DNA of 64,000 nt from Victivallis vadensis (lineage in GTDB: Bacteria; Verrucomicrobiota; Lentisphaeria; Victivallales; Victivallaceae): NCBI RefSeq assembly GCF_003096415.1, contig NZ_QEKH01000001.1, positions 1 to 64,000 on the forward strand. Direction: 5' to 3'. The notes under the pieces are model-generated. The model was not told the DNA's origin. It worked only from the letters and a program-made list of their open reading frames with translations, and did no database searches. Both the position numbers and the translations under genes were made by a program. This document shows positions 1 to 64,000 of this stretch, piece by piece. The number at the start of each line of letters is the position of its first letter. The stretch's first letter is position 1.

Positions 1-508
1 CGCGCTGCTACTTTAGGGGTTCCACCCCTACAGCTCACCCCGATCCGCTTCGCTCCACTCCCTTTTCCTGCCTTTTTCGCTTCGTAGCGTACAAGTAACG
101 TTTCGGTCGGCGCTTTACGGCCCTCCGGGAGCGCCTCCCCGCATAATGTACGTTACGCAAAAAGCCCCGGCTCATCGGAACACTCCAACGCCGGGGCTTT
201 TTACGTAACTCGTTTCCTTATGCGACGTTACTTGTGCGCCAGAAAGCAACGCAGAGGCAGGGTAAATCAGGATGGGTAGCACCATCCGGAATGATTCATA
301 TCCCCTGCTCTACGTCGATTTGCGGGAAAGAATCTTTTTGTACACTAGAAGAAGAATTGTCAACGTTTTCATGATACCGCAGATGTTACGGCTTATGGTG
401 GAGCGGCAGAACGGCATCTATCAGGAAGCCGTGTTGTGGAGGATGAGGCCGTTGTTTAGGAACAGTTGACGGATGGAATATTCCGGAGTCTGGTGTTATA
501 TTGAAATT
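1..508. other. Gene-free region with nested inverted repeats
   Basis: No convincing gene is seen before the aldo/keto reductase that ends at 560. The stretch holds a short hairpin near 15-31 (TAGGGGT/ACCCCTA arms), an outer inverted repeat ACAAGTAACGT at 91-101 with its complement at 225-235, a GC-rich hairpin at about 110-136, and a strong central hairpin at 159-202 whose stem continues outward as GTTACG/CGTAAC. From about 245 to 508 the sequence is less GC-rich and I recognise nothing in it. A 65-codon open frame at 272-469 has no recognisable product. Confidence 0.6.
159..202. terminator. Strong symmetric terminator-like hairpin
   Basis: A 12-bp perfect stem runs from AAAAAGCCCCGG (159-170) to CCGGGGCTTTTT (191-202) with a 20-nt loop. 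The A tract on one side and T tract on the other would allow termination in both directions. The stem extends by GTTACG/CGTAAC across one mismatch. No gene lies close enough to show which transcript it ends. Confidence 0.6.
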
Positions 509-544
509 GGGCAGGGGGGGATTCGGCAGACTGCCCCCCTGCCC
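509..544 (-). terminator. GC-rich stem-loop after the aldo/keto reductase
   Basis: A perfect 11-bp inverted repeat (GGGCAGGGGGG at 509-519, complement at 534-544) begins 15 nt beyond the stop of the minus-strand reductase gene. The following bases (AATTTCAATA on the minus strand) are only weakly U-rich. It may be an intrinsic terminator of modest strength or an RNA-stabilising stem. Confidence 0.5.
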
Positions 545-559
545 TTTGTTCGGTTCGGA

Positions 560-1423
560 TCAAATCAGCGGAACTGCATCGGAAACTGCTTCGGCAGGAT
601 ATTCCCGGCGGAGACGTTCCGCATCTTCTTTTTCCAGCACCCAACCGAGCGCACCCATATTTTCTGCGAGGTGGAGCGGATTGGCAGCTTTGGTTATGGT
701 CACCACATTCTCCTGACACAACAGCCAGTTCAAGGCGATCTGCGATGGAGTTTTTCCGTATTTTTCCGCCAGAGTAACGATCAGCGGCAGAGCGAGGTCA
801 AGACCGCGCAGCGGACGCCAGGCGATCACCATGATATCCTGTGAACGGCAATAATCCAGCAGACCGCACTGCTCGATCTCCCGGATCCGCAGGTTATAGT
901 GAAGCTGGTTGGCGACGATCGGAGCATCGGAGGCTGCCTGCGCCCGTTTCAGCCGCTCTTCCGAAAAGTTGCTGACGCCGATATGCCGGATTACTCCTTC
1001 GCGTTTCAGCCGGTTCATGGCTCGGATCGTCTCTTCCTCCGGCACATCCGGATTCACCTGATGGATCAGATAAAGATCGATGTAATCGGTTCCGAGCCGT
1101 TTCAGGCTGGCTTCGGCGGCCCGGAGAACGTCGTCGTAACGGAGATGCGTTTTCCAGACCTTGTCGGTCAGGAAATAATCGGCACGTCTGATCCCCTGCC
1201 CTTTCATTGCGATTCCCACCAGTTCTTCGGCGTGACCGCCCGCATACATTTCGGCGGTATCGATATGACACAAGCCGGTTGCAATGCCGCGTCGGATTGC
1301 GGCGATGTCGGCGTCATCGTTTGCGGTATCCGGCGTATCCACGCCACCCATGCGCCAGGTCCCCTGCCCCAGAACCGGAATCGCAAAACCGTTTTTCAAT
1401 GATTTCCACGGAACGTCACTCAT
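560..1423 (-). CDS. Aldo/keto reductase
   Basis: NAD(P)H-dependent oxidoreductase of the AKR superfamily, 287 residues, the usual length. The AKR tetrad is visible: Asp and Tyr in DTAEMYAGG, Lys in LTDKVW and His in YLIHQV. The cofactor-end motif GVSNFSEERL is also present. The start is placed at the ATG at 1423 because it has a GGGAGAA ribosome site and overlaps the stop of the upstream kinase gene by 8 bp (ATGAGTGA), which suggests translational coupling. The product begins MSDVPWKSL. The natural substrate cannot be read from the sequence. A GC-rich stem-loop follows the stop codon. Confidence 0.9.
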   Translation of the reverse strand: MSDVPWKSLKNGFAIPVLGQGTWRMGGVDTPDTANDDADIAAIRRGIATGLCHIDTAEMYAGGHAEELVGIAMKGQGIRRADYFLTDKVWKTHLRYDDVLRAAEASLKRLGTDYIDLYLIHQVNPDVPEEETIRAMNRLKREGVIRHIGVSNFSEERLKRAQAASDAPIVANQLHYNLRIREIEQCGLLDYCRSQDIMVIAWRPLRGLDLALPLIVTLAEKYGKTPSQIALNWLLCQENVVTITKAANPLHLAENMGALGWVLEKEDAERLRREYPAEAVSDAVPLI

Positions 1424-3155
1424 TTCTTTTCTCCCTTTTTGCATCCAGTTTCCGACGGGCACGCTCTTTCAGAAACTTCCGCCGCTGCCAGTGGTCGTCG
1501 ATCAGAATAATAACTCCCAGCACGGCGGAGACGGCGAAGCCGAACATGCCGATGATCGGGATATCATTCCAGAACGGCGGTATTTTGGCCACGATGATCA
1601 ACGCGGTGCCGATCAGCAGCGCGGTGACGAGCATGGAGCGGGAAAGCCGTTCGCCGGTCACATACATAGTCTGTTCAATATCATCCAGCCGGTGATGCTC
1701 CACCCGCAGCGTCAGATTGCCGTTCTCAGCGGAAGTAATCAGTTTGCGAAGCGTGGTCGGCAGCGTTTCCAAAGCGCTCAGATTGTCGCCGAAATTATCC
1801 AGAAAACGTCGCAAATGCGGCATCGGATCGTAGGAACGCCATTTCAGCCGCTCGATGAATGGTTTGACCATGTCGACGATCTTCAATGCGGGATCGAAGG
1901 TCCTGCCCAGATGCTCGATGGAAATCAGCGCCTTGAACATCATGTAGAGATTCGGTTTCAGGCTCAATGAGTATTTGCGGAACAGCTCCATCAGTTCTTC
2001 GAGAATATGCGATACACTGATCTTGTCGAGCGGCAGGTTGATGTTTTCATCCACAAGGTCGGCGACGTCCCGTTCCAACTCTTCCCGGTCGCCTTCGTAA
2101 GTGCCGGTAATGGTCATGCGCAGGGCGCAGTCGGTCATGGAGGAAATTTCGCCGCGCAGCATATAGTCGATGATCCGCACGAAGTCGCGCCGTTCCTGCT
2201 CATCGATTCTCCCCATCATGCCGAAGTCGATAAACGCGACCCGGTTGCCTTCCAGCAGAAACAGATTGCCGGGGTGTGGATCGGCATGAAAAAAACCGGT
2301 TTCGAAAATCTGCTTGAGCATCAGATTCACCCCGAGATGGGCGACCAGAGGAAGATCGTATTTGGCCCGCAATTCCGGATGCTCCAGCACCCTGGTGGCG
2401 GAATCGCCGAAGATCCGTTCCATGGTCAGGACTTTGGTTGTGGTGTAATTCAAATACAATTTCGGGATCACCAGCCCCGGAGAATCCTTCATGCTGTTGG
2501 TAAATCGGAGCAGGTTGGCCGCTTCGAACTGGTAGTTCAATTCCCGCCGCAGGGAGTAGGCGAACTCCCCGACGATTTTGACCGGTTCGTTGCGGGCCAG
2601 CGTTTCGTTGAAGTCCTCCAGCTTGCGGGCGATGTACAGCATGATGTCCAAGTCGAGTTCGATGGTCTCCTTGATCCCGGGCCGCTGGATTTTGACCACC
2701 ACTTCCGTTCCGTCATGAAGGCGGGCGGCATGGACCTGACCGATGCTGGCGGCTGCCAGCGGCTTTTCGGAAAATGAGAGGAACAGCTTTTCCGGCGGCT
2801 GTTTCAGCTCCTGTTGAATGATCTTGCGTACCTCTTCACCGGAAAAAGGTGTGACCTGCTCGGTCAGTTTGGAGAGTTCATCAGCGTACTTCTGGGAAAT
2901 CAGATCGGGACGGGTGGAGAGAATCTGCCCGAGCTTCACGAAGCTCGGCCCCAGTTCTTCCAACAACAGCCGCAGTTTTTCCGGACGGCTTTTGCCGGCC
3001 AGTTCCTCCTGACTTTTTCGGCTGTAAATCTTTTTGATCGGATGGATATTTTCCGTCAGATCATAGAAGCCGTAGCGCGCCATCGTCTCCAAAATGCGCA
3101 GAAAACGCTTCAATGAACGGTAATCCCGGTTGACTTCAAACGGCATCAGCGACAT
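1416..3155 (-). CDS. ABC1/AarF (UbiB) family protein kinase-like protein
   Basis: Member of the atypical kinase family that includes AarF/UbiB and Coq8, which supports isoprenoid-quinone or lipid metabolism at the membrane. 579 residues. Visible hallmarks are the KxGQ-type motif (FVKLGQILSTRPDL), the Ala-rich nucleotide loop (AAASIGQVHAA), a VVKIQRPG lysine, HADPHPGN as catalytic loop and FIDFGMMGR as metal loop. Two hydrophobic helices near the C-terminus (LVTALLIGTALIIV and the following segment) would anchor it in the membrane. The start at 3155 follows a GAGGAGAG ribosome site. It is translationally coupled to the downstream reductase. The exact substrate is unknown. Confidence 0.92.
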   Translation of the reverse strand: MSLMPFEVNRDYRSLKRFLRILETMARYGFYDLTENIHPIKKIYSRKSQEELAGKSRPEKLRLLLEELGPSFVKLGQILSTRPDLISQKYADELSKLTEQVTPFSGEEVRKIIQQELKQPPEKLFLSFSEKPLAAASIGQVHAARLHDGTEVVVKIQRPGIKETIELDLDIMLYIARKLEDFNETLARNEPVKIVGEFAYSLRRELNYQFEAANLLRFTNSMKDSPGLVIPKLYLNYTTTKVLTMERIFGDSATRVLEHPELRAKYDLPLVAHLGVNLMLKQIFETGFFHADPHPGNLFLLEGNRVAFIDFGMMGRIDEQERRDFVRIIDYMLRGEISSMTDCALRMTITGTYEGDREELERDVADLVDENINLPLDKISVSHILEELMELFRKYSLSLKPNLYMMFKALISIEHLGRTFDPALKIVDMVKPFIERLKWRSYDPMPHLRRFLDNFGDNLSALETLPTTLRKLITSAENGNLTLRVEHHRLDDIEQTMYVTGERLSRSMLVTALLIGTALIIVAKIPPFWNDIPIIGMFGFAVSAVLGVIILIDDHWQRRKFLKERARRKLDAKREKRNE

Positions 3156-3197
3156 ATTCTTCTCTCCTCTTTCCGGAATTTGATTCCTCTGAATAAT

Positions 3198-3239
3198 AAT
3201 ATAGCGTAAAATTGCTTTTAGCAAAATCGGTTTTATATT
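3198..3239. promoter_or_regulatory. Divergent promoters sharing a palindrome
   Basis: Plus strand: TTGCTT (3212-3217), 16 bp, TATATT (3234-3239), toward the methyltransferase. Minus strand: TTGCTA (3224-3219), 15 bp, TATATT (3203-3198), toward the kinase gene. Both -35 boxes lie in the palindrome TTGCTTTTAGCAA (3212-3224), so one protein bound there could affect both genes. The 15-bp spacer of the minus promoter is short, so that assignment is weaker. Confidence 0.5.
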
Positions 3240-3279
3240 ATAAGCGTAAATAATCTGTTCTAATCGGGAGTTTTGTTTG

Positions 3280-5205
3280 ATGGATGCCCTGCTCTCCGTC
3301 CGGGAGGCCGCGGAATTTCTGGGAGTTTCACAAGCCACGGTATACCATTGGGCCAGAAGCGGCATTCTTCAGGGATATCAGCAGGCGGTTCGGCGCTTTC
3401 CGGCCGAACAGGTGCACAAGCTTCAGCGGGCCATTGCGGCGGGCCATGTCCCGCGATTGAATGCGCGTGCCAACAAGCGGCATGCAGACGGTTACCGGAC
3501 TCCCTTTCCATCCCGTCCCGAAGACGGCAATGACGCCAGTCAGATCATCCGGCTCCGGCGATTGATCCGGGAGCGGCAGCTCAATCCGGCGTGCATTCTG
3601 TATGTCCGGGCGCTGCGGCTGCTGGCGGAAGCCGGCGAATGGGAGCCGGCGACGCCGTTCTCCCCTGCCCTGCCGCCGGCTTCCCGGTGGCGGCGGCAGA
3701 GTGTGGCCCGGATCATGCGCGGCTGGCGGCGCGATCTGGGAGTATCGGTCCTCTCCGCAGCCGATTACCGCAGGCCGTTTGAACTGCCGGTGGAACCGGT
3801 TTCCGGTTCCGACCAGCTCGGTTTCCTCTACCAGGCGCTTCGCCGTACCGGCAGCCGGGTGCAGGCCGGCTCCTTTTATACGCCGCCGGAAGTGGTTCGG
3901 AGCATGACGGCAGGCTTGACGCCGCACGATGGCTTCACATTGCTTGATCCCGGCTGCGGCAGCGGCCAGTTTCTATTGGGCGCTGCTGAGGCCGGTTGGG
4001 AGTTTGATCAGCTTTTCGGCATCGATCTGGATCCGCTGGCACTGCGGCTGGCAGCGCTCAATCTGCTTCTGGCGTTTCCGGCAGTCGATGCGTTGCCCAA
4101 TTTGAAATGCGCCGATGCGTTGTTGACGGATTCCTTCGGGCGCCGCCGGTTTGACGTGGTGATCGGGAATCCCCCGTGGGGACGTCTGGCGGATGGTGAG
4201 CTTCGCCGCCGCCTGAACCGCAGGTACTTACGGAAGCGCAATTTCTCGGAGAGCTTCTCGTACTTCCTGTTGCGGGCCCGTGCGCTTGCCGTTCCTGGCG
4301 GAACCATCCGCTTTCTGCTGCCGGAGGCGATCCTGAATATCCGCCGCCATGCGGAAATCAGAAGCGAACTGCTGAATGAGTGTACCTGGCGCGGCATCGC
4401 GGAGTGCGGCCGGAAATTTTCCGGAGTCTTTACCGGTGCAATCACCCTTGATCTGCTCAATATTCCGCCTTCTCCCAATCACCGGATTGAGATTCGGCCG
4501 GAGGCCGGACCGGAGTTTCAACTGCTGCAAACCAGCCTGAAACCTGAGAGCGGCCTGGTGATCCAAAGTGGCCCGCTGGAGAATTCGATCTGGGAGAAGG
4601 TGAGCCGGTATCCGCACCGGACTTTGAAAGACAGCGGGGCGGAATGGGCATTGGGAATCGTGACCGGAAACAACCGGAAGTGGCTCCTGCCGGTCGGCAG
4701 CCGCGGCGGCGAGCCGATCGTCCGGGGAGTGGAGGTTCAACCGTACCGGCTGGCTCCGGCGCAATATGAAATTTTCTTCGATCCGAAAAAATTTCAGCAA
4801 TGTGCGCCGGAACGCCTTTACCGGGTCCCGGAAAAACTGGTGTACCGCTTCATCTCCAGGCGTCTGGTCTTCGCTCTGGACCGAAAGGGCGTCCTGACGC
4901 TCAACAGCGCCAACAATCTGATCGTTCCGCCGGCATTCTATCCGATGAAACTGATCGCCGTGCTGTTCAATTCCGGGCTTTATCAACTGCTGTTCCGAAG
5001 CAGGTTCAATACGCACAAGGTACTGCGCAGCGACCTCGAGCAACTGCCCCTGCCCGATTTCCCGGCGCCGGTCCGCGCTGAACTGTCAGGGCTGGCGGAC
5101 CGGCTGTTGGCCGGAGATGCTTCCGCGATCTCCCGGGTCGATGTCGTGCTGGCTTCGGTGCTGGGCCTGACGGAGGCGGAAAAGGTGCTGGTTACTGAAC
5201 TGTGA
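3280..5205 (+). CDS. Orphan N6-adenine DNA methyltransferase with N-terminal helix-turn-helix
   Basis: Predicted adenine-specific DNA methyltransferase of 641 residues. Residues about 4-50 form a MerR/excisionase-type helix-turn-helix (LLSVREAAEFLGVSQATVYHW). After a linker come the FYTP motif near residue 206, the AdoMet motif DPGCGSGQF near 223 and the catalytic NPPW near 297. The C-terminal part resembles the TaqI/Eco57I-type target-recognition region. No nuclease motif is seen in the protein and no restriction endonuclease lies beside it, so it looks like a solitary regulator-type or remnant modification enzyme. The ATG at 3280 has a CGGGAG ribosome site. It converges with the lipoprotein gene downstream, their 3' ends overlapping by 14 bp. 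The target sequence is unknown. Confidence 0.85.
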   Translation: MDALLSVREAAEFLGVSQATVYHWARSGILQGYQQAVRRFPAEQVHKLQRAIAAGHVPRLNARANKRHADGYRTPFPSRPEDGNDASQIIRLRRLIRERQLNPACILYVRALRLLAEAGEWEPATPFSPALPPASRWRRQSVARIMRGWRRDLGVSVLSAADYRRPFELPVEPVSGSDQLGFLYQALRRTGSRVQAGSFYTPPEVVRSMTAGLTPHDGFTLLDPGCGSGQFLLGAAEAGWEFDQLFGIDLDPLALRLAALNLLLAFPAVDALPNLKCADALLTDSFGRRRFDVVIGNPPWGRLADGELRRRLNRRYLRKRNFSESFSYFLLRARALAVPGGTIRFLLPEAILNIRRHAEIRSELLNECTWRGIAECGRKFSGVFTGAITLDLLNIPPSPNHRIEIRPEAGPEFQLLQTSLKPESGLVIQSGPLENSIWEKVSRYPHRTLKDSGAEWALGIVTGNNRKWLLPVGSRGGEPIVRGVEVQPYRLAPAQYEIFFDPKKFQQCAPERLYRVPEKLVYRFISRRLVFALDRKGVLTLNSANNLIVPPAFYPMKLIAVLFNSGLYQLLFRSRFNTHKVLRSDLEQLPLPDFPAPVRAELSGLADRLLAGDASAISRVDVVLASVLGLTEAEKVLVTEL

Positions 5206-5785
5206 CAACTTTTCCTTTGGTCTCCGGGGAACGAATCGCGACCGCGGCAAGCGGGCTCTCCACCTTGACTGATTTCAGGTTCAGCTCGGCCTTGATGAAA
5301 TAACGCCGTTCGCCGTTGGGGGAGACGACCAGGCTGTCGACAAAGGGCAGCTCCTTTTCGATCTGCACTTCATTGTTGGGCATCAGGTCCAGCGGGAAAC
5401 GTCCGGTCTGTTTCGGATCGATTTCCATCCGGATCGGAATCCACATATTCGGATCCGGTCCGTTCATCCCCGGGAACCACGGCTGACAGTAAACCTGCAC
5501 ATTGTATGGTTCGTTGACATACCATTCCACCAGGCGAATCGGCTTGTTGTCGATATTTTTCAGGGCGAACATCAGTCTGCCCCCTTCCCCGGTGATCAGC
5601 TCGCGTTTGCTGATCAGATTGAGGCTCAGCTTGTAGTCGGCCAGCGGAGGATATTCCGGCAGTTCCGCAATTCCTTTGCCCCAGGGCTGTTCCGTGACTT
5701 CCCGGACGCAGCCGGTTCCGAGCAGGGCGAGCATCAATGCAGCAGTGATGTATCCGGTTTTCATTCTCTTTGCCTTTCTGTTCAT
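5192..5785 (-). CDS. Hypothetical lipoprotein
   Basis: 197-residue protein with a type II signal peptide: a hydrophobic helix followed by the lipobox LGTGC at about residues 22-26, so it is likely lipid-anchored. The mature part looks beta-rich, with a stretch resembling an intracellular-proteinase-inhibitor or Ig-like fold (LMFALKNIDNKPIRLVEW), but I do not recognise a family. The ATG at 5785 overlaps the dnaG stop as ATGA, so it is the last gene of the zinc-transport/dnaG run. An internal ATG at 5764 (MKTGYI) is an alternative start. Its role is unknown. Confidence 0.75.
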   Translation of the reverse strand: MNRKAKRMKTGYITAALMLALLGTGCVREVTEQPWGKGIAELPEYPPLADYKLSLNLISKRELITGEGGRLMFALKNIDNKPIRLVEWYVNEPYNVQVYCQPWFPGMNGPDPNMWIPIRMEIDPKQTGRFPLDLMPNNEVQIEKELPFVDSLVVSPNGERRYFIKAELNLKSVKVESPLAAVAIRSPETKGKVVTVQ

Positions 5786-7650
5786 GACATCGACTGAAGC
5801 CGGGTCAGGAGAGCAAGCCGCTCCTCCGGCGTGGACGCATTTTTCATCTGGAGCATCAGCAGCCGCTGTTCCTCCTTTTTAAACTGGCGGCGCAATTCGG
5901 CGGCCGACTCCTCAACGGCGGTCGGAATGTCCTTGCAGACGAATTCGCTGACCAATATGCGGCTGATCTCCGGCACGGGATGTTCGATCAGCAGTTCCGA
6001 AAGCTCCGCCGGAACCTGCTCGAACTCTCCATTCAGCGCCAGGTTCACAGTCAGGTTGACCGCTCTGGCGATCGGATTGGAGTCCGGCAACTCTTCCGGC
6101 GGCACCAGTTCCGCGATCTGCCGGGCCGCCGTTTCGGAGTTGACGGCCAATTCCAGCAAAGTCAGCAAGGCCGGAGAACAGGGATCCTCCTGTTGAATTC
6201 CCGGCAAGGGCCGGTTCTCCGAACGGGGCCGGGGCGGGATGAATTCCCCGGTATTCGGTGTGTACGCCGGTTCCGCCGCCGGGCCGCCGCGGGAGAACTC
6301 CTCGTTGCGCCGGGCCTTGCGGCTCACCTGCCGCAGCTCCGCATAGAGCGCGTCCTCGCTGACGCCGAGGAGCATTGCGGCATCCCGCACGTACAGCTCC
6401 AGTTCCACCTGGTTGGTGATCCGGTTCAGATAACCGGCAACCTCGACGGCGGCGTGTCCCCGGCCGGCCGCCGAACCCATATCATGGCGTTGCGGCAAGG
6501 AATCGCACAAAACCTTCAGCCACGATACCGAATCGTCCAGCGCCTGCTGCAACGCAGCTGCTCCGCCGTGCGCGAAAAGTTCGTCAGGGTCCTTGCCGCC
6601 GGGGATGCGGACCACCTTGATATCGAAAGACATCGGCAGCAGAATCTCCACATCGCGCAAAATGGCTTTCTGGCCGGCGGAATCGGAATCCAGCGCCAGG
6701 TAAATCCGGTTGCAGTAGCGGCTCAGAATCCGGGCCTGATTTTCGGTAAAGCTGGTTCCCTGCGGTGCCACCGCGCATTCAATTCCGGCCCGGTGGAACG
6801 CGATGGAGTCGAGCTGCCCCTCGCAAATCACCGCCATATTCCTGTCGCTCATCATTTTGCGCGCCAGCGGCAGCGCGTAGAGCAGATTGCCTTTTTTGAA
6901 AATCGGGGTTTCCGGGGTGTTGATGTATTTGCCGCCGGCCAGCGGTTTTGCTTCAAGGGAACGGCAACTGAATCCGACCACCCTGCCCTGCTCGTTTTCG
7001 ATCGCGAAGGTCAGGCGGCCTTTGAAGTGGTCGAAGCAGCGGCCGGTCTCGGCCTTTTTCCGGATGATCCCGGAGGTGACCAGCTCTTCGTCGGTGAATC
7101 CAAGGCTGCGGCCGTAATCCAGACAGGCCGTCCACTCATCGGGACAGGCTCCGATTTTAAACCGTTCCGCCACCTCCGGCGGAATGCCGCGCCGCCGCAG
7201 ATACTCCGCCGCCGGTGAATTCGGATTGCGGACCAATACCTGATGGAAGAAAGTGGCAAACGCTTCATTGATCTGGTAGAGCCGTTCGCGCTCATTGGCG
7301 CGCCGTCTTCCCTCCCCCGGATCACCGCCGCCGGAATTTTCCGGGATCACCACGCCGACTCGCGAGGCAAGCATGTGCAGCGCGTCGACGAAGCCGACAT
7401 TTTCCTTGTCCATATAGAAGCGGAAAACATCGCCCCCCTTGCCGCAGCCGAAGCAATGAAACGTCTGGCGGGAAGCATCCACGTGAAACGACGGAGTCTT
7501 TTCCTGATGGAACGGGCACAACCCCTTGTAGGTGTTGGTTCCGGAGCGCTTGAGCTGTACAAAGGTTCCGATCAGCTCGACAATGTCGCACCGGGCGCGG
7601 ATGTCCTCAATGATATCTTTGGAGACGCCGAAATTCATTTTCCCCGCCAT
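5782..7650 (-). CDS. dnaG: DNA primase
   Basis: Synthesises RNA primers at the replication fork. 622 residues from the chosen start. The N-terminal zinc-binding domain shows CPFHQEKTPSF and FHCFGCGKGGDVF. The RNA-polymerase core follows, with the Toprim residues in EGQLDSIAFHRAG and LALDSDSAGQKA. The C-terminal region would contact DnaB. The start at 7650 (MAGKMNFGVSKDII) is chosen because it aligns with the MAGR start of the E. coli enzyme and lies 4 nt after the preceding stop; the ATG at 7638 is possible. It is unusual that dnaG sits behind a zinc-uptake operon and not in the rpsU-dnaG-rpoD arrangement. Confidence 0.97.
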   Translation of the reverse strand: MAGKMNFGVSKDIIEDIRARCDIVELIGTFVQLKRSGTNTYKGLCPFHQEKTPSFHVDASRQTFHCFGCGKGGDVFRFYMDKENVGFVDALHMLASRVGVVIPENSGGGDPGEGRRRANERERLYQINEAFATFFHQVLVRNPNSPAAEYLRRRGIPPEVAERFKIGACPDEWTACLDYGRSLGFTDEELVTSGIIRKKAETGRCFDHFKGRLTFAIENEQGRVVGFSCRSLEAKPLAGGKYINTPETPIFKKGNLLYALPLARKMMSDRNMAVICEGQLDSIAFHRAGIECAVAPQGTSFTENQARILSRYCNRIYLALDSDSAGQKAILRDVEILLPMSFDIKVVRIPGGKDPDELFAHGGAAALQQALDDSVSWLKVLCDSLPQRHDMGSAAGRGHAAVEVAGYLNRITNQVELELYVRDAAMLLGVSEDALYAELRQVSRKARRNEEFSRGGPAAEPAYTPNTGEFIPPRPRSENRPLPGIQQEDPCSPALLTLLELAVNSETAARQIAELVPPEELPDSNPIARAVNLTVNLALNGEFEQVPAELSELLIEHPVPEISRILVSEFVCKDIPTAVEESAAELRRQFKKEEQRLLMLQMKNASTPEERLALLTRLQSMS

Positions 7651-7654
7651 CCGC

Positions 7655-8413
7655 TCAGTTGAGCCGTTGCAGACGCGCCTCGACTTCATCGCGCCGGGCG
7701 GCATATTCCGGCCGGTCCGAGATCAACCGCAGATAGTGGCGATAGAAATTTTTCGCATTCATTTTGGAGTTGGTATAGCGTTCCATGAACGTCGCGGTGT
7801 TGAATACGATTTCCGGATTGTTCGAGTCCCGGGAGCACGCCGCCAGAAACGCCCGTTTCGCCGCCTCGTAATCACCGCGGGAAACATAATAGACTCCGAG
7901 CTGATTGTTCAGTGCCGGATTGTTCGCAAACTCCGGCAGCCGCTTCAACGCCATCAGGAAGGTCAGCGTCTGATTGGAGCGCATCGCAACCGCCACATTG
8001 CAGAGCAGCACCAGCGTGTTGGTGTCGTTCTGCTTGAGCCGCAGCGCTTTCAGCAGGGCATTCATCGCTTCGGCATATCGGGTCGGATCCGTGGAATAGA
8101 GCCGCCCGAGCGTATATTGCGCGGAAAAGCTGTCAGGATTGCAGCCGACCGCCTTGGTGGCGGAACTGACCGCCAGATCGCGCTCACCTGCCTTTTCGGC
8201 GGCAATGGCACGGAAAACCAGAGAGGAGACATTTTCCGGAGCAAGCTCCGTCGCCTTCCGGGTATACTTCAACGCCCTTTTCCAGTCGCCGCCGGTGGCG
8301 TATTCATTGGCCTTATTCAGGCAGCCTTCGACCGTATTGTCTCCGCATCCGGCCGCAACGAACAGCGTCAGGAGCGCGATCGCCGCCGGGATCAACAGTT
8401 TTGTCATTTTCAT
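7655..8413 (-). CDS. TPR-repeat lipoprotein
   Basis: 252 residues with a signal peptide ending in the lipobox VAAGC, so it is likely membrane-anchored and periplasmic. The rest consists of tetratricopeptide-type helical repeats (for example WKRALKYTRKATELAPEN, and further units to about residue 240), which usually mediate protein contacts. The start at 8413 has an AAGGGTGAG ribosome site. It lies 23 bp after znuB and 4 bp before dnaG, so it is probably co-transcribed with both. The partner and role are unknown. Confidence 0.85.
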   Translation of the reverse strand: MKMTKLLIPAAIALLTLFVAAGCGDNTVEGCLNKANEYATGGDWKRALKYTRKATELAPENVSSLVFRAIAAEKAGERDLAVSSATKAVGCNPDSFSAQYTLGRLYSTDPTRYAEAMNALLKALRLKQNDTNTLVLLCNVAVAMRSNQTLTFLMALKRLPEFANNPALNNQLGVYYVSRGDYEAAKRAFLAACSRDSNNPEIVFNTATFMERYTNSKMNAKNFYRHYLRLISDRPEYAARRDEVEARLQRLN

Positions 8414-8436
8414 TTTCTCACCCTTCTTTCGCAGGT

Positions 8437-9282
8437 TCAGCGCGCCTTGCGGCGCGAACTGACCGCAAGGCCGACCACATAGACCACGCCGGCCAGAACC
8501 ACAATCATCGGACCGGCCGGAAATTCATAGCGGGAACTGACCAGAAGACCCGCCGTAACGAACACCCAACTGAGAATCGAGGACAGGATCATCATCGACC
8601 ACAAATGCCGCGTGAAGCATCCCGCCGTAGCGGCCGGCAGCGTCAGCAGCGCGATCACCAGAATAATGCCGACCACATCGATCAGCAGCACGATCGTCAG
8701 CGCCGTCAGCGCCAGCAGCCCGAGATAGAAGATTTTCACCCGGATACCGCGCAGCTCGGCGAATGTCGCGTCAAACGACATCGCCAGAATATTGTTGTAA
8801 AAGAGCACCGTCGGCGCCAGAACGACCACATCCAGCACCATCGTCCGCCAGATTGCGGAGCGGTCCAGCAGCACGATATTGCCGAACAGATATCCCTGCA
8901 GGTCGATCGCTCCCGGCGTGCGGGCGAGAAACAGCAGACCGACCGACATGAAAAGCGCCCATACCACATTGATGATCGTATCCTCGCGCTCCTTCGCGCA
9001 GAGATTGATCACCCCGACCAGCAGCGCCGCCGCCATCGCGCCGATCACCGCGCCGAGCATCGGCGTGAAACCGGTCCACATGCAGACCCGCTGCAAAAAC
9101 AGCGCGACGCCGACGCCGCCGAGGGCGGCATGGGCGCTGGCTCCGGCCAGCGAGGAGATCCGGCGCGTCACCACCATCGTGCCGATCACGCCGAGCGACA
9201 GACTGGCCAGCGCGCCGACCAGCAGCGCATACCTCAGGAACATCCATTCCGGCTGCATCAATTCCCGGAGAAACGCGATCAT
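8437..9282 (-). CDS. znuB: Zinc/metal ABC transporter permease
   Basis: Integral-membrane subunit of an ABC-3 family metal importer (ZnuB/MntB/TroC class), 281 residues with about eight hydrophobic helices. The characteristic GVIGTMVVTRRISSLAGASAH region lies near residues 30-50. The ATG at 9282 overlaps the stop of the ATP-binding gene as ATGA and has a GGGGAGGGG ribosome site, so the pair is translationally coupled. The zinc assignment comes mainly from the His-rich binding protein in the same operon; manganese or iron cannot be excluded from this subunit alone. Confidence 0.92.
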   Translation of the reverse strand: MIAFLRELMQPEWMFLRYALLVGALASLSLGVIGTMVVTRRISSLAGASAHAALGGVGVALFLQRVCMWTGFTPMLGAVIGAMAAALLVGVINLCAKEREDTIINVVWALFMSVGLLFLARTPGAIDLQGYLFGNIVLLDRSAIWRTMVLDVVVLAPTVLFYNNILAMSFDATFAELRGIRVKIFYLGLLALTALTIVLLIDVVGIILVIALLTLPAATAGCFTRHLWSMMILSSILSWVFVTAGLLVSSRYEFPAGPMIVVLAGVVYVVGLAVSSRRKAR

Positions 9283-10064
9283 TTCCGCCCCTCCCCGCAC
9301 TCTTCCGGATGCTTGCAGCTGCAGAAGCAGGAGTGATCGTGCTGAATCAGGTTGACTTCGTGGTGGTAAACCGCGTTGGCGGTCTCCGCGTTGAACGCAC
9401 CCGCCTGATGCACCGTCAACTGCCGGTTTACGCAGATCACCAGGTCGATTTCCCGGTTTACGAAGCCGAGGTCATGCGAAACCGTCAGTACGGTCATACG
9501 CCGCCTCAGAATATTCAAGGTGGCATAGAACTGTTCTTCCGCTCCGGGATCGATATTGGCCGTCGGCTCATCCAGCAGCAGGAGCTGCGGCTCGCAGGCA
9601 AGCGCCCGGGCGATCAGAACCCGCTGCCGCTGGCCGCCGGAAAGCGCGGCGAAGCTGCGCGGAGCCAGCGAAGCGATTCCCATCTCCTCAAGGGACGCCA
9701 TCGCGGCCGCCCGGTCTGCGGCGGTATACCATCCCCAGAACCCCCTGCGGATTCTCCCCTGCAGCACGACCTCCAACGCGGTGATCGGGAAGGCCCCGTC
9801 CAGCTGGTGGTATTGCGGCATGTAACCGATTCGCAGCCGGGCCGCAGCCGGCGATTCGCCGAAAATGCGGATGGTGCCGCGATCGGGAGTCAACAGACCG
9901 AGCAGAAGCCGCAGCAGCGTGCTTTTGCCTCCGCCGTTCGGACCGACGATGCAGCCGGACTGGCCGCGCTTCACGGTCAGGTTGATCGAATCCAACACCG
10001 GATTGCCGGCGTCGTAGCCGAACGTCAGTTCGCGGATTTCGATGATCGCGTCGCTGGTATGCAT
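9279..10064 (-). CDS. znuC: Zinc/metal ABC transporter ATP-binding protein
   Basis: ATPase subunit of the metal importer, 261 residues. It shows Walker A GPNGGGKST, the signature LSGGQRQR, Walker B LLLLDEPTANID and the switch histidine in TVSHD. The C-terminus is unusual: after the ABC domain the last twenty residues are rich in Cys and His (HDHSCFCSCKHPEEC), which could bind zinc and act as a sensor of cytoplasmic metal. The gene starts 9 bp after znuA and overlaps znuB by 4 bp. Confidence 0.93.
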   Translation of the reverse strand: MHTSDAIIEIRELTFGYDAGNPVLDSINLTVKRGQSGCIVGPNGGGKSTLLRLLLGLLTPDRGTIRIFGESPAAARLRIGYMPQYHQLDGAFPITALEVVLQGRIRRGFWGWYTAADRAAAMASLEEMGIASLAPRSFAALSGGQRQRVLIARALACEPQLLLLDEPTANIDPGAEEQFYATLNILRRRMTVLTVSHDLGFVNREIDLVICVNRQLTVHQAGAFNAETANAVYHHEVNLIQHDHSCFCSCKHPEECGEGRK

Positions 10065-10073
10065 AAAATTCCG

Positions 10074-11060
10074 TTACCGTCCTTTTTCTTCGGTGAAGCC
10101 GTTGACCAGCGCATCCGCCATTTTACGGAAATTGGCCGGCAGGTCCGATGCGAGCGGATCCAGCTCCACCACCTTGCCGCCGACCGCGTCGGCCAGCGCC
10201 TTCGCGCTGGCCGGGTTGAACTGCGGCTGAATGAAAATCACTTTGATCTTATCCGCCCGCGCCCGCCGGATCACGTCGGCGAAATGGGCGGGAGTCACCT
10301 CGCGTCCTCCCTTTTCCACCGCGACCTGCTTCAGACCGGTCATTGCGGAAAAATATCCGAAAGCGGGATGATACACGTAGAACGCCCCTCCCTTGTGCGC
10401 TGTCAGCTTCTCCCGGATCTCCATTTCCAGTTCCGCTAGCTGCGCTTTCAGCGCATCGGTATTCCTGCGGAACTCGGCGGCGTGCGCCGGTGCCGCTTCG
10501 CTGAAAGCACGGCAGATATTCTCCGCAATGATGCGGTCGTTGGCCAACGAGAGCCAGATATGCGGATCCAGCCCGTCGTCACTGCAGCCGTCGTCATGGT
10601 GATAGTGGTCCGGATGGTCGCCGGGGTGGTTGTGATCGGCTTCGTTCACGTGATCGTGATGGTGCGCGGGATCGGTGCAGCCGGCGCCGTCAAACGGAAT
10701 GCGCGGCACTCCCGCCGAGACATCGACGATCCTGACTTTGCTGTGTTCAAATGGCCGCGTCAGGGCCTTTTCAAATACCATGCGGGTGGTCAGGAACAGC
10801 GTCGCGGAAGCCACTCCTTTGATATCGCGCGGGGACGGGGAGTAATCGTGGGGACTTCTTCCTTCAGGCAGAACCGACTTGACGCTAACCGCATCGCCGC
10901 CGATTCGGGCGGCCATGAAGGCGATCGGCGGCAGACCGGTGTAAACGGACAGCTTTCCGGAAGCGGCATCCGTTCCGTCTCCGGAATCACCGCAGCCGGC
11001 GACTCCCAGCAGCGTAAGGCACAAAGTGACTGCGAAAGCAGACCAGGGAATCATCTTCAT
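10074..11060 (-). CDS. znuA: Zinc/metal ABC transporter substrate-binding lipoprotein
   Basis: Extracytoplasmic metal-binding protein of the ZnuA/TroA family, 328 residues. The signal peptide ends in the lipobox GVAGC. The mature protein has conserved metal ligands (LPEGRSPHDYSPSP, DPHIWLSLAND, YVYHPAFGYF) and a His-rich acidic loop of about 30 residues (HHHDHVNEADHNHPGDHPDH and following), typical of the zinc-specific branch. The ATG at 11060 has an AGAGGTG ribosome site. It is the first gene of the run that continues through znuC and znuB to dnaG. The promoter region contains a candidate Zur-type palindrome. Confidence 0.94.
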   Translation of the reverse strand: MKMIPWSAFAVTLCLTLLGVAGCGDSGDGTDAASGKLSVYTGLPPIAFMAARIGGDAVSVKSVLPEGRSPHDYSPSPRDIKGVASATLFLTTRMVFEKALTRPFEHSKVRIVDVSAGVPRIPFDGAGCTDPAHHHDHVNEADHNHPGDHPDHYHHDDGCSDDGLDPHIWLSLANDRIIAENICRAFSEAAPAHAAEFRRNTDALKAQLAELEMEIREKLTAHKGGAFYVYHPAFGYFSAMTGLKQVAVEKGGREVTPAHFADVIRRARADKIKVIFIQPQFNPASAKALADAVGGKVVELDPLASDLPANFRKMADALVNGFTEEKGR

Positions 11061-11104
11061 CGGCGCGCACCTCTTTCTGTATATATGGATACTCCTGATT
11101 TTAT

Positions 11105-11133
11105 AACATAATGGCATTACACTTCAAAGTCAA
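11105..11133 (-). promoter_or_regulatory. znuA promoter with candidate metal-regulator palindrome
   Basis: On the minus strand TTGACT (11133-11128), a 17-bp spacer and TATGTT (11110-11105) form a promoter for the zinc-uptake operon. The palindrome TAATGCCATTA (11119-11109) lies in the spacer and reaches the -10 box, a usual place for a Zur/Fur-family operator. The promoter is directly readable; the identity of the regulator is inferred from the operon. Confidence 0.55.
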
Positions 11134-11207
11134 GCATTTTCCGGATGGAATTCATGGGCCGGCTCCGGCTTTTTACCGTAATCGGTCGAATTTCTTTGAG
11201 GGTGTGC

Positions 11208-11235
11208 TTGAATTTTCCCTGTTTGGGTGTATAGT
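11208..11235 (+). promoter_or_regulatory. Promoter of the SDR gene
   Basis: TTGAAT (11208-11213), 16-bp spacer, TATAGT (11230-11235), about 45 bp before the ATG at 11281. Confidence 0.55.
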
Positions 11236-11280
11236 TAAACTCTTGTACTCTATGCTCACGAAAAATAAACTAGGTGACTG

Positions 11281-12444
11281 ATGAAGAAGATCTTTTTGAC
11301 CGGGATCACCGGTCTGGTCGGCAGTGCGTTTGTGGTTGCGCTGCTTCGCGAACGGGAAGACTACGAGATTGTATGCCTTGCCCGCAAATCTCCGGTGAAG
11401 AGTGCCTTGCAGAGAACGCAGGAGATCATTCGCGACGAATGTAAATTCGACGGTTGCCCCGAATTGGCCGACCGGATTCTGAAATCCGTGAAGGTGATCG
11501 AGGGAGATGTGGTCACCATGGACCCCGAAGCGATGGCGAAAGACCCGTTGCTGCAGGGAACCGACATTGTGTTCCACTGCGCCGCCGATGTGAATCTCGG
11601 CAAGGATCCGACCGGCAAGACTTTCAGGATCAACTACACCGGCACCGAGAACATGGTGAAGCTGGCCCAACTGCTGAAGGTCAAGGAGTTTCACTACGTC
11701 GGAACCGCCTATATCGCCGGCAAGCTGGTCGGCCGGGCGATCGAGGACAAACCGGTCGACAACGGTTTCAACAATCCCTACGAAGAGAGCAAGTACAAAG
11801 CTGAAATGCTGGTCCGCAACTCCGGCATTCCGTTTACGGTCTACCGTCCCGCCATCGTGACCGGACGCCGTTCCGACGGCCGGATCCGCAAGCCGCTGGC
11901 CTTTTACCGCATTCTCGAATTTCTCGGCAAACTCAAGAGCCATCAGTGTTCCAAGCATGGGCAGAATCCGGTCGACTGGGCGAATCTGCAGATCAATTTC
12001 GCGACCGAACCTTCCGAGCATGTGTACTTTGTGCCGATCGACTATGTACAGGAGGCGATCACCGCGCTCTTTCAGCGCCCGGTCTGCAACCGCGCCTATC
12101 ATATCACCGGCGACAGCCCGGTTTCGACCCGCCAGATCGAAAACACCATCTGCAGCGTGCTTCGTCTCGACGGCGTGACCGTCGACGGCGGCGAAGTCGC
12201 GCCGACCATGGACAACAAGCTGATGAGCCGTTTCCTCGGCGACCTGTTCCCGTATTTCTCGTCGGACATCGTCTTTGACCAGTCCAATGTCCGCAATGAA
12301 CTCGGTCCGCAGATTCTTGACTGGGAATACGGCACCAAGGGGCAGGAAACGCTGATCCGTTCGTTCTACCTGGATTACTTCCCGAATGTCGAATGGCTCC
12401 AGACGCTGGCGAAAGCGCCGATCGAGCGCCAGCCGCGCCGATAG
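11281..12444 (+). CDS. Extended short-chain dehydrogenase, thioester-reductase-like
   Basis: 387-residue NAD(P)-binding protein of the extended SDR type, closest in pattern to the thioester-reductase/NAD_binding_4 group that reduces fatty-acyl or peptidyl thioesters. The nucleotide loop TGITGLVGSAFV is at residues 7-18 and the catalytic YxxxK is Tyr167/Lys171 (YEESK). The stretch VYRPAIVTGRRSDG is typical of the family. A ribosome site AGGTG precedes the ATG. No carrier protein or adenylation domain is nearby, so it is a stand-alone enzyme with unknown substrate. An intrinsic terminator follows the stop. Confidence 0.8.
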   Translation: MKKIFLTGITGLVGSAFVVALLREREDYEIVCLARKSPVKSALQRTQEIIRDECKFDGCPELADRILKSVKVIEGDVVTMDPEAMAKDPLLQGTDIVFHCAADVNLGKDPTGKTFRINYTGTENMVKLAQLLKVKEFHYVGTAYIAGKLVGRAIEDKPVDNGFNNPYEESKYKAEMLVRNSGIPFTVYRPAIVTGRRSDGRIRKPLAFYRILEFLGKLKSHQCSKHGQNPVDWANLQINFATEPSEHVYFVPIDYVQEAITALFQRPVCNRAYHITGDSPVSTRQIENTICSVLRLDGVTVDGGEVAPTMDNKLMSRFLGDLFPYFSSDIVFDQSNVRNELGPQILDWEYGTKGQETLIRSFYLDYFPNVEWLQTLAKAPIERQPRR

Positions 12445-12462
12445 AAACCTCTTGAATCCGAC

Positions 12463-12498
12463 AGCGGAATCTGCTTCAAAGCCGGTTCCGCTTTTTTT
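12463..12498 (+). terminator. Intrinsic terminator after the SDR gene
   Basis: A 7-bp stem AGCGGAA (12463-12469)/TTCCGCT (12486-12492) is followed by a run of T. It ends only five bases before the ATG of the next plus-strand gene, so it may also act as an attenuator for that gene. Confidence 0.75.
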
Positions 12499-12503
12499 AT
12501 CAG

Positions 12504-13289
12504 ATGATCATCGATTTTCATACTCATTATTACCCGGCTAAAGTCGTCGGCAAAGCACTCGCCGCCGTCGAGGGGCGAATCGGCCATTACACTGACGGGA
12601 GCCGGGCCGGGCTGCTTGCTTCCATGCGTGAAGCGAAGATCGATTATTCTCTCGCGCTGCCGATCGCGACCCGCCCGGCCAACAGCCGCGGCATCAACAC
12701 ATGGGCGGCGGCGGAGCGGTCGGAAAACATCGGACTGACCGGCTCGATCCATCCGGGGGACCCGCACCTGCCGGACACCCTGAAGTATATTGCGGAACAG
12801 GGACTTCCGGGAATCAAGCTGCATCCCGAATACCAGCAGTTCGACTTTGCGGATGAACGGCTCTATCCGGTCTGGGAACGCTGTGTTGAGTTGGATTTAT
12901 TTGTAATCACACATGCCGGCTGCGACGTGATGTTCAAACCGCCGTGGCATTCCGATCCGGCGCGGCTGGCGGCGTTTCACCGACGCTTTCCGGAGCTGAA
13001 GCTGATTCTGGCGCACCTCGGCTCCATGGAAATGTGGGATGCTGTGGAGACGGAACTGGCGGGTTTGCCGGTCTATTTCGACCTTGCGCTGCTGACGCCG
13101 GACCGGCTTCCGCCGCAACGGCTGCTGGCGATCATCCGCAAGCACGGCGCGGAGCGCATTCTTTTCGGAACCGACAGCCCGTGGAGTCCGCAGAAAGCAC
13201 ATGTGGATTACATCCGCTCCCTGCCACTGAGCGAAGCGGAGCGTGAACTGATCTTTCACCGGAATGCGGCGAAACTCCTGCATCTGTAA
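12504..13289 (+). CDS. Amidohydrolase-family metal-dependent hydrolase
   Basis: 261-residue TIM-barrel hydrolase or decarboxylase of the amidohydrolase_2 type. Metal ligands can be seen as His6 and His8 (DFHTHYYP), the His in GIKLHPEYQ, VITHAG, LAHLGS, and the Asp in FGTDSPW. The substrate is unknown. The ATG at 12504 is kept because the conserved FHTH motif follows at once, but no ribosome site is visible and a terminator hairpin with T run abuts the start. Its stop TAA directly meets the stop of the convergent CorC gene. Confidence 0.85.
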   Translation: MIIDFHTHYYPAKVVGKALAAVEGRIGHYTDGSRAGLLASMREAKIDYSLALPIATRPANSRGINTWAAAERSENIGLTGSIHPGDPHLPDTLKYIAEQGLPGIKLHPEYQQFDFADERLYPVWERCVELDLFVITHAGCDVMFKPPWHSDPARLAAFHRRFPELKLILAHLGSMEMWDAVETELAGLPVYFDLALLTPDRLPPQRLLAIIRKHGAERILFGTDSPWSPQKAHVDYIRSLPLSEAERELIFHRNAAKLLHL

Positions 13290-14627
13290 TTATTCGCCGG
13301 ATTCTTCTTCCTGCGGCGGAGTATATTGCAGGATCACCTTGTCCACCCGGCGTTCCTCGACCGACTCGACCCGGATTGAGATGCCGGAAACAGGCAGCTC
13401 CACCGTCGCGCCGACCGTGGGAACCTCGTTCAGCATCCCGAACACCAGCCCGCCGATCGTATCGTACTCCTCCTCGGGCAGCGCGAGATCGAGACGGCGC
13501 GAAATTTCATCCAGCCGCATGGAGCCGTCGATGCGCCACTCCCCTTCCCCGAGCTGTTCGATTTCGATGTCCGCTTCGTCGTATTCGTCGTACAGACTGC
13601 CGACGATCTCTTCAAGCAGGTCCTCGATGGTGACGAGGCCGGAGGTGCCGCCGAATTCATCCAGAATGATCGCCATTCCGAACTTCTTGCTCTGCATATT
13701 GCGGAACAGGATATTGGCCCGCATCGTCTCCGGCGCCAGATAGACCGGCTTGAGCAACTTACGGATATCCGGCGCGCTGTTCCCCTGCACCTTGGCGGAA
13801 AGATATTCCCGGAAATGAAGAAAGCCGATGATTTCGTCGATATCCTCGCGATAAACCGGCACGCGGGAAAAGCCGCAGCTCATCAACACCTTTTCGACCT
13901 CTTCCGGCGGAGCTTCGATATCCAGTGCCACCATTTCCGTACGGTGGGTCATCACCTCGGCAGCGGTGGTGTTGTTGAATTCAAACACATTCTCGATCAT
14001 ACGCTTTTCGTCGCTTTCGATCGCACCGTTTTCCTCACCGATATCGACCATCATGCGGATTTCCTCCTCGGTGACCTCCTGCGAATTGCCGAGCGTCACG
14101 CCGAAGAGCCGCAATACGAAGTTCACCGAGGCATTCAGGAACCATACGAAAGGGGCGGTCACTCTGGCGATGAAGTCGATCGGGCCGGCGACATTCAGAG
14201 CCACCGCCTCCGCATAACGCAGTCCGAGCTGCTTCGGGACCAGCTCGCCGAACACCAGCGAAATATAGGAGAGCAGAATGGTGATCGCCACCATGATGAC
14301 TCCGCCGAGAATCTTCTTGGAAAGGAACTGAAAACCCAAACCGTACAGCCAGCCGGTAACGGGTTCGGAAAACGTGTCCGCCGCGAAAGCGCTCGCCATG
14401 AAACCGGCAAACGTGACTCCCACCTGAACCGTGGCCAGAAAACGGCCGGAATTTCCCACCAGATCGGCCAGCCGGCGTCCGCGCCGTCCGCCTTCGGTCC
14501 CCAGCCGCCGGACCGTCGCCGGCTTCAGAGAGATCAACGCGACTTCGGAGGAAGCGAAGAACGCATTCAGCAGAATCAGAAACCCCAGAAAAAGCAACTG
14601 CAGCAGCAGTAAACTACCGTCTTCCAA
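13290..14627 (-). CDS. CNNM/CorC-type membrane protein with paired CBS domains
   Basis: Membrane protein of the hemolysin C/CorC (TlyC, YfjD) family, linked to magnesium or other cation efflux. 445 residues: DUF21/CNNM transmembrane region at about residues 5-190 (LLNAFFASSEVALISL), two CBS domains at about 215-335 (MTHRTEMVALD and ILDEFGGTSGLVTIEDLLEEIVG) and a C-terminal CorC_HlyC domain. The start chosen is TTG at 14627, which has an AAAAGGA ribosome site at good spacing; an ATG-like start further upstream at 14693 would add 22 residues that look non-native. Confidence 0.88.
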   Translation of the reverse strand: MEDGSLLLLQLLFLGFLILLNAFFASSEVALISLKPATVRRLGTEGGRRGRRLADLVGNSGRFLATVQVGVTFAGFMASAFAADTFSEPVTGWLYGLGFQFLSKKILGGVIMVAITILLSYISLVFGELVPKQLGLRYAEAVALNVAGPIDFIARVTAPFVWFLNASVNFVLRLFGVTLGNSQEVTEEEIRMMVDIGEENGAIESDEKRMIENVFEFNNTTAAEVMTHRTEMVALDIEAPPEEVEKVLMSCGFSRVPVYREDIDEIIGFLHFREYLSAKVQGNSAPDIRKLLKPVYLAPETMRANILFRNMQSKKFGMAIILDEFGGTSGLVTIEDLLEEIVGSLYDEYDEADIEIEQLGEGEWRIDGSMRLDEISRRLDLALPEEEYDTIGGLVFGMLNEVPTVGATVELPVSGISIRVESVEERRVDKVILQYTPPQEEESGE

Positions 14628-14738
14628 AATAAATCCTTTTTGTTCGAGTGAAATGCCGCCGCGCTGAAATGTGCGCGGTATTCCGGACAACATATTTTAT
14701 AACATAGCGGCAAAAAAGACAAATTCAATTGAAATTCC

Positions 14739-15494
14739 TCAGAAAAACAGTTTGATTGCCGTTATCACCACCAATATCTGGATGATGTTCTCAAACAGCT
14801 TCTGCGGCATTTTAGCCAGCAGAAACACACCCAGGGCGCCGCCGATGAACAGGAACGGAATCATCAGAAGGTCGATCCGGAACGCCTGCAGCGTAATCCG
14901 TCCCTCCCAGATGAAAATCGGCAGCTTGGTCCAGTTGATGATCAGGAAGAACCAGGCGCTGCACCCCATATAGACCGTCTTCGGCAGCCGCATCGCCAGA
15001 AAGTAAAGGGCCGCGACCGGCCCGGCGGCATTCGCAATCTGGGTGGTGACGCCGAGCAGCGTACCGCATCCGGCCGAAACCGCCAGGCCGGTCGGAATCT
15101 TCTCCTGCGGCAGGCGGCTGCGGATGTAATTCAGAAGTGCCAGCACCAGCACAATCCCTCCGATGATCATGCGCATGATCCGGTCGTTGTCTTCCGGAAT
15201 CACATGCAGGATAAAAGAACCGATGGCCAATCCGGCCCAGGCCCACGGCAGCAGCCGCAGCACGATCTTCCAGTCGGCATTCCGCCGGTAATAGGCCACG
15301 GCGATCAGGTCGGCCATCGCCAGCATGATCAACTGAAGCCCGGTAGAGAGCCGCCCCTCGAATGCCATGGTCAACAGCACCACCGGCAATACGCCGATTC
15401 CCGGGATCGCGGTTTTATTGATGCCGATCAGGATCGCGCTGATCATCAGCGTACCGATCTGCAACATCGTAAAATGATTCAGAATATCAAACAT
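14739..15494 (-). CDS. TSUP (TauE/SafE) family permease
   Basis: 251-residue membrane protein with about eight hydrophobic helices in two halves, each with the family-type motif (GINKTAIPGIGVLPVV near the start and LLGVTTQIANAAGPVAALYFLAMRLPK in the second half). Members export or import sulfonates, sulfite or similar anions; the substrate here cannot be told. Start at 15494 (MFDILNHF). The ribosome site is weak. The gene follows the purC terminator and lies 111 bp before the CorC gene. Confidence 0.87.
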   Translation of the reverse strand: MFDILNHFTMLQIGTLMISAILIGINKTAIPGIGVLPVVLLTMAFEGRLSTGLQLIMLAMADLIAVAYYRRNADWKIVLRLLPWAWAGLAIGSFILHVIPEDNDRIMRMIIGGIVLVLALLNYIRSRLPQEKIPTGLAVSAGCGTLLGVTTQIANAAGPVAALYFLAMRLPKTVYMGCSAWFFLIINWTKLPIFIWEGRITLQAFRIDLLMIPFLFIGGALGVFLLAKMPQKLFENIIQILVVITAIKLFF

Positions 15495-15516
15495 AGTCGT
15501 CACATCGGGAAATACA

Positions 15517-15547
15517 GAAAAGGCGGCGAAATTTCCATTCCACCGCC
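15517..15547 (-). terminator. Intrinsic terminator of the rplU-purC transcript
   Basis: Minus-strand stem GGCGG (15547-15543)/CCGCC (15526-15522) followed by TTTTC, 22 nt after the purC stop. Confidence 0.65.
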
Positions 15548-15569
15548 CCTTGCATTGCAAAACCGCCGC

Positions 15570-16466
15570 CTACAGGGATTTGCCTGTCAGCATCCGGTAC
15601 GCTTCCAGATACTTATCGGAGGTTTTCTTCACCACATTGGCCGGAAGTTCCGGACCGGGAGCGGTCTTGTTCCAGTCGAGCGTTTCGAGATAATCGCGGA
15701 CGTACTGCTTGTCGAGACTGACCGGGCTGGTGCCGACCTGATACTGATCCGCAGGCCAGAACCGGCTCGAATCCGGAGTCAAGACTTCGTCGACCAGAAT
15801 GATCCTGCCGTCGATTTCACCGAATTCGAACTTGGTGTCCGCTACGATGATGCCGCGTTTTTCCGCATAATCCCGCGCCGTGCTGTAGATTTTCAGCGAG
15901 AGCTCGCGAAGAGCCGCCGCTTTATCCGCACCGATGATTCCGCCGACCTGCTCGAAAGAGATCGCCTCATCATGATCACCGATTTCAGCCTTGGTGGAGG
16001 GAGTGAACAGCGGCTCGTCGAGCTTTGACGCCTGCTGATAGCCGGCGCGAAGCTTCAGGCCGGAGACCATACCGGTTTTCTGATAATCCTTCCAGCCGCT
16101 GCCGACCAGATAGCCGCGCACGATGCACTCAACCGGAAGCACCTTCGCCTTACGGACAATCATCGAACGTCCCTGCAGATCCTTCACATACGCCGTCAGC
16201 TCCGGACGGGAGGCGACATCGGCGGAAATCAGGTGGTTCGGAATATCACGCATCAGGTCGAACCAGAAGAGCGAAATCTGCGTCAGCACCTCGCCCTTGC
16301 GGGGCACACCGTTCGGCATCACCACATCGAACGCGCTGAGCCGGTCGGTGGCCACAAAGAGCAGCGCATCACCGAGATCGTAGACGTCGCGCACCTTGCC
16401 GCGATTGATCAGCTTGAGTCCCGGAATTTCCGTCTGGATCAACGCGCCATTGGCATCGTACTGCAT
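15570..16466 (-). CDS. purC: SAICAR synthase
   Basis: Phosphoribosylaminoimidazole-succinocarboxamide synthase, the ATP-dependent step that joins aspartate to CAIR in purine synthesis. 298 residues, the long form also found in yeast and many bacteria. Clear motifs are [12 protein letters not shown] at 22-33, [37 protein letters not shown], and [17 protein letters not shown]. The ATG at 16466 has a GAGAGGA ribosome site. It lies 25 bp after rplU and shares its promoter. No other purine gene is near. Confidence 0.96.
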
Positions 16467-16491
16467 GATGATTATCCTCTCAAATTCGGAT

Positions 16492-16806
16492 TCAGCCTTT
16501 GATTTCGCCGATCTGAACGCGGGTCAGGCTCTGGCGGTGGCCGTGGGTGCGGCGATAGCCCTTGCGGCGCTTCATCTTGAAAGCGATGACCTTCTTGCCG
16601 CGGAACTGATCCTTGACTTCGGCTTCGACGGTCGCGCCCGCCAGAACCGGGGCGCCGTAGTTCAGCTTGCCGCCTTCTTCACCGATCGCGAGAACCTCAT
16701 CGAAGGTGACCTTGCCGCCGACTTCGGTATCGAGCTTTTCGATTTCGACCAGATCGCCGGTCTTCACTTTGTACTGTTTGCCGCCGGTTTTGATGATAGC
16801 ATACAT
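16492..16806 (-). CDS. rplU: 50S ribosomal protein L21
   Basis: Structural protein of the large ribosomal subunit, binding 23S rRNA. 104 residues, normal length, with the recognisable N-terminus [14 protein letters not shown], the [23 protein letters not shown] core and a short tail. A strong ribosome site (TAAGGAG) precedes the ATG. In most bacteria rplU is followed by rpmA (L27) and often obg; here purC follows instead, so rpmA must be elsewhere. Confidence 0.97.
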
Positions 16807-16870
16807 TCTTTTTCTTGCTCCTTACGGGTTATTATGAACTGACATCCAGTTAATTCGCACATATCCTGAT

Positions 16871-16898
16871 AATATATACCATTTTCAGCGGTTTGCAA
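16871..16898 (-). promoter_or_regulatory. rplU promoter
   Basis: Minus strand TTGCAA (16898-16893), 16-bp spacer, TATATT (16876-16871). The -35 box lies inside the last codons of the upstream glycosyltransferase gene. Confidence 0.6.
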
Positions 16899-17613
16899 GC
16901 AAAATCCGCCGCAGATTTTTGATTAACTTCAGCATATAGACGGTTCTGGCGATGAGCGGCGACTGTCCGTAACGCAGTTTCACGGTCAGTTCGTCTTTCA
17001 GGCACGGCACGATATTGCGGTCGGAGAGCCCCCCTTCCCGGTAGAACGCGACAAGCTCGGGCACGTACAGCGGCTTCAGGCCGTGATGGTTGATCGCGCG
17101 GTACATGAAGTCGTAATCCCCCAGGAAGCGCAACGAAATATCGTAGGCGCCGATCCGGTCGTAGATGCGCTTCGGCACGAACATCGACGGATGGGGCGCG
17201 AACGCCCCGCGTTTCAGGTTGTGCGGCCGGAAGCCTTTCACACGCCCCAGGAACTCATACTGCACATCACCCCAGAAAATCGTATCATCGAGCGAATGCC
17301 CCGCGAACGACTTCGCCACCAGTTCCAGCGCGCCCGGCAGATAACGGTCGCCGGAATTGATCATGCCGACCACATCGCCGGTCGCCCGGGCGATTCCCTT
17401 GTTCATCGCGTCGTACAGGCTCCGGTCCGGTTCGCTGACGAACTGCGCGATCCGGTCCCCGAAGGAACGGACCACGTCGACGGTGCCGTCGGTGGAGGCG
17501 CCGTCGATCACGATATATTCCAGCTCCGGGTAATTCTGGTCCAGCACGGAGCGGATCGTTTCGGCTATGTGCTCCACATTGTTGCGGACCACGGTCACTA
17601 CTGAAATTTTCAT
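16885..17613 (-). CDS. Family 2 glycosyltransferase
   Basis: Transfers a sugar from a nucleotide-sugar donor, probably for cell-surface glycans. 242 residues with a GT-A fold: ISVVTVVRNNVEHIAETIRS at the start, IDGASTDGTVDVV, SEPDRSLYDAMNKGIARATG and the DxD-like position INSGDRY. These patterns are close to the WcaA/WcaE-like colanic-acid type. No transmembrane helix is seen. The start at 17613 (MKISVV) has GGGA upstream. It stands alone without a polysaccharide cluster, so the acceptor is unknown. Confidence 0.88.
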   Translation of the reverse strand: MKISVVTVVRNNVEHIAETIRSVLDQNYPELEYIVIDGASTDGTVDVVRSFGDRIAQFVSEPDRSLYDAMNKGIARATGDVVGMINSGDRYLPGALELVAKSFAGHSLDDTIFWGDVQYEFLGRVKGFRPHNLKRGAFAPHPSMFVPKRIYDRIGAYDISLRFLGDYDFMYRAINHHGLKPLYVPELVAFYREGGLSDRNIVPCLKDELTVKLRYGQSPLIARTVYMLKLIKNLRRILLANR

Positions 17614-17722
17614 CGCAAATCCCAAATGATTACCAACTAAAACGACAGGGTGCAACATTACAGCCATCCGGTGTTTTTTTCAACGGAAATTCCGGGATTT
17701 TTACAGATAATCCCGAAGATTC

Positions 17723-17750
17723 TTGACTTTTCGGTGATTTGATGTAGGTT
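17723..17750 (+). promoter_or_regulatory. Promoter of the secreted-protein gene
   Basis: TTGACT (17723-17728), 16-bp spacer, TAGGTT (17745-17750); the ATG follows at 17803 behind AAGGAG. Confidence 0.5.
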
Positions 17751-17802
17751 ACTGATGGAAACGGGAGATTGCGCTCCCTGCTTAACATAAGGAGAAAAAA
17801 TC

Positions 17803-18333
17803 ATGAAGAAATTCACCACTCTCGGCCTGGCGGGCCTGATGCTGTTCGGCGGAACCGCGCTTTTCGCCGGCGACAATGTCGAGGAAAACATGGCCAGCAC
17901 CCCGGAACTGCTGAAGCGGTGGGGCTCGTCGCAGTTCGCCACGCTGCTGCCGACAGGCGGCCCCAAGGGAAAACCGGCCATTCGCATTGCCAGCGGCGCT
18001 TCCGACGCCAACCGCCAGATCCAGTACAAGCTCGATCTCGACAAAGTGCGGGGAAAGGTCATTGAGCTTTCCGCCGATGTCAAAGCTGAAAATGTGAGTC
18101 AGCCCCCCAAGCATTACCTCGGCGTCAAGATGATGATCGTGATCACCAAAGCGGACGGCACCAGGCAGTACGTTGATATTACGACCGGGAAATCCGGTTC
18201 TTACGACTGGCGGGAATGCAAAGTCAAAGCCGCGATCCCGACAAATGCCAAAGAGGTTGCGATCAGCCTCGGATTGCAGTCTGCAATGGGAGCGGTCTAT
18301 TTCTCCGATATTGATGTCGAGATTGATGACTGA
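17803..18333 (+). CDS. Secreted protein, carbohydrate-binding-like beta fold
   Basis: 176 residues with a clean type I signal peptide (MKKFTTLGLAGLMLFGG, cleavage after ALFA at about residue 23). The mature part has the alternating pattern of a jelly-roll like CBM4/9 or similar (YKLDLDKVRGKVIELSADVKAENV near the middle, AVYFSDIDVEIDD at the end). That assignment is by pattern only. It has its own promoter, an AAGGAG ribosome site and a strong terminator, so it is a single-gene unit, possibly well expressed. Confidence 0.7.
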   Translation: MKKFTTLGLAGLMLFGGTALFAGDNVEENMASTPELLKRWGSSQFATLLPTGGPKGKPAIRIASGASDANRQIQYKLDLDKVRGKVIELSADVKAENVSQPPKHYLGVKMMIVITKADGTRQYVDITTGKSGSYDWRECKVKAAIPTNAKEVAISLGLQSAMGAVYFSDIDVEIDD

Positions 18334-18345
18334 TTCTGATTTGCG

Positions 18346-18385
18346 AAAAAAGGACCGGTTCCGCATGGGAAACCGGTCCTTTTTT
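18346..18385. terminator. Strong bidirectional terminator
   Basis: A perfect 15-bp stem, AAAAAAGGACCGGTT (18346-18360) with its complement at 18371-18385, lies between convergent genes. A and T tracts on both sides allow termination in both directions. Confidence 0.85.
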
Positions 18386-18396
18386 ATGGATGCTTC

Positions 18397-18684
18397 CTAC
18401 TTTTCCATGCAGGCCAGAGCGGCTCGCCCCGCCATGCCGATTTCAACGCCGCAGGCCAGCGCCGCACTGCTGGCGGCGACCACTTTGGCTTCGAGCATAT
18501 CGGAAAAACTTTTAACGCCGGTCACGATCGCGAAACGGTCGCCGAGTTTATCGGCGGGAGCCAGCGAGAAGTAGCCGCATCCCAGATTGCCCTGTTCGCC
18601 CTGAATCAGCAGCATCACGGCGTGCCGGGTGTGAAGTTCGACTCCGGAATAGAGCCTGCCGTCGATTTCAAGTTCGCGGGTCAT
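18397..18684 (-). CDS. DUF1805 (YunC-like) family protein
   Basis: 95-residue protein matching the DUF1805 family by pattern: GRLYSGVELHTRHAVMLLIQGEQGNLGCGYFSL, then FAIVTGVKSFSDMLEAKVVAAS and a C-terminal GVEIGMAGRAAL. Its biochemical function is not established. It starts 3 bp after the trpB stop, so the two are surely co-transcribed. An enzyme accessory or metabolite-binding role is only a guess. Confidence 0.78.
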   Translation of the reverse strand: MTRELEIDGRLYSGVELHTRHAVMLLIQGEQGNLGCGYFSLAPADKLGDRFAIVTGVKSFSDMLEAKVVAASSAALACGVEIGMAGRAALACMEK

Positions 18685-18687
18685 GAA

Positions 18688-19917
18688 TTACTCTCCTGAT
18701 TCAAATTTGTATTTCTCGCCGTAGCCGTAATGCTCCACCACATAATCGACATCTTTGTCGCCGCGCCCGGAGCAGGTGGCAAGGATCGCGCCGTACGGAT
18801 GGGTCTTGGCCCATTTCATCGCATACGCGATCGCGTGCGAACTTTCCAGCGCCGGAATGATTCCCTCATAACGGGAGAGCTTGAAAAAGGCGTCCACCGC
18901 CTCTTCGTCGGTCGCCGTCACATAGTTGACGCGGCCGCAATCCTTCCAGAACGCATGTTCAGGGCCGACCGACGGATAGTCGAGACCGGAGGCGATCGAA
19001 TACACCGGAGCCGGTCCGCCTTCCTGATCCTTCAGCATATAGCTGTCGAAGCCGTGCATTGAGCCCGGCGTTCCGTAGGTCAGCGTTGCCGCGTGATCGC
19101 CGAGATTCGAGCTCTTCCCCAGCGGTTCCACGCCGTACAGGTCGACCGGATCGTTCAGAAACGCGGCGAAGGAGCCGGCGGAATTGGAGCCGCCGCCGAC
19201 ACAGGCGCAGACCGCATCCGGCAACTGGCCCGTCATCGCCTTGAACTGCTCGCGGGACTCCTCGCCGATGCAGAACTGGAAATCCCGCACCATCAGCGGG
19301 AACGGATGCGGGCCGAGCGCCGAGCCGATGCAGTAGATGGAATCCTTGTAATTGCGCGCATAGGATTCAAAAGCCGAGTCGACCGCCTCCTTCAGGGTTT
19401 TGAGGCCGAAGGAGACCGGCACCACCTTGGCGCCCAGGATTTTCATGCGGGTCACATTGGGAGCCTGCTTGGCAATGTCGACTTCGCCCATGTGAATTTC
19501 ACATTCCAGCCCGAAATAGGCGGCGGCGGTTGCGAGCGCGACGCCGTGCTGCCCTGCCCCGGTTTCGGCGATCAGCCGCTTCTTGCCCATGAATTTGGCC
19601 AGCAACCCCTCCCCCATGCAGTGGTTGAGCTTATGAGCACCGGTATGGTTCAGATCCTCGCGCTTCAGGTAAATCTGGCAGTTGCCGATCAGGCGAGAGA
19701 GCCGGTCGCAGTGATAGACCGGAGTCGGCCGCCCCTGAAACTCGCGCCGGATACGCCGCAGTTCATTGATGAAATAAGCGGAGTGGCAGATGGACTGATA
19801 GGCGTTGCTGATCTCCTCGAATGCCGCCAGCAACTCCGGCGGCAGATGCGCACCGCCATAGGGACCGAAATGACCGTCGGGAGTCGGGTAATCGCGAAAA
19901 TACCGGGAGAAATCCAT
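18688..19917 (-). CDS. trpB: Tryptophan synthase beta chain
   Basis: PLP enzyme that joins indole and serine to make tryptophan. 409 residues. The PLP lysine is in HTGAHKLNH (near residue 98), the catalytic glutamate in [10 protein letters not shown], the phosphate loop in [10 protein letters not shown] and the C-terminal site in [11 protein letters not shown]. TrpB-type motifs are intact. An AAGGA ribosome site precedes the start. No trpA or other trp gene is adjacent; the partner downstream is the DUF1805 gene. It could work with a TrpA encoded elsewhere or as a stand-alone indole-salvage enzyme. Confidence 0.95.
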
Positions 19918-20125
19918 GATGCAGCAATCCTTAACTGTAAATTTTATTTAACTATGGTAAAGAGGTATAATAGTACAAAGAAAATAGCACAGCCGGGGAG
20001 CTTTTTCAAGTTTTTCTCCGGTGAATTGACCGGCTGGCCTGAACTTTTCCGGGCGTCGGAGCCGCGTCGTTTTTCCGGAAAGCGAAAATAATTCAAAAAA
20101 ATGTGTGTTTTGAGGGTAGCCGAGC

Positions 20126-20154
20126 TTGCATTTCCGGAATACAGCGGTTATCTT
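20126..20154 (+). promoter_or_regulatory. tRNA-His promoter
   Basis: TTGCAT (20126-20131), 17-bp spacer, TATCTT (20149-20154), about 20 bp before the tRNA. Confidence 0.5.
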
Positions 20155-20174
20155 ATATGACATAACGACAAAAT

Positions 20175-20252
20175 GGTGGTTGTAGCTCAGTTGGTTAGAG
20201 CGCCTGGTTGTGGCCCAGGAGGTCGCCGGTTCAAGTCCGGTCTACCACCCCA
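20175..20252 (+). tRNA. tRNA-His (GTG)
   Basis: Cloverleaf with D stem GCTC/GAGC, anticodon stem CCTGG/CCAGG with GTG at 20210-20212, T arm with GTTCAAGTCC and encoded CCA at 20250-20252. The extra 5' G (G-1, 20175) pairs with C73, the identity feature of tRNA-His. The acceptor stem has one U-U mismatch at position 6-67. A run of T follows the CCA. Confidence 0.95.
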
Positions 20253-20316
20253 TTTTTTATCCAGCCTCAATATAACTCCTGCTGAATCAGAGATTTCCGG
20301 TAAATTTCATTTGCAA

Positions 20317-20345
20317 TTGACAGTTGCCGTGGTATATTTTATAAT
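20317..20345 (+). promoter_or_regulatory. Consensus promoter of serC
   Basis: TTGACA (20317-20322), 17-bp spacer, TATAAT (20340-20345): an exact match to both sigma70 hexamers at ideal spacing, 42 bp before the serC ATG. Confidence 0.85.
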
Positions 20346-20386
20346 CACCTACGCAATAAACAACCATATATTCAGGAGATTTGATC

Positions 20387-21469
20387 ATGGCAGTTTATAA
20401 TTTTGCAGCCGGTCCGGCTATGTTGCCCAAGAAAGTCATGGAACGCGCGCAGGCCGAATTCACCAACTATCAGAATTGCGGCAGCGGCATCATGGAGCTC
20501 TCCCACCGCGGCAAGCTCTTCCAGCCGGTCATCGACCGCGCCGAAGCGAATATCCGCGAACTCCTGAATATCTCCGATGACTACGCGGTGCTCTTCATTC
20601 AGGGCGGTGCGAGCATGCAGTTCTGCATGTTGGCGATGAACCTGCTCAACGGCGGCACCGCCGACTATGTCGACACCGGCGTCTGGAGCAACAAGGCGGC
20701 CAAGGAAGCCAAACTTTTCGGCAACGTCAACATCGTCGCTTCCAGCCGTGAAGCCAAATACGACCACATCCCGGCCGCCGACACCTGGAAGCGCACCGCC
20801 GATGCCGCTTACATGCACATCACCAGCAACAACACCGTCGCCGGCAGCCAGTATCAGGTGATGCCGACTCCGACTCCGGGAGTGCCGATGATTGCCGACA
20901 TGTCCAGCGACATCATGTCCCGCGTCTTCAATGTGAACGACTTCGGCATGTTTTACGCCGGCGCCCAGAAGAACCTCGGTCCCAGCGGCGTGGCCCTCGT
21001 GGTGATCCGCAAGGACCTTGCGGCCCGCACCGTCGAGGAAAAGGTGCCGACCATGCTCCGTTACAGCACTTATATCGAAAACGGTTCGATGTTCAACACT
21101 CCGCCGACCTTCGCGATCTATATGCTCGCGCTCGTCACCGACTGGCTCAAGGAGCTCGGCGGCGTCGCGGCGATCGAAAAGATCAACAATGAAAAGGCGA
21201 AGTATCTCTACGACTTCCTCGACACCTCCGACTTCTACAAGACTCCGGTCGCGAAGGCGGACCGTTCCCGCATGAACGTGGTCTTCCGCACTCCGTCGGA
21301 AGAGCTCGACGCCGCTTTCGTCGCGGAGGCGAAAAAGAACGGCCTGACCGACCTCAAGGGGCACCGTCTGGTCGGCGGCTGCCGCGCCAGCATCTACAAC
21401 GCGATGCCGATGGAAGGCGTGCAGGCCCTGGTCGAATTCATGAAGAAGTTCGAGCTGGCCAACAAGTAA
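20387..21469 (+). CDS. serC: Phosphoserine aminotransferase
   Basis: PLP enzyme converting 3-phosphohydroxypyruvate to phosphoserine in serine synthesis, and used in pyridoxine synthesis in some bacteria. 360 residues. Motifs: YNFAAGPAMLP at the N-terminus, FIQGGASMQF, the PLP lysine in YAGAQKNLGPSG, and RASIYNAMP near the end. The ATG at 20387 is chosen for its AGGAG site 8 bases upstream. It is driven by a consensus promoter and ended by a strong terminator, so it is a single-gene unit. Confidence 0.97.
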   Translation: MAVYNFAAGPAMLPKKVMERAQAEFTNYQNCGSGIMELSHRGKLFQPVIDRAEANIRELLNISDDYAVLFIQGGASMQFCMLAMNLLNGGTADYVDTGVWSNKAAKEAKLFGNVNIVASSREAKYDHIPAADTWKRTADAAYMHITSNNTVAGSQYQVMPTPTPGVPMIADMSSDIMSRVFNVNDFGMFYAGAQKNLGPSGVALVVIRKDLAARTVEEKVPTMLRYSTYIENGSMFNTPPTFAIYMLALVTDWLKELGGVAAIEKINNEKAKYLYDFLDTSDFYKTPVAKADRSRMNVVFRTPSEELDAAFVAEAKKNGLTDLKGHRLVGGCRASIYNAMPMEGVQALVEFMKKFELANK

Positions 21470-21490
21470 TCCCATCCGAATACACGATAT

Positions 21491-21526
21491 GGCCGAACCG
21501 GATACCAAAGCCGGTTCGGCCTTTTT
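21491..21526 (+). terminator. serC terminator
   Basis: An 11-bp perfect stem, GGCCGAACCGG (21491-21501)/CCGGTTCGGCC (21511-21521), is followed by TTTTT. Confidence 0.88.
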
Positions 21527-21544
21527 AATCCACAAGGGGAATCT

Positions 21545-22501
21545 ATGCTGATTGCAATTCAACTGCTCGCCGGAATCGCCCTGCTCTATTACGGCGCGGA
21601 ATGGCTGGTCAAGGGAGGCGTCGGAATCGCCGCCCGCCTCGGCATTCCGCCGTTGATCATCGGCCTGACGCTGGTCTCATTCGCGACCAGTGCGCCGGAA
21701 CTGGTGGTCAGCGTCAAGGCGGCGCTGGCCGGCTCCGGGGATATTTCGATCGGGAATGTAGTCGGCTCCAATATCTGCAACGTCGGGCTGATTCTCGGAC
21801 TTTCCGCGCTGATCACGCCGCTGGCGGTGGAAAAGCAGTTGCTGAAATTCGACGTGCCGGTATTGATTGCGGTTTCGCTGCTGCTTTCCGGCCTCGGCAT
21901 CGCCACCGGCGGCATCGGCCGGATTGCGGGGGCGGTCTTTTTCCTGCTGCTGATCGGCTACGTTCTCTGCAATGTGCGCACCGCGCTCAAAGGCGGCGGC
22001 GCGCCTGACGATGAAGTGGCCGATGAGGTCAGAGAAAACCGCAATATGAAGCTGCCGACGGCATTTGCACTGGTTTCGGTCGGTCTTGCCGCGCTGGTCG
22101 GCGGTGCGCATCTGCTGGTGGAAGGCGCGGTCGCCATCGGCGATGCACTCGGCGTCAGCAAGGCGGTGATCGGACTGACGGTGGTGGCAATCGGTACGAG
22201 CTTGCCGGAACTGGCGACTTCGGTGGTCGCGGCGATTCGCCATCAGGACGACATCGCGATCGGCAACGTGGTCGGCTCGAACATCTTCAACATCCTGTGC
22301 ATCATGGGGATCGCGCCGCTGATCCGCCCGGTTCAGGCGAGCGGCATCACGTGGATCGACTGGAGTCTGATGCTGTTTTACACCATCCTGCTCTATCCGA
22401 TGGTGCGCAGCGGCAGCCGGATCAACCGTTGGGAGGGCGGAGGGCTGCTCGCGGTCTTCGTCGGTTATATGGCCTGGCTCGTCATCAATGCGGCAGAATA
22501 A
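21545..22501 (+). CDS. Calcium/sodium antiporter (CaCA family)
   Basis: 318-residue cation exchanger resembling E. coli YrbG. Two homologous halves of about five helices each carry the alpha repeats: SFATSAPELVVSV with GNVVGSNICNVGLILG near residues 40-85, and AIGTSLPELATSVVAA with GNVVGSNIFNILCIMG near residues 215-260. A hydrophilic loop lies between them. The ATG at 21545 has an AAGGGG ribosome site. The ions are inferred from the family. Confidence 0.92.
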   Translation: MLIAIQLLAGIALLYYGAEWLVKGGVGIAARLGIPPLIIGLTLVSFATSAPELVVSVKAALAGSGDISIGNVVGSNICNVGLILGLSALITPLAVEKQLLKFDVPVLIAVSLLLSGLGIATGGIGRIAGAVFFLLLIGYVLCNVRTALKGGGAPDDEVADEVRENRNMKLPTAFALVSVGLAALVGGAHLLVEGAVAIGDALGVSKAVIGLTVVAIGTSLPELATSVVAAIRHQDDIAIGNVVGSNIFNILCIMGIAPLIRPVQASGITWIDWSLMLFYTILLYPMVRSGSRINRWEGGGLLAVFVGYMAWLVINAAE

Positions 22502-22513
22502 AAACACCGAACA

Positions 22514-22532
22514 CCGCTGAATCGGTCAGCGG
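22514..22532 (-). terminator. Weak stem-loop between convergent genes
   Basis: CCGCTGA/TCAGCGG, a 7-bp stem with a 5-nt loop, overlaps the stop of the NimA-like gene. On the minus strand a TTTTT run follows some 10 nt later. It is a candidate terminator only. Confidence 0.35.
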
Positions 22533-22996
22533 CAGTTGGATTTGCCGGTGATGGAACTTGCGGTCAGCTTCAGGATGGCGGTACGTTCGAGCATCGGTGC
22601 CGGATAATCGAAATGCCCGGCCGCGCCGTAGTGGTTCATGATCAGATCAAGTGCGGCTGCTTTCTCCGCCGGAACCGTGAGTTCTGAAATTTCGCCGTCG
22701 GCGATTACGCTGGCGTAGTGCATGGTCGAGCGGCAGGCCGGTTCCGCCAGCACAACATCCGCCCGACTCACGACCGAAAACGAGGCGGCGGGATTCGCCC
22801 GCAACGCCTCAATCTTGCGCCCTTCCGGGGCGCAGTGAAAGAAAAATGCCAGCCGCTTCTCTTCCTGCTGAAAGCCGAAAGAGAGCGGCACCACGGCCGG
22901 ACGGCCGTGGTCCAGAAAGGCGAGATCGCCGAATGAAGCATCCTTCAGAATCTCCAATATCTGCTGAAATTCCAGCTGACGTTCCATCCGGCGCAT
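22526..22996 (-). CDS. Pyridoxamine 5'-phosphate oxidase-fold flavoprotein (NimA-like)
   Basis: 156-residue split-barrel flavin-binding protein of the PNPOx-like/nitroimidazole-resistance type. Typical elements are FGDLAFLDHGRPAVVPLSFGF near the N-terminus, FHCAPEGRKIEALRANPAASFSVV in the middle and YASVIADGEISEL. Such proteins bind FMN or F420 or heme, and most have unknown substrates; drug resistance should not be assumed. The ATG at 22996 has an AGGAAAA site and lies 12 bp after the oxidoreductase stop, so it is probably in the same operon. Confidence 0.8.
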   Translation of the reverse strand: MRRMERQLEFQQILEILKDASFGDLAFLDHGRPAVVPLSFGFQQEEKRLAFFFHCAPEGRKIEALRANPAASFSVVSRADVVLAEPACRSTMHYASVIADGEISELTVPAEKAAALDLIMNHYGAAGHFDYPAPMLERTAILKLTASSITGKSNCR

Positions 22997-23008
22997 CTTT
23001 TATTTTCC

Positions 23009-24166
23009 TCAGTAGGAGTTGCTCATGTCGACGATGGCGGCCTTGGCCTCTTTTTTCACGAACTTCGAGTTTTTGATCAGTTCCTGCAGCATCGCGTCGT
23101 ATTTGGCGGTATCCATCGGGATCGCCACATCCTCGTGCTTCAGCCCGGAGTAAAGCATCGCGTTGCCGAATTCGACCGAACGGATTCCCTCTTCGCCATC
23201 CGCAACCAGCTTGGCTTTCGGATCGAGCACCGCCTTCACAAAGGCCGCAACGACGTTCTGGTGCTGGTTGCCGGAGTCCTTCTTGTAGGGCACCTCGATA
23301 TCCCAGGTGGTCATCGACGGGAAAGATTCCGGAGTGGTACGGCAGAAGTGGTTCACATCCTCCTCGGTGCGGCGGAATCTGATCACTCCGTCCTCAAAGA
23401 CCATGCGGCCGCGGGTACCCATGATTTCAAGGCGGTTGGTGCCGGGAAATTCGCCGGTGGAGGTGATGAAGTTGCCGGTGGAGCCGTCCGCGAATTCGCA
23501 GTAGGTGTTCACATCGTCCTCGACTTCGATATCGTGGTACTTGCCGATGGAGACCGAGCTGCGCACCTTGACCGGCAAACCGAAGAACCACTGGAAGAGG
23601 TCAAGGTGGTGCGGGCACTGGTTCAGCAGCACGCCGCCGCCCTCCCCCGCCCAGGTGGCGCGCCAGGTGCCGCTGTCGTAGTAGCTCTGCGAACGGAACC
23701 AGTCGGTCACGATCCAGTTGACCCGGACGATCTTGCCGAATTCACCGCCTTCGATCAGCTTCTTGATCTTTTTGTGCGCTTCATTGGTGCGCTGCTGGAA
23801 CACGAGGCCGAAGCGCAGCTCCGGGTGCTTCGCGTGGGCGTCGATCATCTTCTGCGCGTCGCTCTTGGTCACCGCAATCGGCTTTTCGCACAGCACATGC
23901 ACGCCGTTTTCAAACGCCTGAATGGTGATCGGAGTGTGCGAGTAGTGCGGCACTGCGATAATCACCATATCGACCGCTTTCGCCGCAAAAAGCTCATCCG
24001 TCGAATAATAGGCCTTGCAGCCGGCTTCGGCGGCCTTGGCGTCCGCCTTGGCCTTGTCGATGTCGCAGATTGCCACGAGTTCAGCTTCCGGGATGTTCTT
24101 CACGAATCCGATGTGTCCGCTCCCCATATTGCCGACGCCGATAATACCGACTTTTACCTTGTCCAT
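23009..24166 (-). CDS. Gfo/Idh/MocA family oxidoreductase
   Basis: 385-residue NAD(P)-dependent dehydrogenase acting on a sugar or cyclitol. The Rossmann loop is GIIGVGNMGSGH at residues 8-19, and the family motif CEKPIAVT near residue 95 holds the catalytic lysine. The Gfo/Idh C-terminal domain follows (GGGVLLNQCPHHLDLFQWFFG). AAGGAG precedes the ATG. No signal peptide is seen, so it is cytoplasmic. A promoter and a palindrome TGAAACGATTTCA lie upstream, which suggests control by a sugar-responsive regulator. The substrate is unknown. Confidence 0.9.
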   Translation of the reverse strand: MDKVKVGIIGVGNMGSGHIGFVKNIPEAELVAICDIDKAKADAKAAEAGCKAYYSTDELFAAKAVDMVIIAVPHYSHTPITIQAFENGVHVLCEKPIAVTKSDAQKMIDAHAKHPELRFGLVFQQRTNEAHKKIKKLIEGGEFGKIVRVNWIVTDWFRSQSYYDSGTWRATWAGEGGGVLLNQCPHHLDLFQWFFGLPVKVRSSVSIGKYHDIEVEDDVNTYCEFADGSTGNFITSTGEFPGTNRLEIMGTRGRMVFEDGVIRFRRTEEDVNHFCRTTPESFPSMTTWDIEVPYKKDSGNQHQNVVAAFVKAVLDPKAKLVADGEEGIRSVEFGNAMLYSGLKHEDVAIPMDTAKYDAMLQELIKNSKFVKKEAKAAIVDMSNSY

Positions 24167-24194
24167 GTGGATGAACTCCTTGTGATTTCAGTTA

Positions 24195-24265
24195 TGAAAC
24201 GATTTCAAAACAATGATAAATTAACAGAACGACTATAATCTACAACAAAACGGCCGGGTTTGCAA
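24195..24265 (-). promoter_or_regulatory. Promoter and candidate operator of the Gfo/Idh/MocA gene
   Basis: Minus strand TTGCAA (24265-24260), 17-bp spacer, TAGATT (24242-24237). Downstream, inside the leader, is the palindrome TGAAACGATTTCA (24195-24207), with perfect 5-bp arms and a 3-bp centre. Position and symmetry suit a repressor site. Confidence 0.45.
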
Positions 24266-24340
24266 GCCGGTTCACTCGATTTTTGATGATTGAGGTGCTA
24301 TAGTAAGAAAATGAATTTCATCAAATGAGGGGGATGCAAT

Positions 24341-25504
24341 ATGTCCTGGTTGGAAGAACTCGCCGCCGACGCCGCGGCGCTGAAATCGGCCGGAAGGCTC
24401 CGGGTGCTGCGCGAAATCGCGCCGGAACCGCACGGGCGGGCGGTCTATCACGGCAGACGCTACTGCAATTTTTCCGGCAACGACTATATGGGTATTTCCG
24501 GCGACGCGGAGTTGCGCCGGAAATTTTACGAACAGTACGCCGCCGACCTTTCGACGCCCGAACTGGCGCAGTCGAGCGCTTCCAGCCGATTGCTGACCGG
24601 CAACACGCCCGCCTACAACCGGCTGGAGCGGACTCTGAGTGAGCTTTACAACGGCCGTTCGGCGCTGGTGTTCAACAGCGGCTACCACACCAACATCGGC
24701 GTGCTGCCCGCATTGGCCCGGAGCGGCGACCTGATCCTGTCGGACAAGCTCAACCACGCCAGCATCATCGACGGCCTGAAACTGGCCGACGCCGAATTCC
24801 GCCGCTACCCTCATCTCGACCTGGAGCAGTTGGAAAAACAGCTCGCCGCGAAGCGCGCCGCCTACCGGCAGGTCTTTATCGTGACCGAGTCGGTGTTCAG
24901 CATGGACGGCGACCTCGCCGATCTGCGCAAACTCGTGGAACTCAAGGAAAAATATGACGCCGTGCTGGTGGTCGACGAGGCCCACTCGGTCGGAGTGCGC
25001 GGCCCGCGGGGAACCGGGCTGGCCGCCGAGCTCGGCGTGGCCGGCAAGGTGGATGTACTGATCGGCACTTTCGGCAAGGCGTTCGGTTCGACCGGGGCCT
25101 ACGCAATCATGGAGCCGGAGGTGCGCGAATATCTGGTCAATCACATGCGCAGTCTGATCTTCACGACCGGGCTGCCCCCGGTGGTGCTGAACTGGAGCGA
25201 CTTCGTGCTGCGCCATGCGGCAGAGATGGATGCCGAACGCGCCAAACTCAAACGCATGAGCGACCGGCTGCGGGCGATTTTCACTGCCGCCGGAGTGAAA
25301 AAGGACGGCGATTCGCAGATTGTCCCCTTCATGGTCGGAGAAGACCGCGATGCCGAATTGATGGCGGAAAAATTCCAGGACAACGGTTTTCTGGTCTTTC
25401 CGATCCGTCCGCCGACGGTTCCGGCCCACACCTCGCGGCTGCGCTTTTCGCTGACCGCCGCGCTGGATGAAAGCGATATCGAAGCAGTGGGGAAGCTCCT
25501 GTGA
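24341..25504 (+). CDS. bioF: 8-amino-7-oxononanoate synthase
   Basis: PLP-dependent condensation of pimeloyl-ACP (or -CoA) with alanine, the first step of biotin ring assembly. 387 residues. Motifs: [50 protein letters not shown] and the PLP lysine in [13 protein letters not shown]. The ATG at 24341 has a GAGGGGG ribosome site, and TATAGT upstream may be its -10 box. It is the first gene of the operon bioF-bioG-bioC-bioD-bioA and overlaps bioG by 4 bp. Confidence 0.95.
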
Positions 25505-26160
25505 ACGCGGCATTCATCCGACAGAACCACACTCCCGTGCTTGAACTTTTTTTCAACGGCTGGAGCATGGACGACTGTGTCGCGCACGCCCTCGCCGGTG
25601 CCGATGACCTGCTGGCGGTCTGGGATTACACCAGCTTCGATCTCGACCTGTTGCCGCTGCTGGCCGGTTACCGGGAAATCCGCCTGACCGCATGGTCGCT
25701 CGGCGTCTGGTCCGCCGCGAAATATTTTGAAAACAAGGAGGTTGCATTTGCCGACGCGGTCGCGGTCAACGGCACGCTTCAGCCGGTCAGCGCCGAATAC
25801 GGCATCGCCCCGGACATCTTCGCCGGAACCGCCGCCAACTGGCTTGAAGAACGCGCCCGGGAGCGGTTCAACCTGCGGCTGGCGGGGGGGCGCGCCGAAC
25901 TGGCCGCGTTTCCCGGTTCCGGCCGTTCCGCCGAGTCGCAGCAGAACGAACTCAACTCATTGCTGCACAATATCATGGAGTCGCTCATTCCAGCCAATTT
26001 GTTCCGGCTGGCGGTGATCGGAAGCCGGGACCGGATCTTTTCTCCCGCCGCCCAGCGCGCCGCATGGCAGATGACCGAAAGCCGGATCGTTGAAATCGAT
26101 TCGCCCCATTATCCTTTTGCCCTTTATCCCGAGGTGGCCGAACTTGGAAAACTTGGATAA
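25501..26160 (+). CDS. bioG: BioG-type pimeloyl-ACP methyl ester esterase
   Basis: Serine esterase (DUF452/BioG family) that removes the methyl ester from pimeloyl-ACP, ending the BioC-initiated fatty-acid cycle. 219 residues with alpha/beta-hydrolase features: LELFFNGWSMDD near the start, the nucleophile elbow AWSLGVWSA, Asp in GSRDRIF and the final His in IDSPHYPF. It starts at GTG in a GTGA overlap with bioF. BioG replaces BioH in many Bacteroidetes and Proteobacteria and fits between bioF and bioC. Confidence 0.9.
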   Translation: MNAAFIRQNHTPVLELFFNGWSMDDCVAHALAGADDLLAVWDYTSFDLDLLPLLAGYREIRLTAWSLGVWSAAKYFENKEVAFADAVAVNGTLQPVSAEYGIAPDIFAGTAANWLEERARERFNLRLAGGRAELAAFPGSGRSAESQQNELNSLLHNIMESLIPANLFRLAVIGSRDRIFSPAAQRAAWQMTESRIVEIDSPHYPFALYPEVAELGKLG

Positions 26161-26902
26161 GAATCTGGTCCGCAGCCGTTTCCGCCGCAGCGTGGAAAGC
26201 TATGACCACGCGGCGGAGGTCCAGCGCCTGATGGCGGAGGAGCTGCTGGAATTGTTCCGGCTCGCGACCGGCGAACGCGACTTTCCCCGTATCCTCGAAC
26301 TCGGATGCGGCTCCGGCATTCTGACTGACCGGATCGAACAGAGCTTCGACTACGGCAAACTCTATTTGCTCGATCTTGTGGAGGAGTGGAGCCGCTTTCA
26401 CCGCAACCGGGAGCGGGCGGAGTTCATCGCCGGGGATGTGGAGCGAATCCCCCTGCCCGGCTCGCTGGACCTGATCCTCTCCAACGCCGTGATCCAGTGG
26501 ATGAGCGACCTGCCCGCGCTGCTGAAAAAGCTGGCAGGAGCACTGAATCCCGGCGGGTTGCTGGCGGTCACCACCTTCGGGCCGGAGAATCTTTATGAGA
26601 TCGCCGACCTGACCGGCAGCGGACTGCGTTACCTCGACCCCGGCCGTCTTCAGCAACTGTTCAGCCGTGAGTTCGACCTGATCGGCTTCCGGCAGGAGCT
26701 GCTCAAGCCGCGCTTCGATACTCCGCTGGCGGTGCTGAAACACCTGAAGGCGACCGGGGTGACCGCGACCGGCGGTCCGCTGCGCTGGACCCGGAAGCGG
26801 CTCGAAGAATTTTCCGCCGGTTACCGCCGGTTTCAACTCGGGGACGGCAAGTTCCCGCTCACCTATCATCCCATTACCCTGATTGCCAGAAAGAAGGCCT
26901 GA
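26144..26902 (+). CDS. bioC: Malonyl-ACP O-methyltransferase
   Basis: AdoMet-dependent methyltransferase that disguises malonyl-ACP as a methyl ester to start pimelate synthesis. 252 residues, matching the usual 250. Motifs: FRRSVESYDHAAEVQRLMAEEL at the N-terminus, the AdoMet loop ILELGCGSGILTD and LILSNAVIQWMSDLP. The start chosen is TTG at 26144, which overlaps the bioG end and has a GAGGTGG site 7 bases upstream; an ATG at 26090 would add 18 residues and overlap bioG by 71 bp. Confidence 0.93.
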   Translation: MENLDKNLVRSRFRRSVESYDHAAEVQRLMAEELLELFRLATGERDFPRILELGCGSGILTDRIEQSFDYGKLYLLDLVEEWSRFHRNRERAEFIAGDVERIPLPGSLDLILSNAVIQWMSDLPALLKKLAGALNPGGLLAVTTFGPENLYEIADLTGSGLRYLDPGRLQQLFSREFDLIGFRQELLKPRFDTPLAVLKHLKATGVTATGGPLRWTRKRLEEFSAGYRRFQLGDGKFPLTYHPITLIARKKA

Positions 26903-26905
26903 ATT

Positions 26906-27586
26906 ATGAATGTTTACTTCGTCAGCGGCATCGACACCGACATCGGCAAAACCGTCGCGGTCGGCATGATGGCCCGTTATCTGCACCGGCGCGGCAGGCG
27001 CGTGATCACTGTGAAACTGATCCAGACCGGCAATGTCGGTTTTTCCGAGGACCTCGACAGGCATCGCGCGATGATGGGCGTCGGGCGTTTCCCGGAAGAC
27101 GAAGCCGGTTTGACCGCTCCGGCGATCTTCAGCTTTCCCGCCTCCCCCCATTTCGCGGCGGCGCGGGAACACCGCACCGTCGACCTCGACGCAATCCGCG
27201 CCGCGGTGGAGAAGGTTTCGGCGAATTACGATGTCGTGCTGCTCGAAGGCGCGGGCGGCCTCGCGGTGCCGCTGACCGAAGATCTCCTGACGGTGGATTT
27301 CGCGGCGGAGCGGCGGTATCCGCTGATTCTGGTCACCTCCGGCCGTCTCGGCAGTTTGAACCACACCATCATGTCGATCGAAATGGCGGTTCGGCGGGGC
27401 ATGAAGCTCGCGGGCGTCGTCTATAACTGGAGCGCCGGGGCCGACCCGGAAATCTCCGCCGACTCCCGGCGGATGATCCTGAAATATCTGAACAAATATC
27501 AACAGCCGGAAATCCTCGTGGAGCTGGGCAAGGTCGCGGAGCCTTATCCGGACACCGATTTCGGCCCGATCTTCGGAGAACGCTGA
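26906..27586 (+). CDS. bioD: Dethiobiotin synthetase
   Basis: ATP-dependent carboxylation of diaminopelargonate to dethiobiotin. 226 residues. The P-loop variant GIDTDIGKTVAVG is at residues 8-20, VKLIQTG replaces the usual KPVQTG, and LLEGAGGLAVPL is the third signature. It follows bioC after 3 bp and precedes bioA by 3 bp. Confidence 0.95.
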   Translation: MNVYFVSGIDTDIGKTVAVGMMARYLHRRGRRVITVKLIQTGNVGFSEDLDRHRAMMGVGRFPEDEAGLTAPAIFSFPASPHFAAAREHRTVDLDAIRAAVEKVSANYDVVLLEGAGGLAVPLTEDLLTVDFAAERRYPLILVTSGRLGSLNHTIMSIEMAVRRGMKLAGVVYNWSAGADPEISADSRRMILKYLNKYQQPEILVELGKVAEPYPDTDFGPIFGER

Positions 27587-27589
27587 CCT

Positions 27590-28864
27590 ATGGATACGAC
27601 ACAGCTTCTGGAATTCGACCGCAAACACCTGTGGCACCCCTACGCCTCGATGACCGAGCCGCCGCCGGTGAACTTCGCGGTTTCCGCCTCCGGCACGAAA
27701 ATCAGACTGGCCGACGGCAGCGAGCTTCTGGACGGGGTTTCGAGCTGGTGGTGCATGTGCCACGGACATAACCACCCGAAGATCGTCGCGGCGATCCGGG
27801 AACAGGCCGCGAAACTGTCGCAGGTGATGTTCGCCGGTTTCACCCATGAACCGGCGATCCGGCTGGCGCAGCTGCTCGTGGAATCGGCTCCGGCCGGACT
27901 GACGCGGGTGTTTTACGCCGATTCCGGTTCGGTGGCCGTCGAATGCGCGGCCAAGATGGCGCTCCAGTACCAGCTGGCGGCGGGGCGCGGTTCGCGGCGG
28001 CTGCTCGGCACGGTCCGGGGCGGCTATCACGGCGACACCGCCGGAGCGATGGCGCTTTCCGACCCGGACGGGATGCACCACATGTTTTCCGGCATTCTGT
28101 CGAAACACCACTTTGCTCCGCAGCCCGCCACGCCGTTCGGCGCCGACTGGAATCCGGACGATTTCGCCCCGATGGAAGCCATGCTCGACCGGTATGAAAA
28201 CGAAATCGCGGCGGTGATCCTCGAACCGGTCTTTCAGGGTGCCAGCGCGATGCGCTTCTATCACCCGCGGTACCTGGCCGAACTGCGCCGTGCCTGTTCC
28301 GAGCGCGACATCCTGCTGATTTTCGACGAGGTCGCGACCGGCTTCGGGCGGCTGGGGGAATTTTTCGCCGCCGAATACGCGAAAGTCTCCCCGGACCTGA
28401 TGTGCGTCGGCAAAGGGCTGACCGGCGGCGCGATCGGATTGGCCGCGCTGCTGGCGAGCGACAAGGTCGCGGAGACGATTTCGGCGGTTCCCCCCGGCAA
28501 GTTCATGCACGGGCCGACCTTCATGGCCAACCCGCTCGCCTGCGCCGCAGGTTGCGCGTCGCTCGAACTCTTCAGCGAATACGACTGGCGCGGCAACGTC
28601 AAGGCGATCGAGCGGCAGCTCCGCTCGGAGCTTGAGGAACTGCGCAACCTTCCCAATGTAAAGGATGTCCGCACGCTCGGAGCCGTCGGAGTGGCGGAAC
28701 TTGCTTCCACCCCCTCCCCCGAAACCGTCCAGCGGATCGTGCGCGAAACCGGCGTCTGGCTGCGCCCCTTCGGACCGTGGCTCTACACGATGCCTCCCTT
28801 TGTGGCCTCCCCGGAAGAGCTGACCCGCATCACCCGGGCCATGCGCGCAATCGCCTTGGCCTGA
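27590..28864 (+). CDS. bioA: Adenosylmethionine-8-amino-7-oxononanoate aminotransferase
   Basis: PLP enzyme that uses S-adenosylmethionine as amino donor to make 7,8-diaminopelargonate. 424 residues. Typical parts are HLWHPYASM near the start, GVSSWWCMCHGHNHPKI, FYADSGSVAVECAAKMALQY, FDEVATGFGRLG and the PLP lysine in CVGKGLTGG. It is the last bio gene; bioB is not in this operon or the window. Confidence 0.96.
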   Translation: MDTTQLLEFDRKHLWHPYASMTEPPPVNFAVSASGTKIRLADGSELLDGVSSWWCMCHGHNHPKIVAAIREQAAKLSQVMFAGFTHEPAIRLAQLLVESAPAGLTRVFYADSGSVAVECAAKMALQYQLAAGRGSRRLLGTVRGGYHGDTAGAMALSDPDGMHHMFSGILSKHHFAPQPATPFGADWNPDDFAPMEAMLDRYENEIAAVILEPVFQGASAMRFYHPRYLAELRRACSERDILLIFDEVATGFGRLGEFFAAEYAKVSPDLMCVGKGLTGGAIGLAALLASDKVAETISAVPPGKFMHGPTFMANPLACAAGCASLELFSEYDWRGNVKAIERQLRSELEELRNLPNVKDVRTLGAVGVAELASTPSPETVQRIVRETGVWLRPFGPWLYTMPPFVASPEELTRITRAMRAIALA

Positions 28865-28890
28865 TCTATCGAATTATAAGGAACGAAATC

Positions 28891-30201
28891 ATGTTTGAAT
28901 CGCTTGACGTACCCGTATTCTGTGATGCCGACGTCGTAATCGCCGGAGCGGGGCCGGCCGGAATCGGAGCGGCAATCGCTTCCGCCATGCAGGGGAGGAA
29001 AACCGTCCTTCTGGAGCAGACCGGTTCCGCGGGCGGCATGAGCACCAACTCCCTGATTCCGATCATTCTTCACCAGGGGGACGGCAAACGGGTCGTCGTC
29101 GGCAATATCTGCCACTCCATCGTCCGGGATGCGTGCGCCGAAATGGGCATTCATGAAGTGCATCCCCTCTGGCAGCCGGTCGATACCGAAGCTTTGAAGC
29201 GGGTCTGCGACCGGCGGCTTCTGGAGGCCGGGGTCAAGGTGTTTTACATGATCCGCATCGCGGATGCGATCCGCCGCGGCAACCGGATTGAGGCCTTGCT
29301 GGTCGCGACTTCCTCCGGCCTGCAGAAAGTCACCGGCCGGGTTTTCGTCGACTGCACCGGGGACGGTTCCGTTGCGGCATTTGCCGGAGTCCCTTTCGAC
29401 AAGGGCGACGGCGACGGCAATACGATGAGCCCCACCCTCTGCGCGCAGTACACCAATGTCGATATGGCGCGTTACCGGGAAGCGAAAGCCCGGGGGCGTT
29501 CCGACCGCGCCATCTGGATGGAAATGGCGGAAAAGGGCGTTTCTCCGGTGGCGGAATTCCATTTTCCCGGCTTCTGGGAGTACAGTGAAAAGAGCGGGCG
29601 CGCCAACGTCGGCCATCTTTACGGCACGGATACGCTCGACGACGAACAGCTGACCCGTGCCTACATCGAGGGCCGGAAACTCGCGCTGGTCTACCATAAC
29701 TTCTACCGGGAACACGTACCCGGCTTTGAAAACTCAGAACTCTCCCAGACCGCGGCGCTGATGGGCGTGCGCGAAAGCCGCCGGGTCCGGGGCGACTACC
29801 AGTTGAGCGGGGAGGACTATCGCCGCCGCGCCTCTTTCCCGGACGAGATCGGCCGCTTCAACTATCCGATCGACATCCACTCCTCGGGCGACGTCGCCCG
29901 GCAGAAGGAGGTGGAAAAAGAACTGGCCGCAACCATGTACAAATGGGGTGAAAACTATGGGGTTCCCTACCGTGCGCTGGTCGCGCAGGAGGTGGAAAAC
30001 CTGCTGGTCGGGGGACGCTGCATCAGTTGCGACCGGGAAGCGCAATCCTCGATCCGGGTGATTCCCGGCTGTTTCCTGACCGGACAGGCGGCGGGAGCCG
30101 CCGCGGCCATGAGCGCCGCGGGCAACGGAGCCGTCCGGTCGGTCGATGTGGAAAAGCTGCGCGCTTTCCTGCGTGACGAACTCGAAGTATATCTGCCGTA
30201 A
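28891..30201 (+). CDS. FAD-dependent oxidoreductase (FAD_oxidored type)
   Basis: 436-residue flavoprotein of the PF12831-type family. The dinucleotide motif VVIAGAGPAGIGAAIASAMQ is near residues 14-33 and is followed by LLEQTGSAGGMSTNSL. FVDCTGDGSVAAFAGV and, near the C-terminus, NLLVGGRCISC with GCFLTGQAAGAAAAM complete the FAD-binding pattern. No signal peptide is seen. It lies 26 bp behind bioA with an AAGGAACG site, so it may be read from the bio promoter, but nothing in its sequence ties it to biotin. The substrate is unknown. Confidence 0.85.
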   Translation: MFESLDVPVFCDADVVIAGAGPAGIGAAIASAMQGRKTVLLEQTGSAGGMSTNSLIPIILHQGDGKRVVVGNICHSIVRDACAEMGIHEVHPLWQPVDTEALKRVCDRRLLEAGVKVFYMIRIADAIRRGNRIEALLVATSSGLQKVTGRVFVDCTGDGSVAAFAGVPFDKGDGDGNTMSPTLCAQYTNVDMARYREAKARGRSDRAIWMEMAEKGVSPVAEFHFPGFWEYSEKSGRANVGHLYGTDTLDDEQLTRAYIEGRKLALVYHNFYREHVPGFENSELSQTAALMGVRESRRVRGDYQLSGEDYRRRASFPDEIGRFNYPIDIHSSGDVARQKEVEKELAATMYKWGENYGVPYRALVAQEVENLLVGGRCISCDREAQSSIRVIPGCFLTGQAAGAAAAMSAAGNGAVRSVDVEKLRAFLRDELEVYLP

Positions 30202-30274
30202 CAATGCTGCTCCATATTCAGGTCCCCGGTTTATTGTTCCGATAAGCCGGGGACCGTCGCGTGAAAACGGACGC

Positions 30275-30288
30275 CTTGTACATACAAG
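30275..30288. promoter_or_regulatory. AraR-like palindromic operator
   Basis: CTTGTACATACAAG is a 14-bp palindrome (arms CTTGTA/TACAAG). It differs at one central base from the TTGTACGTACAA core of AraR operators in Bacillus, and AraR has the same GntR-plus-LacI architecture as the protein encoded just downstream. It is likely the autoregulatory site of that operon. Confidence 0.5.
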
Positions 30289-30333
30289 TTTGGCCTGAAC
30301 TTGCAATTTTCCGATAAAAAAACCGTCTTTCTA

Positions 30334-30362
30334 TTGCCTTTTGCGAGAAAATTCACTATAAT
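30334..30362 (+). promoter_or_regulatory. Promoter of the regulator-pseudopilin-hydrolase operon
   Basis: TTGCCT (30334-30339), 17-bp spacer, TATAAT (30357-30362), 30 bp before the regulator's ATG. No other promoter is evident before 36993. Confidence 0.7.
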
Positions 30363-30392
30363 TGACGGTAAATACAGGAGTGCAACTTTCAG

Positions 30393-31508
30393 ATGTCTAC
30401 ACAGGTCCGTTACAAGGAAATCTACCGCGCTTTGATGCGCGACATCGCCGAAGGGGTTTTCTCCGGCGGCGAAAAGCTGCCGACCGAACAGGCGCTGGCC
30501 GAACGCTTCGGCGTAACCCGCCAGACCCTGCTCAAGGCGCTCAACATCATGAAACTTGAAGGGACGCTCCGCTCCGAACAGGGTCGGGGGACGTTCGTAA
30601 ACGCTCCGGCCGCGCCGCGGCCGGCTTCCGGGCTGCGGCAACTCGTCTACATTGCATCGAACCTTCAGGAATCCCTGGCCCACCGGGCGCTGGTCGGAGT
30701 GGAAAGCGCCGCGCACAGGCACGGTTTTTCCCTTGTCACGTGCAATACCCGCAACGATGCGGAGCGCGAAGCCGAATACCTGCGCCGTGCCCGTTCCGGC
30801 GGGGCAGCCGGCATTATCCTGATTCCCTATTTCCAGCGCAACCGGGAACTGGCGCTGCGGATCGCCGCCGAACTGCCGCTGGTCTGCCTGGACAACAGTT
30901 TCGCCACCGACGCAATACCGCTGGTGGCCTCCGACAACTTCCGGGCCTCCTATGAGGCGGTGCGGCACCTGATCGGACTCGGCCACCGCCGGATCGGCTT
31001 CCTGCTGACCACGCTGGAGGCGGCGCGGGAGGTGGATTCCGTCCGCAACCGTTTTGAAGGCTACCGGCAGGCGCTGGCCGACGCGAAACTGGAATTCGAT
31101 CCGGCGCTGATCTCCGAGCTGGGGCCGGCGCTGTCGCACATGCGCCCCTCCGACGTGGGGCTGGAGCTGTTCAGCTATCCGGCCATGAACCGGCTGCTGC
31201 ACCTCCCCTGCCCTCCGACCGCCGTGCTGCTGCTGTGGGACGAGCTGGCGCCGGGAGCGATCGCCGCGATCCGCGACACCCGCCGCGAAGTGCCGCGCGA
31301 TGTCTCGCTGGTAGGTTTCAACGACGACGAGCTTTGCACTTTGATCACCCCGCGCCTTTCGACGGTCCGGCAGGACGGCGAAGCAATGGGGGAAGCCGCC
31401 GTCCGGCTGCTGGCGGAGCGCATCAATCGCAATACACCCATTCCGCCCCGAACGCTGGTCCCCAGCCGTTTCATCAATCGCGATACCACAGCTTCACTCA
31501 CAAAATAG
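30393..31508 (+). CDS. GntR-type transcription regulator with LacI-like sensor domain
   Basis: 371-residue regulator. Residues about 5-72 form a GntR winged helix-turn-helix (YKEIYRALMRDIAEGVFSGG, LPTEQALAERFGVTRQTLLKAL, LRSEQGRGTFV). Residues about 85-365 form a periplasmic-binding-like sugar sensor (GIILIPYF, GLGHRRIGFLLT, VSLVGFNDDELCTLITPRLSTV). This is the AraR-type architecture, normally a repressor released by a monosaccharide or oligosaccharide. It heads an operon with two pseudopilins and two hydrolases, and an AraR-like palindrome lies upstream of its promoter, so it probably controls that operon and itself. The inducer is unknown. Confidence 0.9.
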   Translation: MSTQVRYKEIYRALMRDIAEGVFSGGEKLPTEQALAERFGVTRQTLLKALNIMKLEGTLRSEQGRGTFVNAPAAPRPASGLRQLVYIASNLQESLAHRALVGVESAAHRHGFSLVTCNTRNDAEREAEYLRRARSGGAAGIILIPYFQRNRELALRIAAELPLVCLDNSFATDAIPLVASDNFRASYEAVRHLIGLGHRRIGFLLTTLEAAREVDSVRNRFEGYRQALADAKLEFDPALISELGPALSHMRPSDVGLELFSYPAMNRLLHLPCPPTAVLLLWDELAPGAIAAIRDTRREVPRDVSLVGFNDDELCTLITPRLSTVRQDGEAMGEAAVRLLAERINRNTPIPPRTLVPSRFINRDTTASLTK

Positions 31509-31517
31509 GAGAATCAG

Positions 31518-32243
31518 ATGCAGAAAAAATTCACCCTTATTGAGTTGCTCGTCGTAATAGCAATCATAGCGATTCTCGCCTCAATGCTGCTCCCGGCCCT
31601 GAATCAGGCACGGGAAGCGGCCCGTTCCGCCCATTGCCTCAGCAACCTCAAGCAGACCCTGACCGCCATGACGTTGTATGCGGATGATTCCAAAGGCTGG
31701 ACGGTTCCGATCTGGCGTATCGGAATCGGCGGGTGGGGCGCAATCTCTCCTCAGGGATTGTTTCCGGAGTACATGGACCGCAAGACGGCCAAATGTCCGG
31801 GCGATCTCGCTGCGGGAGCACAGCTTGACAACAGTCACGGAATCTACGGAATGTACGCGTGGAGCCGGGATGACAATCTGTCTGAAAACGGCGGAGCTTC
31901 TTCTGTTCTCGGAAGCGGCTCTTACGGTTATGTGGAAAACGACATCAGCCGGTGTACTTACAGGCCGGGCCAGATGAAATCGGCAAGCACGACCGTATTT
32001 CTCAGCGACTCCAGGACCACGGTGACTGCCGGAATTTACACTGCCGGAATCGGCTCGTACTCCTTTTCCCCCTCCAAATATATCGACAACAATGCACGGC
32101 AGGGCGTGGCGACCATTCACAACAACAAGGCCGCCTCCGGCTTTTTCGACGGACATGCCGCAACTTTAACCGCCGGTGAACTGAAAACAGTCAACAATAA
32201 GTTCACTTACATCTTGAAAGCGGATCTCATCGGGAAATGGTGA
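31518..32243 (+). CDS. Type II secretion-like pseudopilin, first of pair
   Basis: 241 residues. N-terminal class III (prepilin) signal: [13 protein letters not shown] and a hydrophobic helix to about residue 25, then [23 protein letters not shown]. The residue before the expected cleavage is Lys and not the usual Gly. The C-terminal part ends with the GYFDGH-like pattern of this family ([11 protein letters not shown]). Such proteins are numerous in Lentisphaerota and Planctomycetota and have no firm role. The gene starts 9 bp after the regulator with a TAGGAG site. Confidence 0.9.
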
Positions 32244-32266
32244 AAACCGGAGATAAGGAGGAAAAT

Positions 32267-32977
32267 ATGAGAAATAAATTCACTTTAATTGAATTGCTCG
32301 TTGTAATATCAATTATCGCAATTCTCGCCTCAATGCTGCTTCCGGCCCTGAATCAGGCGCGTGAAAAAGCCCGCTCCGCAACCTGCGTCAGCAATACCAG
32401 ACAACTGCTGACCGCAATGAACATTTATGCGGATGATTTCGGCAGCACACCGGCAATCTATACCGAAGCATACCGGGGCTGGGGAAATAGGGAAAAGCCG
32501 TTTTTTCCGCAGTACATGCCGCGTAAAACCGCGATCTGCCCGAACGATCCGGTAACAGCGAACAACATCGGCCAATACTGGGGAATCTATGCGATGTATT
32601 CCGCCGGGATGGATGACAATTATACCAACGACAACAGCATCCTCGGCAATGCGGTCAGCTTCGATAACAACGACAAAAGCCGTTCCTATTTCCGGCCGTC
32701 CCAGATCAGATATCCCGCCAGAACCGTTTTCTTTATCGACGCGGGAGCGACCAGTACCGCTTTTTCCAATCACGGCGCCGGTTCCTACAATTTTTCGCCG
32801 TCCCAGACGCTCAGCGGCAGTTCACAGGCCATTGCAGCAATCCTGCGTCATTCCAACCGGGCCAATCCCGGCTTTTTTGACGGCCATGTGCAGACAATGG
32901 GCTGGAACGAACTTTCCACTGCACCGGTAAATAAATTCACTGTCGCTTATAAAAGCGATGCAATTCAAAGATTCTGA
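32267..32977 (+). CDS. Type II secretion-like pseudopilin, second of pair
   Basis: 236 residues and clearly paralogous to the gene before it, with the same N-terminus ([19 protein letters not shown]), the same LPALNQARE segment and the ending [11 protein letters not shown]. The middle parts differ, which suggests different ligands or positions in one fibre. The start at 32267 has an AAGGAGG site; an in-frame upstream codon at 32237 is less likely. It is a little more AT-rich than its neighbours. It lies 9 bp before the secreted hydrolase gene. Confidence 0.9.
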
Positions 32978-32986
32978 GGGTTCAAC

Positions 32987-34987
32987 ATGAGAAAACAACT
33001 TCTATCGGCAGTTTCCTGCCTGTCTGCCGTCCTGGCAACCGCAGGAATTCAGGTAGACCGCTACGGCCAGATCACCGCAGAGGAATGGCCCGGCAAAGTA
33101 AAAACGGATATGGAACTGCGCGCCGATGCAGCACGGGAAGCGTCGGAACTGACCGTTTCCGCCTTTGATCCGGCAAAATTCGACCGGTTCGGCGGACGGC
33201 TTGACGCCGGCAGTTTTGAAGCGACCGGCCGTTTCTGCAAAAAGAAAATCGACGGCCGCTGGTGGCTGATCACACCGGAGGGGCATCGATTTTTCCTGAT
33301 CGGCTGCGATGCGGTCGATTATAATGAGAACGGTTATTCCACCCCGGTTTACGGTCCGGGCGGCAAAACGCGTCCGGAACTGGCCGGCACGCTTCCCGAT
33401 CCGGGTGAGTACCCCGGCGCTTACAACGGCAACCGCAGCAAATTCAACTATCTGGCCGCCAATCTGCAACGCAAGTACGGCCCCGATTTCCGAAAAAAGG
33501 CGCTGGAAACGGCTCGGCGGCGCCTGATCGCCTGGGGATTCAACAGTTCCGCCAAATGGGGTTGGGGAACCGAAATCGGGCTGCCGTATTTCGAGGATCT
33601 GAATTTCCGAAGCGTCCGGCGTTTCGGACGCTGTATCGATCCGTATGATCCCGGCTTCGCAGAGCGGGCGGAGCGGGAGATTGCCGTTCAGGTGGCACGT
33701 CGCAAACATGATCCGATGCTGGTCGCTTATGCCACCGAGAATGAAAACGGCTGGGATTTCAACAATATACAGGAGCTCACCGCCGCTCCGGCGGACCTGG
33801 CGGCCAAACAGAAGCTTGTCGATTATCTGATCGGCAAGTACGGTGAAGAACAAGCGGCCCGGCTGTTCGGACTGACCGGCGGCAGGAAGGAAATGCTGGC
33901 CAACCGCACCGCCGTGACGCTGCCGCGCGAAGATGCCGCCGCCGTCATTACCGCCGCCTCAAGGCGTTACCACGAAATTCTTTCCGGCATTTACCGGAAA
34001 CTCGATCCCGGCCACATGTGGTTCGCCGCCTCCCATTGTCGCGGACAGTCGATGGAATGGATTTATGCGGGAGCCCCGTATGTCGATGCATTCATGCTCA
34101 ACGAATACGATCTTGAATCCCCGTGGATCATGGGGCAGATCGCCGGTTACGAAAAGCTGGATGTCCCGTTTGTCGTGACAGAGTTTTCATTCACAGCCGA
34201 CGGCCGCGGCATGCCGCCTCGCTGGGAAACCAACAACGTCGGCACCGAACGGGAGCGCGGCATCGCTTACCGCCATTACACGGAACGGCTCGCTGCCCAT
34301 CCGCTCTGCATCGGTTTCGGTTACTTTCTGTTCTACGACCAGCCGGTAACCATGCGCAGCCTGCCCGACGGGGAAAACCACAATTTCGGCCTGGTCAGCC
34401 AACAGGACCGTCCCTACAAAGAGATGCTTGCCGAAGTGTGCAAGAGCAACAGCCGCCTCGAAGCCGTACATCAGGGCCGGGAGAAGCCTTTCGCCATCGC
34501 CGCGCCCCGTTCCATGCTCGGCTCCAAATTGCGGGAACAGGTATTTTCCCGCTTTCTGCCTGGCTCCACTTCCCCGGCCATCATTCTCGACCTGCGCGCC
34601 TCCCACTATTTCAACGGAGAAAAAATCAGGGCCAAAGTGAATGAAGCCGCAGTTGCCGATAAGCCGGGGGACTACTATTTCGGTACCATCGATTTAAAGG
34701 CTCAGAAAGCCTCCGGGGTGGAAGTGCGCGCTTTCCTGTGGAACCGTCCCGGCATACCGGAGATGGTTCTGATTGAAGAATCCGCCGACAACCGGCATTT
34801 CACCCCTGTTGCCCCAGCAATGCGGCCCGGCCATACGGGGAGTGATTACACCGAATTTTTCATCACACCGCGCAACCAGCTGAAAAAATCCACGCGTTAT
34901 GTCCGTATCGGAGTACGCGTCTCCGATACGTCCAAATCATGGGCGGTCCAGTTCTGCGGACTTAAAATGATACCGGAACAGCCATGA
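32987..34987 (+). CDS. Secreted clan-A-like glycoside hydrolase (GH50/agarase-like)
   Basis: 666 residues with a signal peptide (MRKQLLSAVSCLSAVLATAG). The catalytic TIM barrel begins at about residue 85 (GRWWLITPEGHRFFLIGCDAV). The probable acid/base is a glutamate in ATENENGW near residue 251 and the nucleophile the glutamate in VVTEFSF near 399, the clan GH-A layout. The pattern most recalls GH50-type beta-agarases, but the family call is tentative. The C-terminal 150 residues form a beta-rich domain. It overlaps the GH92 gene as ATGA. The substrate is likely a galactan or mixed glycan, by inference. Confidence 0.7.
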   Translation: MRKQLLSAVSCLSAVLATAGIQVDRYGQITAEEWPGKVKTDMELRADAAREASELTVSAFDPAKFDRFGGRLDAGSFEATGRFCKKKIDGRWWLITPEGHRFFLIGCDAVDYNENGYSTPVYGPGGKTRPELAGTLPDPGEYPGAYNGNRSKFNYLAANLQRKYGPDFRKKALETARRRLIAWGFNSSAKWGWGTEIGLPYFEDLNFRSVRRFGRCIDPYDPGFAERAEREIAVQVARRKHDPMLVAYATENENGWDFNNIQELTAAPADLAAKQKLVDYLIGKYGEEQAARLFGLTGGRKEMLANRTAVTLPREDAAAVITAASRRYHEILSGIYRKLDPGHMWFAASHCRGQSMEWIYAGAPYVDAFMLNEYDLESPWIMGQIAGYEKLDVPFVVTEFSFTADGRGMPPRWETNNVGTERERGIAYRHYTERLAAHPLCIGFGYFLFYDQPVTMRSLPDGENHNFGLVSQQDRPYKEMLAEVCKSNSRLEAVHQGREKPFAIAAPRSMLGSKLREQVFSRFLPGSTSPAIILDLRASHYFNGEKIRAKVNEAAVADKPGDYYFGTIDLKAQKASGVEVRAFLWNRPGIPEMVLIEESADNRHFTPVAPAMRPGHTGSDYTEFFITPRNQLKKSTRYVRIGVRVSDTSKSWAVQFCGLKMIPEQP

Positions 34988-36993
34988 CCGCTTTGCTCGA
35001 CTACGTCAATCCGCTGCAGGGGAGCGACTCCGAGTTTCACTACTCGACCGGCAATACCCTGCCGCTGGCGGGACCGCCTTATGCAATGACCCATTGGAGC
35101 ATCGAAAACCGGGACGACGTGCGGTTCTTCACGCCGCGCAGCCGCTGTTTTCACGGCATCCGGGCGACCCACCAGCCGAGTCCGTGGATCGGGGATTACG
35201 GCACCTTCCTGATCCTGCCGCAGACCGGGCCGGAACTGCTCGATCCCGAAGCGCGCATCGGCGTATACGATCCGCGACGGCTCCGGTTCACCCCCGCCGG
35301 TTTCTCGTTGCATCTCAACCGTTACCGCGTCGACGTCGATCTTGCCGCGACCGCTCGCTGCGCGTGGCTGCGCTTCACTTTTCCGGCCGAAGTTCCGAAA
35401 CGGATCATCTTCGACCTGAAGTGCGGCCGTTCGGAACTGAAACAGGACGGTTCGCACACCTTTCACGGCCATACCTCCAATCACAATGGCGGCGTGCCGG
35501 AGAATTTCCGGTTTCACTTCGTCGCACACTGTTCGGCCGCCGTGGCGAAATTCCACTGCGGCGTGTTGGAACTGCCGCCCGAAACCACCGTCGCGGAGCT
35601 GCGGATCGGCACTTCCTTTCTCTCTCCGGAGCAGGCGGAACGGAACCTGCGCGAACTCGCCGCCACGCTGGAGGAGACCGCCGCCCGAACCGCCGCGAGC
35701 TGGGAAGAAAAACTTGCCGCGATTCAGGTTGACGCCGACGAACGCACCCGCCGCATTCTTTACACCTGTTTGCACCGGACAATGCTGTTTCCGCGTGAAT
35801 TTCACGAATTCGATGGTTCCGGCAACCCGATCCACTACAGTCCGTACAGCGGAACCGCACGGCCCGGAGTGCTTTACGCCGACAACGGTTTCTGGGACAC
35901 CCACCGCACCGTCTACCCGCTGCTGTCGCTGCTCGACCCGGCGCGATACGGAGAAATCCTCTCCGGCTGGCTTAACGCCGCCCGCGAAGGCGGCTGGTTT
36001 CCGCGCTGGAGCAGTCCCGGTTACCGCAGCTGCATGACCGGCACCCATATCGACGCGGTCTATGCCGACGCGGCGGTCAAGGGGATCGGCGGCTTCGACC
36101 TCGCCGAAGCGTGGCGTTATCTGTTGAAAAATGCGTATGAACCGGTCGAACCGCACGGGCTTTTCGGGCGGCGCAACCTCGCGGAGTACATCCGGTACGG
36201 TTTCGTGCCGGACGATCAGTGCGAACACGCCGCATCGCGCACGATGGACTACGCCGCCAATGACTTCTGTCTGGCGCAGATCGCCGGAATACTCGGAGAC
36301 GCCGTCCATTGCGACGACCTTCTCCGCCGCAGCCGGAACTACCGGAATTTATGGAATCCGGCCGCCGGAATCCTGCAGGGACGCCGTGCCGACGGCACTT
36401 TTTCCGCCCTCTCCCCGACCGATTGGAACCGCACCTACATTGAGGGTTCAAGCTGGCAGTGCGGTTTCGCGGTTCCGCACGATCCCGAAGGGCTGATCGG
36501 ACTTTTCGGCGGCCCTGCCGCAACCGTCGCCCGGCTCGACCGGATGCTGGAGGCCCCGCCTGACTTCCAGACCGGCGCTTACGGCAAAGAGATTCATGAA
36601 ATGGCCGAAATGGCGTTGGCCGGGTTCGGCCAGTACGCCCACTCCAACCAGCCGGTTCACCATGTGCTGTGGCTCTACACGCTGGCCGGGGCGCGCGGCA
36701 AAGCCGCCGCCGCGATCCGCCGCGTCACGGAAGGACTTTATACGCCCGACACCCTGCCGGGGGATGAGGACAACGGCGAGATGTCCGGCTGGTATGTGTT
36801 TGCACAGATGGGCTTTTATCCCTTCTGCCCCGGCAGGCCGGAGTATGTGCTCGCCGCGCCGCAGCATCCGATGCAAATCAGGCTCGGCAACGGCAGGATG
36901 CTGGAGCTTGCGCCCGGCTCCGCCGGAACGGCCCGCACGATTTCCCACTCCGAACTGCTCGCCGGAGGAAAAATCCAGGAACTTCACCCCTGA
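34984..36993 (+). CDS. GH92-family glycoside hydrolase (alpha-mannosidase type)
   Basis: 669 residues. The N-terminal beta-sandwich and C-terminal (alpha/alpha)6 barrel of GH92 are seen by motifs: GFWDTHRTVYPLLSLLDP, TGTHIDAVYADAAVKG, EGSSWQCGFAVPHDPEGL and the hallmark LPGDEDNGEMSGWYVFAQMGFYP near residues 591-613. The family contains calcium-dependent exo-alpha-mannosidases. No signal peptide is present, so it probably acts on imported oligosaccharides. Coupled to the preceding secreted hydrolase by a 4-bp overlap; last gene of the regulator-pseudopilin operon. Confidence 0.9.
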   Translation: MTALLDYVNPLQGSDSEFHYSTGNTLPLAGPPYAMTHWSIENRDDVRFFTPRSRCFHGIRATHQPSPWIGDYGTFLILPQTGPELLDPEARIGVYDPRRLRFTPAGFSLHLNRYRVDVDLAATARCAWLRFTFPAEVPKRIIFDLKCGRSELKQDGSHTFHGHTSNHNGGVPENFRFHFVAHCSAAVAKFHCGVLELPPETTVAELRIGTSFLSPEQAERNLRELAATLEETAARTAASWEEKLAAIQVDADERTRRILYTCLHRTMLFPREFHEFDGSGNPIHYSPYSGTARPGVLYADNGFWDTHRTVYPLLSLLDPARYGEILSGWLNAAREGGWFPRWSSPGYRSCMTGTHIDAVYADAAVKGIGGFDLAEAWRYLLKNAYEPVEPHGLFGRRNLAEYIRYGFVPDDQCEHAASRTMDYAANDFCLAQIAGILGDAVHCDDLLRRSRNYRNLWNPAAGILQGRRADGTFSALSPTDWNRTYIEGSSWQCGFAVPHDPEGLIGLFGGPAATVARLDRMLEAPPDFQTGAYGKEIHEMAEMALAGFGQYAHSNQPVHHVLWLYTLAGARGKAAAAIRRVTEGLYTPDTLPGDEDNGEMSGWYVFAQMGFYPFCPGRPEYVLAAPQHPMQIRLGNGRMLELAPGSAGTARTISHSELLAGGKIQELHP

Positions 36994-36999
36994 CCGCGC

Positions 37000-37028
37000 T
37001 TGACCGGAACTCCTTTCCGTGATAGATT
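37000..37028 (+). promoter_or_regulatory. Promoter of the second aldo/keto reductase
   Basis: TTGACC (37000-37005), 17-bp spacer, TAGATT (37023-37028); the ATG is at 37061. Confidence 0.55.
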
Positions 37029-37060
37029 GAACATCATACCATTGCGAAAGGAACCATTTC

Positions 37061-37978
37061 ATGAAAAGCATCAATCTCGGCAACAGCGGACTCGAAGCCT
37101 CCGCCGTCGCACTCGGCTGCATGCGCATCGCGGAACTCGGAGCATCCGAACTTGCGCAGCTGATCGACGCCTGCCTCGAAGCCGGCATCGATTTTTTCGA
37201 CCATGCGGACATCTACGGCGGCGGACGCTGCGAGGAGCGGTTCGGCGAATATCTGCACACTCACCCCGGCGTGCGCGACCGTATTCTCATTCAGTCCAAA
37301 TGCGGCATCCGCCCCGGCTTTTTCGACTTCTCGCTGCCGCACATCCTGCACTCGGTGGATCAGAGCCTGACCCGGCTTCAGACCGATCATCTCGACGTGC
37401 TGCTGCTTCACCGTCCCGATACGCTGATGGAGCCGGAGGAGGTCGCCGAAGCCTTCACGCATCTGCATCAGTCCGGCAAGGTGCGTCATTTCGGCGTCAG
37501 CAACCAGAATCCGTCGCAGATGGCGTTGCTCCAGAAGTATGTGCCGTTCAAGCTGATCGCCGATCAGCTCCAGTTCGGTCCCGCCCACACTCCCCTGGTC
37601 GACTCCGGGTTGAATGTGAACATCAAAAGTCCCCTCGGCACCATGTACGACGGCGGCGTGCTCGAATATTGCCGGCTCAATGAAATCACCATCCAGACCT
37701 GGTCGCCGTTTCTGTTCGGCTTCTTTGAGGGCGTATTCCTGACTTCGGAACGCTACACGGAACTGACCCGCACCCTCGGCCGGATCGGCGAACGTTACCG
37801 GCTCAGCCCCGGTGCGGCGGCGGTCGCATGGGTCGCGCGCCATCCCGCGAAAATTCAGACGATCATCGGCTCGACCAAACCGCAGCGGGTCCGCGAAAAT
37901 GCCCGGGGCGCCGATGTGGAGCTTACTCGCGAAGAATGGTACGAAATCTACCGTTCGGCGGGCAACCGGCTTCCATAA
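37061..37978 (+). CDS. Aldo/keto reductase (YdhF-like)
   Basis: 305-residue NAD(P)H-dependent reductase. The AKR tetrad is present: Asp and Tyr in FFDHADIYGGG, Lys in IQSKCG, His in LLLHRPD. Other signatures are VRHFGVSNQNPSQM and IIGSTKPQRVREN near the end, closest to the YdhF/AKR11-type branch. AAAGGAA precedes the ATG. It is not closely related to the reductase at 560-1423 beyond family level. Substrate unknown; the context suggests sugar metabolism. Confidence 0.9.
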   Translation: MKSINLGNSGLEASAVALGCMRIAELGASELAQLIDACLEAGIDFFDHADIYGGGRCEERFGEYLHTHPGVRDRILIQSKCGIRPGFFDFSLPHILHSVDQSLTRLQTDHLDVLLLHRPDTLMEPEEVAEAFTHLHQSGKVRHFGVSNQNPSQMALLQKYVPFKLIADQLQFGPAHTPLVDSGLNVNIKSPLGTMYDGGVLEYCRLNEITIQTWSPFLFGFFEGVFLTSERYTELTRTLGRIGERYRLSPGAAAVAWVARHPAKIQTIIGSTKPQRVRENARGADVELTREEWYEIYRSAGNRLP

Positions 37979-38012
37979 TCCGGAAATTCCATTCCGATTC
38001 CGCGAAAATCAT

Positions 38013-38041
38013 TTGAAATCCATTAGAATCGTCATTATATT
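38013..38041 (+). promoter_or_regulatory. Promoter of the membrane glycosyltransferase
   Basis: TTGAAA (38013-38018), 17-bp spacer, TATATT (38036-38041), 37 bp before the ATG. Confidence 0.65.
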
Positions 38042-38078
38042 AAATGGTTTTTGAACGAGCGGAATCGGGAATGGTATC

Positions 38079-39413
38079 ATGTACAGGTTGAAACGCTGGG
38101 GCCGGATCGTGGTCCTGGCCATTATTTTTATTCTTTCGGGAGTGATGTTTTCCCAGTATTATGACTGCTGGGTTCAGGAGGATTCTCCATTTGACCGGTT
38201 TTCGCTGGCCTTCACGTTTTTCTTTCTCTGCTGCCCATTGGGATATTTCCTGCTGATCGCGGTCTGCCGGTATTTTTTCTACCGGGAAATTCCGACGGTG
38301 CCGCCGGAAGAACTCCCGGTCTGTACCGTCATCATTCCCGCCTACAACGAGGGCGAAACCATCAAGCTCGCACTCGAAAGCGTCTGCCGCAGCGAATATC
38401 CCGCCGACAAGCTCGAAATCATCGCCGTCAACGACGGCAGCATCGACGACACCCTCCGCTGGATGCAGCAGGCGGCGGAAGAGTCCGGCGGCCGCATCCG
38501 GGTGATCACTTACCCGGAAAACCGCGGCAAGCGCTACGCGCTCTACCAGGGGTTCCGCAGCGGTTCCGGCGAAGTTTTCGTAACGGTGGACAGCGACTCG
38601 CTGCTGAAACCGGATGCGCTGGCCCGGATGGTTTCCCCGTTCCGGCGCGATCACTCGGTCGGCGCGGTCTCCGGCAACGTCCGGGTCGCCAACCTCGAGG
38701 GCGGGATCTTCCCGCCGATGATCGATGCCGGTTTCACCTTCGCCTTCGACTTCATCCGGGCGGGGCAGACGGTGTTCAAAAGCGTGTTCTGCACGCCGGG
38801 CGCGCTCAGCGCCTACCGCCGCACCGCCCTGATGCCGCTGCTCAACGAGTGGCTGAACCAGACCTTCTTCGGCCAACCTGCCGGAATCGGCGAGGACCGC
38901 GCACTGACCAACCTGATCCTGCGGCAGGGATACGGCGTGATCATGCAGCGTTCCGCCTACATCTATACCAACGTGCCGGAATGCTACCGCGGCATCTCCA
39001 AGATGCTGCTGCGCTGGGAAAGGAGCAACATCCGGGAGAATCTGGAGATGTACTCCTTTATCTTCCGCAATTTCCGCTTCACCGATCCGCGCCGGTGGTT
39101 CATGCTCGCGACATTGCTGTTGTATACGCTGATGACGGTGCTGCCGGTGGTGATGATCTGGTTCACCCTTTACAACATCTTCACCACCAACGGGACACTG
39201 GTGCTGAGCATTGCAGCGACCGCAATGCTGTGGTCGACGCTTCCGGCGCTGGTGAATCTGCAGCGCAATTCGCTGCGCCATATTCTGTATTGCTATTTCT
39301 ACGGAATCTTTCACGCGCTGACCCTTTTCTGGGTGGTGCCTTACGCGGTGTTCACCATCGGCAATTCGCGCTGGCTGACCCGCAGCGGAGCCAATTCCGC
39401 CGGGAAAATCTGA
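38079..39413 (+). CDS. Membrane-bound family 2 glycosyltransferase (processive type)
   Basis: 444 residues. Two N-terminal membrane helices (about 8-28 and 43-68) precede a cytoplasmic GT-A domain: VIIPAYNEGETIKLALESVC near 87-106, VNDGSIDDTL, VTVDSDSLLKPDAL (the DxD) and GEDRALTNLIL with RWERSN in place of the usual QxxRW. Three further helices lie at the C-terminus. The layout matches hyaluronan/poly-GlcNAc synthase-like enzymes and NodC. It probably makes an exported polysaccharide, but no export gene is near. The preceding reductase ends 100 bp before it. Confidence 0.88.
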   Translation: MYRLKRWGRIVVLAIIFILSGVMFSQYYDCWVQEDSPFDRFSLAFTFFFLCCPLGYFLLIAVCRYFFYREIPTVPPEELPVCTVIIPAYNEGETIKLALESVCRSEYPADKLEIIAVNDGSIDDTLRWMQQAAEESGGRIRVITYPENRGKRYALYQGFRSGSGEVFVTVDSDSLLKPDALARMVSPFRRDHSVGAVSGNVRVANLEGGIFPPMIDAGFTFAFDFIRAGQTVFKSVFCTPGALSAYRRTALMPLLNEWLNQTFFGQPAGIGEDRALTNLILRQGYGVIMQRSAYIYTNVPECYRGISKMLLRWERSNIRENLEMYSFIFRNFRFTDPRRWFMLATLLLYTLMTVLPVVMIWFTLYNIFTTNGTLVLSIAATAMLWSTLPALVNLQRNSLRHILYCYFYGIFHALTLFWVVPYAVFTIGNSRWLTRSGANSAGKI

Positions 39414-39447
39414 CCTGCCACACTCAACGGAAGGAATCCGGCAAACC

Positions 39448-40596
39448 ATGAAAATCGAACTGCAGCGCATCGCCACCGGATTTCAGGGGGAGTTCTGTTA
39501 CACCCATGCCCGCGGCGCCGCCGCCCCGGACGGGCGGGCGGTCATCACCACCCAGCCGCTTCGGCTTACCGGCAGCGACATCTTTTACGGCATGAGGGAG
39601 CTTGCCAGCTCCGACGGCGGCCGGAACTGGTCGCCGATCCGGGAAGTGCCGGAACTGGCGCGCCGCCCTTTCCCCGGCCACCCGGAATGGGAGATCGCGA
39701 TGGCGGACGCCACGCCGTTTTACCATGCCGCCACCGGAAAATTCCTGCTGACCGGTTCGAGCATGATCTACTGCAACGACGAATTCATCCCCGATCCGCG
39801 TCCCCGGCACACCGTCTGGAGCGTGATGTCCCCGGATGACGGGACATGGAGCGGCTACCGCCCTTTGATGATGCCGCACGACCCGGAGGAGACTTTTTTC
39901 AACGCGGCGGCCGCCTGTTCCCAGATTTACGAACAGCCGGACGGCGGGCTGCTGATTCCGATCTATTTCATGACCAGAGCCGAAGCCGCGACTCCGTGGC
40001 AGAGCTGTTATCGCGCCGCTGTGATGCGTTGCGGCTTCGACGGCAACGAACTGCGTTTCCTCGAATGCGGGGAGCCGCTGTCCGTGCCGGAGCCCCGCGG
40101 TTTGTGCGAACCGTCGATCATTCGCCACAATGGGCGCTTCTACCTGACCATGCGCAATGATAAAACCGGTTACGTCGCGGCCGGCGACGACGGGCTGCAC
40201 TATTCCCGCCCGGTCGAATGGCGGTTCGATGACGGCGAAGAGCTGGGCAACTACAACACCCAGCAGCACTGGATTTCCGGCGGCGGCCGCCTGTTTCTGG
40301 TCTACACCCGCCGCGCCGGAAACAACGGCCATGTATTCCGCCACCGCGCACCGCTGTTCCTGGCGGAAGTCAACCCGGATACGCTGCGCGTGATCCGTTC
40401 CACGGAGTGTATAGCGGTGCCTGAGCGCGGCGCCCGGCTCGGCAACTTCGGATGCTGCCGGATCGATGAAGGCGAATCGTGGATCGTCGTCTCCGAATGG
40501 ATGCAGTGCGACGGTCCACTCGGGCCCGCCAACTGGGAGCGGTGCATGAGCCGCGGCAGCGACAATTCGATCTTCATCGCCCGGATCCGCTTCTGA
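39448..40596 (+). CDS. Sialidase-fold (BNR/Asp-box) hydrolase-like protein
   Basis: 382 residues forming a beta-propeller of the sialidase superfamily. An Asp-box SSDGGRNWS is near residue 55, and EPRGLCEPSIIRHNGRFYLTMRND near 215-238 is typical of exo-sialidase-like families in which a Glu/Tyr pair works in catalysis. No signal peptide is seen, so it is probably cytoplasmic. True sialidase activity is not assured; many relatives of this kind are uncharacterised. The gene follows the glycosyltransferase by 34 bp and is likely co-transcribed. Confidence 0.72.
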   Translation: MKIELQRIATGFQGEFCYTHARGAAAPDGRAVITTQPLRLTGSDIFYGMRELASSDGGRNWSPIREVPELARRPFPGHPEWEIAMADATPFYHAATGKFLLTGSSMIYCNDEFIPDPRPRHTVWSVMSPDDGTWSGYRPLMMPHDPEETFFNAAAACSQIYEQPDGGLLIPIYFMTRAEAATPWQSCYRAAVMRCGFDGNELRFLECGEPLSVPEPRGLCEPSIIRHNGRFYLTMRNDKTGYVAAGDDGLHYSRPVEWRFDDGEELGNYNTQQHWISGGGRLFLVYTRRAGNNGHVFRHRAPLFLAEVNPDTLRVIRSTECIAVPERGARLGNFGCCRIDEGESWIVVSEWMQCDGPLGPANWERCMSRGSDNSIFIARIRF

Positions 40597-40599
40597 ATC

Positions 40600-40628
40600 T
40601 TGCACTTTTCCACTCCGCCGCCTATATT
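40600..40628 (+). promoter_or_regulatory. Promoter of the phosphodiesterase gene
   Basis: TTGCAC (40600-40605), 17-bp spacer, TATATT (40623-40628), immediately behind the sialidase-like gene. Confidence 0.6.
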
Positions 40629-40662
40629 ACAGGCATGGATCAACCCAATGACAGGATCAATC

Positions 40663-41217
40663 ATGAAATTGCTTTTTTTCTCGGATGTACACGGCTCCCC
40701 CGAGAGCTTTGAACTGCTGGAACGTCATATCGAATCCCACGCCCCCGACCTGCTCGTGCTGCTCGGCGACGCCCTGTACCACGGCCCGCGCAATCCCCTG
40801 CGCCCGGACTATGCGCCGCCGCAGGTGGTCGAACAGCTCAACCGCCGAAAGGAACAGATCGTGGCCGTCCGCGGCAACTGCGACAGCGAAGTCGATCAGA
40901 TGCTGCTTGAATTTCCGCTGATGTCGGATTACTCCACGCTGCTGGTTGACGGACACCGTTTCTTCCTGACCCACGGGCATCTCTGGAATCCCGGGCAGCT
41001 TCCCCCGATTCCCGCCGGCGCCGTGTTCACCTACGGCCACACCCATCTGCCCCAGTTGGAACGGCTCGAAAACGGTCGGATCGCTTTCAATCCCGGCTCC
41101 ATTTCACTGCCCAAAGGAGGAAATCCTGCCTCCTTCGGCTTCTATGAGGATGGGGTGCTCACCGTCTGCCGATTGCAGGACGCCGGGGAGATGCTGCGGC
41201 TCTCACTTGAGCCCTGA
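40663..41217 (+). CDS. yfcE: YfcE-family metallophosphodiesterase
   Basis: 184 residues, the same length as E. coli YfcE. Binuclear-metal motifs: SDVHGS near residue 7, LLGDALYHGPRN near 37-48, RGNCDSEVD, LTHGHLW and YGHTHLP. The enzyme hydrolyses phosphodiesters in vitro; its physiological substrate is not established. The start at 40663 (MKLLFFSD) has an AGGATC site and makes the conserved motif begin normally. It overlaps the convergent glycosylase gene by 15 bp at the 3' end. Confidence 0.93.
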   Translation: MKLLFFSDVHGSPESFELLERHIESHAPDLLVLLGDALYHGPRNPLRPDYAPPQVVEQLNRRKEQIVAVRGNCDSEVDQMLLEFPLMSDYSTLLVDGHRFFLTHGHLWNPGQLPPIPAGAVFTYGHTHLPQLERLENGRIAFNPGSISLPKGGNPASFGFYEDGVLTVCRLQDAGEMLRLSLEP

Positions 41218-42369
41218 TACCGCGCGACACCGGAGATAGGCGGCAAAGCGTTTCAGCCCCCGCCTCAGGGCCGGTTTCCAGCCGGAAACCCGACCGGCAT
41301 CCGGCTCCGGCCAGAAATGTTCCACCTGCAGCACTGCGTCGGCGGAACGCAGTTCGATCCGCCCGATGAAACGGTCGCCCAGCAGCACGGGAAGCACGTA
41401 GTACCCGTACTTCCGTTCAGCGGCGGGCGTGTAGACCTCCCATTTATAGGAGAAGCCGAACAGTTCGGCGATCAGTTTGCGATCCCACAGCAGATTATCC
41501 AACGGCGCGATCATGCGGCATTCGGCTGCCTCCGCCGGAGCGTTCCGCAAAACATTTTCCAGCACCGGCAGCGCCGGTCCGGGCAAATACAGCGGGTGCT
41601 TCAGCCCCTCCACCGCGACCTCGAGGAGTTCGCCGGACTCGGCCAGCTTCCGGAATGCTTCATTGCGGTGGACGCTTTTCATACCCCGTATCCCGAGCCA
41701 TGCGTCGCCGGGGCGGTTCCACAGCAGGCCGACTCCGCCGGTCCGGCGGCGCACCTGCCACAGAAAATATCCGGCGTCATCCGAATGGTCAACCTGCCGT
41801 TCCAGCAGATGCCGCGGGATCGTGTGTTCCGCCAGACTGTAGTAACGGCGTGCTCCCCGCTTGTGGTGAACCACCGCCAGCCCGGCGTGACACATGCACT
41901 CAAGAACCCCTCGGGACATCTGCTGCTGCCGATGCCAGCAGGGCATCCGCCCTTCAAGCTCAATGTCGGAAGAACAGGCGTACTCGTGTGTTTTCAGGTA
42001 ATCGCTCACGATCCGCACCGCATCGGCGTGTTCCTCCAGCCACTGCGCGTGACTGTTCCGGAACCGTGAAAAGCAGGGCCAATCCTCGACGGCACAGATT
42101 GCCATATTCTTATCCCATACATCGAACAACCGGCGTTCCCGGTAAAGCAGCTCGCCGATATCCCCCTTCCGGTAGTTCCGGCAACGCGCCTGCAACACCA
42201 GTTCCGGGTTGCGCCCGACCACATCCAGGGGATCAAACTGGATGCACCCCACCTTGCGTACATACTCCACCGTGTCGGCGGGCATTTTCAGCTCCGTTTC
42301 ATCCGAAAGATGATGATAATCAATCAGAAAACGGCAGGCGTCGCGACGGCTGATGGAATATTGCGCCAT
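41203..42369 (-). CDS. YcaQ/AlkX-type DNA glycosylase (winged-helix, crosslink repair)
   Basis: 388 residues of the HTH_42/AlkZ family, which unhooks interstrand crosslinks and removes bulky adducts. The catalytic QxD motif of the YcaQ branch is Gln44-Phe45-Asp46 in GCIQFDPLDVVGRNPELVL. The three-winged-helix core continues with LFDVWDKNMAICAVEDWP and, near the C-terminus, LLWDRKLIAELFGFSYKWEVYTPAAERKYGYYVLPVL. The start at 42369 gives MAQYSISRRDACRF, the usual family beginning. A role in genotoxin tolerance is inferred from the family. Confidence 0.9.
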   Translation of the reverse strand: MAQYSISRRDACRFLIDYHHLSDETELKMPADTVEYVRKVGCIQFDPLDVVGRNPELVLQARCRNYRKGDIGELLYRERRLFDVWDKNMAICAVEDWPCFSRFRNSHAQWLEEHADAVRIVSDYLKTHEYACSSDIELEGRMPCWHRQQQMSRGVLECMCHAGLAVVHHKRGARRYYSLAEHTIPRHLLERQVDHSDDAGYFLWQVRRRTGGVGLLWNRPGDAWLGIRGMKSVHRNEAFRKLAESGELLEVAVEGLKHPLYLPGPALPVLENVLRNAPAEAAECRMIAPLDNLLWDRKLIAELFGFSYKWEVYTPAAERKYGYYVLPVLLGDRFIGRIELRSADAVLQVEHFWPEPDAGRVSGWKPALRRGLKRFAAYLRCRAVSGLK

Positions 42370-42400
42370 GGAGGAACCTTTCGAACTTTAGGCAAAAAAA

Positions 42401-42476
42401 TGGAGCGAGTGACCGGAATCGAACCGGCGACAATCACGTTGGCAACGTGATGCTCTACCAACTGAGCTACACTCGC
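42401..42476 (-). tRNA. tRNA-Gly (GCC), copy 4 in transcription order
   Basis: Complete 76-nt cloverleaf on the minus strand: acceptor GCGAGTG/CACTCGC, D arm GCTCAGTTGGTAGAGC, anticodon GCC in a TTGCCAA loop closed by ATCACG/CGTGAT, T arm GGTTCGATTCC, encoded CCA. It is identical to the three other copies. Confidence 0.97.
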
Positions 42477-42514
42477 ACCTGCAAACCGGAAACTCCGGTT
42501 GTTTTTTCAAAAGT

Positions 42515-42590
42515 TGGAGCGAGTGACCGGAATCGAACCGGCGACAATCACGTTGGCAACGTGATGCTCTACCAACTGAGCTACACTCGC
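42515..42590 (-). tRNA. tRNA-Gly (GCC), copy 3 in transcription order
   Basis: Identical in all 76 bases to the copy at 42401-42476, with encoded CCA and GCC anticodon. Confidence 0.97.
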
Positions 42591-42628
42591 ACCTGCAAAC
42601 CGGAAACTCCGGTTGTTTTTTCAAAAGT

Positions 42629-42704
42629 TGGAGCGAGTGACCGGAATCGAACCGGCGACAATCACGTTGGCAACGTGATGCTCTACCAACTGAGCTACAC
42701 TCGC
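42629..42704 (-). tRNA. tRNA-Gly (GCC), copy 2 in transcription order
   Basis: Identical to its neighbours, with encoded CCA and GCC anticodon. Confidence 0.97.
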
Positions 42705-42739
42705 ACCTGCCCGGAAATCTGAAACTCCATCCCGAAAGA

Positions 42740-42815
42740 TGGAGCGAGTGACCGGAATCGAACCGGCGACAATCACGTTGGCAACGTGATGCTCTACCAA
42801 CTGAGCTACACTCGC
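42740..42815 (-). tRNA. tRNA-Gly (GCC), copy 1 in transcription order
   Basis: Identical 76-nt gene and the first transcribed from the promoter at 42867-42840. Its downstream spacer differs from the two identical ones, so it may be the ancestral copy. Confidence 0.97.
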
Positions 42816-42839
42816 ATGTTTCCCGTTTCCATGTCCCTT

Positions 42840-42867
42840 AATGTATCCCTGGTTTAAAAAATTGCAA
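42840..42867 (-). promoter_or_regulatory. Promoter of the tRNA-Gly array
   Basis: Minus strand TTGCAA (42867-42862), 16-bp spacer, TACATT (42845-42840), 25 bp before the first tRNA. Confidence 0.55.
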
Positions 42868-42929
42868 GCTCAGAAAATCAAAAATATATAAAAATTTGAC
42901 GGAATCGACGGATGTATCGGATTTCGTTC

Positions 42930-42957
42930 TTGCATTTTTCCCGACTGCGTATATACT
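42930..42957 (+). promoter_or_regulatory. Promoter before the small Cys-rich ORF
   Basis: TTGCAT (42930-42935), 16-bp spacer, TATACT (42952-42957). Transcription would begin near 42964, just before the small ORF, so the ORF would be the first cistron ahead of the YbaK-like gene. Confidence 0.6.
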
Positions 42958-42974
42958 TGCTCAATGGTGAAAAA

Positions 42975-43172
42975 ATGCTTGGTTATTTCCGAAAGAAACC
43001 GGTGATGAAAAGAACTGAACAAAAATGGATGGCATACTGCCGCTATAGTTGTTTGCAGAAGCGTTCCATCGTCGTCGGTCCGGATGGACAATGCCGCAAA
43101 TGTCTTCATACCCTGCAACAGCTCGGCGATGTCCGGGCGCTTTATTCCGAGGAGTTCCGATCATGTCCGTGA
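42975..43172 (+). CDS. Possible small zinc-ribbon-like protein
   Basis: 65 codons with no recognised family. The product has Cys22-x3-Cys26 and Cys40-x2-Cys43 and is basic, which could form a small zinc-binding fold. Support comes from context: a good promoter ends just upstream and the frame runs 10 bp into the YbaK-like gene, an overlap typical of coupling. Against it, no strong ribosome site is visible; the ATG at 43005 (MKRTEQ) is an alternative start. It may be only a leader. Confidence 0.4.
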   Translation: MLGYFRKKPVMKRTEQKWMAYCRYSCLQKRSIVVGPDGQCRKCLHTLQQLGDVRALYSEEFRSCP

Positions 43173-43657
43173 CAACCGTCAAAGAGTATCTGAAGCAATG
43201 GAACAAAGATGCCGCCGTGCGGGAGTTCGAGGTCTCCAGCGCGACCGTCGAACTCGCCGCGCAGGCGCTCGGCGTCGAGCCGGCCCGCATCGCCAAAACC
43301 CTCTCGTTTTCGGACGACGGCGACGGCTGCATCCTGATCGTCGCCGCCGGGGATGCGAAGATCGACAATGCGAAATTCAAAGCCTTCTTTCACCGCAAGG
43401 CGCGGATGCTCTCGCCGGACGAGGTGATCGCCCGCACCGGCCATGCAATCGGAGGAGTCTGTCCGTTCGCAATCACAAATCCCGCTGCCCGTATCTGGCT
43501 GGATGAATCACTGAAACGTTTTGCGACCGTCTTTCCGGCCTGCGGCAGCAGCAACTCCGCGATCGAACTTACCTGCGCCGAACTGGAAACCTGTTCCCGC
43601 GCCCTCGGCTGGATCGACGTGTGCAAAGGCTGGACGGAGCCGCCGATTATCTGTTGA
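43163..43657 (+). CDS. YbaK/ProX-type aminoacyl-tRNA deacylase
   Basis: 164-residue member of the YbaK/prolyl-tRNA-deacylase domain family, which clears mischarged tRNAs such as Cys- or Ala-tRNA(Pro). The pattern fits: VELAAQALGVEPARIAKTLSF, CILIVAAGDAKIDNAKFK (with the conserved lysine of the family), GHAIGGVCPFAI and VFPACGSSNSAIELTCAEL. The ATG at 43163 has a GAGGAG site at good spacing. Exact tRNA specificity cannot be read. A terminator follows. Confidence 0.9.
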   Translation: MSVTTVKEYLKQWNKDAAVREFEVSSATVELAAQALGVEPARIAKTLSFSDDGDGCILIVAAGDAKIDNAKFKAFFHRKARMLSPDEVIARTGHAIGGVCPFAITNPAARIWLDESLKRFATVFPACGSSNSAIELTCAELETCSRALGWIDVCKGWTEPPIIC

Positions 43658-43675
43658 CTGTCATAATTGATCTTC

Positions 43676-43713
43676 AAAAAATCCGGTTTCTCATGTTGAG
43701 AGACCGGAATTTT
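43676..43713 (+). terminator. Terminator after the YbaK-like gene
   Basis: Stem AAAATCCGGTTTCTC pairs with GAGAGACCGGAATTTT (43698-43713), with one internal irregularity, and ends in a T run. A-rich and T-rich flanks could also serve the opposite strand. Confidence 0.65.
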
Positions 43714-43851
43714 CCATGTCCGCTGCCCGGTCTTCAGGTCAGCCCTGCCGACAGCGGCAAGCTGGAATCCCGGAAGCGCTGAACTGCCTCGAAGACTTCC
43801 TGAAAGAGCAGGCAAACTCCTATACACTCAAAAAGAAGGAGCAGAATGAGC

Positions 43852-44484
43852 CTATCGGAGATTGATCACGGAAAAGAACTGCAGAATGCTCCCGGCCAGC
43901 ACGAACAAATGCCAGATTGCATGGCTGAACGGGCGCTTCTGCACATAGAAGATCACGCCGAGCGTGTATGCAACGCCGCCGCCCAGCAGGAATGCGAACG
44001 CCGTCGCACTCATCCCGGCGATGATCGTCTTCAACACCGGCAGACAGAGCCACCCCATCACCAGATAGAGCGTCAGTGAAATTTTCGGATACTTCCCCAT
44101 CGCCAGCACGGTCATCGCAATCCCTGCCGCCGCCAGCGACCAGATCGCGGCCAGCAGCCACGCACCGAGCCTGCCGCCGACCGCCAGCAACAGCACCGGC
44201 GTATAGGTCCCGGCGATCAGAAGATAGATCGCCGCATGATCGAAGCGGCGCAGCAGCGCCCGGCGGGACGGCTCCGAAACTCCGTGATAACAGGCGCTGG
44301 CCAGATACATCAACACCAGACTGACTCCGTAAACCAGATAACCGGCCGTTCCGGCGACGCCGGAGGGAGGCGCGATGAAGAACGCCCCGACCACTCCGGC
44401 CAGCGCGATCACGGCCCCGGCGGCATGGGTCCATACGTTGGTTCTCTCTTCCGCGGGCGAATAGACAGGTGGCAGCTTACTCAT
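43852..44484 (-). CDS. Hemolysin III (PAQR/YqfA-like) membrane protein
   Basis: 210 residues with seven hydrophobic helices. Family motifs: EERTNVWTHAAGAVIAL near residue 12-28, MYLASACYHGVSEPSRRALLRRFDHAAIYLLIAGTYTP (split here by helix 3) and a C-terminal HAIWHLFVLAGSILQFF with the conserved histidines of the PAQR hydrolase-like site. Despite the name, hemolysis is not established for most members. It starts one base after the GNAT stop and is the last gene of the polyphosphate run. Confidence 0.9.
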   Translation of the reverse strand: MSKLPPVYSPAEERTNVWTHAAGAVIALAGVVGAFFIAPPSGVAGTAGYLVYGVSLVLMYLASACYHGVSEPSRRALLRRFDHAAIYLLIAGTYTPVLLLAVGGRLGAWLLAAIWSLAAAGIAMTVLAMGKYPKISLTLYLVMGWLCLPVLKTIIAGMSATAFAFLLGGGVAYTLGVIFYVQKRPFSHAIWHLFVLAGSILQFFSVINLR

Positions 44485-44485
44485 T

Positions 44486-44950
44486 TTACAACTTCATTTT
44501 CATCGGGAAAAAGCGGATGCCGGACTCCTCCCGTTCCGCTCCGTCAGGCAGAAACCCCAGATGCCTGTACGCTTCCACCGCGCCCGGAGCGGCAAAGACG
44601 GTCAGCAGCTTCACTTCGGGCCGGGCTTTTTTCAGCAGCGTGACCGCACGGGTCAGCAGCCGCCGCGCAATGCCGCAGCACTGGAACTCCGGCAGCACGA
44701 ACAGCATCGAAACATGCTCGAAATCGCGCAGCTCCACCGCGCCGATGATCTCCCCCTCCAGCTCGGCGACCGCCATCTGGCAGCCGTTCCGCTGGCGCTC
44801 CGCGATCGCAGCCGGGAAAATATAGGCCAGGAACGCCGCCACGCCCTCCTCCGAGTAGTACTGCCGGATCGACTGCTCGAATCCGGCGACGGCCAGCTGA
44901 GCCACCGCCGCCTCGTCGCCGGGGCGGTACAGCCTGATCTTAGGTTCCAT
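44486..44950 (-). CDS. GNAT-family N-acetyltransferase
   Basis: 154 residues. The GNAT fold is seen from IRLYRPGDEAAVAQLAVAGF at the start, then VAELEGEIIGAVELRDFEHVSMLFVLPEFQCCGIARRLL (the acetyl-CoA loop QxxGxA, here QCCGIARRL) and AYRHLGFLPDG. The acceptor is unknown. The start at 44950 lies directly after the ppk stop with a GGGGGCGAG site overlapping it. Confidence 0.88.
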   Translation of the reverse strand: MEPKIRLYRPGDEAAVAQLAVAGFEQSIRQYYSEEGVAAFLAYIFPAAIAERQRNGCQMAVAELEGEIIGAVELRDFEHVSMLFVLPEFQCCGIARRLLTRAVTLLKKARPEVKLLTVFAAPGAVEAYRHLGFLPDGAEREESGIRFFPMKMKL

Positions 44951-44951
44951 G

Positions 44952-47141
44952 CTACTCGCCCCCGTCCTCAAATTCGTCGTCATCGTCTTCGGCAAAGGTC
45001 GGCACGGGCCGTTCGGGCGAAGTGAACACTTTCAGCGCCTCGCCGGTCACGTCGCGCATTTCCGCTCCGGCCAGCTCCTTTAAATAGCGATAGCTGTTGT
45101 ACTGGCTGCGCGCTCCCGTGTAGTGCTCCGCCATGCTCCGGGTATAGCTCCCGGAGGCCTGAAGCCGCCGCAGCTTGTCGGTGTCGTTGAGCTGGAACTC
45201 CAGCAGCCGCATCAGAATCCCCCGGATCTTCTCGTCCTCGATCGGGAACAGCAGCTCGACCCGCTTGTCGAGGTTGCGGTACATCCAGTCGGCGCTGGAC
45301 AGATAATACTCTTCGTCGCCGTTGTTGAAAAAATAAAAAAGCCGGCTGTGTTCCAGATAGCGGTCCACAATGCTGATGATCCTGACGTTTTCCTGCCCGG
45401 CGCGCGGCTTGTAACAGCAGATGCCGCGCACGATCAGGTCGATTTCGACGCCCGCGTCCGCCGCCTTGTGCAGCAGCCGGATCATCTTCTCGTCGGAAAG
45501 GCTGTTCATTTTCGCAATGATCCGGCCCGGACGGTCCGGCGTGGAATTCGCGATCTCGCGCTCGATCAGCCGCATCGCCTGGCGGCGCAGGTCGAAGGGG
45601 GACGCCGCGATCTTGCGCCACTCCGCCGGCGGCGACGAGTAGCCGGTCAGCACGTTGAACAGGTTCGCCACGTCGAAACAGAGGTCGGGATCACTGCTCA
45701 TGATGCCGAGGTCGGTGTACAGCGCGGCGGTCTTGTCGTTGTAGTTGCCGGTCGAAAGATGCACGTAACGGCGGATCGCCCCATCCTCGCGGCGCACCAC
45801 CAGCAGCGCCTTGGAGTGCACCTTGAGTCCGGCGACGCCGTAGACCACATGTGCGCCGGACTCCTCCAGCAGCCGCGCCCAAGCGATATTGTTGCCCTCG
45901 TCGAAACGGGCCTTCAGCTCGACCACCACCGTCACCTGTTTGCCGTTTTCGGCGGCGCGCTGCAGCGAGCGCACCACCGGCGAATTGCCGCTGACCCGGT
46001 AGAGGGTCTGCTTGATCGCCAGCACGTCGGGATCGTCCGCCGCCTGCTGCAGCAGCCGCACCACCGGGCTGAAGGAGTGGAACGGCGGCGCCACCAGGAT
46101 CGTACCTTTCGCCGAAATCGCGTCGAAAACGCTGTTGTGCTCGCTGAATGCGGCCGGTTCCACCGCGGGCCATGCCGGTTCGAGCAGTTCGGGCAGCCGG
46201 GCCTTGCCGACCAGCTCGAAGAACTGTTTCAAATGAAGCGGGCCGCGCACTGCATACCAGAACTGCTCGTCCAGCCGGAATTCCTGTTCCAGCCATCTGG
46301 CGAGCGGGCCGCGGGTGTTGGTCAACACTTCGACCCGGATCGGTTCGCGGTGGCGGCGCTGCAGAAGTTTCTTTTCAATGCTCTGGAGCAGGTCCTCCGC
46401 GCCCTCGTCCTCCACCGAGAAGTCCATGTCGCGGGTCACCCGGAACGGGAAAAATTCCTCGATTTCGCAGCCGGAAAACAGCGCGCCGAGGTTGTCCATG
46501 ATCACGTCCTCCAGCAGCACGAACGTCCGTCCGGGCTGCATTCCCGGCACTTCGATGAAACGCGGCAGCACATCCGGCACTTCGACGAATGCGTAGACCA
46601 GCTTTTTACGGTCCGCCGGTTTCATGCTGACCGCGATTTCGATCGCGCCGGAGTTCAGGATCGGGAACGGGTGCGCCTGATCCACCGCCAGCGGCGTCAG
46701 CACCGGCAGCACCTGCGTGGTGAAGTAGCCGGTCAGTTCGGCCCGCTGCGTGGAGGAGAGGTCGGCGGGACGGCTGAGCCGCACCCCGTGCCGTTCCAGC
46801 CCCGGCAGGATTTCGTCGTGCAGACAGGAGTACTGCCGTTTCACCAGCCGTTCGATTTTGCGGCGGGCGGCGGCCAGCTGGTCAGCGGGACGGTTGCCCG
46901 CCGGATCAGGCAGATTCTGCTCCATTTTGACCAGTTGGCGCAGCCCGGCGATCCGAACCATGAAAAATTCGTCGAGGTTGCTGCTGAAGATCGCGATGAA
47001 TTTCAGCCGCTCCAGCAGCGGATTCGCCGGGCAGAACGCTTCGTCCAGCACCCGCGAGTTGAAATCCAGCCAGCTCAGCTCCCGGCTGATGAACAGTTCA
47101 CTGTCGGGAGTTTCGTTCTGTTTGTTCTTTTTCGTACTCAT
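44952..47141 (-). CDS. ppk: Polyphosphate kinase 1
   Basis: Reversibly makes polyphosphate from ATP at the inner membrane. 729 residues. N-terminal domain: ELSWLDFNSRVLDEA and IFSSNLDEFFMVR. The two essential histidines lie in GLKVHSKALLVV (near residue 442) and LEHSRLFYFF (near 597), at the spacing seen in E. coli. The C-terminus has an acidic tail (EDDDDEFEDGGE). It overlaps the upstream ppx/gppA gene as ATGA, so synthesis and degradation of polyphosphate are coupled. Confidence 0.96.
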   Translation of the reverse strand: MSTKKNKQNETPDSELFISRELSWLDFNSRVLDEAFCPANPLLERLKFIAIFSSNLDEFFMVRIAGLRQLVKMEQNLPDPAGNRPADQLAAARRKIERLVKRQYSCLHDEILPGLERHGVRLSRPADLSSTQRAELTGYFTTQVLPVLTPLAVDQAHPFPILNSGAIEIAVSMKPADRKKLVYAFVEVPDVLPRFIEVPGMQPGRTFVLLEDVIMDNLGALFSGCEIEEFFPFRVTRDMDFSVEDEGAEDLLQSIEKKLLQRRHREPIRVEVLTNTRGPLARWLEQEFRLDEQFWYAVRGPLHLKQFFELVGKARLPELLEPAWPAVEPAAFSEHNSVFDAISAKGTILVAPPFHSFSPVVRLLQQAADDPDVLAIKQTLYRVSGNSPVVRSLQRAAENGKQVTVVVELKARFDEGNNIAWARLLEESGAHVVYGVAGLKVHSKALLVVRREDGAIRRYVHLSTGNYNDKTAALYTDLGIMSSDPDLCFDVANLFNVLTGYSSPPAEWRKIAASPFDLRRQAMRLIEREIANSTPDRPGRIIAKMNSLSDEKMIRLLHKAADAGVEIDLIVRGICCYKPRAGQENVRIISIVDRYLEHSRLFYFFNNGDEEYYLSSADWMYRNLDKRVELLFPIEDEKIRGILMRLLEFQLNDTDKLRRLQASGSYTRSMAEHYTGARSQYNSYRYLKELAGAEMRDVTGEALKVFTSPERPVPTFAEDDDDEFEDGGE

Positions 47142-48712
47142 AATGACAACGGCGCCTCTTCAATCTTCACATCCAACCCGAACACCTGCGTAAACAACCC
47201 GCCTTTCATTTCCAGGTAGAGCCGTTCCGTCCGGAAATCCCCCGACTCCGGCACCACCGCGCTCAGCACGTGACCGCGCTGCACGAGCTTCACCTTGTCG
47301 AACCGCCCCCGGCGCGAACAGTCCAGCGCATCCGCCACCCGCAAGATGGCGGCGAGCTTCAGCACCGTCACTTTGTCCTCGGCGGAGAGCATCGTGTACT
47401 CCAGATGGGAGGTCTTAGGCTCCGATTTGCGGTGATAACGCGAAACCGTCGCGATAATCCGCAACTCCTCCTCCGAAATCCCGGGTAGTTGCGTATTGCT
47501 GATCAGGTAATGGGAGTGCTTATGATGCTGCCGGGTATCCACGAAACGCCCGATGTCGTGCAGCCGGGCGGCCGCTTCCAGCAGCAGCTCCGAGCGCGGA
47601 GCGAAGTCGAACGAACGCTTCAGCTTCTTAAAAAGTTTGCTGCAGATCTGCGACACCTGCCGCCCGTGCCCCGGATCGTAGCCGTATTTGCAGCCGATCG
47701 CGTCACAAATCGCAATCAGGTCGTCATGGAACGGCGAACGCTCCGGCTCCCGGTTGCGGCGGATCAGATCGTAAATCAATGCGCTGCGCGTCGTGGTGCC
47801 GGGACTCAGGAAGCTGCGGCAGTTGAAGGCGTCGAGAAAGTAGGTCAGGATGCCGGCGCAGCTTCCGGCGCTGGCGACCTCCTCCTCCGGCAGCTTCAGC
47901 TCCTCGGCCAGCTTGACCGGATCGATGTTCATGATCCGGCGCAGCGTCGGTGCGATCGCAGCGGGGTCGAGCGTCAGGCAATCCTCCTCGTCGCGCTCCG
48001 AGGCGGTGCCGGCGATCCAGCCGGTCAAAGCGCGCACGCTCGCTCCCATTGCAATCAGCGTGATCGGCCGCCCGGCTTCCAGCCCGACGCACTCCATCAT
48101 CCGCTGCCCGATGTCCTGGGAGCGGAGCGTTTCGATCACCCGCTCCACCGACAGCCCGGAGCGGCCGAACGCGTCGAACAGCCGGACCGTGCCGAGCGGC
48201 ACCTCCTCGCTGAACCGCATCAGCCCCCCCGCAAAATAAGAAACCAGCAGCGAACCGGTGCCGATTACCAGACAGATCCCGGAGAGCTTGTCAAACTCCA
48301 TTTGCCTGCGGAGCGAATCGCGCATCGCGATAAACGAAATCTTCACTTCCTCGGGGGCTTCAAGGATTTCCAGGTCGAGGTGCGCATCGCTGCGGATGCG
48401 GTTCACCACCAGCTCGCGGTTGAACGCCTCGCGGATCGCGCTGGTCGCAACCACCCGGTGCGCCTGCACCTTGTATTCATCGAGTTTGCGCGAGAAGTCG
48501 GACATCACCCGGGAGAGCCGCGCCAGGTTTTCCGGCGAAACCGAACCGTGCCGGAATACGTCGTACCCCAGATTCACGGTCCGCGACAGGCTCTCAAGCA
48601 GGTCGATCTTTCCGCCGCCGGACACCTCGAAGATGTCCAGCCGGATCGAATGCGCCCCCACGTCGACCACTCCGGCCTGAAACGTGGAGTTCAAACGTCT
48701 CAACTTCTTCAT
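47138..48712 (-). CDS. Exopolyphosphatase/pppGpp phosphatase with HD domain
   Basis: 524-residue Ppx/GppA-family enzyme that removes phosphate from polyphosphate chain ends or converts pppGpp to ppGpp. The actin-like ATPase fold gives VVDVGAHSIRLDIFEV near residue 15 and the second phosphate loop CLVIGTGSLLVSYFAGG. From about residue 320 there is an HD-type domain with AARLHDIGRFVD. The usual G-S-N of the first loop is changed to GAHSIR, so activity may be altered. It lies between a lipoprotein gene and ppk. Confidence 0.9.
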   Translation of the reverse strand: MKKLRRLNSTFQAGVVDVGAHSIRLDIFEVSGGGKIDLLESLSRTVNLGYDVFRHGSVSPENLARLSRVMSDFSRKLDEYKVQAHRVVATSAIREAFNRELVVNRIRSDAHLDLEILEAPEEVKISFIAMRDSLRRQMEFDKLSGICLVIGTGSLLVSYFAGGLMRFSEEVPLGTVRLFDAFGRSGLSVERVIETLRSQDIGQRMMECVGLEAGRPITLIAMGASVRALTGWIAGTASERDEEDCLTLDPAAIAPTLRRIMNIDPVKLAEELKLPEEEVASAGSCAGILTYFLDAFNCRSFLSPGTTTRSALIYDLIRRNREPERSPFHDDLIAICDAIGCKYGYDPGHGRQVSQICSKLFKKLKRSFDFAPRSELLLEAAARLHDIGRFVDTRQHHKHSHYLISNTQLPGISEEELRIIATVSRYHRKSEPKTSHLEYTMLSAEDKVTVLKLAAILRVADALDCSRRGRFDKVKLVQRGHVLSAVVPESGDFRTERLYLEMKGGLFTQVFGLDVKIEEAPLSL

Positions 48713-48738
48713 TCACAATCCTCAAAACAATTCAACCG

Positions 48739-49311
48739 TCAAAACCAGGACGCGGTGTTCGGATGATAATGGGTATAGTTTTTCTTCGCATATTTGGCGA
48801 TGCCGTTGGCGGTCACCGAATCGATGCCGACCCGCACCGTGATCCAGTCGGAATTGTCATCGTCCAGCGATTCCGGCATGAACGAGCCGAAATAGACCCC
48901 GTCCACCACGAACGCGACCGCGTCGCCGCGATGATTGCCTGAAACCACCTGCCATTTCAGTTTGCCCGCCCGGTCGGTCTTGAACTGCAGGTCGCACAGA
49001 TCGGGATTGCCGGGCCGAGCCACCACGCGGGCGTCCGAAATATTCATGCTGCTGAAGATCGGCACGCTGTTGATCCAGACCGACTTCCCGTCGATCCCTT
49101 CGATCTCCCGCTCCAGATCCCCGGCACGCGGGTACTCGACCACCGAATTGATGCTGACCACGAACTTCGGCCGGTAATCCTCGCTGTTCGGATTCTCGCT
49201 GTTGCTGCCCTCCTCCAACGCCTGCTTGAACGCCTCGTTGAACGTCTCGCATCCGGTCAGGCAAAACACCGACACTCCGACCAGAACCAGCCCCAAAAAC
49301 CTGCGCACCAT
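48739..49311 (-). CDS. Hypothetical lipoprotein with possible SecD-P1-like domain
   Basis: 190 residues with a type II signal peptide ending in the lipobox CLTGC. The mature region from about 75 to 150 (DARVVARPGNPDLCDLQFKT, then GNHRGDAVAFVVDGVYFGSFMPES) recalls the head part of the SecDF P1 domain, in which a strand pair follows an AIVLDG-like stretch. That likeness is by eye only. The start has a strong GGAGGTGA site, and the gene heads the polyphosphate operon. Confidence 0.75.
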   Translation of the reverse strand: MVRRFLGLVLVGVSVFCLTGCETFNEAFKQALEEGSNSENPNSEDYRPKFVVSINSVVEYPRAGDLEREIEGIDGKSVWINSVPIFSSMNISDARVVARPGNPDLCDLQFKTDRAGKLKWQVVSGNHRGDAVAFVVDGVYFGSFMPESLDDDNSDWITVRVGIDSVTANGIAKYAKKNYTHYHPNTASWF

Positions 49312-49375
49312 CAGAAGTCACCTCCATTGTTTTCGAAAAACATCGTCAATATATCACTCCCGTTTCATTTTTCCA

Positions 49376-49404
49376 TTGCCAAGAAACGACTGTTCATGTA
49401 TATT
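49376..49404 (+). promoter_or_regulatory. aroE promoter
   Basis: TTGCCA (49376-49381), 17-bp spacer, TATATT (49399-49404), 39 bp before the aroE ATG. The leader is A-rich with no clear ribosome site. Confidence 0.65.
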
Positions 49405-49443
49405 AACACCAATTAAACCAAAATCCAGTAAAAAAGTAAAAAA

Positions 49444-50286
49444 ATGATAAAGTACATGGTTATCGGCGACCCGATCGCCCACAGCAGATCCCCCGGCATG
49501 CAGAATGCCGCTTTTGAATTTCACGGCCTCGGTTCGCCTTACGGAATCCGCCATGTCCGCCCTGATGAACTCGGCGGCTTCATCGAATTCGCCCGCGCCA
49601 ATTTAAAGGGCGTGAACCTGACCGTGCCGCACAAGGCGGCGGTGATCCCGTACCTCGACACCGTCGACCCGGCCGCGGAGACCGCCGGCAGCGTGAACAC
49701 CCTGATCATCGAAAACGGCCGCATCCACGGCGCCAGCACCGACGGCTACGGCCTCGAACATGCGCTGCTGGAGAATTTCAGCCGCCCCCTCGCCGGAGCC
49801 GGCGTCACCTTCATCGGGGCCGGCGGCGCGGCCCATGCGACCGCCTTCCATCTCGCCGCCCTCGGCGTGAAGTCGATCCGCATCGCGAACCGCACCGTTG
49901 CGAAGGCGGATGAGATCGCGGAAAAACTCCGCCGCCTTCATCCGGCGCTCTTTGTCGAAACCGCCCGGCCTGACGACTCCGCAACGCTGGCGCGCTGGTT
50001 CGCCGACACCGATTTCCTGATTCAGGCGACCAGCCTCGGCCTCAAAGCCGGAGATCCGGCTCCGTTCGACCTCGCGCTGCTGAAACCGGAGCTGAAGCTC
50101 TGCATATTCGACACCATCTACAAGCCGACGCCGCTGCTGGCGAAAGCGCGCGAACTCAGGCTTCCGGTCGCCGACGGCGCGGCCATGCTGATCCATCAGG
50201 GGGCGAAATCCTTTGAGCTCTGGACCGGCCTGTCCGCTCCGCTCGACGCGATGCGGCGCGGCTTTCTGGAGGCGCAACCATGCTGA
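49444..50286 (+). CDS. aroE: Shikimate dehydrogenase
   Basis: NADP-dependent reduction of 3-dehydroshikimate in aromatic amino-acid synthesis. 280 residues. Motifs: VIGDPIAHSRSPGMQNAAFE near the start, the catalytic lysine in GVNLTVPHKAAVIPY, SVNTLIIENGRIHGASTDGYG and the NADP loop FIGAGGAAHATAFHL. Active-site residues appear intact. It overlaps the prepilin peptidase gene by 7 bp, an odd partnership seen also in other bacteria only sporadically. Confidence 0.96.
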   Translation: MIKYMVIGDPIAHSRSPGMQNAAFEFHGLGSPYGIRHVRPDELGGFIEFARANLKGVNLTVPHKAAVIPYLDTVDPAAETAGSVNTLIIENGRIHGASTDGYGLEHALLENFSRPLAGAGVTFIGAGGAAHATAFHLAALGVKSIRIANRTVAKADEIAEKLRRLHPALFVETARPDDSATLARWFADTDFLIQATSLGLKAGDPAPFDLALLKPELKLCIFDTIYKPTPLLAKARELRLPVADGAAMLIHQGAKSFELWTGLSAPLDAMRRGFLEAQPC

Positions 50287-51170
50287 GACTGACCGACGGA
50301 ATGAGCGAATGGTGGTTCCGGGCCGGACTCGAATATCCGACGGTGGCGGTTTTCGCCTTTTTCGCGGTGTTCGTATTCGGCAGTTGCCTCGGCAGCTTCC
50401 TGAACGTCTGCATCTGGCGGCTGCCGCTCGGCGAATCGGTCGTGACCGCTCCCTCCCATTGCACCAAGTGCGGCTATGAGATCCGCTGGTACGACAACAT
50501 CCCGATCGTCAGCTACCTCGTGCTGCGGGGGCGCTGCCGCTGCTGCCGCGAACCCTACTCCTGCCGCTATCTGGTCGTCGAGGCCCTGACTGGAGTGCTG
50601 TTCGTGCTTGCGTTCGTGAAAGTCGGGCTTGCCGACCAGCCGATCTGCACCGTTTTCCCCTATTGGGCCATGATCCTGCTCGCCGTCGCCGCCAGCTGGA
50701 TCGACGCCGAACACCGCCTGATCCCGGATGCGCTGACCATCCCGGCGATGTGTTTCGGCGTCGCCGTTTCCGCGGTCTGTCCTTCCGTCTGGGGAATCGA
50801 AAGCCGCCTGTACGCCCCGGTGTACGCCCTGATCTCGGGAGCGATCCCGGCGCTGTTCCTCGCACTCTTCGCAATCATCGGCAAAAAGCTCACCCGCAAG
50901 GAAGTTCTCGGCTGGGGCGACGTGACTTTCATTGCCGCCGTCGGGATGCTGCTCGGCCTGCCTGCCGCGTTCTTCGCGGTCGCCGCCGGTTCGCTTGCCG
51001 GAACCTTCTACGGAATCGGCGTCGCCGCAGTGTTGAAGCGTCCCGTCGCCCGCGTCAAGATCGCCTTCGGGCCGTTCCTCGCCGGAGCCGCTCTCGTCTG
51101 GCTTTTCGCCGGGGAAAAAATCCTGCGCTGGTATCTGGTCCACGGCGTCCATCTCCCCCCAGCCCCCTGA
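50280..51170 (+). CDS. Prepilin peptidase (type IV leader peptidase)
   Basis: Membrane aspartic protease and N-methylase that cleaves prepilin signals of pili and type II pseudopilins. 296 residues with about eight helices. N-terminal domain: FGSCLGSFLNVCIWRLP and two CxxC pairs (CTKC and CRCC) binding zinc. The catalytic aspartates are in SWIDAEHRLIPD and in LGWGDVTFIAAVGMLLG. It is the likely processing enzyme for the two pseudopilins at 31518-32977 and their many expected relatives elsewhere. Confidence 0.94.
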   Translation: MLRLTDGMSEWWFRAGLEYPTVAVFAFFAVFVFGSCLGSFLNVCIWRLPLGESVVTAPSHCTKCGYEIRWYDNIPIVSYLVLRGRCRCCREPYSCRYLVVEALTGVLFVLAFVKVGLADQPICTVFPYWAMILLAVAASWIDAEHRLIPDALTIPAMCFGVAVSAVCPSVWGIESRLYAPVYALISGAIPALFLALFAIIGKKLTRKEVLGWGDVTFIAAVGMLLGLPAAFFAVAAGSLAGTFYGIGVAAVLKRPVARVKIAFGPFLAGAALVWLFAGEKILRWYLVHGVHLPPAP

Positions 51171-51293
51171 TTCCCGTCACCGGGATTTCACCGTCCCCCA
51201 TCCGCTGTCGGCCGGAAGGGGGGACGGCTGATCCATAAAACTTATCCGCATCCGTCAAAGCAATCAAAATTCCGGTCTTTTTCCAATTTTTGC

Positions 51294-51322
51294 TTGTATT
51301 ATTCCATAACAATGCTTATATT
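51294..51322 (+). promoter_or_regulatory. rhaA promoter
   Basis: TTGTAT (51294-51299), 17-bp spacer, TATATT (51317-51322), 50 bp before the ATG. Confidence 0.6.
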
Positions 51323-51371
51323 TAAAATTAAACTCTCATGATATAGGATTAACAGAGAAGGGAAAACGAGT

Positions 51372-52619
51372 ATGGCTTCCATGTTTGACTCCGCAAAGCA
51401 GGTGTACGGGGAACTCGGCGTCGACGTCGAGGCGGCATTCAAGCGGTTGGATCAGATCGCGGTCAGCCTGCACTGCTGGCAGGGCGACGACGTCGCCGGT
51501 TTCGAGAACAGCGGCGCGCTGGACGGCGGCATTCAGGTGACCGGCAACTATCCGGGCCGGGCCCGCAACGCGGAAGAACTCCGCAGCGACATCGATGAAG
51601 TCCTGTCGCTGATTCCGGGCAAAAAGCGGCTCAATCTGCACGCGCTCTACGCCGAACCCGGCAAGGAGAAGGTCAGCCGCGACGAAATCCGGCCCGAACA
51701 CTTCGCCAACTGGATCGCCTGGGCGAAAAAGAATAACGTCGGCCTGGACTTCAACCCCTCTTTCTTCTCCCACCCGATGATGAAGGACGGCTTCACGCTG
51801 AGCAGCCCCGATGCGGAAGTGCGCAAATTCTGGATCCGCCACGGCATCGCCTGCCGGAAGATCGCCGAAGCCTTCGGCCGGGAACTCGGCGACACCTGCA
51901 TCACCAACTTCTGGGTGCCGGACGGGTATAAGGATATTCCGTTCGACCGTCTCGCCCCCCGCGAGCGGCTGCGCGACTCCCTCGATGAAATCTTCGCGGT
52001 CGAAATCGATCAGAACTGCAACCGCGACGCGGTCGAAAGCAAGCTCTTCGGCATCGGCGCGGAGAGCTGCACCGTCGGTTCCCATGAATTCTACATGGGC
52101 TATGCAGCCAGGAATAAAAAGCTGCTCTGCCTCGATGCGGGCCACTTCCACCCGACCGAAGTGATCTCCGACAAGCTCACCAGCTGCCTGATGTTCGTCG
52201 ACGAGGTGCTGCTGCACGTGAGCCGCGGCGTCCGCTGGGACAGCGACCACGTGGTCATCATGAATGAAGAACTCAAGGCGATCGCCGAGGAGGTGATCCG
52301 CCACAACTACGACAAGCGCGTCCATATCGGCCTTGATTACTTCGATGCGTCGATCAACCGGATCATGGCGTGGACCATCGGTGCGCGCAATATGTCCAAG
52401 GCGCTGCTGATGGCGCTGGTCGAACCCGCCAAGCAGCTCCGCGATGCGGAGAACAGCGGCGACTTCTCCACCCGCCTCGCGCTGATGGAGGAGATCAAGA
52501 CCCTGCCCTTCGCCCCGATTTGGAACGAATACTGCGAACGCCACAATGTTCCGGTCGGCACTGCCTGGATCGAGGAGGTCAAACGCTACGAAAAGAGCGT
52601 CCTCGCCAAGCGCGCCTGA
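51372..52619 (+). CDS. rhaA: L-rhamnose isomerase
   Basis: Converts L-rhamnose to L-rhamnulose, the first step of rhamnose use. 415 residues, the normal length. Characteristic stretches: [15 protein letters not shown] near residue 32, [49 protein letters not shown], and the metal-binding region with [11 protein letters not shown] and [15 protein letters not shown] site precedes the start. rhaB, rhaD and a RhaS/RhaR regulator are not adjacent. It has its own promoter and a strong terminator. Confidence 0.96.
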
Positions 52620-52641
52620 CCTCAGTTCCGCTGACCGATAC

Positions 52642-52683
52642 CGCCGCCCTGTATCTGAACATCGAGACAGGGCGGCGATTTTT
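52642..52683 (+). terminator. rhaA terminator
   Basis: An 11-bp perfect stem, CGCCGCCCTGT (52642-52652)/ACAGGGCGGCG (52667-52677), is followed by a T run. Confidence 0.85.
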
Positions 52684-52686
52684 CTA

Positions 52687-54774
52687 TCAAATCAGTTCGA
52701 TTTCAGTCGTTGCCGCGCTCCTTCTGGAGTCGTGGCCGACCTCAATCCGCCACGCGCCGGGCAGCAGTTTGCGTTCGCCGTCGTCGAAGGTCAGCAAAAA
52801 GGATTCCGGCTTGACCTCCAGCCCCACTTGGCGCGTTTCGCCGGGTTTCAGCGAGATGCGTTTCACCGCCGCCAGCTGTTTTTGCGGCGCCCGGGTCGGC
52901 GGATTCAACGCCGCGACATAAAGTTGCACCACCGTCTCACCGGCGCGCTTTCCGGTATTTTCAACGCCGACCGCAACCTTCAACGGTTCGCCGGCGGCGA
53001 TCCTGCCCGGAACGGAAAGGCCGGAATACCTGAACTCCGTGTAGCTCAAGCCGAAACCGAAGGGATGCAGTACTTCTCCGCCGAAAAAGCGGTAGGTGCG
53101 CCCCGCCATCGCGTAATCTTCAAAGGGAGGCAGGTCATCCGCACTCCGGTAGAAGGTCACCGGGAGTCTGCCCGACGGGTTCACCCGGCCGGACAACACC
53201 TCCGCCAGCGCCGTGCCGCCCTCCGCTCCCGGATAGAAGCACTGCACCACTCCGGCCGCCGACTCCTCGGGAAGCGCCAGCGCACTGCCCGACACCGCGA
53301 CCAGAATCACCGGCTTGCCCACCGCCGCAACCTTTTCAAGCAGCAGCTTCTGCAAACCGGGCAATTCCAGGCTCACCTTATCCCCGGCCGCTTCGGAGTT
53401 GAATGCATCTCCGGCTTCGCCTTCGATCAGCGGATTCAACCCCAGACACAGAATTGCGACATCGGCCCGCTCCGCTGCACTGACCGCCTCCGCGATCCGG
53501 TCGTATTCCTCGGCGCACCCTTCCGTTTTGCGCGCAACCGGCTCGCAGCCGCGCGCATAGATCACCCGGCAATCGCCGCCGGCCGCATCCAGAATTCCTT
53601 CCAGCAATGTGACCGTGCGGGTCGGTGTACCGAAGTAATTTCCCATCAGCACTTCACGCGAATCCGCATTCGGGCCGATCACCGCGACCGACTTCAGCTT
53701 GGCGAAATCCAGCGGCAGAATATTTCCGTCATTTTTCAGCAGTACAATGCTTCTGCGCGCCGCATCGAGCGCCAGCGCCCGGTGTTCCGGGCACTCGATC
53801 ACATCGCACGGCGGCACGTCGCGCGGCGGATCGAAAAGCCCCAGCCGGAACTTCACGCGCAACTGGTTCCGCAACGCCCGGTCAAGGTCTGCCTCCGCGA
53901 TCAGGCCGCGTTCATACGCCTCGCGCACTCCGGCCGCCCAGTCGGTCACCACATCCACGCCGCTTCCCAGTTCTTCCGCAATCGCAGCGGGATAATCTGC
54001 GCAATGTTTATGATCGCGCACCAGCGCCTCGCCGGCCCCGGCGTCGGTGACCACCGCGCCGTCGAATCCCCACTCATCCCGCAGAATTTCATTCAGCAGC
54101 CGGGAATTCACGCTGCACGGCGTGCCGTTGACCGCGTTGTAGGCGCTCATCACCGATTGCGCCCCGGCTTTCACGCACTGATGGAACGCGGGCAGATAGG
54201 TCTCGCGCAAATCCTTCTCACTGACGCGGGAATCGAAACCCAGCCGCGTCTTTTCCGGCCCGGAGTGAACCGCGAAGTGCTTCGGCGTGGCCGCCGCTTT
54301 CAGGTGTTCCGGGTCATCGCCCTGCACGCCGCGCACATAGGCGGCCCCCATCTCGCCGGTCAGCCACGGGCATTCGCCGTAGGTTTCCTGCCCCCTGCCC
54401 CAGCGCGGATCACGGAAGATGTTCACATTCGGCGACCAGTAGGTCAGCCCCTTGTAGGTGCCGTAGTCGCCATACCGCGCCGATTCGAAATGGCGGGCGC
54501 GCCCCTCTTTCGCAATCACTTCGCCCATGCGCTCCACCAGCTCCGGCGTGAACGTCGCGGCCATCGCGATCGCCTGCGGAAACACCGTCGCCGTACCGCT
54601 GCGGGCTAACCCGTGCAGCGCCTCGTTCCACCACACATACGGCGGTATGCCGAGACGCGGCACACCCTCATTGCGGTAATTGATGAATCCGAGCTTCTCG
54701 TCAACGGTCAATGCCGACAGCAACGCATCAATCCGCTCCTCCAGCGGCAGTGCAACATTCCTGAACTTTTCCAT
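52687..54774 (-). CDS. GH3-family beta-glycosidase
   Basis: 695 residues in the order catalytic TIM barrel, alpha/beta sandwich, fibronectin-III-like C-terminus. Signatures: PPYVWWNEALHGLARSG near residue 45, FRDPRWGRGQETYGECP, PKHFAVHSGPE and the nucleophile aspartate in GAVVTDAGAGEAL near 244. The sequence best fits beta-xylosidase/beta-glucosidase types of GH3. No signal peptide is present, so it probably acts in the cytoplasm on imported oligosaccharides. It converges with rhaA. Confidence 0.92.
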   Translation of the reverse strand: MEKFRNVALPLEERIDALLSALTVDEKLGFINYRNEGVPRLGIPPYVWWNEALHGLARSGTATVFPQAIAMAATFTPELVERMGEVIAKEGRARHFESARYGDYGTYKGLTYWSPNVNIFRDPRWGRGQETYGECPWLTGEMGAAYVRGVQGDDPEHLKAAATPKHFAVHSGPEKTRLGFDSRVSEKDLRETYLPAFHQCVKAGAQSVMSAYNAVNGTPCSVNSRLLNEILRDEWGFDGAVVTDAGAGEALVRDHKHCADYPAAIAEELGSGVDVVTDWAAGVREAYERGLIAEADLDRALRNQLRVKFRLGLFDPPRDVPPCDVIECPEHRALALDAARRSIVLLKNDGNILPLDFAKLKSVAVIGPNADSREVLMGNYFGTPTRTVTLLEGILDAAGGDCRVIYARGCEPVARKTEGCAEEYDRIAEAVSAAERADVAILCLGLNPLIEGEAGDAFNSEAAGDKVSLELPGLQKLLLEKVAAVGKPVILVAVSGSALALPEESAAGVVQCFYPGAEGGTALAEVLSGRVNPSGRLPVTFYRSADDLPPFEDYAMAGRTYRFFGGEVLHPFGFGLSYTEFRYSGLSVPGRIAAGEPLKVAVGVENTGKRAGETVVQLYVAALNPPTRAPQKQLAAVKRISLKPGETRQVGLEVKPESFLLTFDDGERKLLPGAWRIEVGHDSRRSAATTEIELI

Positions 54775-54815
54775 AACTCCATCCGGCTCCCTGAAAATGG
54801 TTGTTTTCCGTTACA

Positions 54816-54871
54816 ATCATAAAAATGCAGCCGCAAACGGCAAATGTTAACTTGAAATTCAGCCTATTTCA
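54816..54871 (-). promoter_or_regulatory. GH3 promoter and upstream inverted repeat
   Basis: Minus strand TTGCCG (54843-54838), 16-bp spacer, TATGAT (54821-54816). Just upstream lies TGAAAT-TCAGCCT-ATTTCA (54853-54871), a 6-bp inverted repeat that could bind an activator. Confidence 0.45.
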
Positions 54872-54907
54872 CCAATCCTTCCACAAGCGGCGGAACTCAA
54901 CGGCGGT

Positions 54908-55984
54908 TCAGATGACTTCAAGACTGTCTTTATCCGGGAGTGGATACGCCTTGTGCGCCGGCTTATCCATATACCAGAATGCGACCGAAGCGATATCGTC
55001 CTGCAGCGGCAGATAGCGGCCGCCGGAACGCCAGCCGAGCGCCTGGATCGTGACCCGGAGCCGCTTTTGAAAACGGACCGGATCCGTCAGGTGCCAGCGG
55101 TAGAGACCGAATCGCTGCTGCGACTGGTAGACGCCGTCGGGACGGATCACCTGCGGCATGCCGGAGTACGGAGTCGCAAACTCCTGATATTGATGGGTCT
55201 GCTGGTTCTCGAAGTTATAGGAGCCGCAGAAGTAATCCTCCGTCCCCGTACCGCAGATGGTGGGGAAATCCGTGTCGTCGTCGAGGTAGAATTTGATCTC
55301 CCCCTCCCCCCACCAGCCGCAGTTGTTGACGCCCCACGCCATATAGGTCCCGACGTAGTGGCCGAAGCCTTCGACGCCGTCGAGGATCGTATGGACCTCC
55401 TTGTACGGCAGCGGATTGGAGCGGCGGAACCGGGCGTGGAAATATCCGGCGTCCTCCGGCACGCAGCCGAGCGCATAGTTGATCTGGTAGTAGGCGCGCA
55501 TCTCTTCGCCGGAGATGTTCTCCAGCGTGATCCGGGCGCGCTTGCGGAACGGCATCTCCCAGTAGCAGTTGAAGGCGCTGCCGGGATTCACGCAGACCGG
55601 CAGACTGGCGAACACGGCGGTTCTGCCCCAGCCGTTGCAGAAGAAGTCACCTGCCGGACATTCGATCGCCGGAGTCTCCGCGTTATCCCAGTAAAACCGC
55701 AGGATCAGGAAGCGCCAGTTGCCGGTCAGCGTCATCCAGATCTGCTGGATCACCCCTTCCCCCTCGATATCGGCCAGCGTGAAAGTGGTTCCGGCCGGAA
55801 TCGCCACGCTCGGCGAAACCTTCCAGCCCACGCCCAGTTCGCGGGCGCAATCCGCGCCGGTTCCTTCGGCGGCGCGTCCGCCGTTGCCCGGCGCGCCGGT
55901 GAAGTTCTCGGGACTGATCGAGCGGCTCAGCGCGCCGGAGAGACGCGACACGGCATTCCAGGAGGCGGATGCGAAATTGTTCAT
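54908..55984 (-). CDS. GH172-family (DUF2961) glycoside hydrolase
   Basis: 358 residues of the DUF2961 family, whose known members act on fructofuranosides or alpha-D-arabinofuranosides. Double jelly-roll. The catalytic glutamates are probably in GEGEIKFYLDDD and in CGTGTEDYFCGSYNF (near residue 249). Other conserved parts are EGEGVIQQIWMTL and ALGCVPEDAGYFHARFRR. No signal peptide is seen. A very good promoter with a palindromic operator lies upstream. An arabinose- or fructose-containing substrate is inferred from the family only. Confidence 0.9.
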   Translation of the reverse strand: MNNFASASWNAVSRLSGALSRSISPENFTGAPGNGGRAAEGTGADCARELGVGWKVSPSVAIPAGTTFTLADIEGEGVIQQIWMTLTGNWRFLILRFYWDNAETPAIECPAGDFFCNGWGRTAVFASLPVCVNPGSAFNCYWEMPFRKRARITLENISGEEMRAYYQINYALGCVPEDAGYFHARFRRSNPLPYKEVHTILDGVEGFGHYVGTYMAWGVNNCGWWGEGEIKFYLDDDTDFPTICGTGTEDYFCGSYNFENQQTHQYQEFATPYSGMPQVIRPDGVYQSQQRFGLYRWHLTDPVRFQKRLRVTIQALGWRSGGRYLPLQDDIASVAFWYMDKPAHKAYPLPDKDSLEVI

Positions 55985-56374
55985 GAATTCACCTTGTGGT
56001 TATGGTTTCGGAATTAAAATCCCAATAATCCGGCGGCGGCCAAGGATTTCATCCCTATATCGCACACTTTCAATTATACCGACTTCCGAACCGGAAGTCA
56101 AGCCGTGTTTCAAAAAAACGTCTTTTTATCTCCTTCATATACGGCGTGGTCGGCGTCTATTCCCGGCAAATTCCGGAACTTCGCGGAATATATCGGCCTC
56201 TCCGAAAGCGAAGGCGGCAAGCGGATGCACAAACCGCTGCGCTGTCCGGCAGCGGAATTGCGGCCGGACAATGTCCACAACGGCGATAACCAGACCAATC
56301 TCGATACCGGCCGCATCGGATCACGCCCGCTCCCCGGCGTTTTTTTCCGGAAAGCGGGCGTAAAAGCATGCCGC
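55985..56374. other. Gap without gene between GH172 and DUF4091 genes
   Basis: 390 bp. It holds the GH172 promoter and operator (56073-56101) and a 9-bp inverted repeat ACGCCCGCT/AGCGGGCGT (56323-56361) beyond the stop of the upstream gene, which lacks a U run. Open frames here on either strand have no recognisable product. Confidence 0.5.
56073..56101 (-). promoter_or_regulatory. GH172 promoter with palindromic operator in the spacer
   Basis: Minus strand TTGACT (56101-56096), 17-bp spacer, TATAAT (56078-56073). The spacer is almost filled by the perfect inverted repeat GACTTCCG-AAC-CGGAAGTC (56081-56099), which also touches the -35 box. This is the classical place for a repressor site. Confidence 0.8.
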
Positions 56375-59011
56375 TCAATTCTTCCGGCCGGCGGCCAGTT
56401 TTTCGAGATCGGCGAGAAATTCGCGCCGAACTTCCATGAAACGCTGTGGATCGGTTTCAAAATTGACCATGTCCCGGCCGAGCCGTCCGGTATACCGGCG
56501 CGGGTCGCCGCCGAGCTTTTCATACAGTTTGAATGCGTCGAAATCCTCGGCCGTCTCCCGCAACTGCTCCCAGCGCATCGAACTGGTGATCTCGGTTGTA
56601 TAGGGATCGAAGTAGACCAGATACCCTTCCCCCGGCCCGTATCCGTCGACGAACGCATCCTGATACGGATTGCTCCTCTTATCCCACGACCACGCCCATG
56701 ACCACTGGTTGAAACCCTCGCAGCCGAGGTTGTAGAGGATCGCGCCCATGGTGCGGGTGCAGAGCAGCGAGCGGTCGAGATAGCTGGAGAAATTGTTGTA
56801 CACGATCGCCCTGCGTCCGGCGGCGGTCGCGTTCCGGATCGCCGCATCCATCCCTTCGTTGGCGGTCCAGGCGGGAACCACGATGTCCACATCCGGATAT
56901 CCTTCGATCAGTCCGGTATGGGTCAGGGTGTTCATGTAAACCAGCTCCGGCGCGATCTTCTGCAGGTGTTTGTACACGTGCCTGCCGTTGGCGAACATCA
57001 CCGGGTCCGGTTCGTCGCGGTAGATGAACTGGAACTGCCCGATCCACCCCTTTTCGGTCAGGTGCCGGACCAGGTTGCGCAGGACCTTGACCGCGAATGC
57101 GTTGAATTCCGGGTCATCGAAATTCCAGTAGCGTTTGCGCAGGTCCTGAATCCTGCCGAAGGGATTGTATTTCACCTTGCCGTCGCGGCCGTACAGCGGC
57201 GCATCCAGCGGAATATCGGCGGACATCACACGCCAGTTGCCCTTGCCGTACACCTTGTCCAGCATCTCCGGGAAACGGTCGAAGGTCGAATAGTCGATCT
57301 CCACGCCCCCCTTGCCGTCATCGGTGATCCGGATATTGTTGCGGATCTCCCACAGCGGCGGGTCCCCGAAATTATAGGCGCGGTGCTCTTTCATATTGCG
57401 CAGCACCTTTTCAAACAACGTCCAGTAACGCGGGTCCCGGAATCCCGGCTGTTCGGCAAAACCGGCCAGATTCGCCAGCAGCCGGGCGGAACCCCAGGTG
57501 CCGAGGCGGAAAATCGGAACTTCCGGCAGCGCGACATCGTAGACGCGCATCTCCACTTCCAGCGGCTGTACGCCGAACATGGTCTGCACTTCGACGCGGC
57601 CGCGGTAAAGGCCGGGCTTCGCGCCGGCGGGCACCCGGACCGTCAGCCAGACCGGCTGCGAGCGGCCCGGCTCCAGCATCGTCGTATCATCATTCGAGAG
57701 CATATCGGGGAAAGTTGCGGGGGCCGGACGCAGCAGCGGGCTTTTCGGATTGCGGTAAAAGCCGACGGTGTTCTGCGAGGCGTAGATTTCCTTTACGAAA
57801 TTCGCGGTCAGTTCCGTCAGTTTCGCCGCCGGATCGTTTTCATGCGCCAGCGCATTGAGTTTGAGCCGGACCGGCCCCCGGTAATCCAGCGAACTGATCA
57901 CGAACTGCCCCGGCTCATATTCGTTGCGGCAGGCGTCCAGCCGGATTCTGTTCACCGGCTCGCCGTCGGGAAGGAGCCGGTCGCTGAAGATATTGTCCAG
58001 CGCAGTGGCCCCCCATACCAGCGGCAGCCGGACTTCCGCGGTGCGATTGCCCCAGAATGAAGTCCGCACCGACGTCTTGCCGAGCCGGCGCAGCCGCTCT
58101 TTGTCCAGTTCATTGCGCAGCGTCCTGGCCTCCGCCGCCAGCGAATCGAGCTGCCGCGTCGACTGCTCCAGCTCCGCGCCGCGCGCCGCCGGCGGGACCG
58201 CCGCCAGGCGGGAGGCGAGAGCCCGGTACTTTTCGCTCAGCCTGCCGGAGAGCTGCTCCCGCTGGGCGGCGGCGGGCGCGAGCGTCCTGAGGATCATGCC
58301 GCGCCGGAACTCCAGCTCCGGGTTGTTCTGCGGAGCCTTGACCAGCCGCCGGAACTCCTGCCTGATCCGGTCGGCTTCCAGTACGACGTTGTAGATTTTC
58401 ACATCGTCGATCACGCCGTGGAAACCGCCGAGTTCCCTGCCGCTCAGGGAACCGATCGCCAGCTCCGCGCCGGCGTTCAGCCTGACCGGCTTCTCCAGAC
58501 TGGTGCTGCGGACCAGTTCGCCGTCCATATACTCCCTGACTTCACGCCCCCGGAGCACCAGCGCGCCGAGGTGCCACAGCCCGTCTGACCAGCCGCTTGA
58601 AGCCTCGTTCGGCGGCAGGACGGAAAAAAGCCGGTTGTTGTCGATTCCGAACCGCCACCCCTCCCCGCTCTCCGGGTTTTCGGCGCTCGCGACGGTCCGC
58701 AAGCCCAGCGGATGTGTTGATTTGAACCAGACCAGCAGCGTCATCCCCTTTTCTTCATCCAGCTCCGGCATCGGTCCGCAAAAGACCGAATTGGTCGCGC
58801 CGTCCAGCAGGATTCCGCTGCCGTCCAACGCCGGCGCCCACGCGACCGGCCCCCGGAACCTCCCCTCCCCCGCCGCTCCGGCCCGGTTGCGCACAACCGT
58901 ACCGGCCCCCTCGTTCAGGTCGTAATGCACGACCGGCGCGGCCGAACCGGCCGCCAGTGAATATGACATCAGGACAGCCGCCGCTTTCCACAGGAACTTT
59001 CGATGAACCAT
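56375..59011 (-). CDS. Secreted LamG-DUF4091 (GH123-like) protein
   Basis: 878 residues. Signal peptide at about 1-25 (LAAGSAAPV). A LamG/concanavalin-like domain at about 28-215 (MTLLVWFKSTHPLGL, GVIDDVKIYNVVLEADRIR) probably binds carbohydrate. A helical linker at about 230-300 is followed by a DUF4091-type catalytic region to the end. The Asp-Glu pair in FIYRDEPDP near residue 665 matches the DE pair of GH123 hexosaminidase-like enzymes. The start at 59011 (ATG with GAGGTG) is preferred over a GTG 12 bases upstream. Substrate not known; an amino sugar or pectic side chain is possible. Confidence 0.8.
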   Translation of the reverse strand: MVHRKFLWKAAAVLMSYSLAAGSAAPVVHYDLNEGAGTVVRNRAGAAGEGRFRGPVAWAPALDGSGILLDGATNSVFCGPMPELDEEKGMTLLVWFKSTHPLGLRTVASAENPESGEGWRFGIDNNRLFSVLPPNEASSGWSDGLWHLGALVLRGREVREYMDGELVRSTSLEKPVRLNAGAELAIGSLSGRELGGFHGVIDDVKIYNVVLEADRIRQEFRRLVKAPQNNPELEFRRGMILRTLAPAAAQREQLSGRLSEKYRALASRLAAVPPAARGAELEQSTRQLDSLAAEARTLRNELDKERLRRLGKTSVRTSFWGNRTAEVRLPLVWGATALDNIFSDRLLPDGEPVNRIRLDACRNEYEPGQFVISSLDYRGPVRLKLNALAHENDPAAKLTELTANFVKEIYASQNTVGFYRNPKSPLLRPAPATFPDMLSNDDTTMLEPGRSQPVWLTVRVPAGAKPGLYRGRVEVQTMFGVQPLEVEMRVYDVALPEVPIFRLGTWGSARLLANLAGFAEQPGFRDPRYWTLFEKVLRNMKEHRAYNFGDPPLWEIRNNIRITDDGKGGVEIDYSTFDRFPEMLDKVYGKGNWRVMSADIPLDAPLYGRDGKVKYNPFGRIQDLRKRYWNFDDPEFNAFAVKVLRNLVRHLTEKGWIGQFQFIYRDEPDPVMFANGRHVYKHLQKIAPELVYMNTLTHTGLIEGYPDVDIVVPAWTANEGMDAAIRNATAAGRRAIVYNNFSSYLDRSLLCTRTMGAILYNLGCEGFNQWSWAWSWDKRSNPYQDAFVDGYGPGEGYLVYFDPYTTEITSSMRWEQLRETAEDFDAFKLYEKLGGDPRRYTGRLGRDMVNFETDPQRFMEVRREFLADLEKLAAGRKN

Positions 59012-59064
59012 TTCACACCTCACAATAATCCGGATTGATCTTTTGAAATTTTCCCTTGCCTGAT

Positions 59065-59232
59065 ATTATACCATATTTTTCCCCGCCGCGGAATGCCCGA
59101 AAACATGTTTTTTGTATCTTTTCGTGTGTTTTTCGCTGTCCATCCAGTCGCCATAACCGTTCTATTGTCGGAATTGTCTCTCTTTTCTGACGACTCGTCC
59201 TCTTTCACTTTTCCTCTTTCCCGGGGTATAAT
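59065..59232. promoter_or_regulatory. Divergent promoter region with perfect palindrome
   Basis: Minus strand TATAAT (59070-59065) serves the DUF4091 gene and plus strand TATAAT (59227-59232) the GH127 gene; both -35 boxes are poor, which suggests activator need. The palindrome AAAACATGTTTT (59100-59111) lies between them. Confidence 0.45.
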
Positions 59233-59268
59233 ATAGGCAGAACCAAACCAAGCGAAAGGAGTTTCATC

Positions 59269-61125
59269 ATGAAAAACTGCCGCTCTCTGCCGGTCGGCTC
59301 CGTCAGGCTGGCCGACCCGTTTCTGGCCCATCGGGTCGAAGCCGATTACCGCGTCACGATCCCGACTTCCATCGACAAATGCCGGGAGACCGGGCGCATC
59401 GACTCCTTCCGGCTCAACTGGAAGCCGGGAATGCCGAACCGTCCCCACATCTTCTGGGATTCCGATTTCGCGAAAGTGATCGAGGGCATGTGCTACGCCG
59501 TCGCCCTGCACCCGGAAGACCACCGGATGGCCGCCGAACTCGACGGCTATATCGACCTGATCGTCTCCGCCCAGCAGCCAGACGGCTATCTCAACACCTA
59601 CTTCACCCAGGTCGCCCCGGCGGAACGCTGGAAAAACATCTTCGACTGGCACGAGCTCTATTGCGCCGGTCACCTGATCGAAGCCGCCGTCGCCCATTAC
59701 GAGGCGACCGGCAGCCGCAAATTCCTCGACGCGATGTGCCGCTGCGCCGACTACATCGGCACAGTCTTCGGCCCGGAAGCCGACCGGATGCACGGTTATC
59801 CCGGTCATGAGGAGCTTGAGCTCGCGCTGTGCAAGCTCGCCGACGCGACCGGCAACGACGCCTATTTCCGGCTTGCGAAATACTTCGTCGACGAACGCGG
59901 CAAATCCCCGAATTTCTTTCAGCAGGAGGACCCGGGGCGCAACGAGGGGCAGCTGAAAAACCGCCAGGCGCACAAACCGGTCCGGGAACAGCGCGACGCG
60001 GACGGCCACTCGGTGCGCGCCCTCTACCTCTACGCGGGCATGGCCGACGTGGCCGAACGCAGCAACGACGTGGAACTGCTCGATGCCTGCAAGGCCCTGT
60101 TCGACAGCATCGCCGAAAAGCGCATGTACATCACCGGAGGCTGCGGCTCGACCCTGATCGGCGAGGCCTTCACCGTGGACTACAACCTTCCCAACGATAC
60201 CGCTTACGCCGAAAGCTGCGCTTCGATGGCGCTGGTCCAGTTCGCCAAACGGCTGCTGAACATCACCCGGCAGGGGCGTTACGCCGACGTGATGGAGCAG
60301 GCGCTCTATAACGGCGTCCTGAGCGGCATCTCATTGCAGGGCAGCGAGTTCTTCTACGCCAATCTGCTTGAAGTCAGCTCCGACACTTTCACTTACGGGC
60401 ATATCCGCAAGGAGCGCCAGCCGTGGTTCGACTGCTCCTGCTGCCCGACCAGCTTCTGCCGGTTCCTGCCGCAGCTCGGCTCCTTCGCGTGGTCGGAAGC
60501 GGAAAACGAACTCCGGCTGAATATTCCGGCGGCGGGCAGCGTCAACCGGAACGGCATCGAAATCGAAGTCGGCGGCAGCTATCCCTTCGGCGGCGAAATC
60601 CCGGTCACGGTCAAGTCGGCGGGGAACTTCAGATTCGCGCTGCGGATTCCCGGCTGGTGCCGTTCCTTCCGGCTCACGCTGAACGGCGAAGCGGTTTCCG
60701 CCGCTCCCGAAAACGGCTACATCACTCTTGAGCGCAACTGGAACGCGGGCGACAAACTCGAACTCACCCTCGACATGCCGGTCGAGGTCGTGCGGGCCAA
60801 TCCCGCCGTGACCGCCGACGCCGGACGCATCGCACTGATGCGCGGGCCGCTGGTCTACGCGCTCGAAAGCACCGACAACGGCCGGGTTCTCTCCCGGCTG
60901 CTGATCGATACGGAGGCGGGCTTCACCACCGCTCCGGCCCCGAACCTGCCCGACGGCGTTCTCGCGATCCGCGGCGAGGCCCGGCTCGAAAGCGACGCCT
61001 CGGAAGGGCACCTCTATTACCGCGCCGCGCCGCAACTGGAAAAGGCCGGCTTCACCGCGATTCCCTACGCCCTCTGGCAGAACCGCGGTCCTTCCGACCT
61101 GCTCGTCTGGATGCGGTGCCGGTAA
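59269..61125 (+). CDS. GH127-family beta-L-arabinofuranosidase
   Basis: 618 residues (DUF1680). The family removes beta-L-arabinofuranose from plant glycoproteins and pectin side chains. The zinc/cysteine site is recognisable: Glu and Cys in AYAESCAS near residue 315 and CSCCPTSFCR near 389-392, where one Cys is the nucleophile. QQPDGYLNTYF and GYPGHEELELALCKL are further signatures. No signal peptide is seen, so it is probably intracellular. AAAGGAG precedes the ATG. With GH3, GH172 and rhaA it suggests use of arabinose/rhamnose-rich glycans. Confidence 0.93.
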   Translation: MKNCRSLPVGSVRLADPFLAHRVEADYRVTIPTSIDKCRETGRIDSFRLNWKPGMPNRPHIFWDSDFAKVIEGMCYAVALHPEDHRMAAELDGYIDLIVSAQQPDGYLNTYFTQVAPAERWKNIFDWHELYCAGHLIEAAVAHYEATGSRKFLDAMCRCADYIGTVFGPEADRMHGYPGHEELELALCKLADATGNDAYFRLAKYFVDERGKSPNFFQQEDPGRNEGQLKNRQAHKPVREQRDADGHSVRALYLYAGMADVAERSNDVELLDACKALFDSIAEKRMYITGGCGSTLIGEAFTVDYNLPNDTAYAESCASMALVQFAKRLLNITRQGRYADVMEQALYNGVLSGISLQGSEFFYANLLEVSSDTFTYGHIRKERQPWFDCSCCPTSFCRFLPQLGSFAWSEAENELRLNIPAAGSVNRNGIEIEVGGSYPFGGEIPVTVKSAGNFRFALRIPGWCRSFRLTLNGEAVSAAPENGYITLERNWNAGDKLELTLDMPVEVVRANPAVTADAGRIALMRGPLVYALESTDNGRVLSRLLIDTEAGFTTAPAPNLPDGVLAIRGEARLESDASEGHLYYRAAPQLEKAGFTAIPYALWQNRGPSDLLVWMRCR

Positions 61126-61141
61126 CCGGTCCGCTCCCGCC

Positions 61142-61163
61142 TCCCGGGGCTTCCGCCCCGGGA
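61142..61163. terminator. GC-rich stem-loop between convergent genes
   Basis: TCCCGGGGC (61142-61150)/GCCCCGGGA (61155-61163), 9-bp stem with a 4-nt loop, lies between the GH127 and regulator stops. Without a T run, it may be a weak terminator or an RNA-end stabiliser. Confidence 0.45.
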
Positions 61164-61724
61164 TCAGTGGTAGATGACCAGAGCCGAAGCGTAATCACAG
61201 CCGGGAGCGAGACGGGCGCCGTGGGGAAGCTGGGCCTCCAGATAGACGGTATCGCCTTTGACCATGCGGCGGGAATTGTCGGCGGAGCCGATCATATAAT
61301 CGACCTCCCCTTCGAGCAGCACGAAGAACTCCTGGCTGTCATGCTGCATGAGTTCGCGCTGCTTGTCGCTGCGGCGGTATTCGAGGAAAAACGGATTCAT
61401 ATTGCGGTCGGTTTTCTCATAGGCGAGCGCGAAGTAGCGGATGCCGTATTCCGCCCCCTGGTTGCGGTCGATGAATTCGCCTTCGTCAAGGCGGCCGAAC
61501 ACATATTCCGGGCTGGCGTTCTCGCTGCGGAAAAGGTCGATCATTTCGACGCCGAGCGCCGCCGCGACCAGATTCAGCGCGCGCAGCGACGCGCCGGTGC
61601 GGAAGTTTTCCAGCCGGGAGATATAACCTTTGCTCAACCCGGAACGGGCCGCAAGCTGATCGATGGTAAGCTGCTGCTGGAGGCGAAGCTCCTTGATCTT
61701 GTGGGCGACGTTGACCAGATCCAT
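61164..61724 (-). CDS. XRE-family regulator with cupin domain
   Basis: 186 residues: helix-turn-helix at about 8-62 (LTIDQLAARSGLSKGYISRLEN) and a cupin sensor at about 110-185 (HDSQEFFVLLEGEVDYMIG, LPHGARLAPGC). Such proteins bind a small ligand and control a nearby operon, often for amino-acid or polyol use. The ATG at 61724 is chosen because AAGGAG sits 8 bases before it; a GTG at 61733 is possible. It follows the glycerol-1-phosphate dehydrogenase by 5 bp and probably regulates that operon. Confidence 0.9.
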   Translation of the reverse strand: MDLVNVAHKIKELRLQQQLTIDQLAARSGLSKGYISRLENFRTGASLRALNLVAAALGVEMIDLFRSENASPEYVFGRLDEGEFIDRNQGAEYGIRYFALAYEKTDRNMNPFFLEYRRSDKQRELMQHDSQEFFVLLEGEVDYMIGSADNSRRMVKGDTVYLEAQLPHGARLAPGCDYASALVIYH

Positions 61725-61729
61725 TTGAA

Positions 61730-63001
61730 TCACTCCTTGAAGTAAGGCTCCATCCGGTCGAGCAGCAACTCGAGGATGCCTGCTTCATAAGCCAGATCAA
61801 GCACGGTGTAGCGTTTGCGAATCAACTGGGCGCGGCGGAAGCCGTCGCGGAAATCCGCCCGGGCAAGGCCGATTTCCGCCGGATGCACCGGGCATCCGGC
61901 CCGTTGGAATTGTCGTTTCATTTCATTGAACGGGATCAACTGCCGAAGTACGCGCTCTCCCATCTGCTCCCACTTCGAAGCGATCAGCGAGCGGCGTTCC
62001 AGCAGCTCATTGCCGGACAGGAATTTTTTCATCGCGATTCCGGCGGCGTCGCCGTAGACGCCGCGCGACAGCAACGCCGCGATTTCCCGTTCGCGCTCCT
62101 CCGGGCCGGACGGCGGCGATGCGACGCGGTGCAGTTCGGCGGCGGAGAGGCGAAAGGCTTCCGTCATCATCGCGGTGACGGCGAGCGTGCCGATGCCGAC
62201 CTTGAAGCCGTGGGACGCCTCGATCCCCTCCATCTCCCACACGTGGCTGACCAGATGCTCCGCGCCGGAGGCGGGGCGGGAGTCGCGGTAGAGCTGCATC
62301 GCGTAACCGGTGGCGGCGAGGCCGAGAAATATCTTTTCGAGGTCTGCCGGTTCACTGAGCCGGTCACGCAATTCGGGCTGGACCATCTGCCAGACTTCGG
62401 GCCGGATCGGTTCAAGGCCGAGTGCGTCCACGATCAGCCAGTCGGCCCCGGCCGGAATCTTTGCGGCGAGGTCGGCGTAACCGGCGGCGGCCATCTCCGG
62501 CGGAGCGGCTTTCAGTACATCGGTATCAGCGGCCAGCGCCAGCGGAGCGGGACACGGGAGAGTCTGCTTGAGCCCGTCTTTGACCAGCGACGCGCCGGAA
62601 CTGGTGAAGCCGTCCACCGAAGCGGCGGTCGACACGCAAAGATAGCGCCGACCCGCGACGAAAGCGGCCCGTTTCACGAGGTCGTTGACCGTGCCGCCGC
62701 CAACCGCGACCGGAACCGCATCCGGAGGCATCGCCGCAACCAGCGTATCGACATGGCGATTTTCGGCATGCAGCGGCGGCGAGGCGGGAAAAAGGTACGG
62801 TTCGGCAGGCGTCAACCCCGCCTTCCGCAACGAGTTGAACACGCCTTTCCCGGCGGCTTCCCAGGTATTGCCGTCGGCGACGATCCACGGGCGGCGGCCG
62901 GGAAAAAACTCCCGGCACAGCCCCGGCACCGCAGCCAGCGCGCCGGAATCCAGTATGAAACATTCGGTTTCAAGGCCGGGAGGCAGGGAAATCCGTCTCA
63001 T
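61730..63001 (-). CDS. sn-Glycerol-1-phosphate dehydrogenase (AraM/EgsA type)
   Basis: 423-residue iron-type alcohol-dehydrogenase-fold enzyme reducing dihydroxyacetone phosphate to glycerol-1-phosphate. Motifs: VPVAVGGGTVNDLVKRAAF (NAD binding) near residue 98, CVSTAASVDGFTSSGASLV near 122 and the metal-binding histidines in SGAEHLVSHVWEMEG and EASHGFKVGIG. In bacteria AraM makes glycerol-1-phosphate for heptaprenylglyceryl phosphate or arabinose-linked metabolism. It lies 3 bp after the glycerophosphodiesterase gene. Slightly longer than the Bacillus enzyme. Confidence 0.88.
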   Translation of the reverse strand: MRRISLPPGLETECFILDSGALAAVPGLCREFFPGRRPWIVADGNTWEAAGKGVFNSLRKAGLTPAEPYLFPASPPLHAENRHVDTLVAAMPPDAVPVAVGGGTVNDLVKRAAFVAGRRYLCVSTAASVDGFTSSGASLVKDGLKQTLPCPAPLALAADTDVLKAAPPEMAAAGYADLAAKIPAGADWLIVDALGLEPIRPEVWQMVQPELRDRLSEPADLEKIFLGLAATGYAMQLYRDSRPASGAEHLVSHVWEMEGIEASHGFKVGIGTLAVTAMMTEAFRLSAAELHRVASPPSGPEEREREIAALLSRGVYGDAAGIAMKKFLSGNELLERRSLIASKWEQMGERVLRQLIPFNEMKRQFQRAGCPVHPAEIGLARADFRDGFRRAQLIRKRYTVLDLAYEAGILELLLDRMEPYFKE

Positions 63002-63004
63002 TCT

Positions 63005-63757
63005 TCACTCCGCGAGTTCGCAGCCGAGCGCGTAGGCGCGGTTGCTGGTCAGGGAGTTGACGTTCATCGCGATCAGGCGGCGGGCCTGTTCCACGGCGTC
63101 AACCGTCCACACATTGAAGCTGTAACCGGCGGCGTGCATGGCGCTTACGTGCTCCGCCCCCACAAAATCAGGATGGATGTCCACGCCGTCCACACCGAGT
63201 TCCCGGACTTTGGCGACCAGTTCATCCGGCGTGAAACGCGCCTGAGTGTGACAATCCCACGGGCCGATCCAGTTGCAGAGCAGCCAGTAGGCGTTGTGAG
63301 CCGGAAACAGTTTCTTGACCGAAGAGATCGTCGTTTCATCGAAAGCGATGAAGGTCAACTGTTCCGGCCGCCATGGGCCGGCGGCGAAAACCGCTTTGAG
63401 CCGATCGAGGATCGGGCCGACGCTTTTAAGCTCAATAAAGATTTCGCCGTCTTCCGGCATGGTGCGCAGGACTTCGCCGAGGGTGGGAACACGGGTGAAT
63501 TTCCAGGCGTCCCCTTTCCACTTCCCGGCGTCAAAACTCCTGATTTCGGCCAGCGTCAGTTCGGCCAGCGGACGGTCGACGCCACAGGTGCGCTTCGCAT
63601 TGTCGTCGTGCATGCAGACCACCTCCCCGTCGCGGGTCAGGTGGAAATCCCCCTCGATGCATCTGGCGCCGCGCGCCCAGGCGAGGGTGAAGGCTTCGAG
63701 AGTGTTCTCCGGGGCGGCTTCGGATTCGCCCCGATGGGCGACCAGTTTGACGGACAT
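63005..63757 (-). CDS. Glycerophosphodiester phosphodiesterase
   Basis: 250-residue GDPD/UgpQ-like enzyme that hydrolyses deacylated phospholipids to glycerol phosphate and an alcohol. The catalytic His and metal ligands are in LVAHRGESEAAPENTLEAF near the start, then IEGDFHLTRDGEVVCMHDDNAKRT and IFIELKS. The C-terminal DGVDIHP completes the fold. No signal peptide, so cytoplasmic. It is 3 bp from the glycerol-1-phosphate dehydrogenase gene and 13 bp behind the partial gene at the window end. Confidence 0.93.
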   Translation of the reverse strand: MSVKLVAHRGESEAAPENTLEAFTLAWARGARCIEGDFHLTRDGEVVCMHDDNAKRTCGVDRPLAELTLAEIRSFDAGKWKGDAWKFTRVPTLGEVLRTMPEDGEIFIELKSVGPILDRLKAVFAAGPWRPEQLTFIAFDETTISSVKKLFPAHNAYWLLCNWIGPWDCHTQARFTPDELVAKVRELGVDGVDIHPDFVGAEHVSAMHAAGYSFNVWTVDAVEQARRLIAMNVNSLTSNRAYALGCELAE

Positions 63758-63770
63758 GATGACGGTTCCT

Positions 63771-64000
63771 TTATTTTACGCAGTCACAGGAAAATATAAC
63801 GTTCACTCCGGTATTTTCAATATCGGCGAGCAGGAGTTCACCGCATTTTACCGGAATTTTCACTTCCATTTGATACAGCCGGTTCAGCAGCGGCGCGATG
63901 AACCGCTTCGGCAGCGCAGCATTGGTGCGGACCGGCAGACAGGGCAGCAGCTCTGAATCACAGCGGACCACGGCGGTGACGATCCGTCGCGGATCGTGCA
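63771..64000 (-). CDS. Partial gene, 3' end only
   Basis: The frame is open from the window edge to a TAA at 63771, at least 76 codons. The visible end reads LPKRFIAPLLNRLYQMEV... and finishes VIFSCDCVK. I do not recognise the family from this fragment. A GTG at 63971 exists, but the frame continues upstream of it, so the gene probably starts beyond the window. It lies 13 bp before the glycerophosphodiesterase gene and is likely the preceding member of that operon. Confidence 0.6.
   Translation of the reverse strand, partial: HDPRRIVTAVVRCDSELLPCLPVRTNAALPKRFIAPLLNRLYQMEVKIPVKCGELLLADIENTGVNVIFSCDCVK

Follow-up and report, generated by a model that had tools for sequence, protein, structure and literature searches.

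The described enzyme closest in fold to the protein analysed here, over methyltransferase and target recognition domain (TRD) together, is CamA of Clostridioides difficile, which has been reported to be an orphan adenine methyltransferase required for normal sporulation (PMC8187626). A small N-terminal helix-turn-helix (HTH) fused to a DNA methyltransferase is found in the M.SsoII-type cytosine methyltransferases, which belong to the 5mC class and in which the HTH is described as a flexibly linked autorepressor with an operator (PMC3978073). M.BseCI and M.TaqI are gamma-class adenine methyltransferases of restriction-modification (R-M) systems, and the type II R-M systems covered by the PADLOC models PDLC03348 and PDLC03414 combine a methyltransferase and an endonuclease. 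Type I methyltransferase (M) subunits, among them HsdM and PacII M, need a separate S subunit.

The gene compared with these systems lies in a window of 64,000 nucleotides, the whole stretch of DNA that was analysed, from Victivallis vadensis.

Domain organization of the methyltransferase

The open reading frame at 3280-5205 on the plus strand encodes a protein of 641 aa; the frame is open from 3277/3280 and ATG 3280 is the best start codon. The features of the locus are:

3196..3241, no strand: divergent promoter region, containing the palindrome at 3212-3224
3280..5205, plus strand: predicted solitary gamma-class adenine-type DNA methyltransferase, 641 aa (frame, Pfam, PADLOC, alignment, AlphaFold2 model)
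3289..3429, plus strand: HTH_17 domain, residues 4-50 (Pfam)
3457..3477, plus strand: RANK motif (L..RANK), residues 60-66 (kept across the family)
3529..3789, plus strand: helical domain, residues 84-170, with the fold of the N-terminal domain of type I M subunits
3802..4479, plus strand: catalytic methyltransferase domain, residues 175-400 (Pfam, alignment)
3943-3966, plus strand: motif I LDPGCGSG, inside the catalytic domain
4168-4179, plus strand: motif IV NPPW, inside the catalytic domain
4615..5061, plus strand: TaqI-like TRD, residues 446-594, with Pfam TaqI_C at 479-591 (Pfam, fold, conservation)

Four Pfam families match the protein above their curated cut-offs, namely HTH_17 at residues 4-50 (E 9.5e-10), N6_Mtase at 193-378 (E 2.9e-20), Eco57I at 244-376 (E 1.1e-12) and TaqI_C at 479-591 (E 1.4e-15), which confirms the fusion of an HTH to a TaqI/Eco57I-like methyltransferase that an earlier note on this DNA had proposed. 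The catalytic motifs are intact (DPGCGSG at 223-229 and NPPW at 297-300) and follow the gamma-class order of motif I, motif IV (NPP[YFW]) and a TaqI-like TRD. Judged by motif order, domains and fold, the protein is predicted to be a gamma-class (TaqI/Eco57I-type) adenine-type DNA methyltransferase; unlike the M.SsoII-type enzymes it carries the adenine-type N6_Mtase and Eco57I domains and no cytosine-5 methyltransferase domain. PADLOC assigns its methyltransferase part to MTase_II PDLC03348 (type II methyltransferases, E 1.2e-95), and one type IIG model combining restriction endonuclease (REase) and methyltransferase matches this same part only. No nuclease domain was reported by the Pfam, NCBIfam or PADLOC models. 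The NCBIfam models for MADS, BREX and Alw26I gave weak matches, far below their cut-offs, and membership of the MADS system was ruled out (MAD2 41.9 bits against a cut-off of 720, MAD1 23.3 against 80).

The AlphaFold2 model has a mean pLDDT of 89.8, with the RANK stretch (61-64) under 50, and its best Foldseek matches are CamA, M.BseCI and M.TaqI. A second structural comparison covers model residues 84-630 for most rows, the HTH (4-50) lying outside the aligned ranges. In it, CamA (VIA Z 25.9, rmsd 3.4, 444 aligned), an enzyme with CAAAAA specificity, shares the catalytic and TRD fold over residues 175-630 and is likewise a solitary gamma-class enzyme, but the identity is 17% and the aligned part leaves out both the HTH and the type-I-like helical domain. 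M.BseCI and M.TaqI have a related TRD fold, and their alignments start at model residue 189 or later, none extending over the HTH. Type I M subunits align over both the helical domain 84-170 and the catalytic domain, with Z up to 28.4 over 79-430 (7vs4_B) and with 2okc_A over 84-436, whereas the window enzyme carries its TRD in the same chain. The type II R-M systems of PDLC03348 and PDLC03414 have the same methyltransferase architecture, including HTH, RANK and TRD, and differ from the window locus in having an endonuclease.

The HTH-methyltransferase family

The search for other proteins with the same fusion, which the earlier note had recommended, was made by an alignment-based scan of genome contigs and confirmed at least 546 relatives, of which the best 80, from many phyla, were kept as loci. 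Close relatives (E 4e-51 or better) are present in 16 of the 61 nearest genomes, a broader tally of 47 of 61 taking in generic methyltransferases, and across the phylum the family has a patchy distribution (22 of 288 genomes at E <= 1e-40). Pfam finds HTH_17 in 41 and TaqI_C in all of 51 aligned sequences. A larger alignment has 96 rows, 79 of them from the 80 loci, 16 for the window with its relatives and one for a plasmid copy. Here N297-P-P-W300 is kept in every row, the recognition-helix tryptophan W24 in 89 (the other seven are gaps), and N65, the asparagine of the 'RL..RANK' motif that stands after the HTH in the family, in 91 (the other five are gaps). The conserved recognition-helix residues are S17, T20 and W24; the window protein departs from the consensus at Y22, where 74 of the 96 rows have R, and at H23, where 87 have N. 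Six rows form a branch without HTH helix 1 and wing, and the loci L029-L032 and L034, without these elements, yet keep 'S.(A/S)T..NW' and RANK. Mean information over the 51 sequences is 2.91 bits for HTH helices 2-3, 2.57 for RANK and 2.75 for the TRD, as compared with 2.29 for the catalytic domain and 1.33 for the helical domain 84-170; helices 2-3, RANK and TRD are thus better conserved than the catalytic domain.

These counts do not bear out the view that the fusion as such is something special, and it is the norm of a large family in many bacterial phyla rather than a local oddity. What is uncommon here is the conservation pattern, along with repeated solitary, syntenic copies in distant phyla. 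The HTH-RANK-methyltransferase-TRD family is barely described, and among the open-access papers listed by literature searches we found no description of it.

An origin from plasmids was rejected, given that a plasmid search returned 17 records, a single one near full length (Acetobacter) and with no annotated REase near it. This copy (L021), on Acetobacter pasteurianus plasmid pAP22518-1, is 32% identical, HTH included, and in the same region there are a gene for a DNA cytosine methyltransferase and genes with the annotation gyrase A and B. A phage origin was rejected as well, the two phage records (one phage deposited twice) both matching part of the protein only. In viral contigs, three of the 80 loci kept from that search match nearly the whole protein with 29% identity.

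Endonuclease partners in the family

Clustering of the genes neighbouring the 80 loci yielded one large cluster, present in 27 loci and directly downstream of the methyltransferase gene in 25 of them. It consists of proteins of about 245 aa with PD-(D/E)xK and an invariant YD...IEVKA signature, and the four members tested match REase_II PDLC03414 of PADLOC (E 1.4e-46 to 4.2e-75). Pfam, NCBIfam and PDB sequences gave no credible match to this endonuclease, no plasmid record of it was found, and a fold search with its model returned a weak NhoI match only (E 1.3e-3, TM 0.38 by query length). Searching all six frames with a profile brought in L098 and L105 as well as L040, whose copy is truncated by the end of the contig, and a remnant at L041; a gene or trace of the endonuclease is present in 31 of the 80 loci, and in 35 of the other 49 the methyltransferase gene is flanked on either side by 1 kb of DNA or more. 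In the loci that have it, the endonuclease shows high conservation and adjoins the methyltransferase gene, and in this part of the family the two are predicted to constitute a type II R-M system.

The remnant at L041 (7774-7977), in a genome of Ignavibacteriota, covers profile positions 169-238 with four stops just upstream of an intact methyltransferase gene, and this fossil is a direct case of REase decay. At 9920-10453 in L098 and 1995-2528 in L105, the endonuclease has its carboxy-terminal part in a different frame, overlapping the last part of an extended methyltransferase frame (707 and 709 aa); these loci appear to hold a frame-shifted or fusing R-M pair. A very weak trace (E 0.03) of the endonuclease carboxy terminus was also seen in L085 (1502-1576), just after the methyltransferase gene.

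The profile of this cognate REase found no match in the genome of the window (G000, 99.5% complete) or in the six frames of the window itself. It matches one of 61 related genomes, G045, beside its methyltransferase gene, while of 12 further genomes reached through the loci 11 have no such REase and one, that of L041, has the fossil only. Neighbour scans, which included 117 proteins flanking methyltransferases without the REase cluster, showed no REase model among the 25 most frequent families listed (of 98 and 117). Because the cognate REase is missing from the window's genome and from 60 of the 61 searched, the window gene is, with respect to that REase, a solitary member of an R-M methyltransferase family: of the PDLC03348 and PDLC03414 system the methyltransferase is present and the endonuclease absent. 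The earlier note had called the gene solitary and had named an endonuclease partner elsewhere as the finding that would speak against it; the cognate family is found neither beside the gene nor anywhere in G000.

Oliveira et al. found recent decay of R-M systems to be a rare source of solitary genes (PMC4176335). Since no remnant of the endonuclease was seen in the window's own lineage, we can only infer loss in place, and the gene may have arrived as a solitary one, the route that Oliveira et al. favour in general.

Gene neighbourhood and promoter region

The setting of the methyltransferase gene is one of housekeeping genes. An ABC1-type kinase gene (1416-3158, minus strand) is divergent from it, and a lipoprotein-like gene (5192-5785, minus strand) is convergent, with a DnaG-like gene (5782-7704, minus strand) beyond, the latter two named by eye from the sequence. 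No endonuclease gene adjoins it among these flanking genes, and their identity, taken with the domain searches, agrees with the earlier statement that the protein has neither a nuclease domain nor a neighbouring endonuclease. The 3' ends of the methyltransferase and lipoprotein genes overlap at 5192-5205, and the called frames overlap also in G001 (L022) and G006 (L023).

The divergent promoter core is alignable and kept in G000, G001 and G006. On the minus strand the promoter toward the ABC1-kinase gene is TTGCTA-17-TATTAT (3224 to 3196), and on the plus strand the boxes toward the methyltransferase gene, read by eye, are TTGCTT (3212-3217) and TATTAT (3236-3241). The palindrome TTGCTTTTAGCAA, at which the HTH had been proposed to autoregulate the gene, is present at 3212-3224. 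It is at chance level: among 2000 dinucleotide shuffles of the intergenic region (121 bp), 1163 hold one as good (arm >=5, spacer <=3) and 1653 do so with a spacer <=8. G001 and G006 do not keep both of its inner pairs; what all three syntenic species have in common is TTG-N7-CAA alone, and these six bases are also the cores of the overlapping -35 boxes of the divergent promoters. A common operator was not found in 75 upstream regions of 120 bp, in which neither gapped 4-bp dyads nor 7-mers rose above the level of dinucleotide shuffles; these regions come from the 96 aligned loci, with rows cut at the start, near-copies and short frames left out. All of this speaks against autoregulation at the palindrome.

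A recognition helix that is constant across phyla would be expected to have a constant DNA partner and, since the helix is constant but the promoters share no dyad, the simplest reading is that HTH and RANK take part in the enzyme's own engagement of DNA. HTH and RANK are therefore read as probably an integral part of the enzyme that helps to engage target DNA, and not primarily as an autorepressor. Of the two options that had been offered for the HTH, autoregulation and a change of targeting, the latter fares better, in the sense that the HTH would be part of targeting. Against such a role, Y22 and H23 of the window protein depart from the family consensus.

Retention of the gene

A family member is present in eight of the nine genomes of the genus (G000-G007, not G008). 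In G000, G001 and G006 it occupies one shared slot, flanked by the ABC1-kinase gene on one side and the lipoprotein/DnaG genes on the other; tblastn identities to G001 and G006 are 47 and 38% for the methyltransferase, 69 and 64% for the ABC1 kinase, 69 and 60% for DnaG and 49 and 49% for the lipoprotein. G002, G003 and G005 carry it in another shared slot, near GAPDH, and the G007 copy belongs to another branch of the family. In G005 (L135, 4079-6805) and G003 (L137, 4193-6915) the slot that the methyltransferase gene has in G000 is taken up by a long gene of a different type (704 and 753 aa), which by eye looks heparinase-like. G008 is without the methyltransferase gene, its ABC1 kinase and lipoprotein genes being 47 bp apart; as G008 falls inside the G005/G002/G003 group of the ABC1 tree, this absence reads as loss, and gene loss is likely there. 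Methyltransferase and ABC1 trees agree in their main groupings. The occurrence of copies in different slots by group, together with the G007 branch, indicates that gain, loss and replacement occur.

Conserved settings were also seen in distant phyla. Six Spirochaete loci have pyrB-pyrC-methyltransferase-esterase-radC in common, and five of them have methyltransferases with 48-63% identity and +1 neighbours with 54-66%; four Peptococcaceae loci share a purH-purD neighbourhood (pyrB, radC and purH were named by reading the sequences; the neighbour scan showed dihydroorotase-like, esterase and purD-type domains). For dN/dS, three pairs from the window's order lie at 0.15-0.17, and three pairs made up of Spirochaete and Peptococcaceae loci that lack the REase lie at 0.07-0.18. 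Three REase-linked pairs, one of them near-identical, lie at 0.16-0.36; two further pairs were saturated and gave no value, and the nearest relative of the window's own gene is too distant for one. Given that R-M-linked copies have similar values, purifying selection alone does not prove a host role.

Role of the methyltransferase

As a whole, the explanation that we find fairly probable is that the window gene encodes a solitary gamma-class N6-adenine methyltransferase of an R-M-linked HTH-RANK family, kept for a host m6A mark, with HTH and RANK used in targeting. Other branches of the family include type II R-M systems with one conserved PD-(D/E)xK endonuclease, whereas the window's lineage lacks the endonuclease and has kept the methyltransferase. 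The kept enzyme would most likely mark a fixed sequence in the chromosome of its host with m6A, and its recognition helix and RANK motif would probably help it to engage the target DNA. We infer the m6A activity, the use of the HTH in targeting and the direction from R-M to solitary from these lines of evidence. It is reasonable to suppose, by analogy, that the enzyme works like CamA, with which orthology is not claimed, and with CamA as the closest fold an epigenetic role is plausible. Because the methyltransferase is solitary and maintained, a role other than restriction is likely; the suggestion that it is not a defence enzyme holds in this respect, and is weakened in that many of the closest relatives are R-M methyltransferases.

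It is unlikely that the HTH instead acts as an autorepressor at the palindrome or at the overlapping divergent promoters, keeping the methyltransferase level low as in M.SsoII. The N-terminal HTH of M.SsoII offers a precedent (PMC3978073), the palindrome shares positions with the -35 boxes and all three syntenic species retain TTG-N7-CAA, but the kept TTG and CAA are explained equally well by the overlapping -35 boxes, the palindrome is at chance level with inner arm pairs that are not kept, no dyad is common to the 75 upstream regions although the recognition helix is, and one branch without HTH helix 1 and wing keeps helix 2-3 and RANK.

The gene could also be a recent solitary arrival, an anti-restriction gene or selfish leftover without host function and on its way out, to which we likewise give a low probability. 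The patchy distribution in the phylum, the empty site in G008, and the Acetobacter plasmid copy with the few viral-contig relatives would fit such a history, whereas the presence of a family member in eight of nine genus genomes, the same slot and kept promoter in three species although their ABC1 kinases share only 64-69% identity with that of the window, the intact NPPW in all 96 aligned relatives, the low dN/dS in six pairs without REase and the position of G008, where absence reads as loss, argue against it. Still more improbable is that the gene is the modification half of a working R-M system with an endonuclease of another family elsewhere in the genome. The genome-wide search covered the one cognate REase family, and neighbour scans giving the 25 most frequent families could hide single endonuclease matches; however, the cognate REase, highly conserved and adjacent where found, is absent from G000, and the neighbour families listed hold no REase model.

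TRDs of R-M methyltransferases usually diversify. In this family TRD and HTH recognition helix are conserved above the catalytic domain and one endonuclease family is the partner, which predicts one conserved methylation site across phyla. A bolder proposal, conceivable although doubtful, is that HTH and RANK act as another DNA-reading element inside the enzyme and, together with the TRD, set a single fixed target sequence for the whole family, and that the same methyltransferase became a solitary, host-owned chromosome mark several times independently (in the window's genus, Spirochaetes and Peptococcaceae), with the same m6A motif in distant phyla. Comparing methylomes would test directly by what route an R-M methyltransferase turns into an epigenetic enzyme of the host, and also what the HTH does inside a methyltransferase.

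Elsewhere in the window, four tRNA-Gly genes with anticodon gcc stand in tandem at 42401-42815 on the minus strand.
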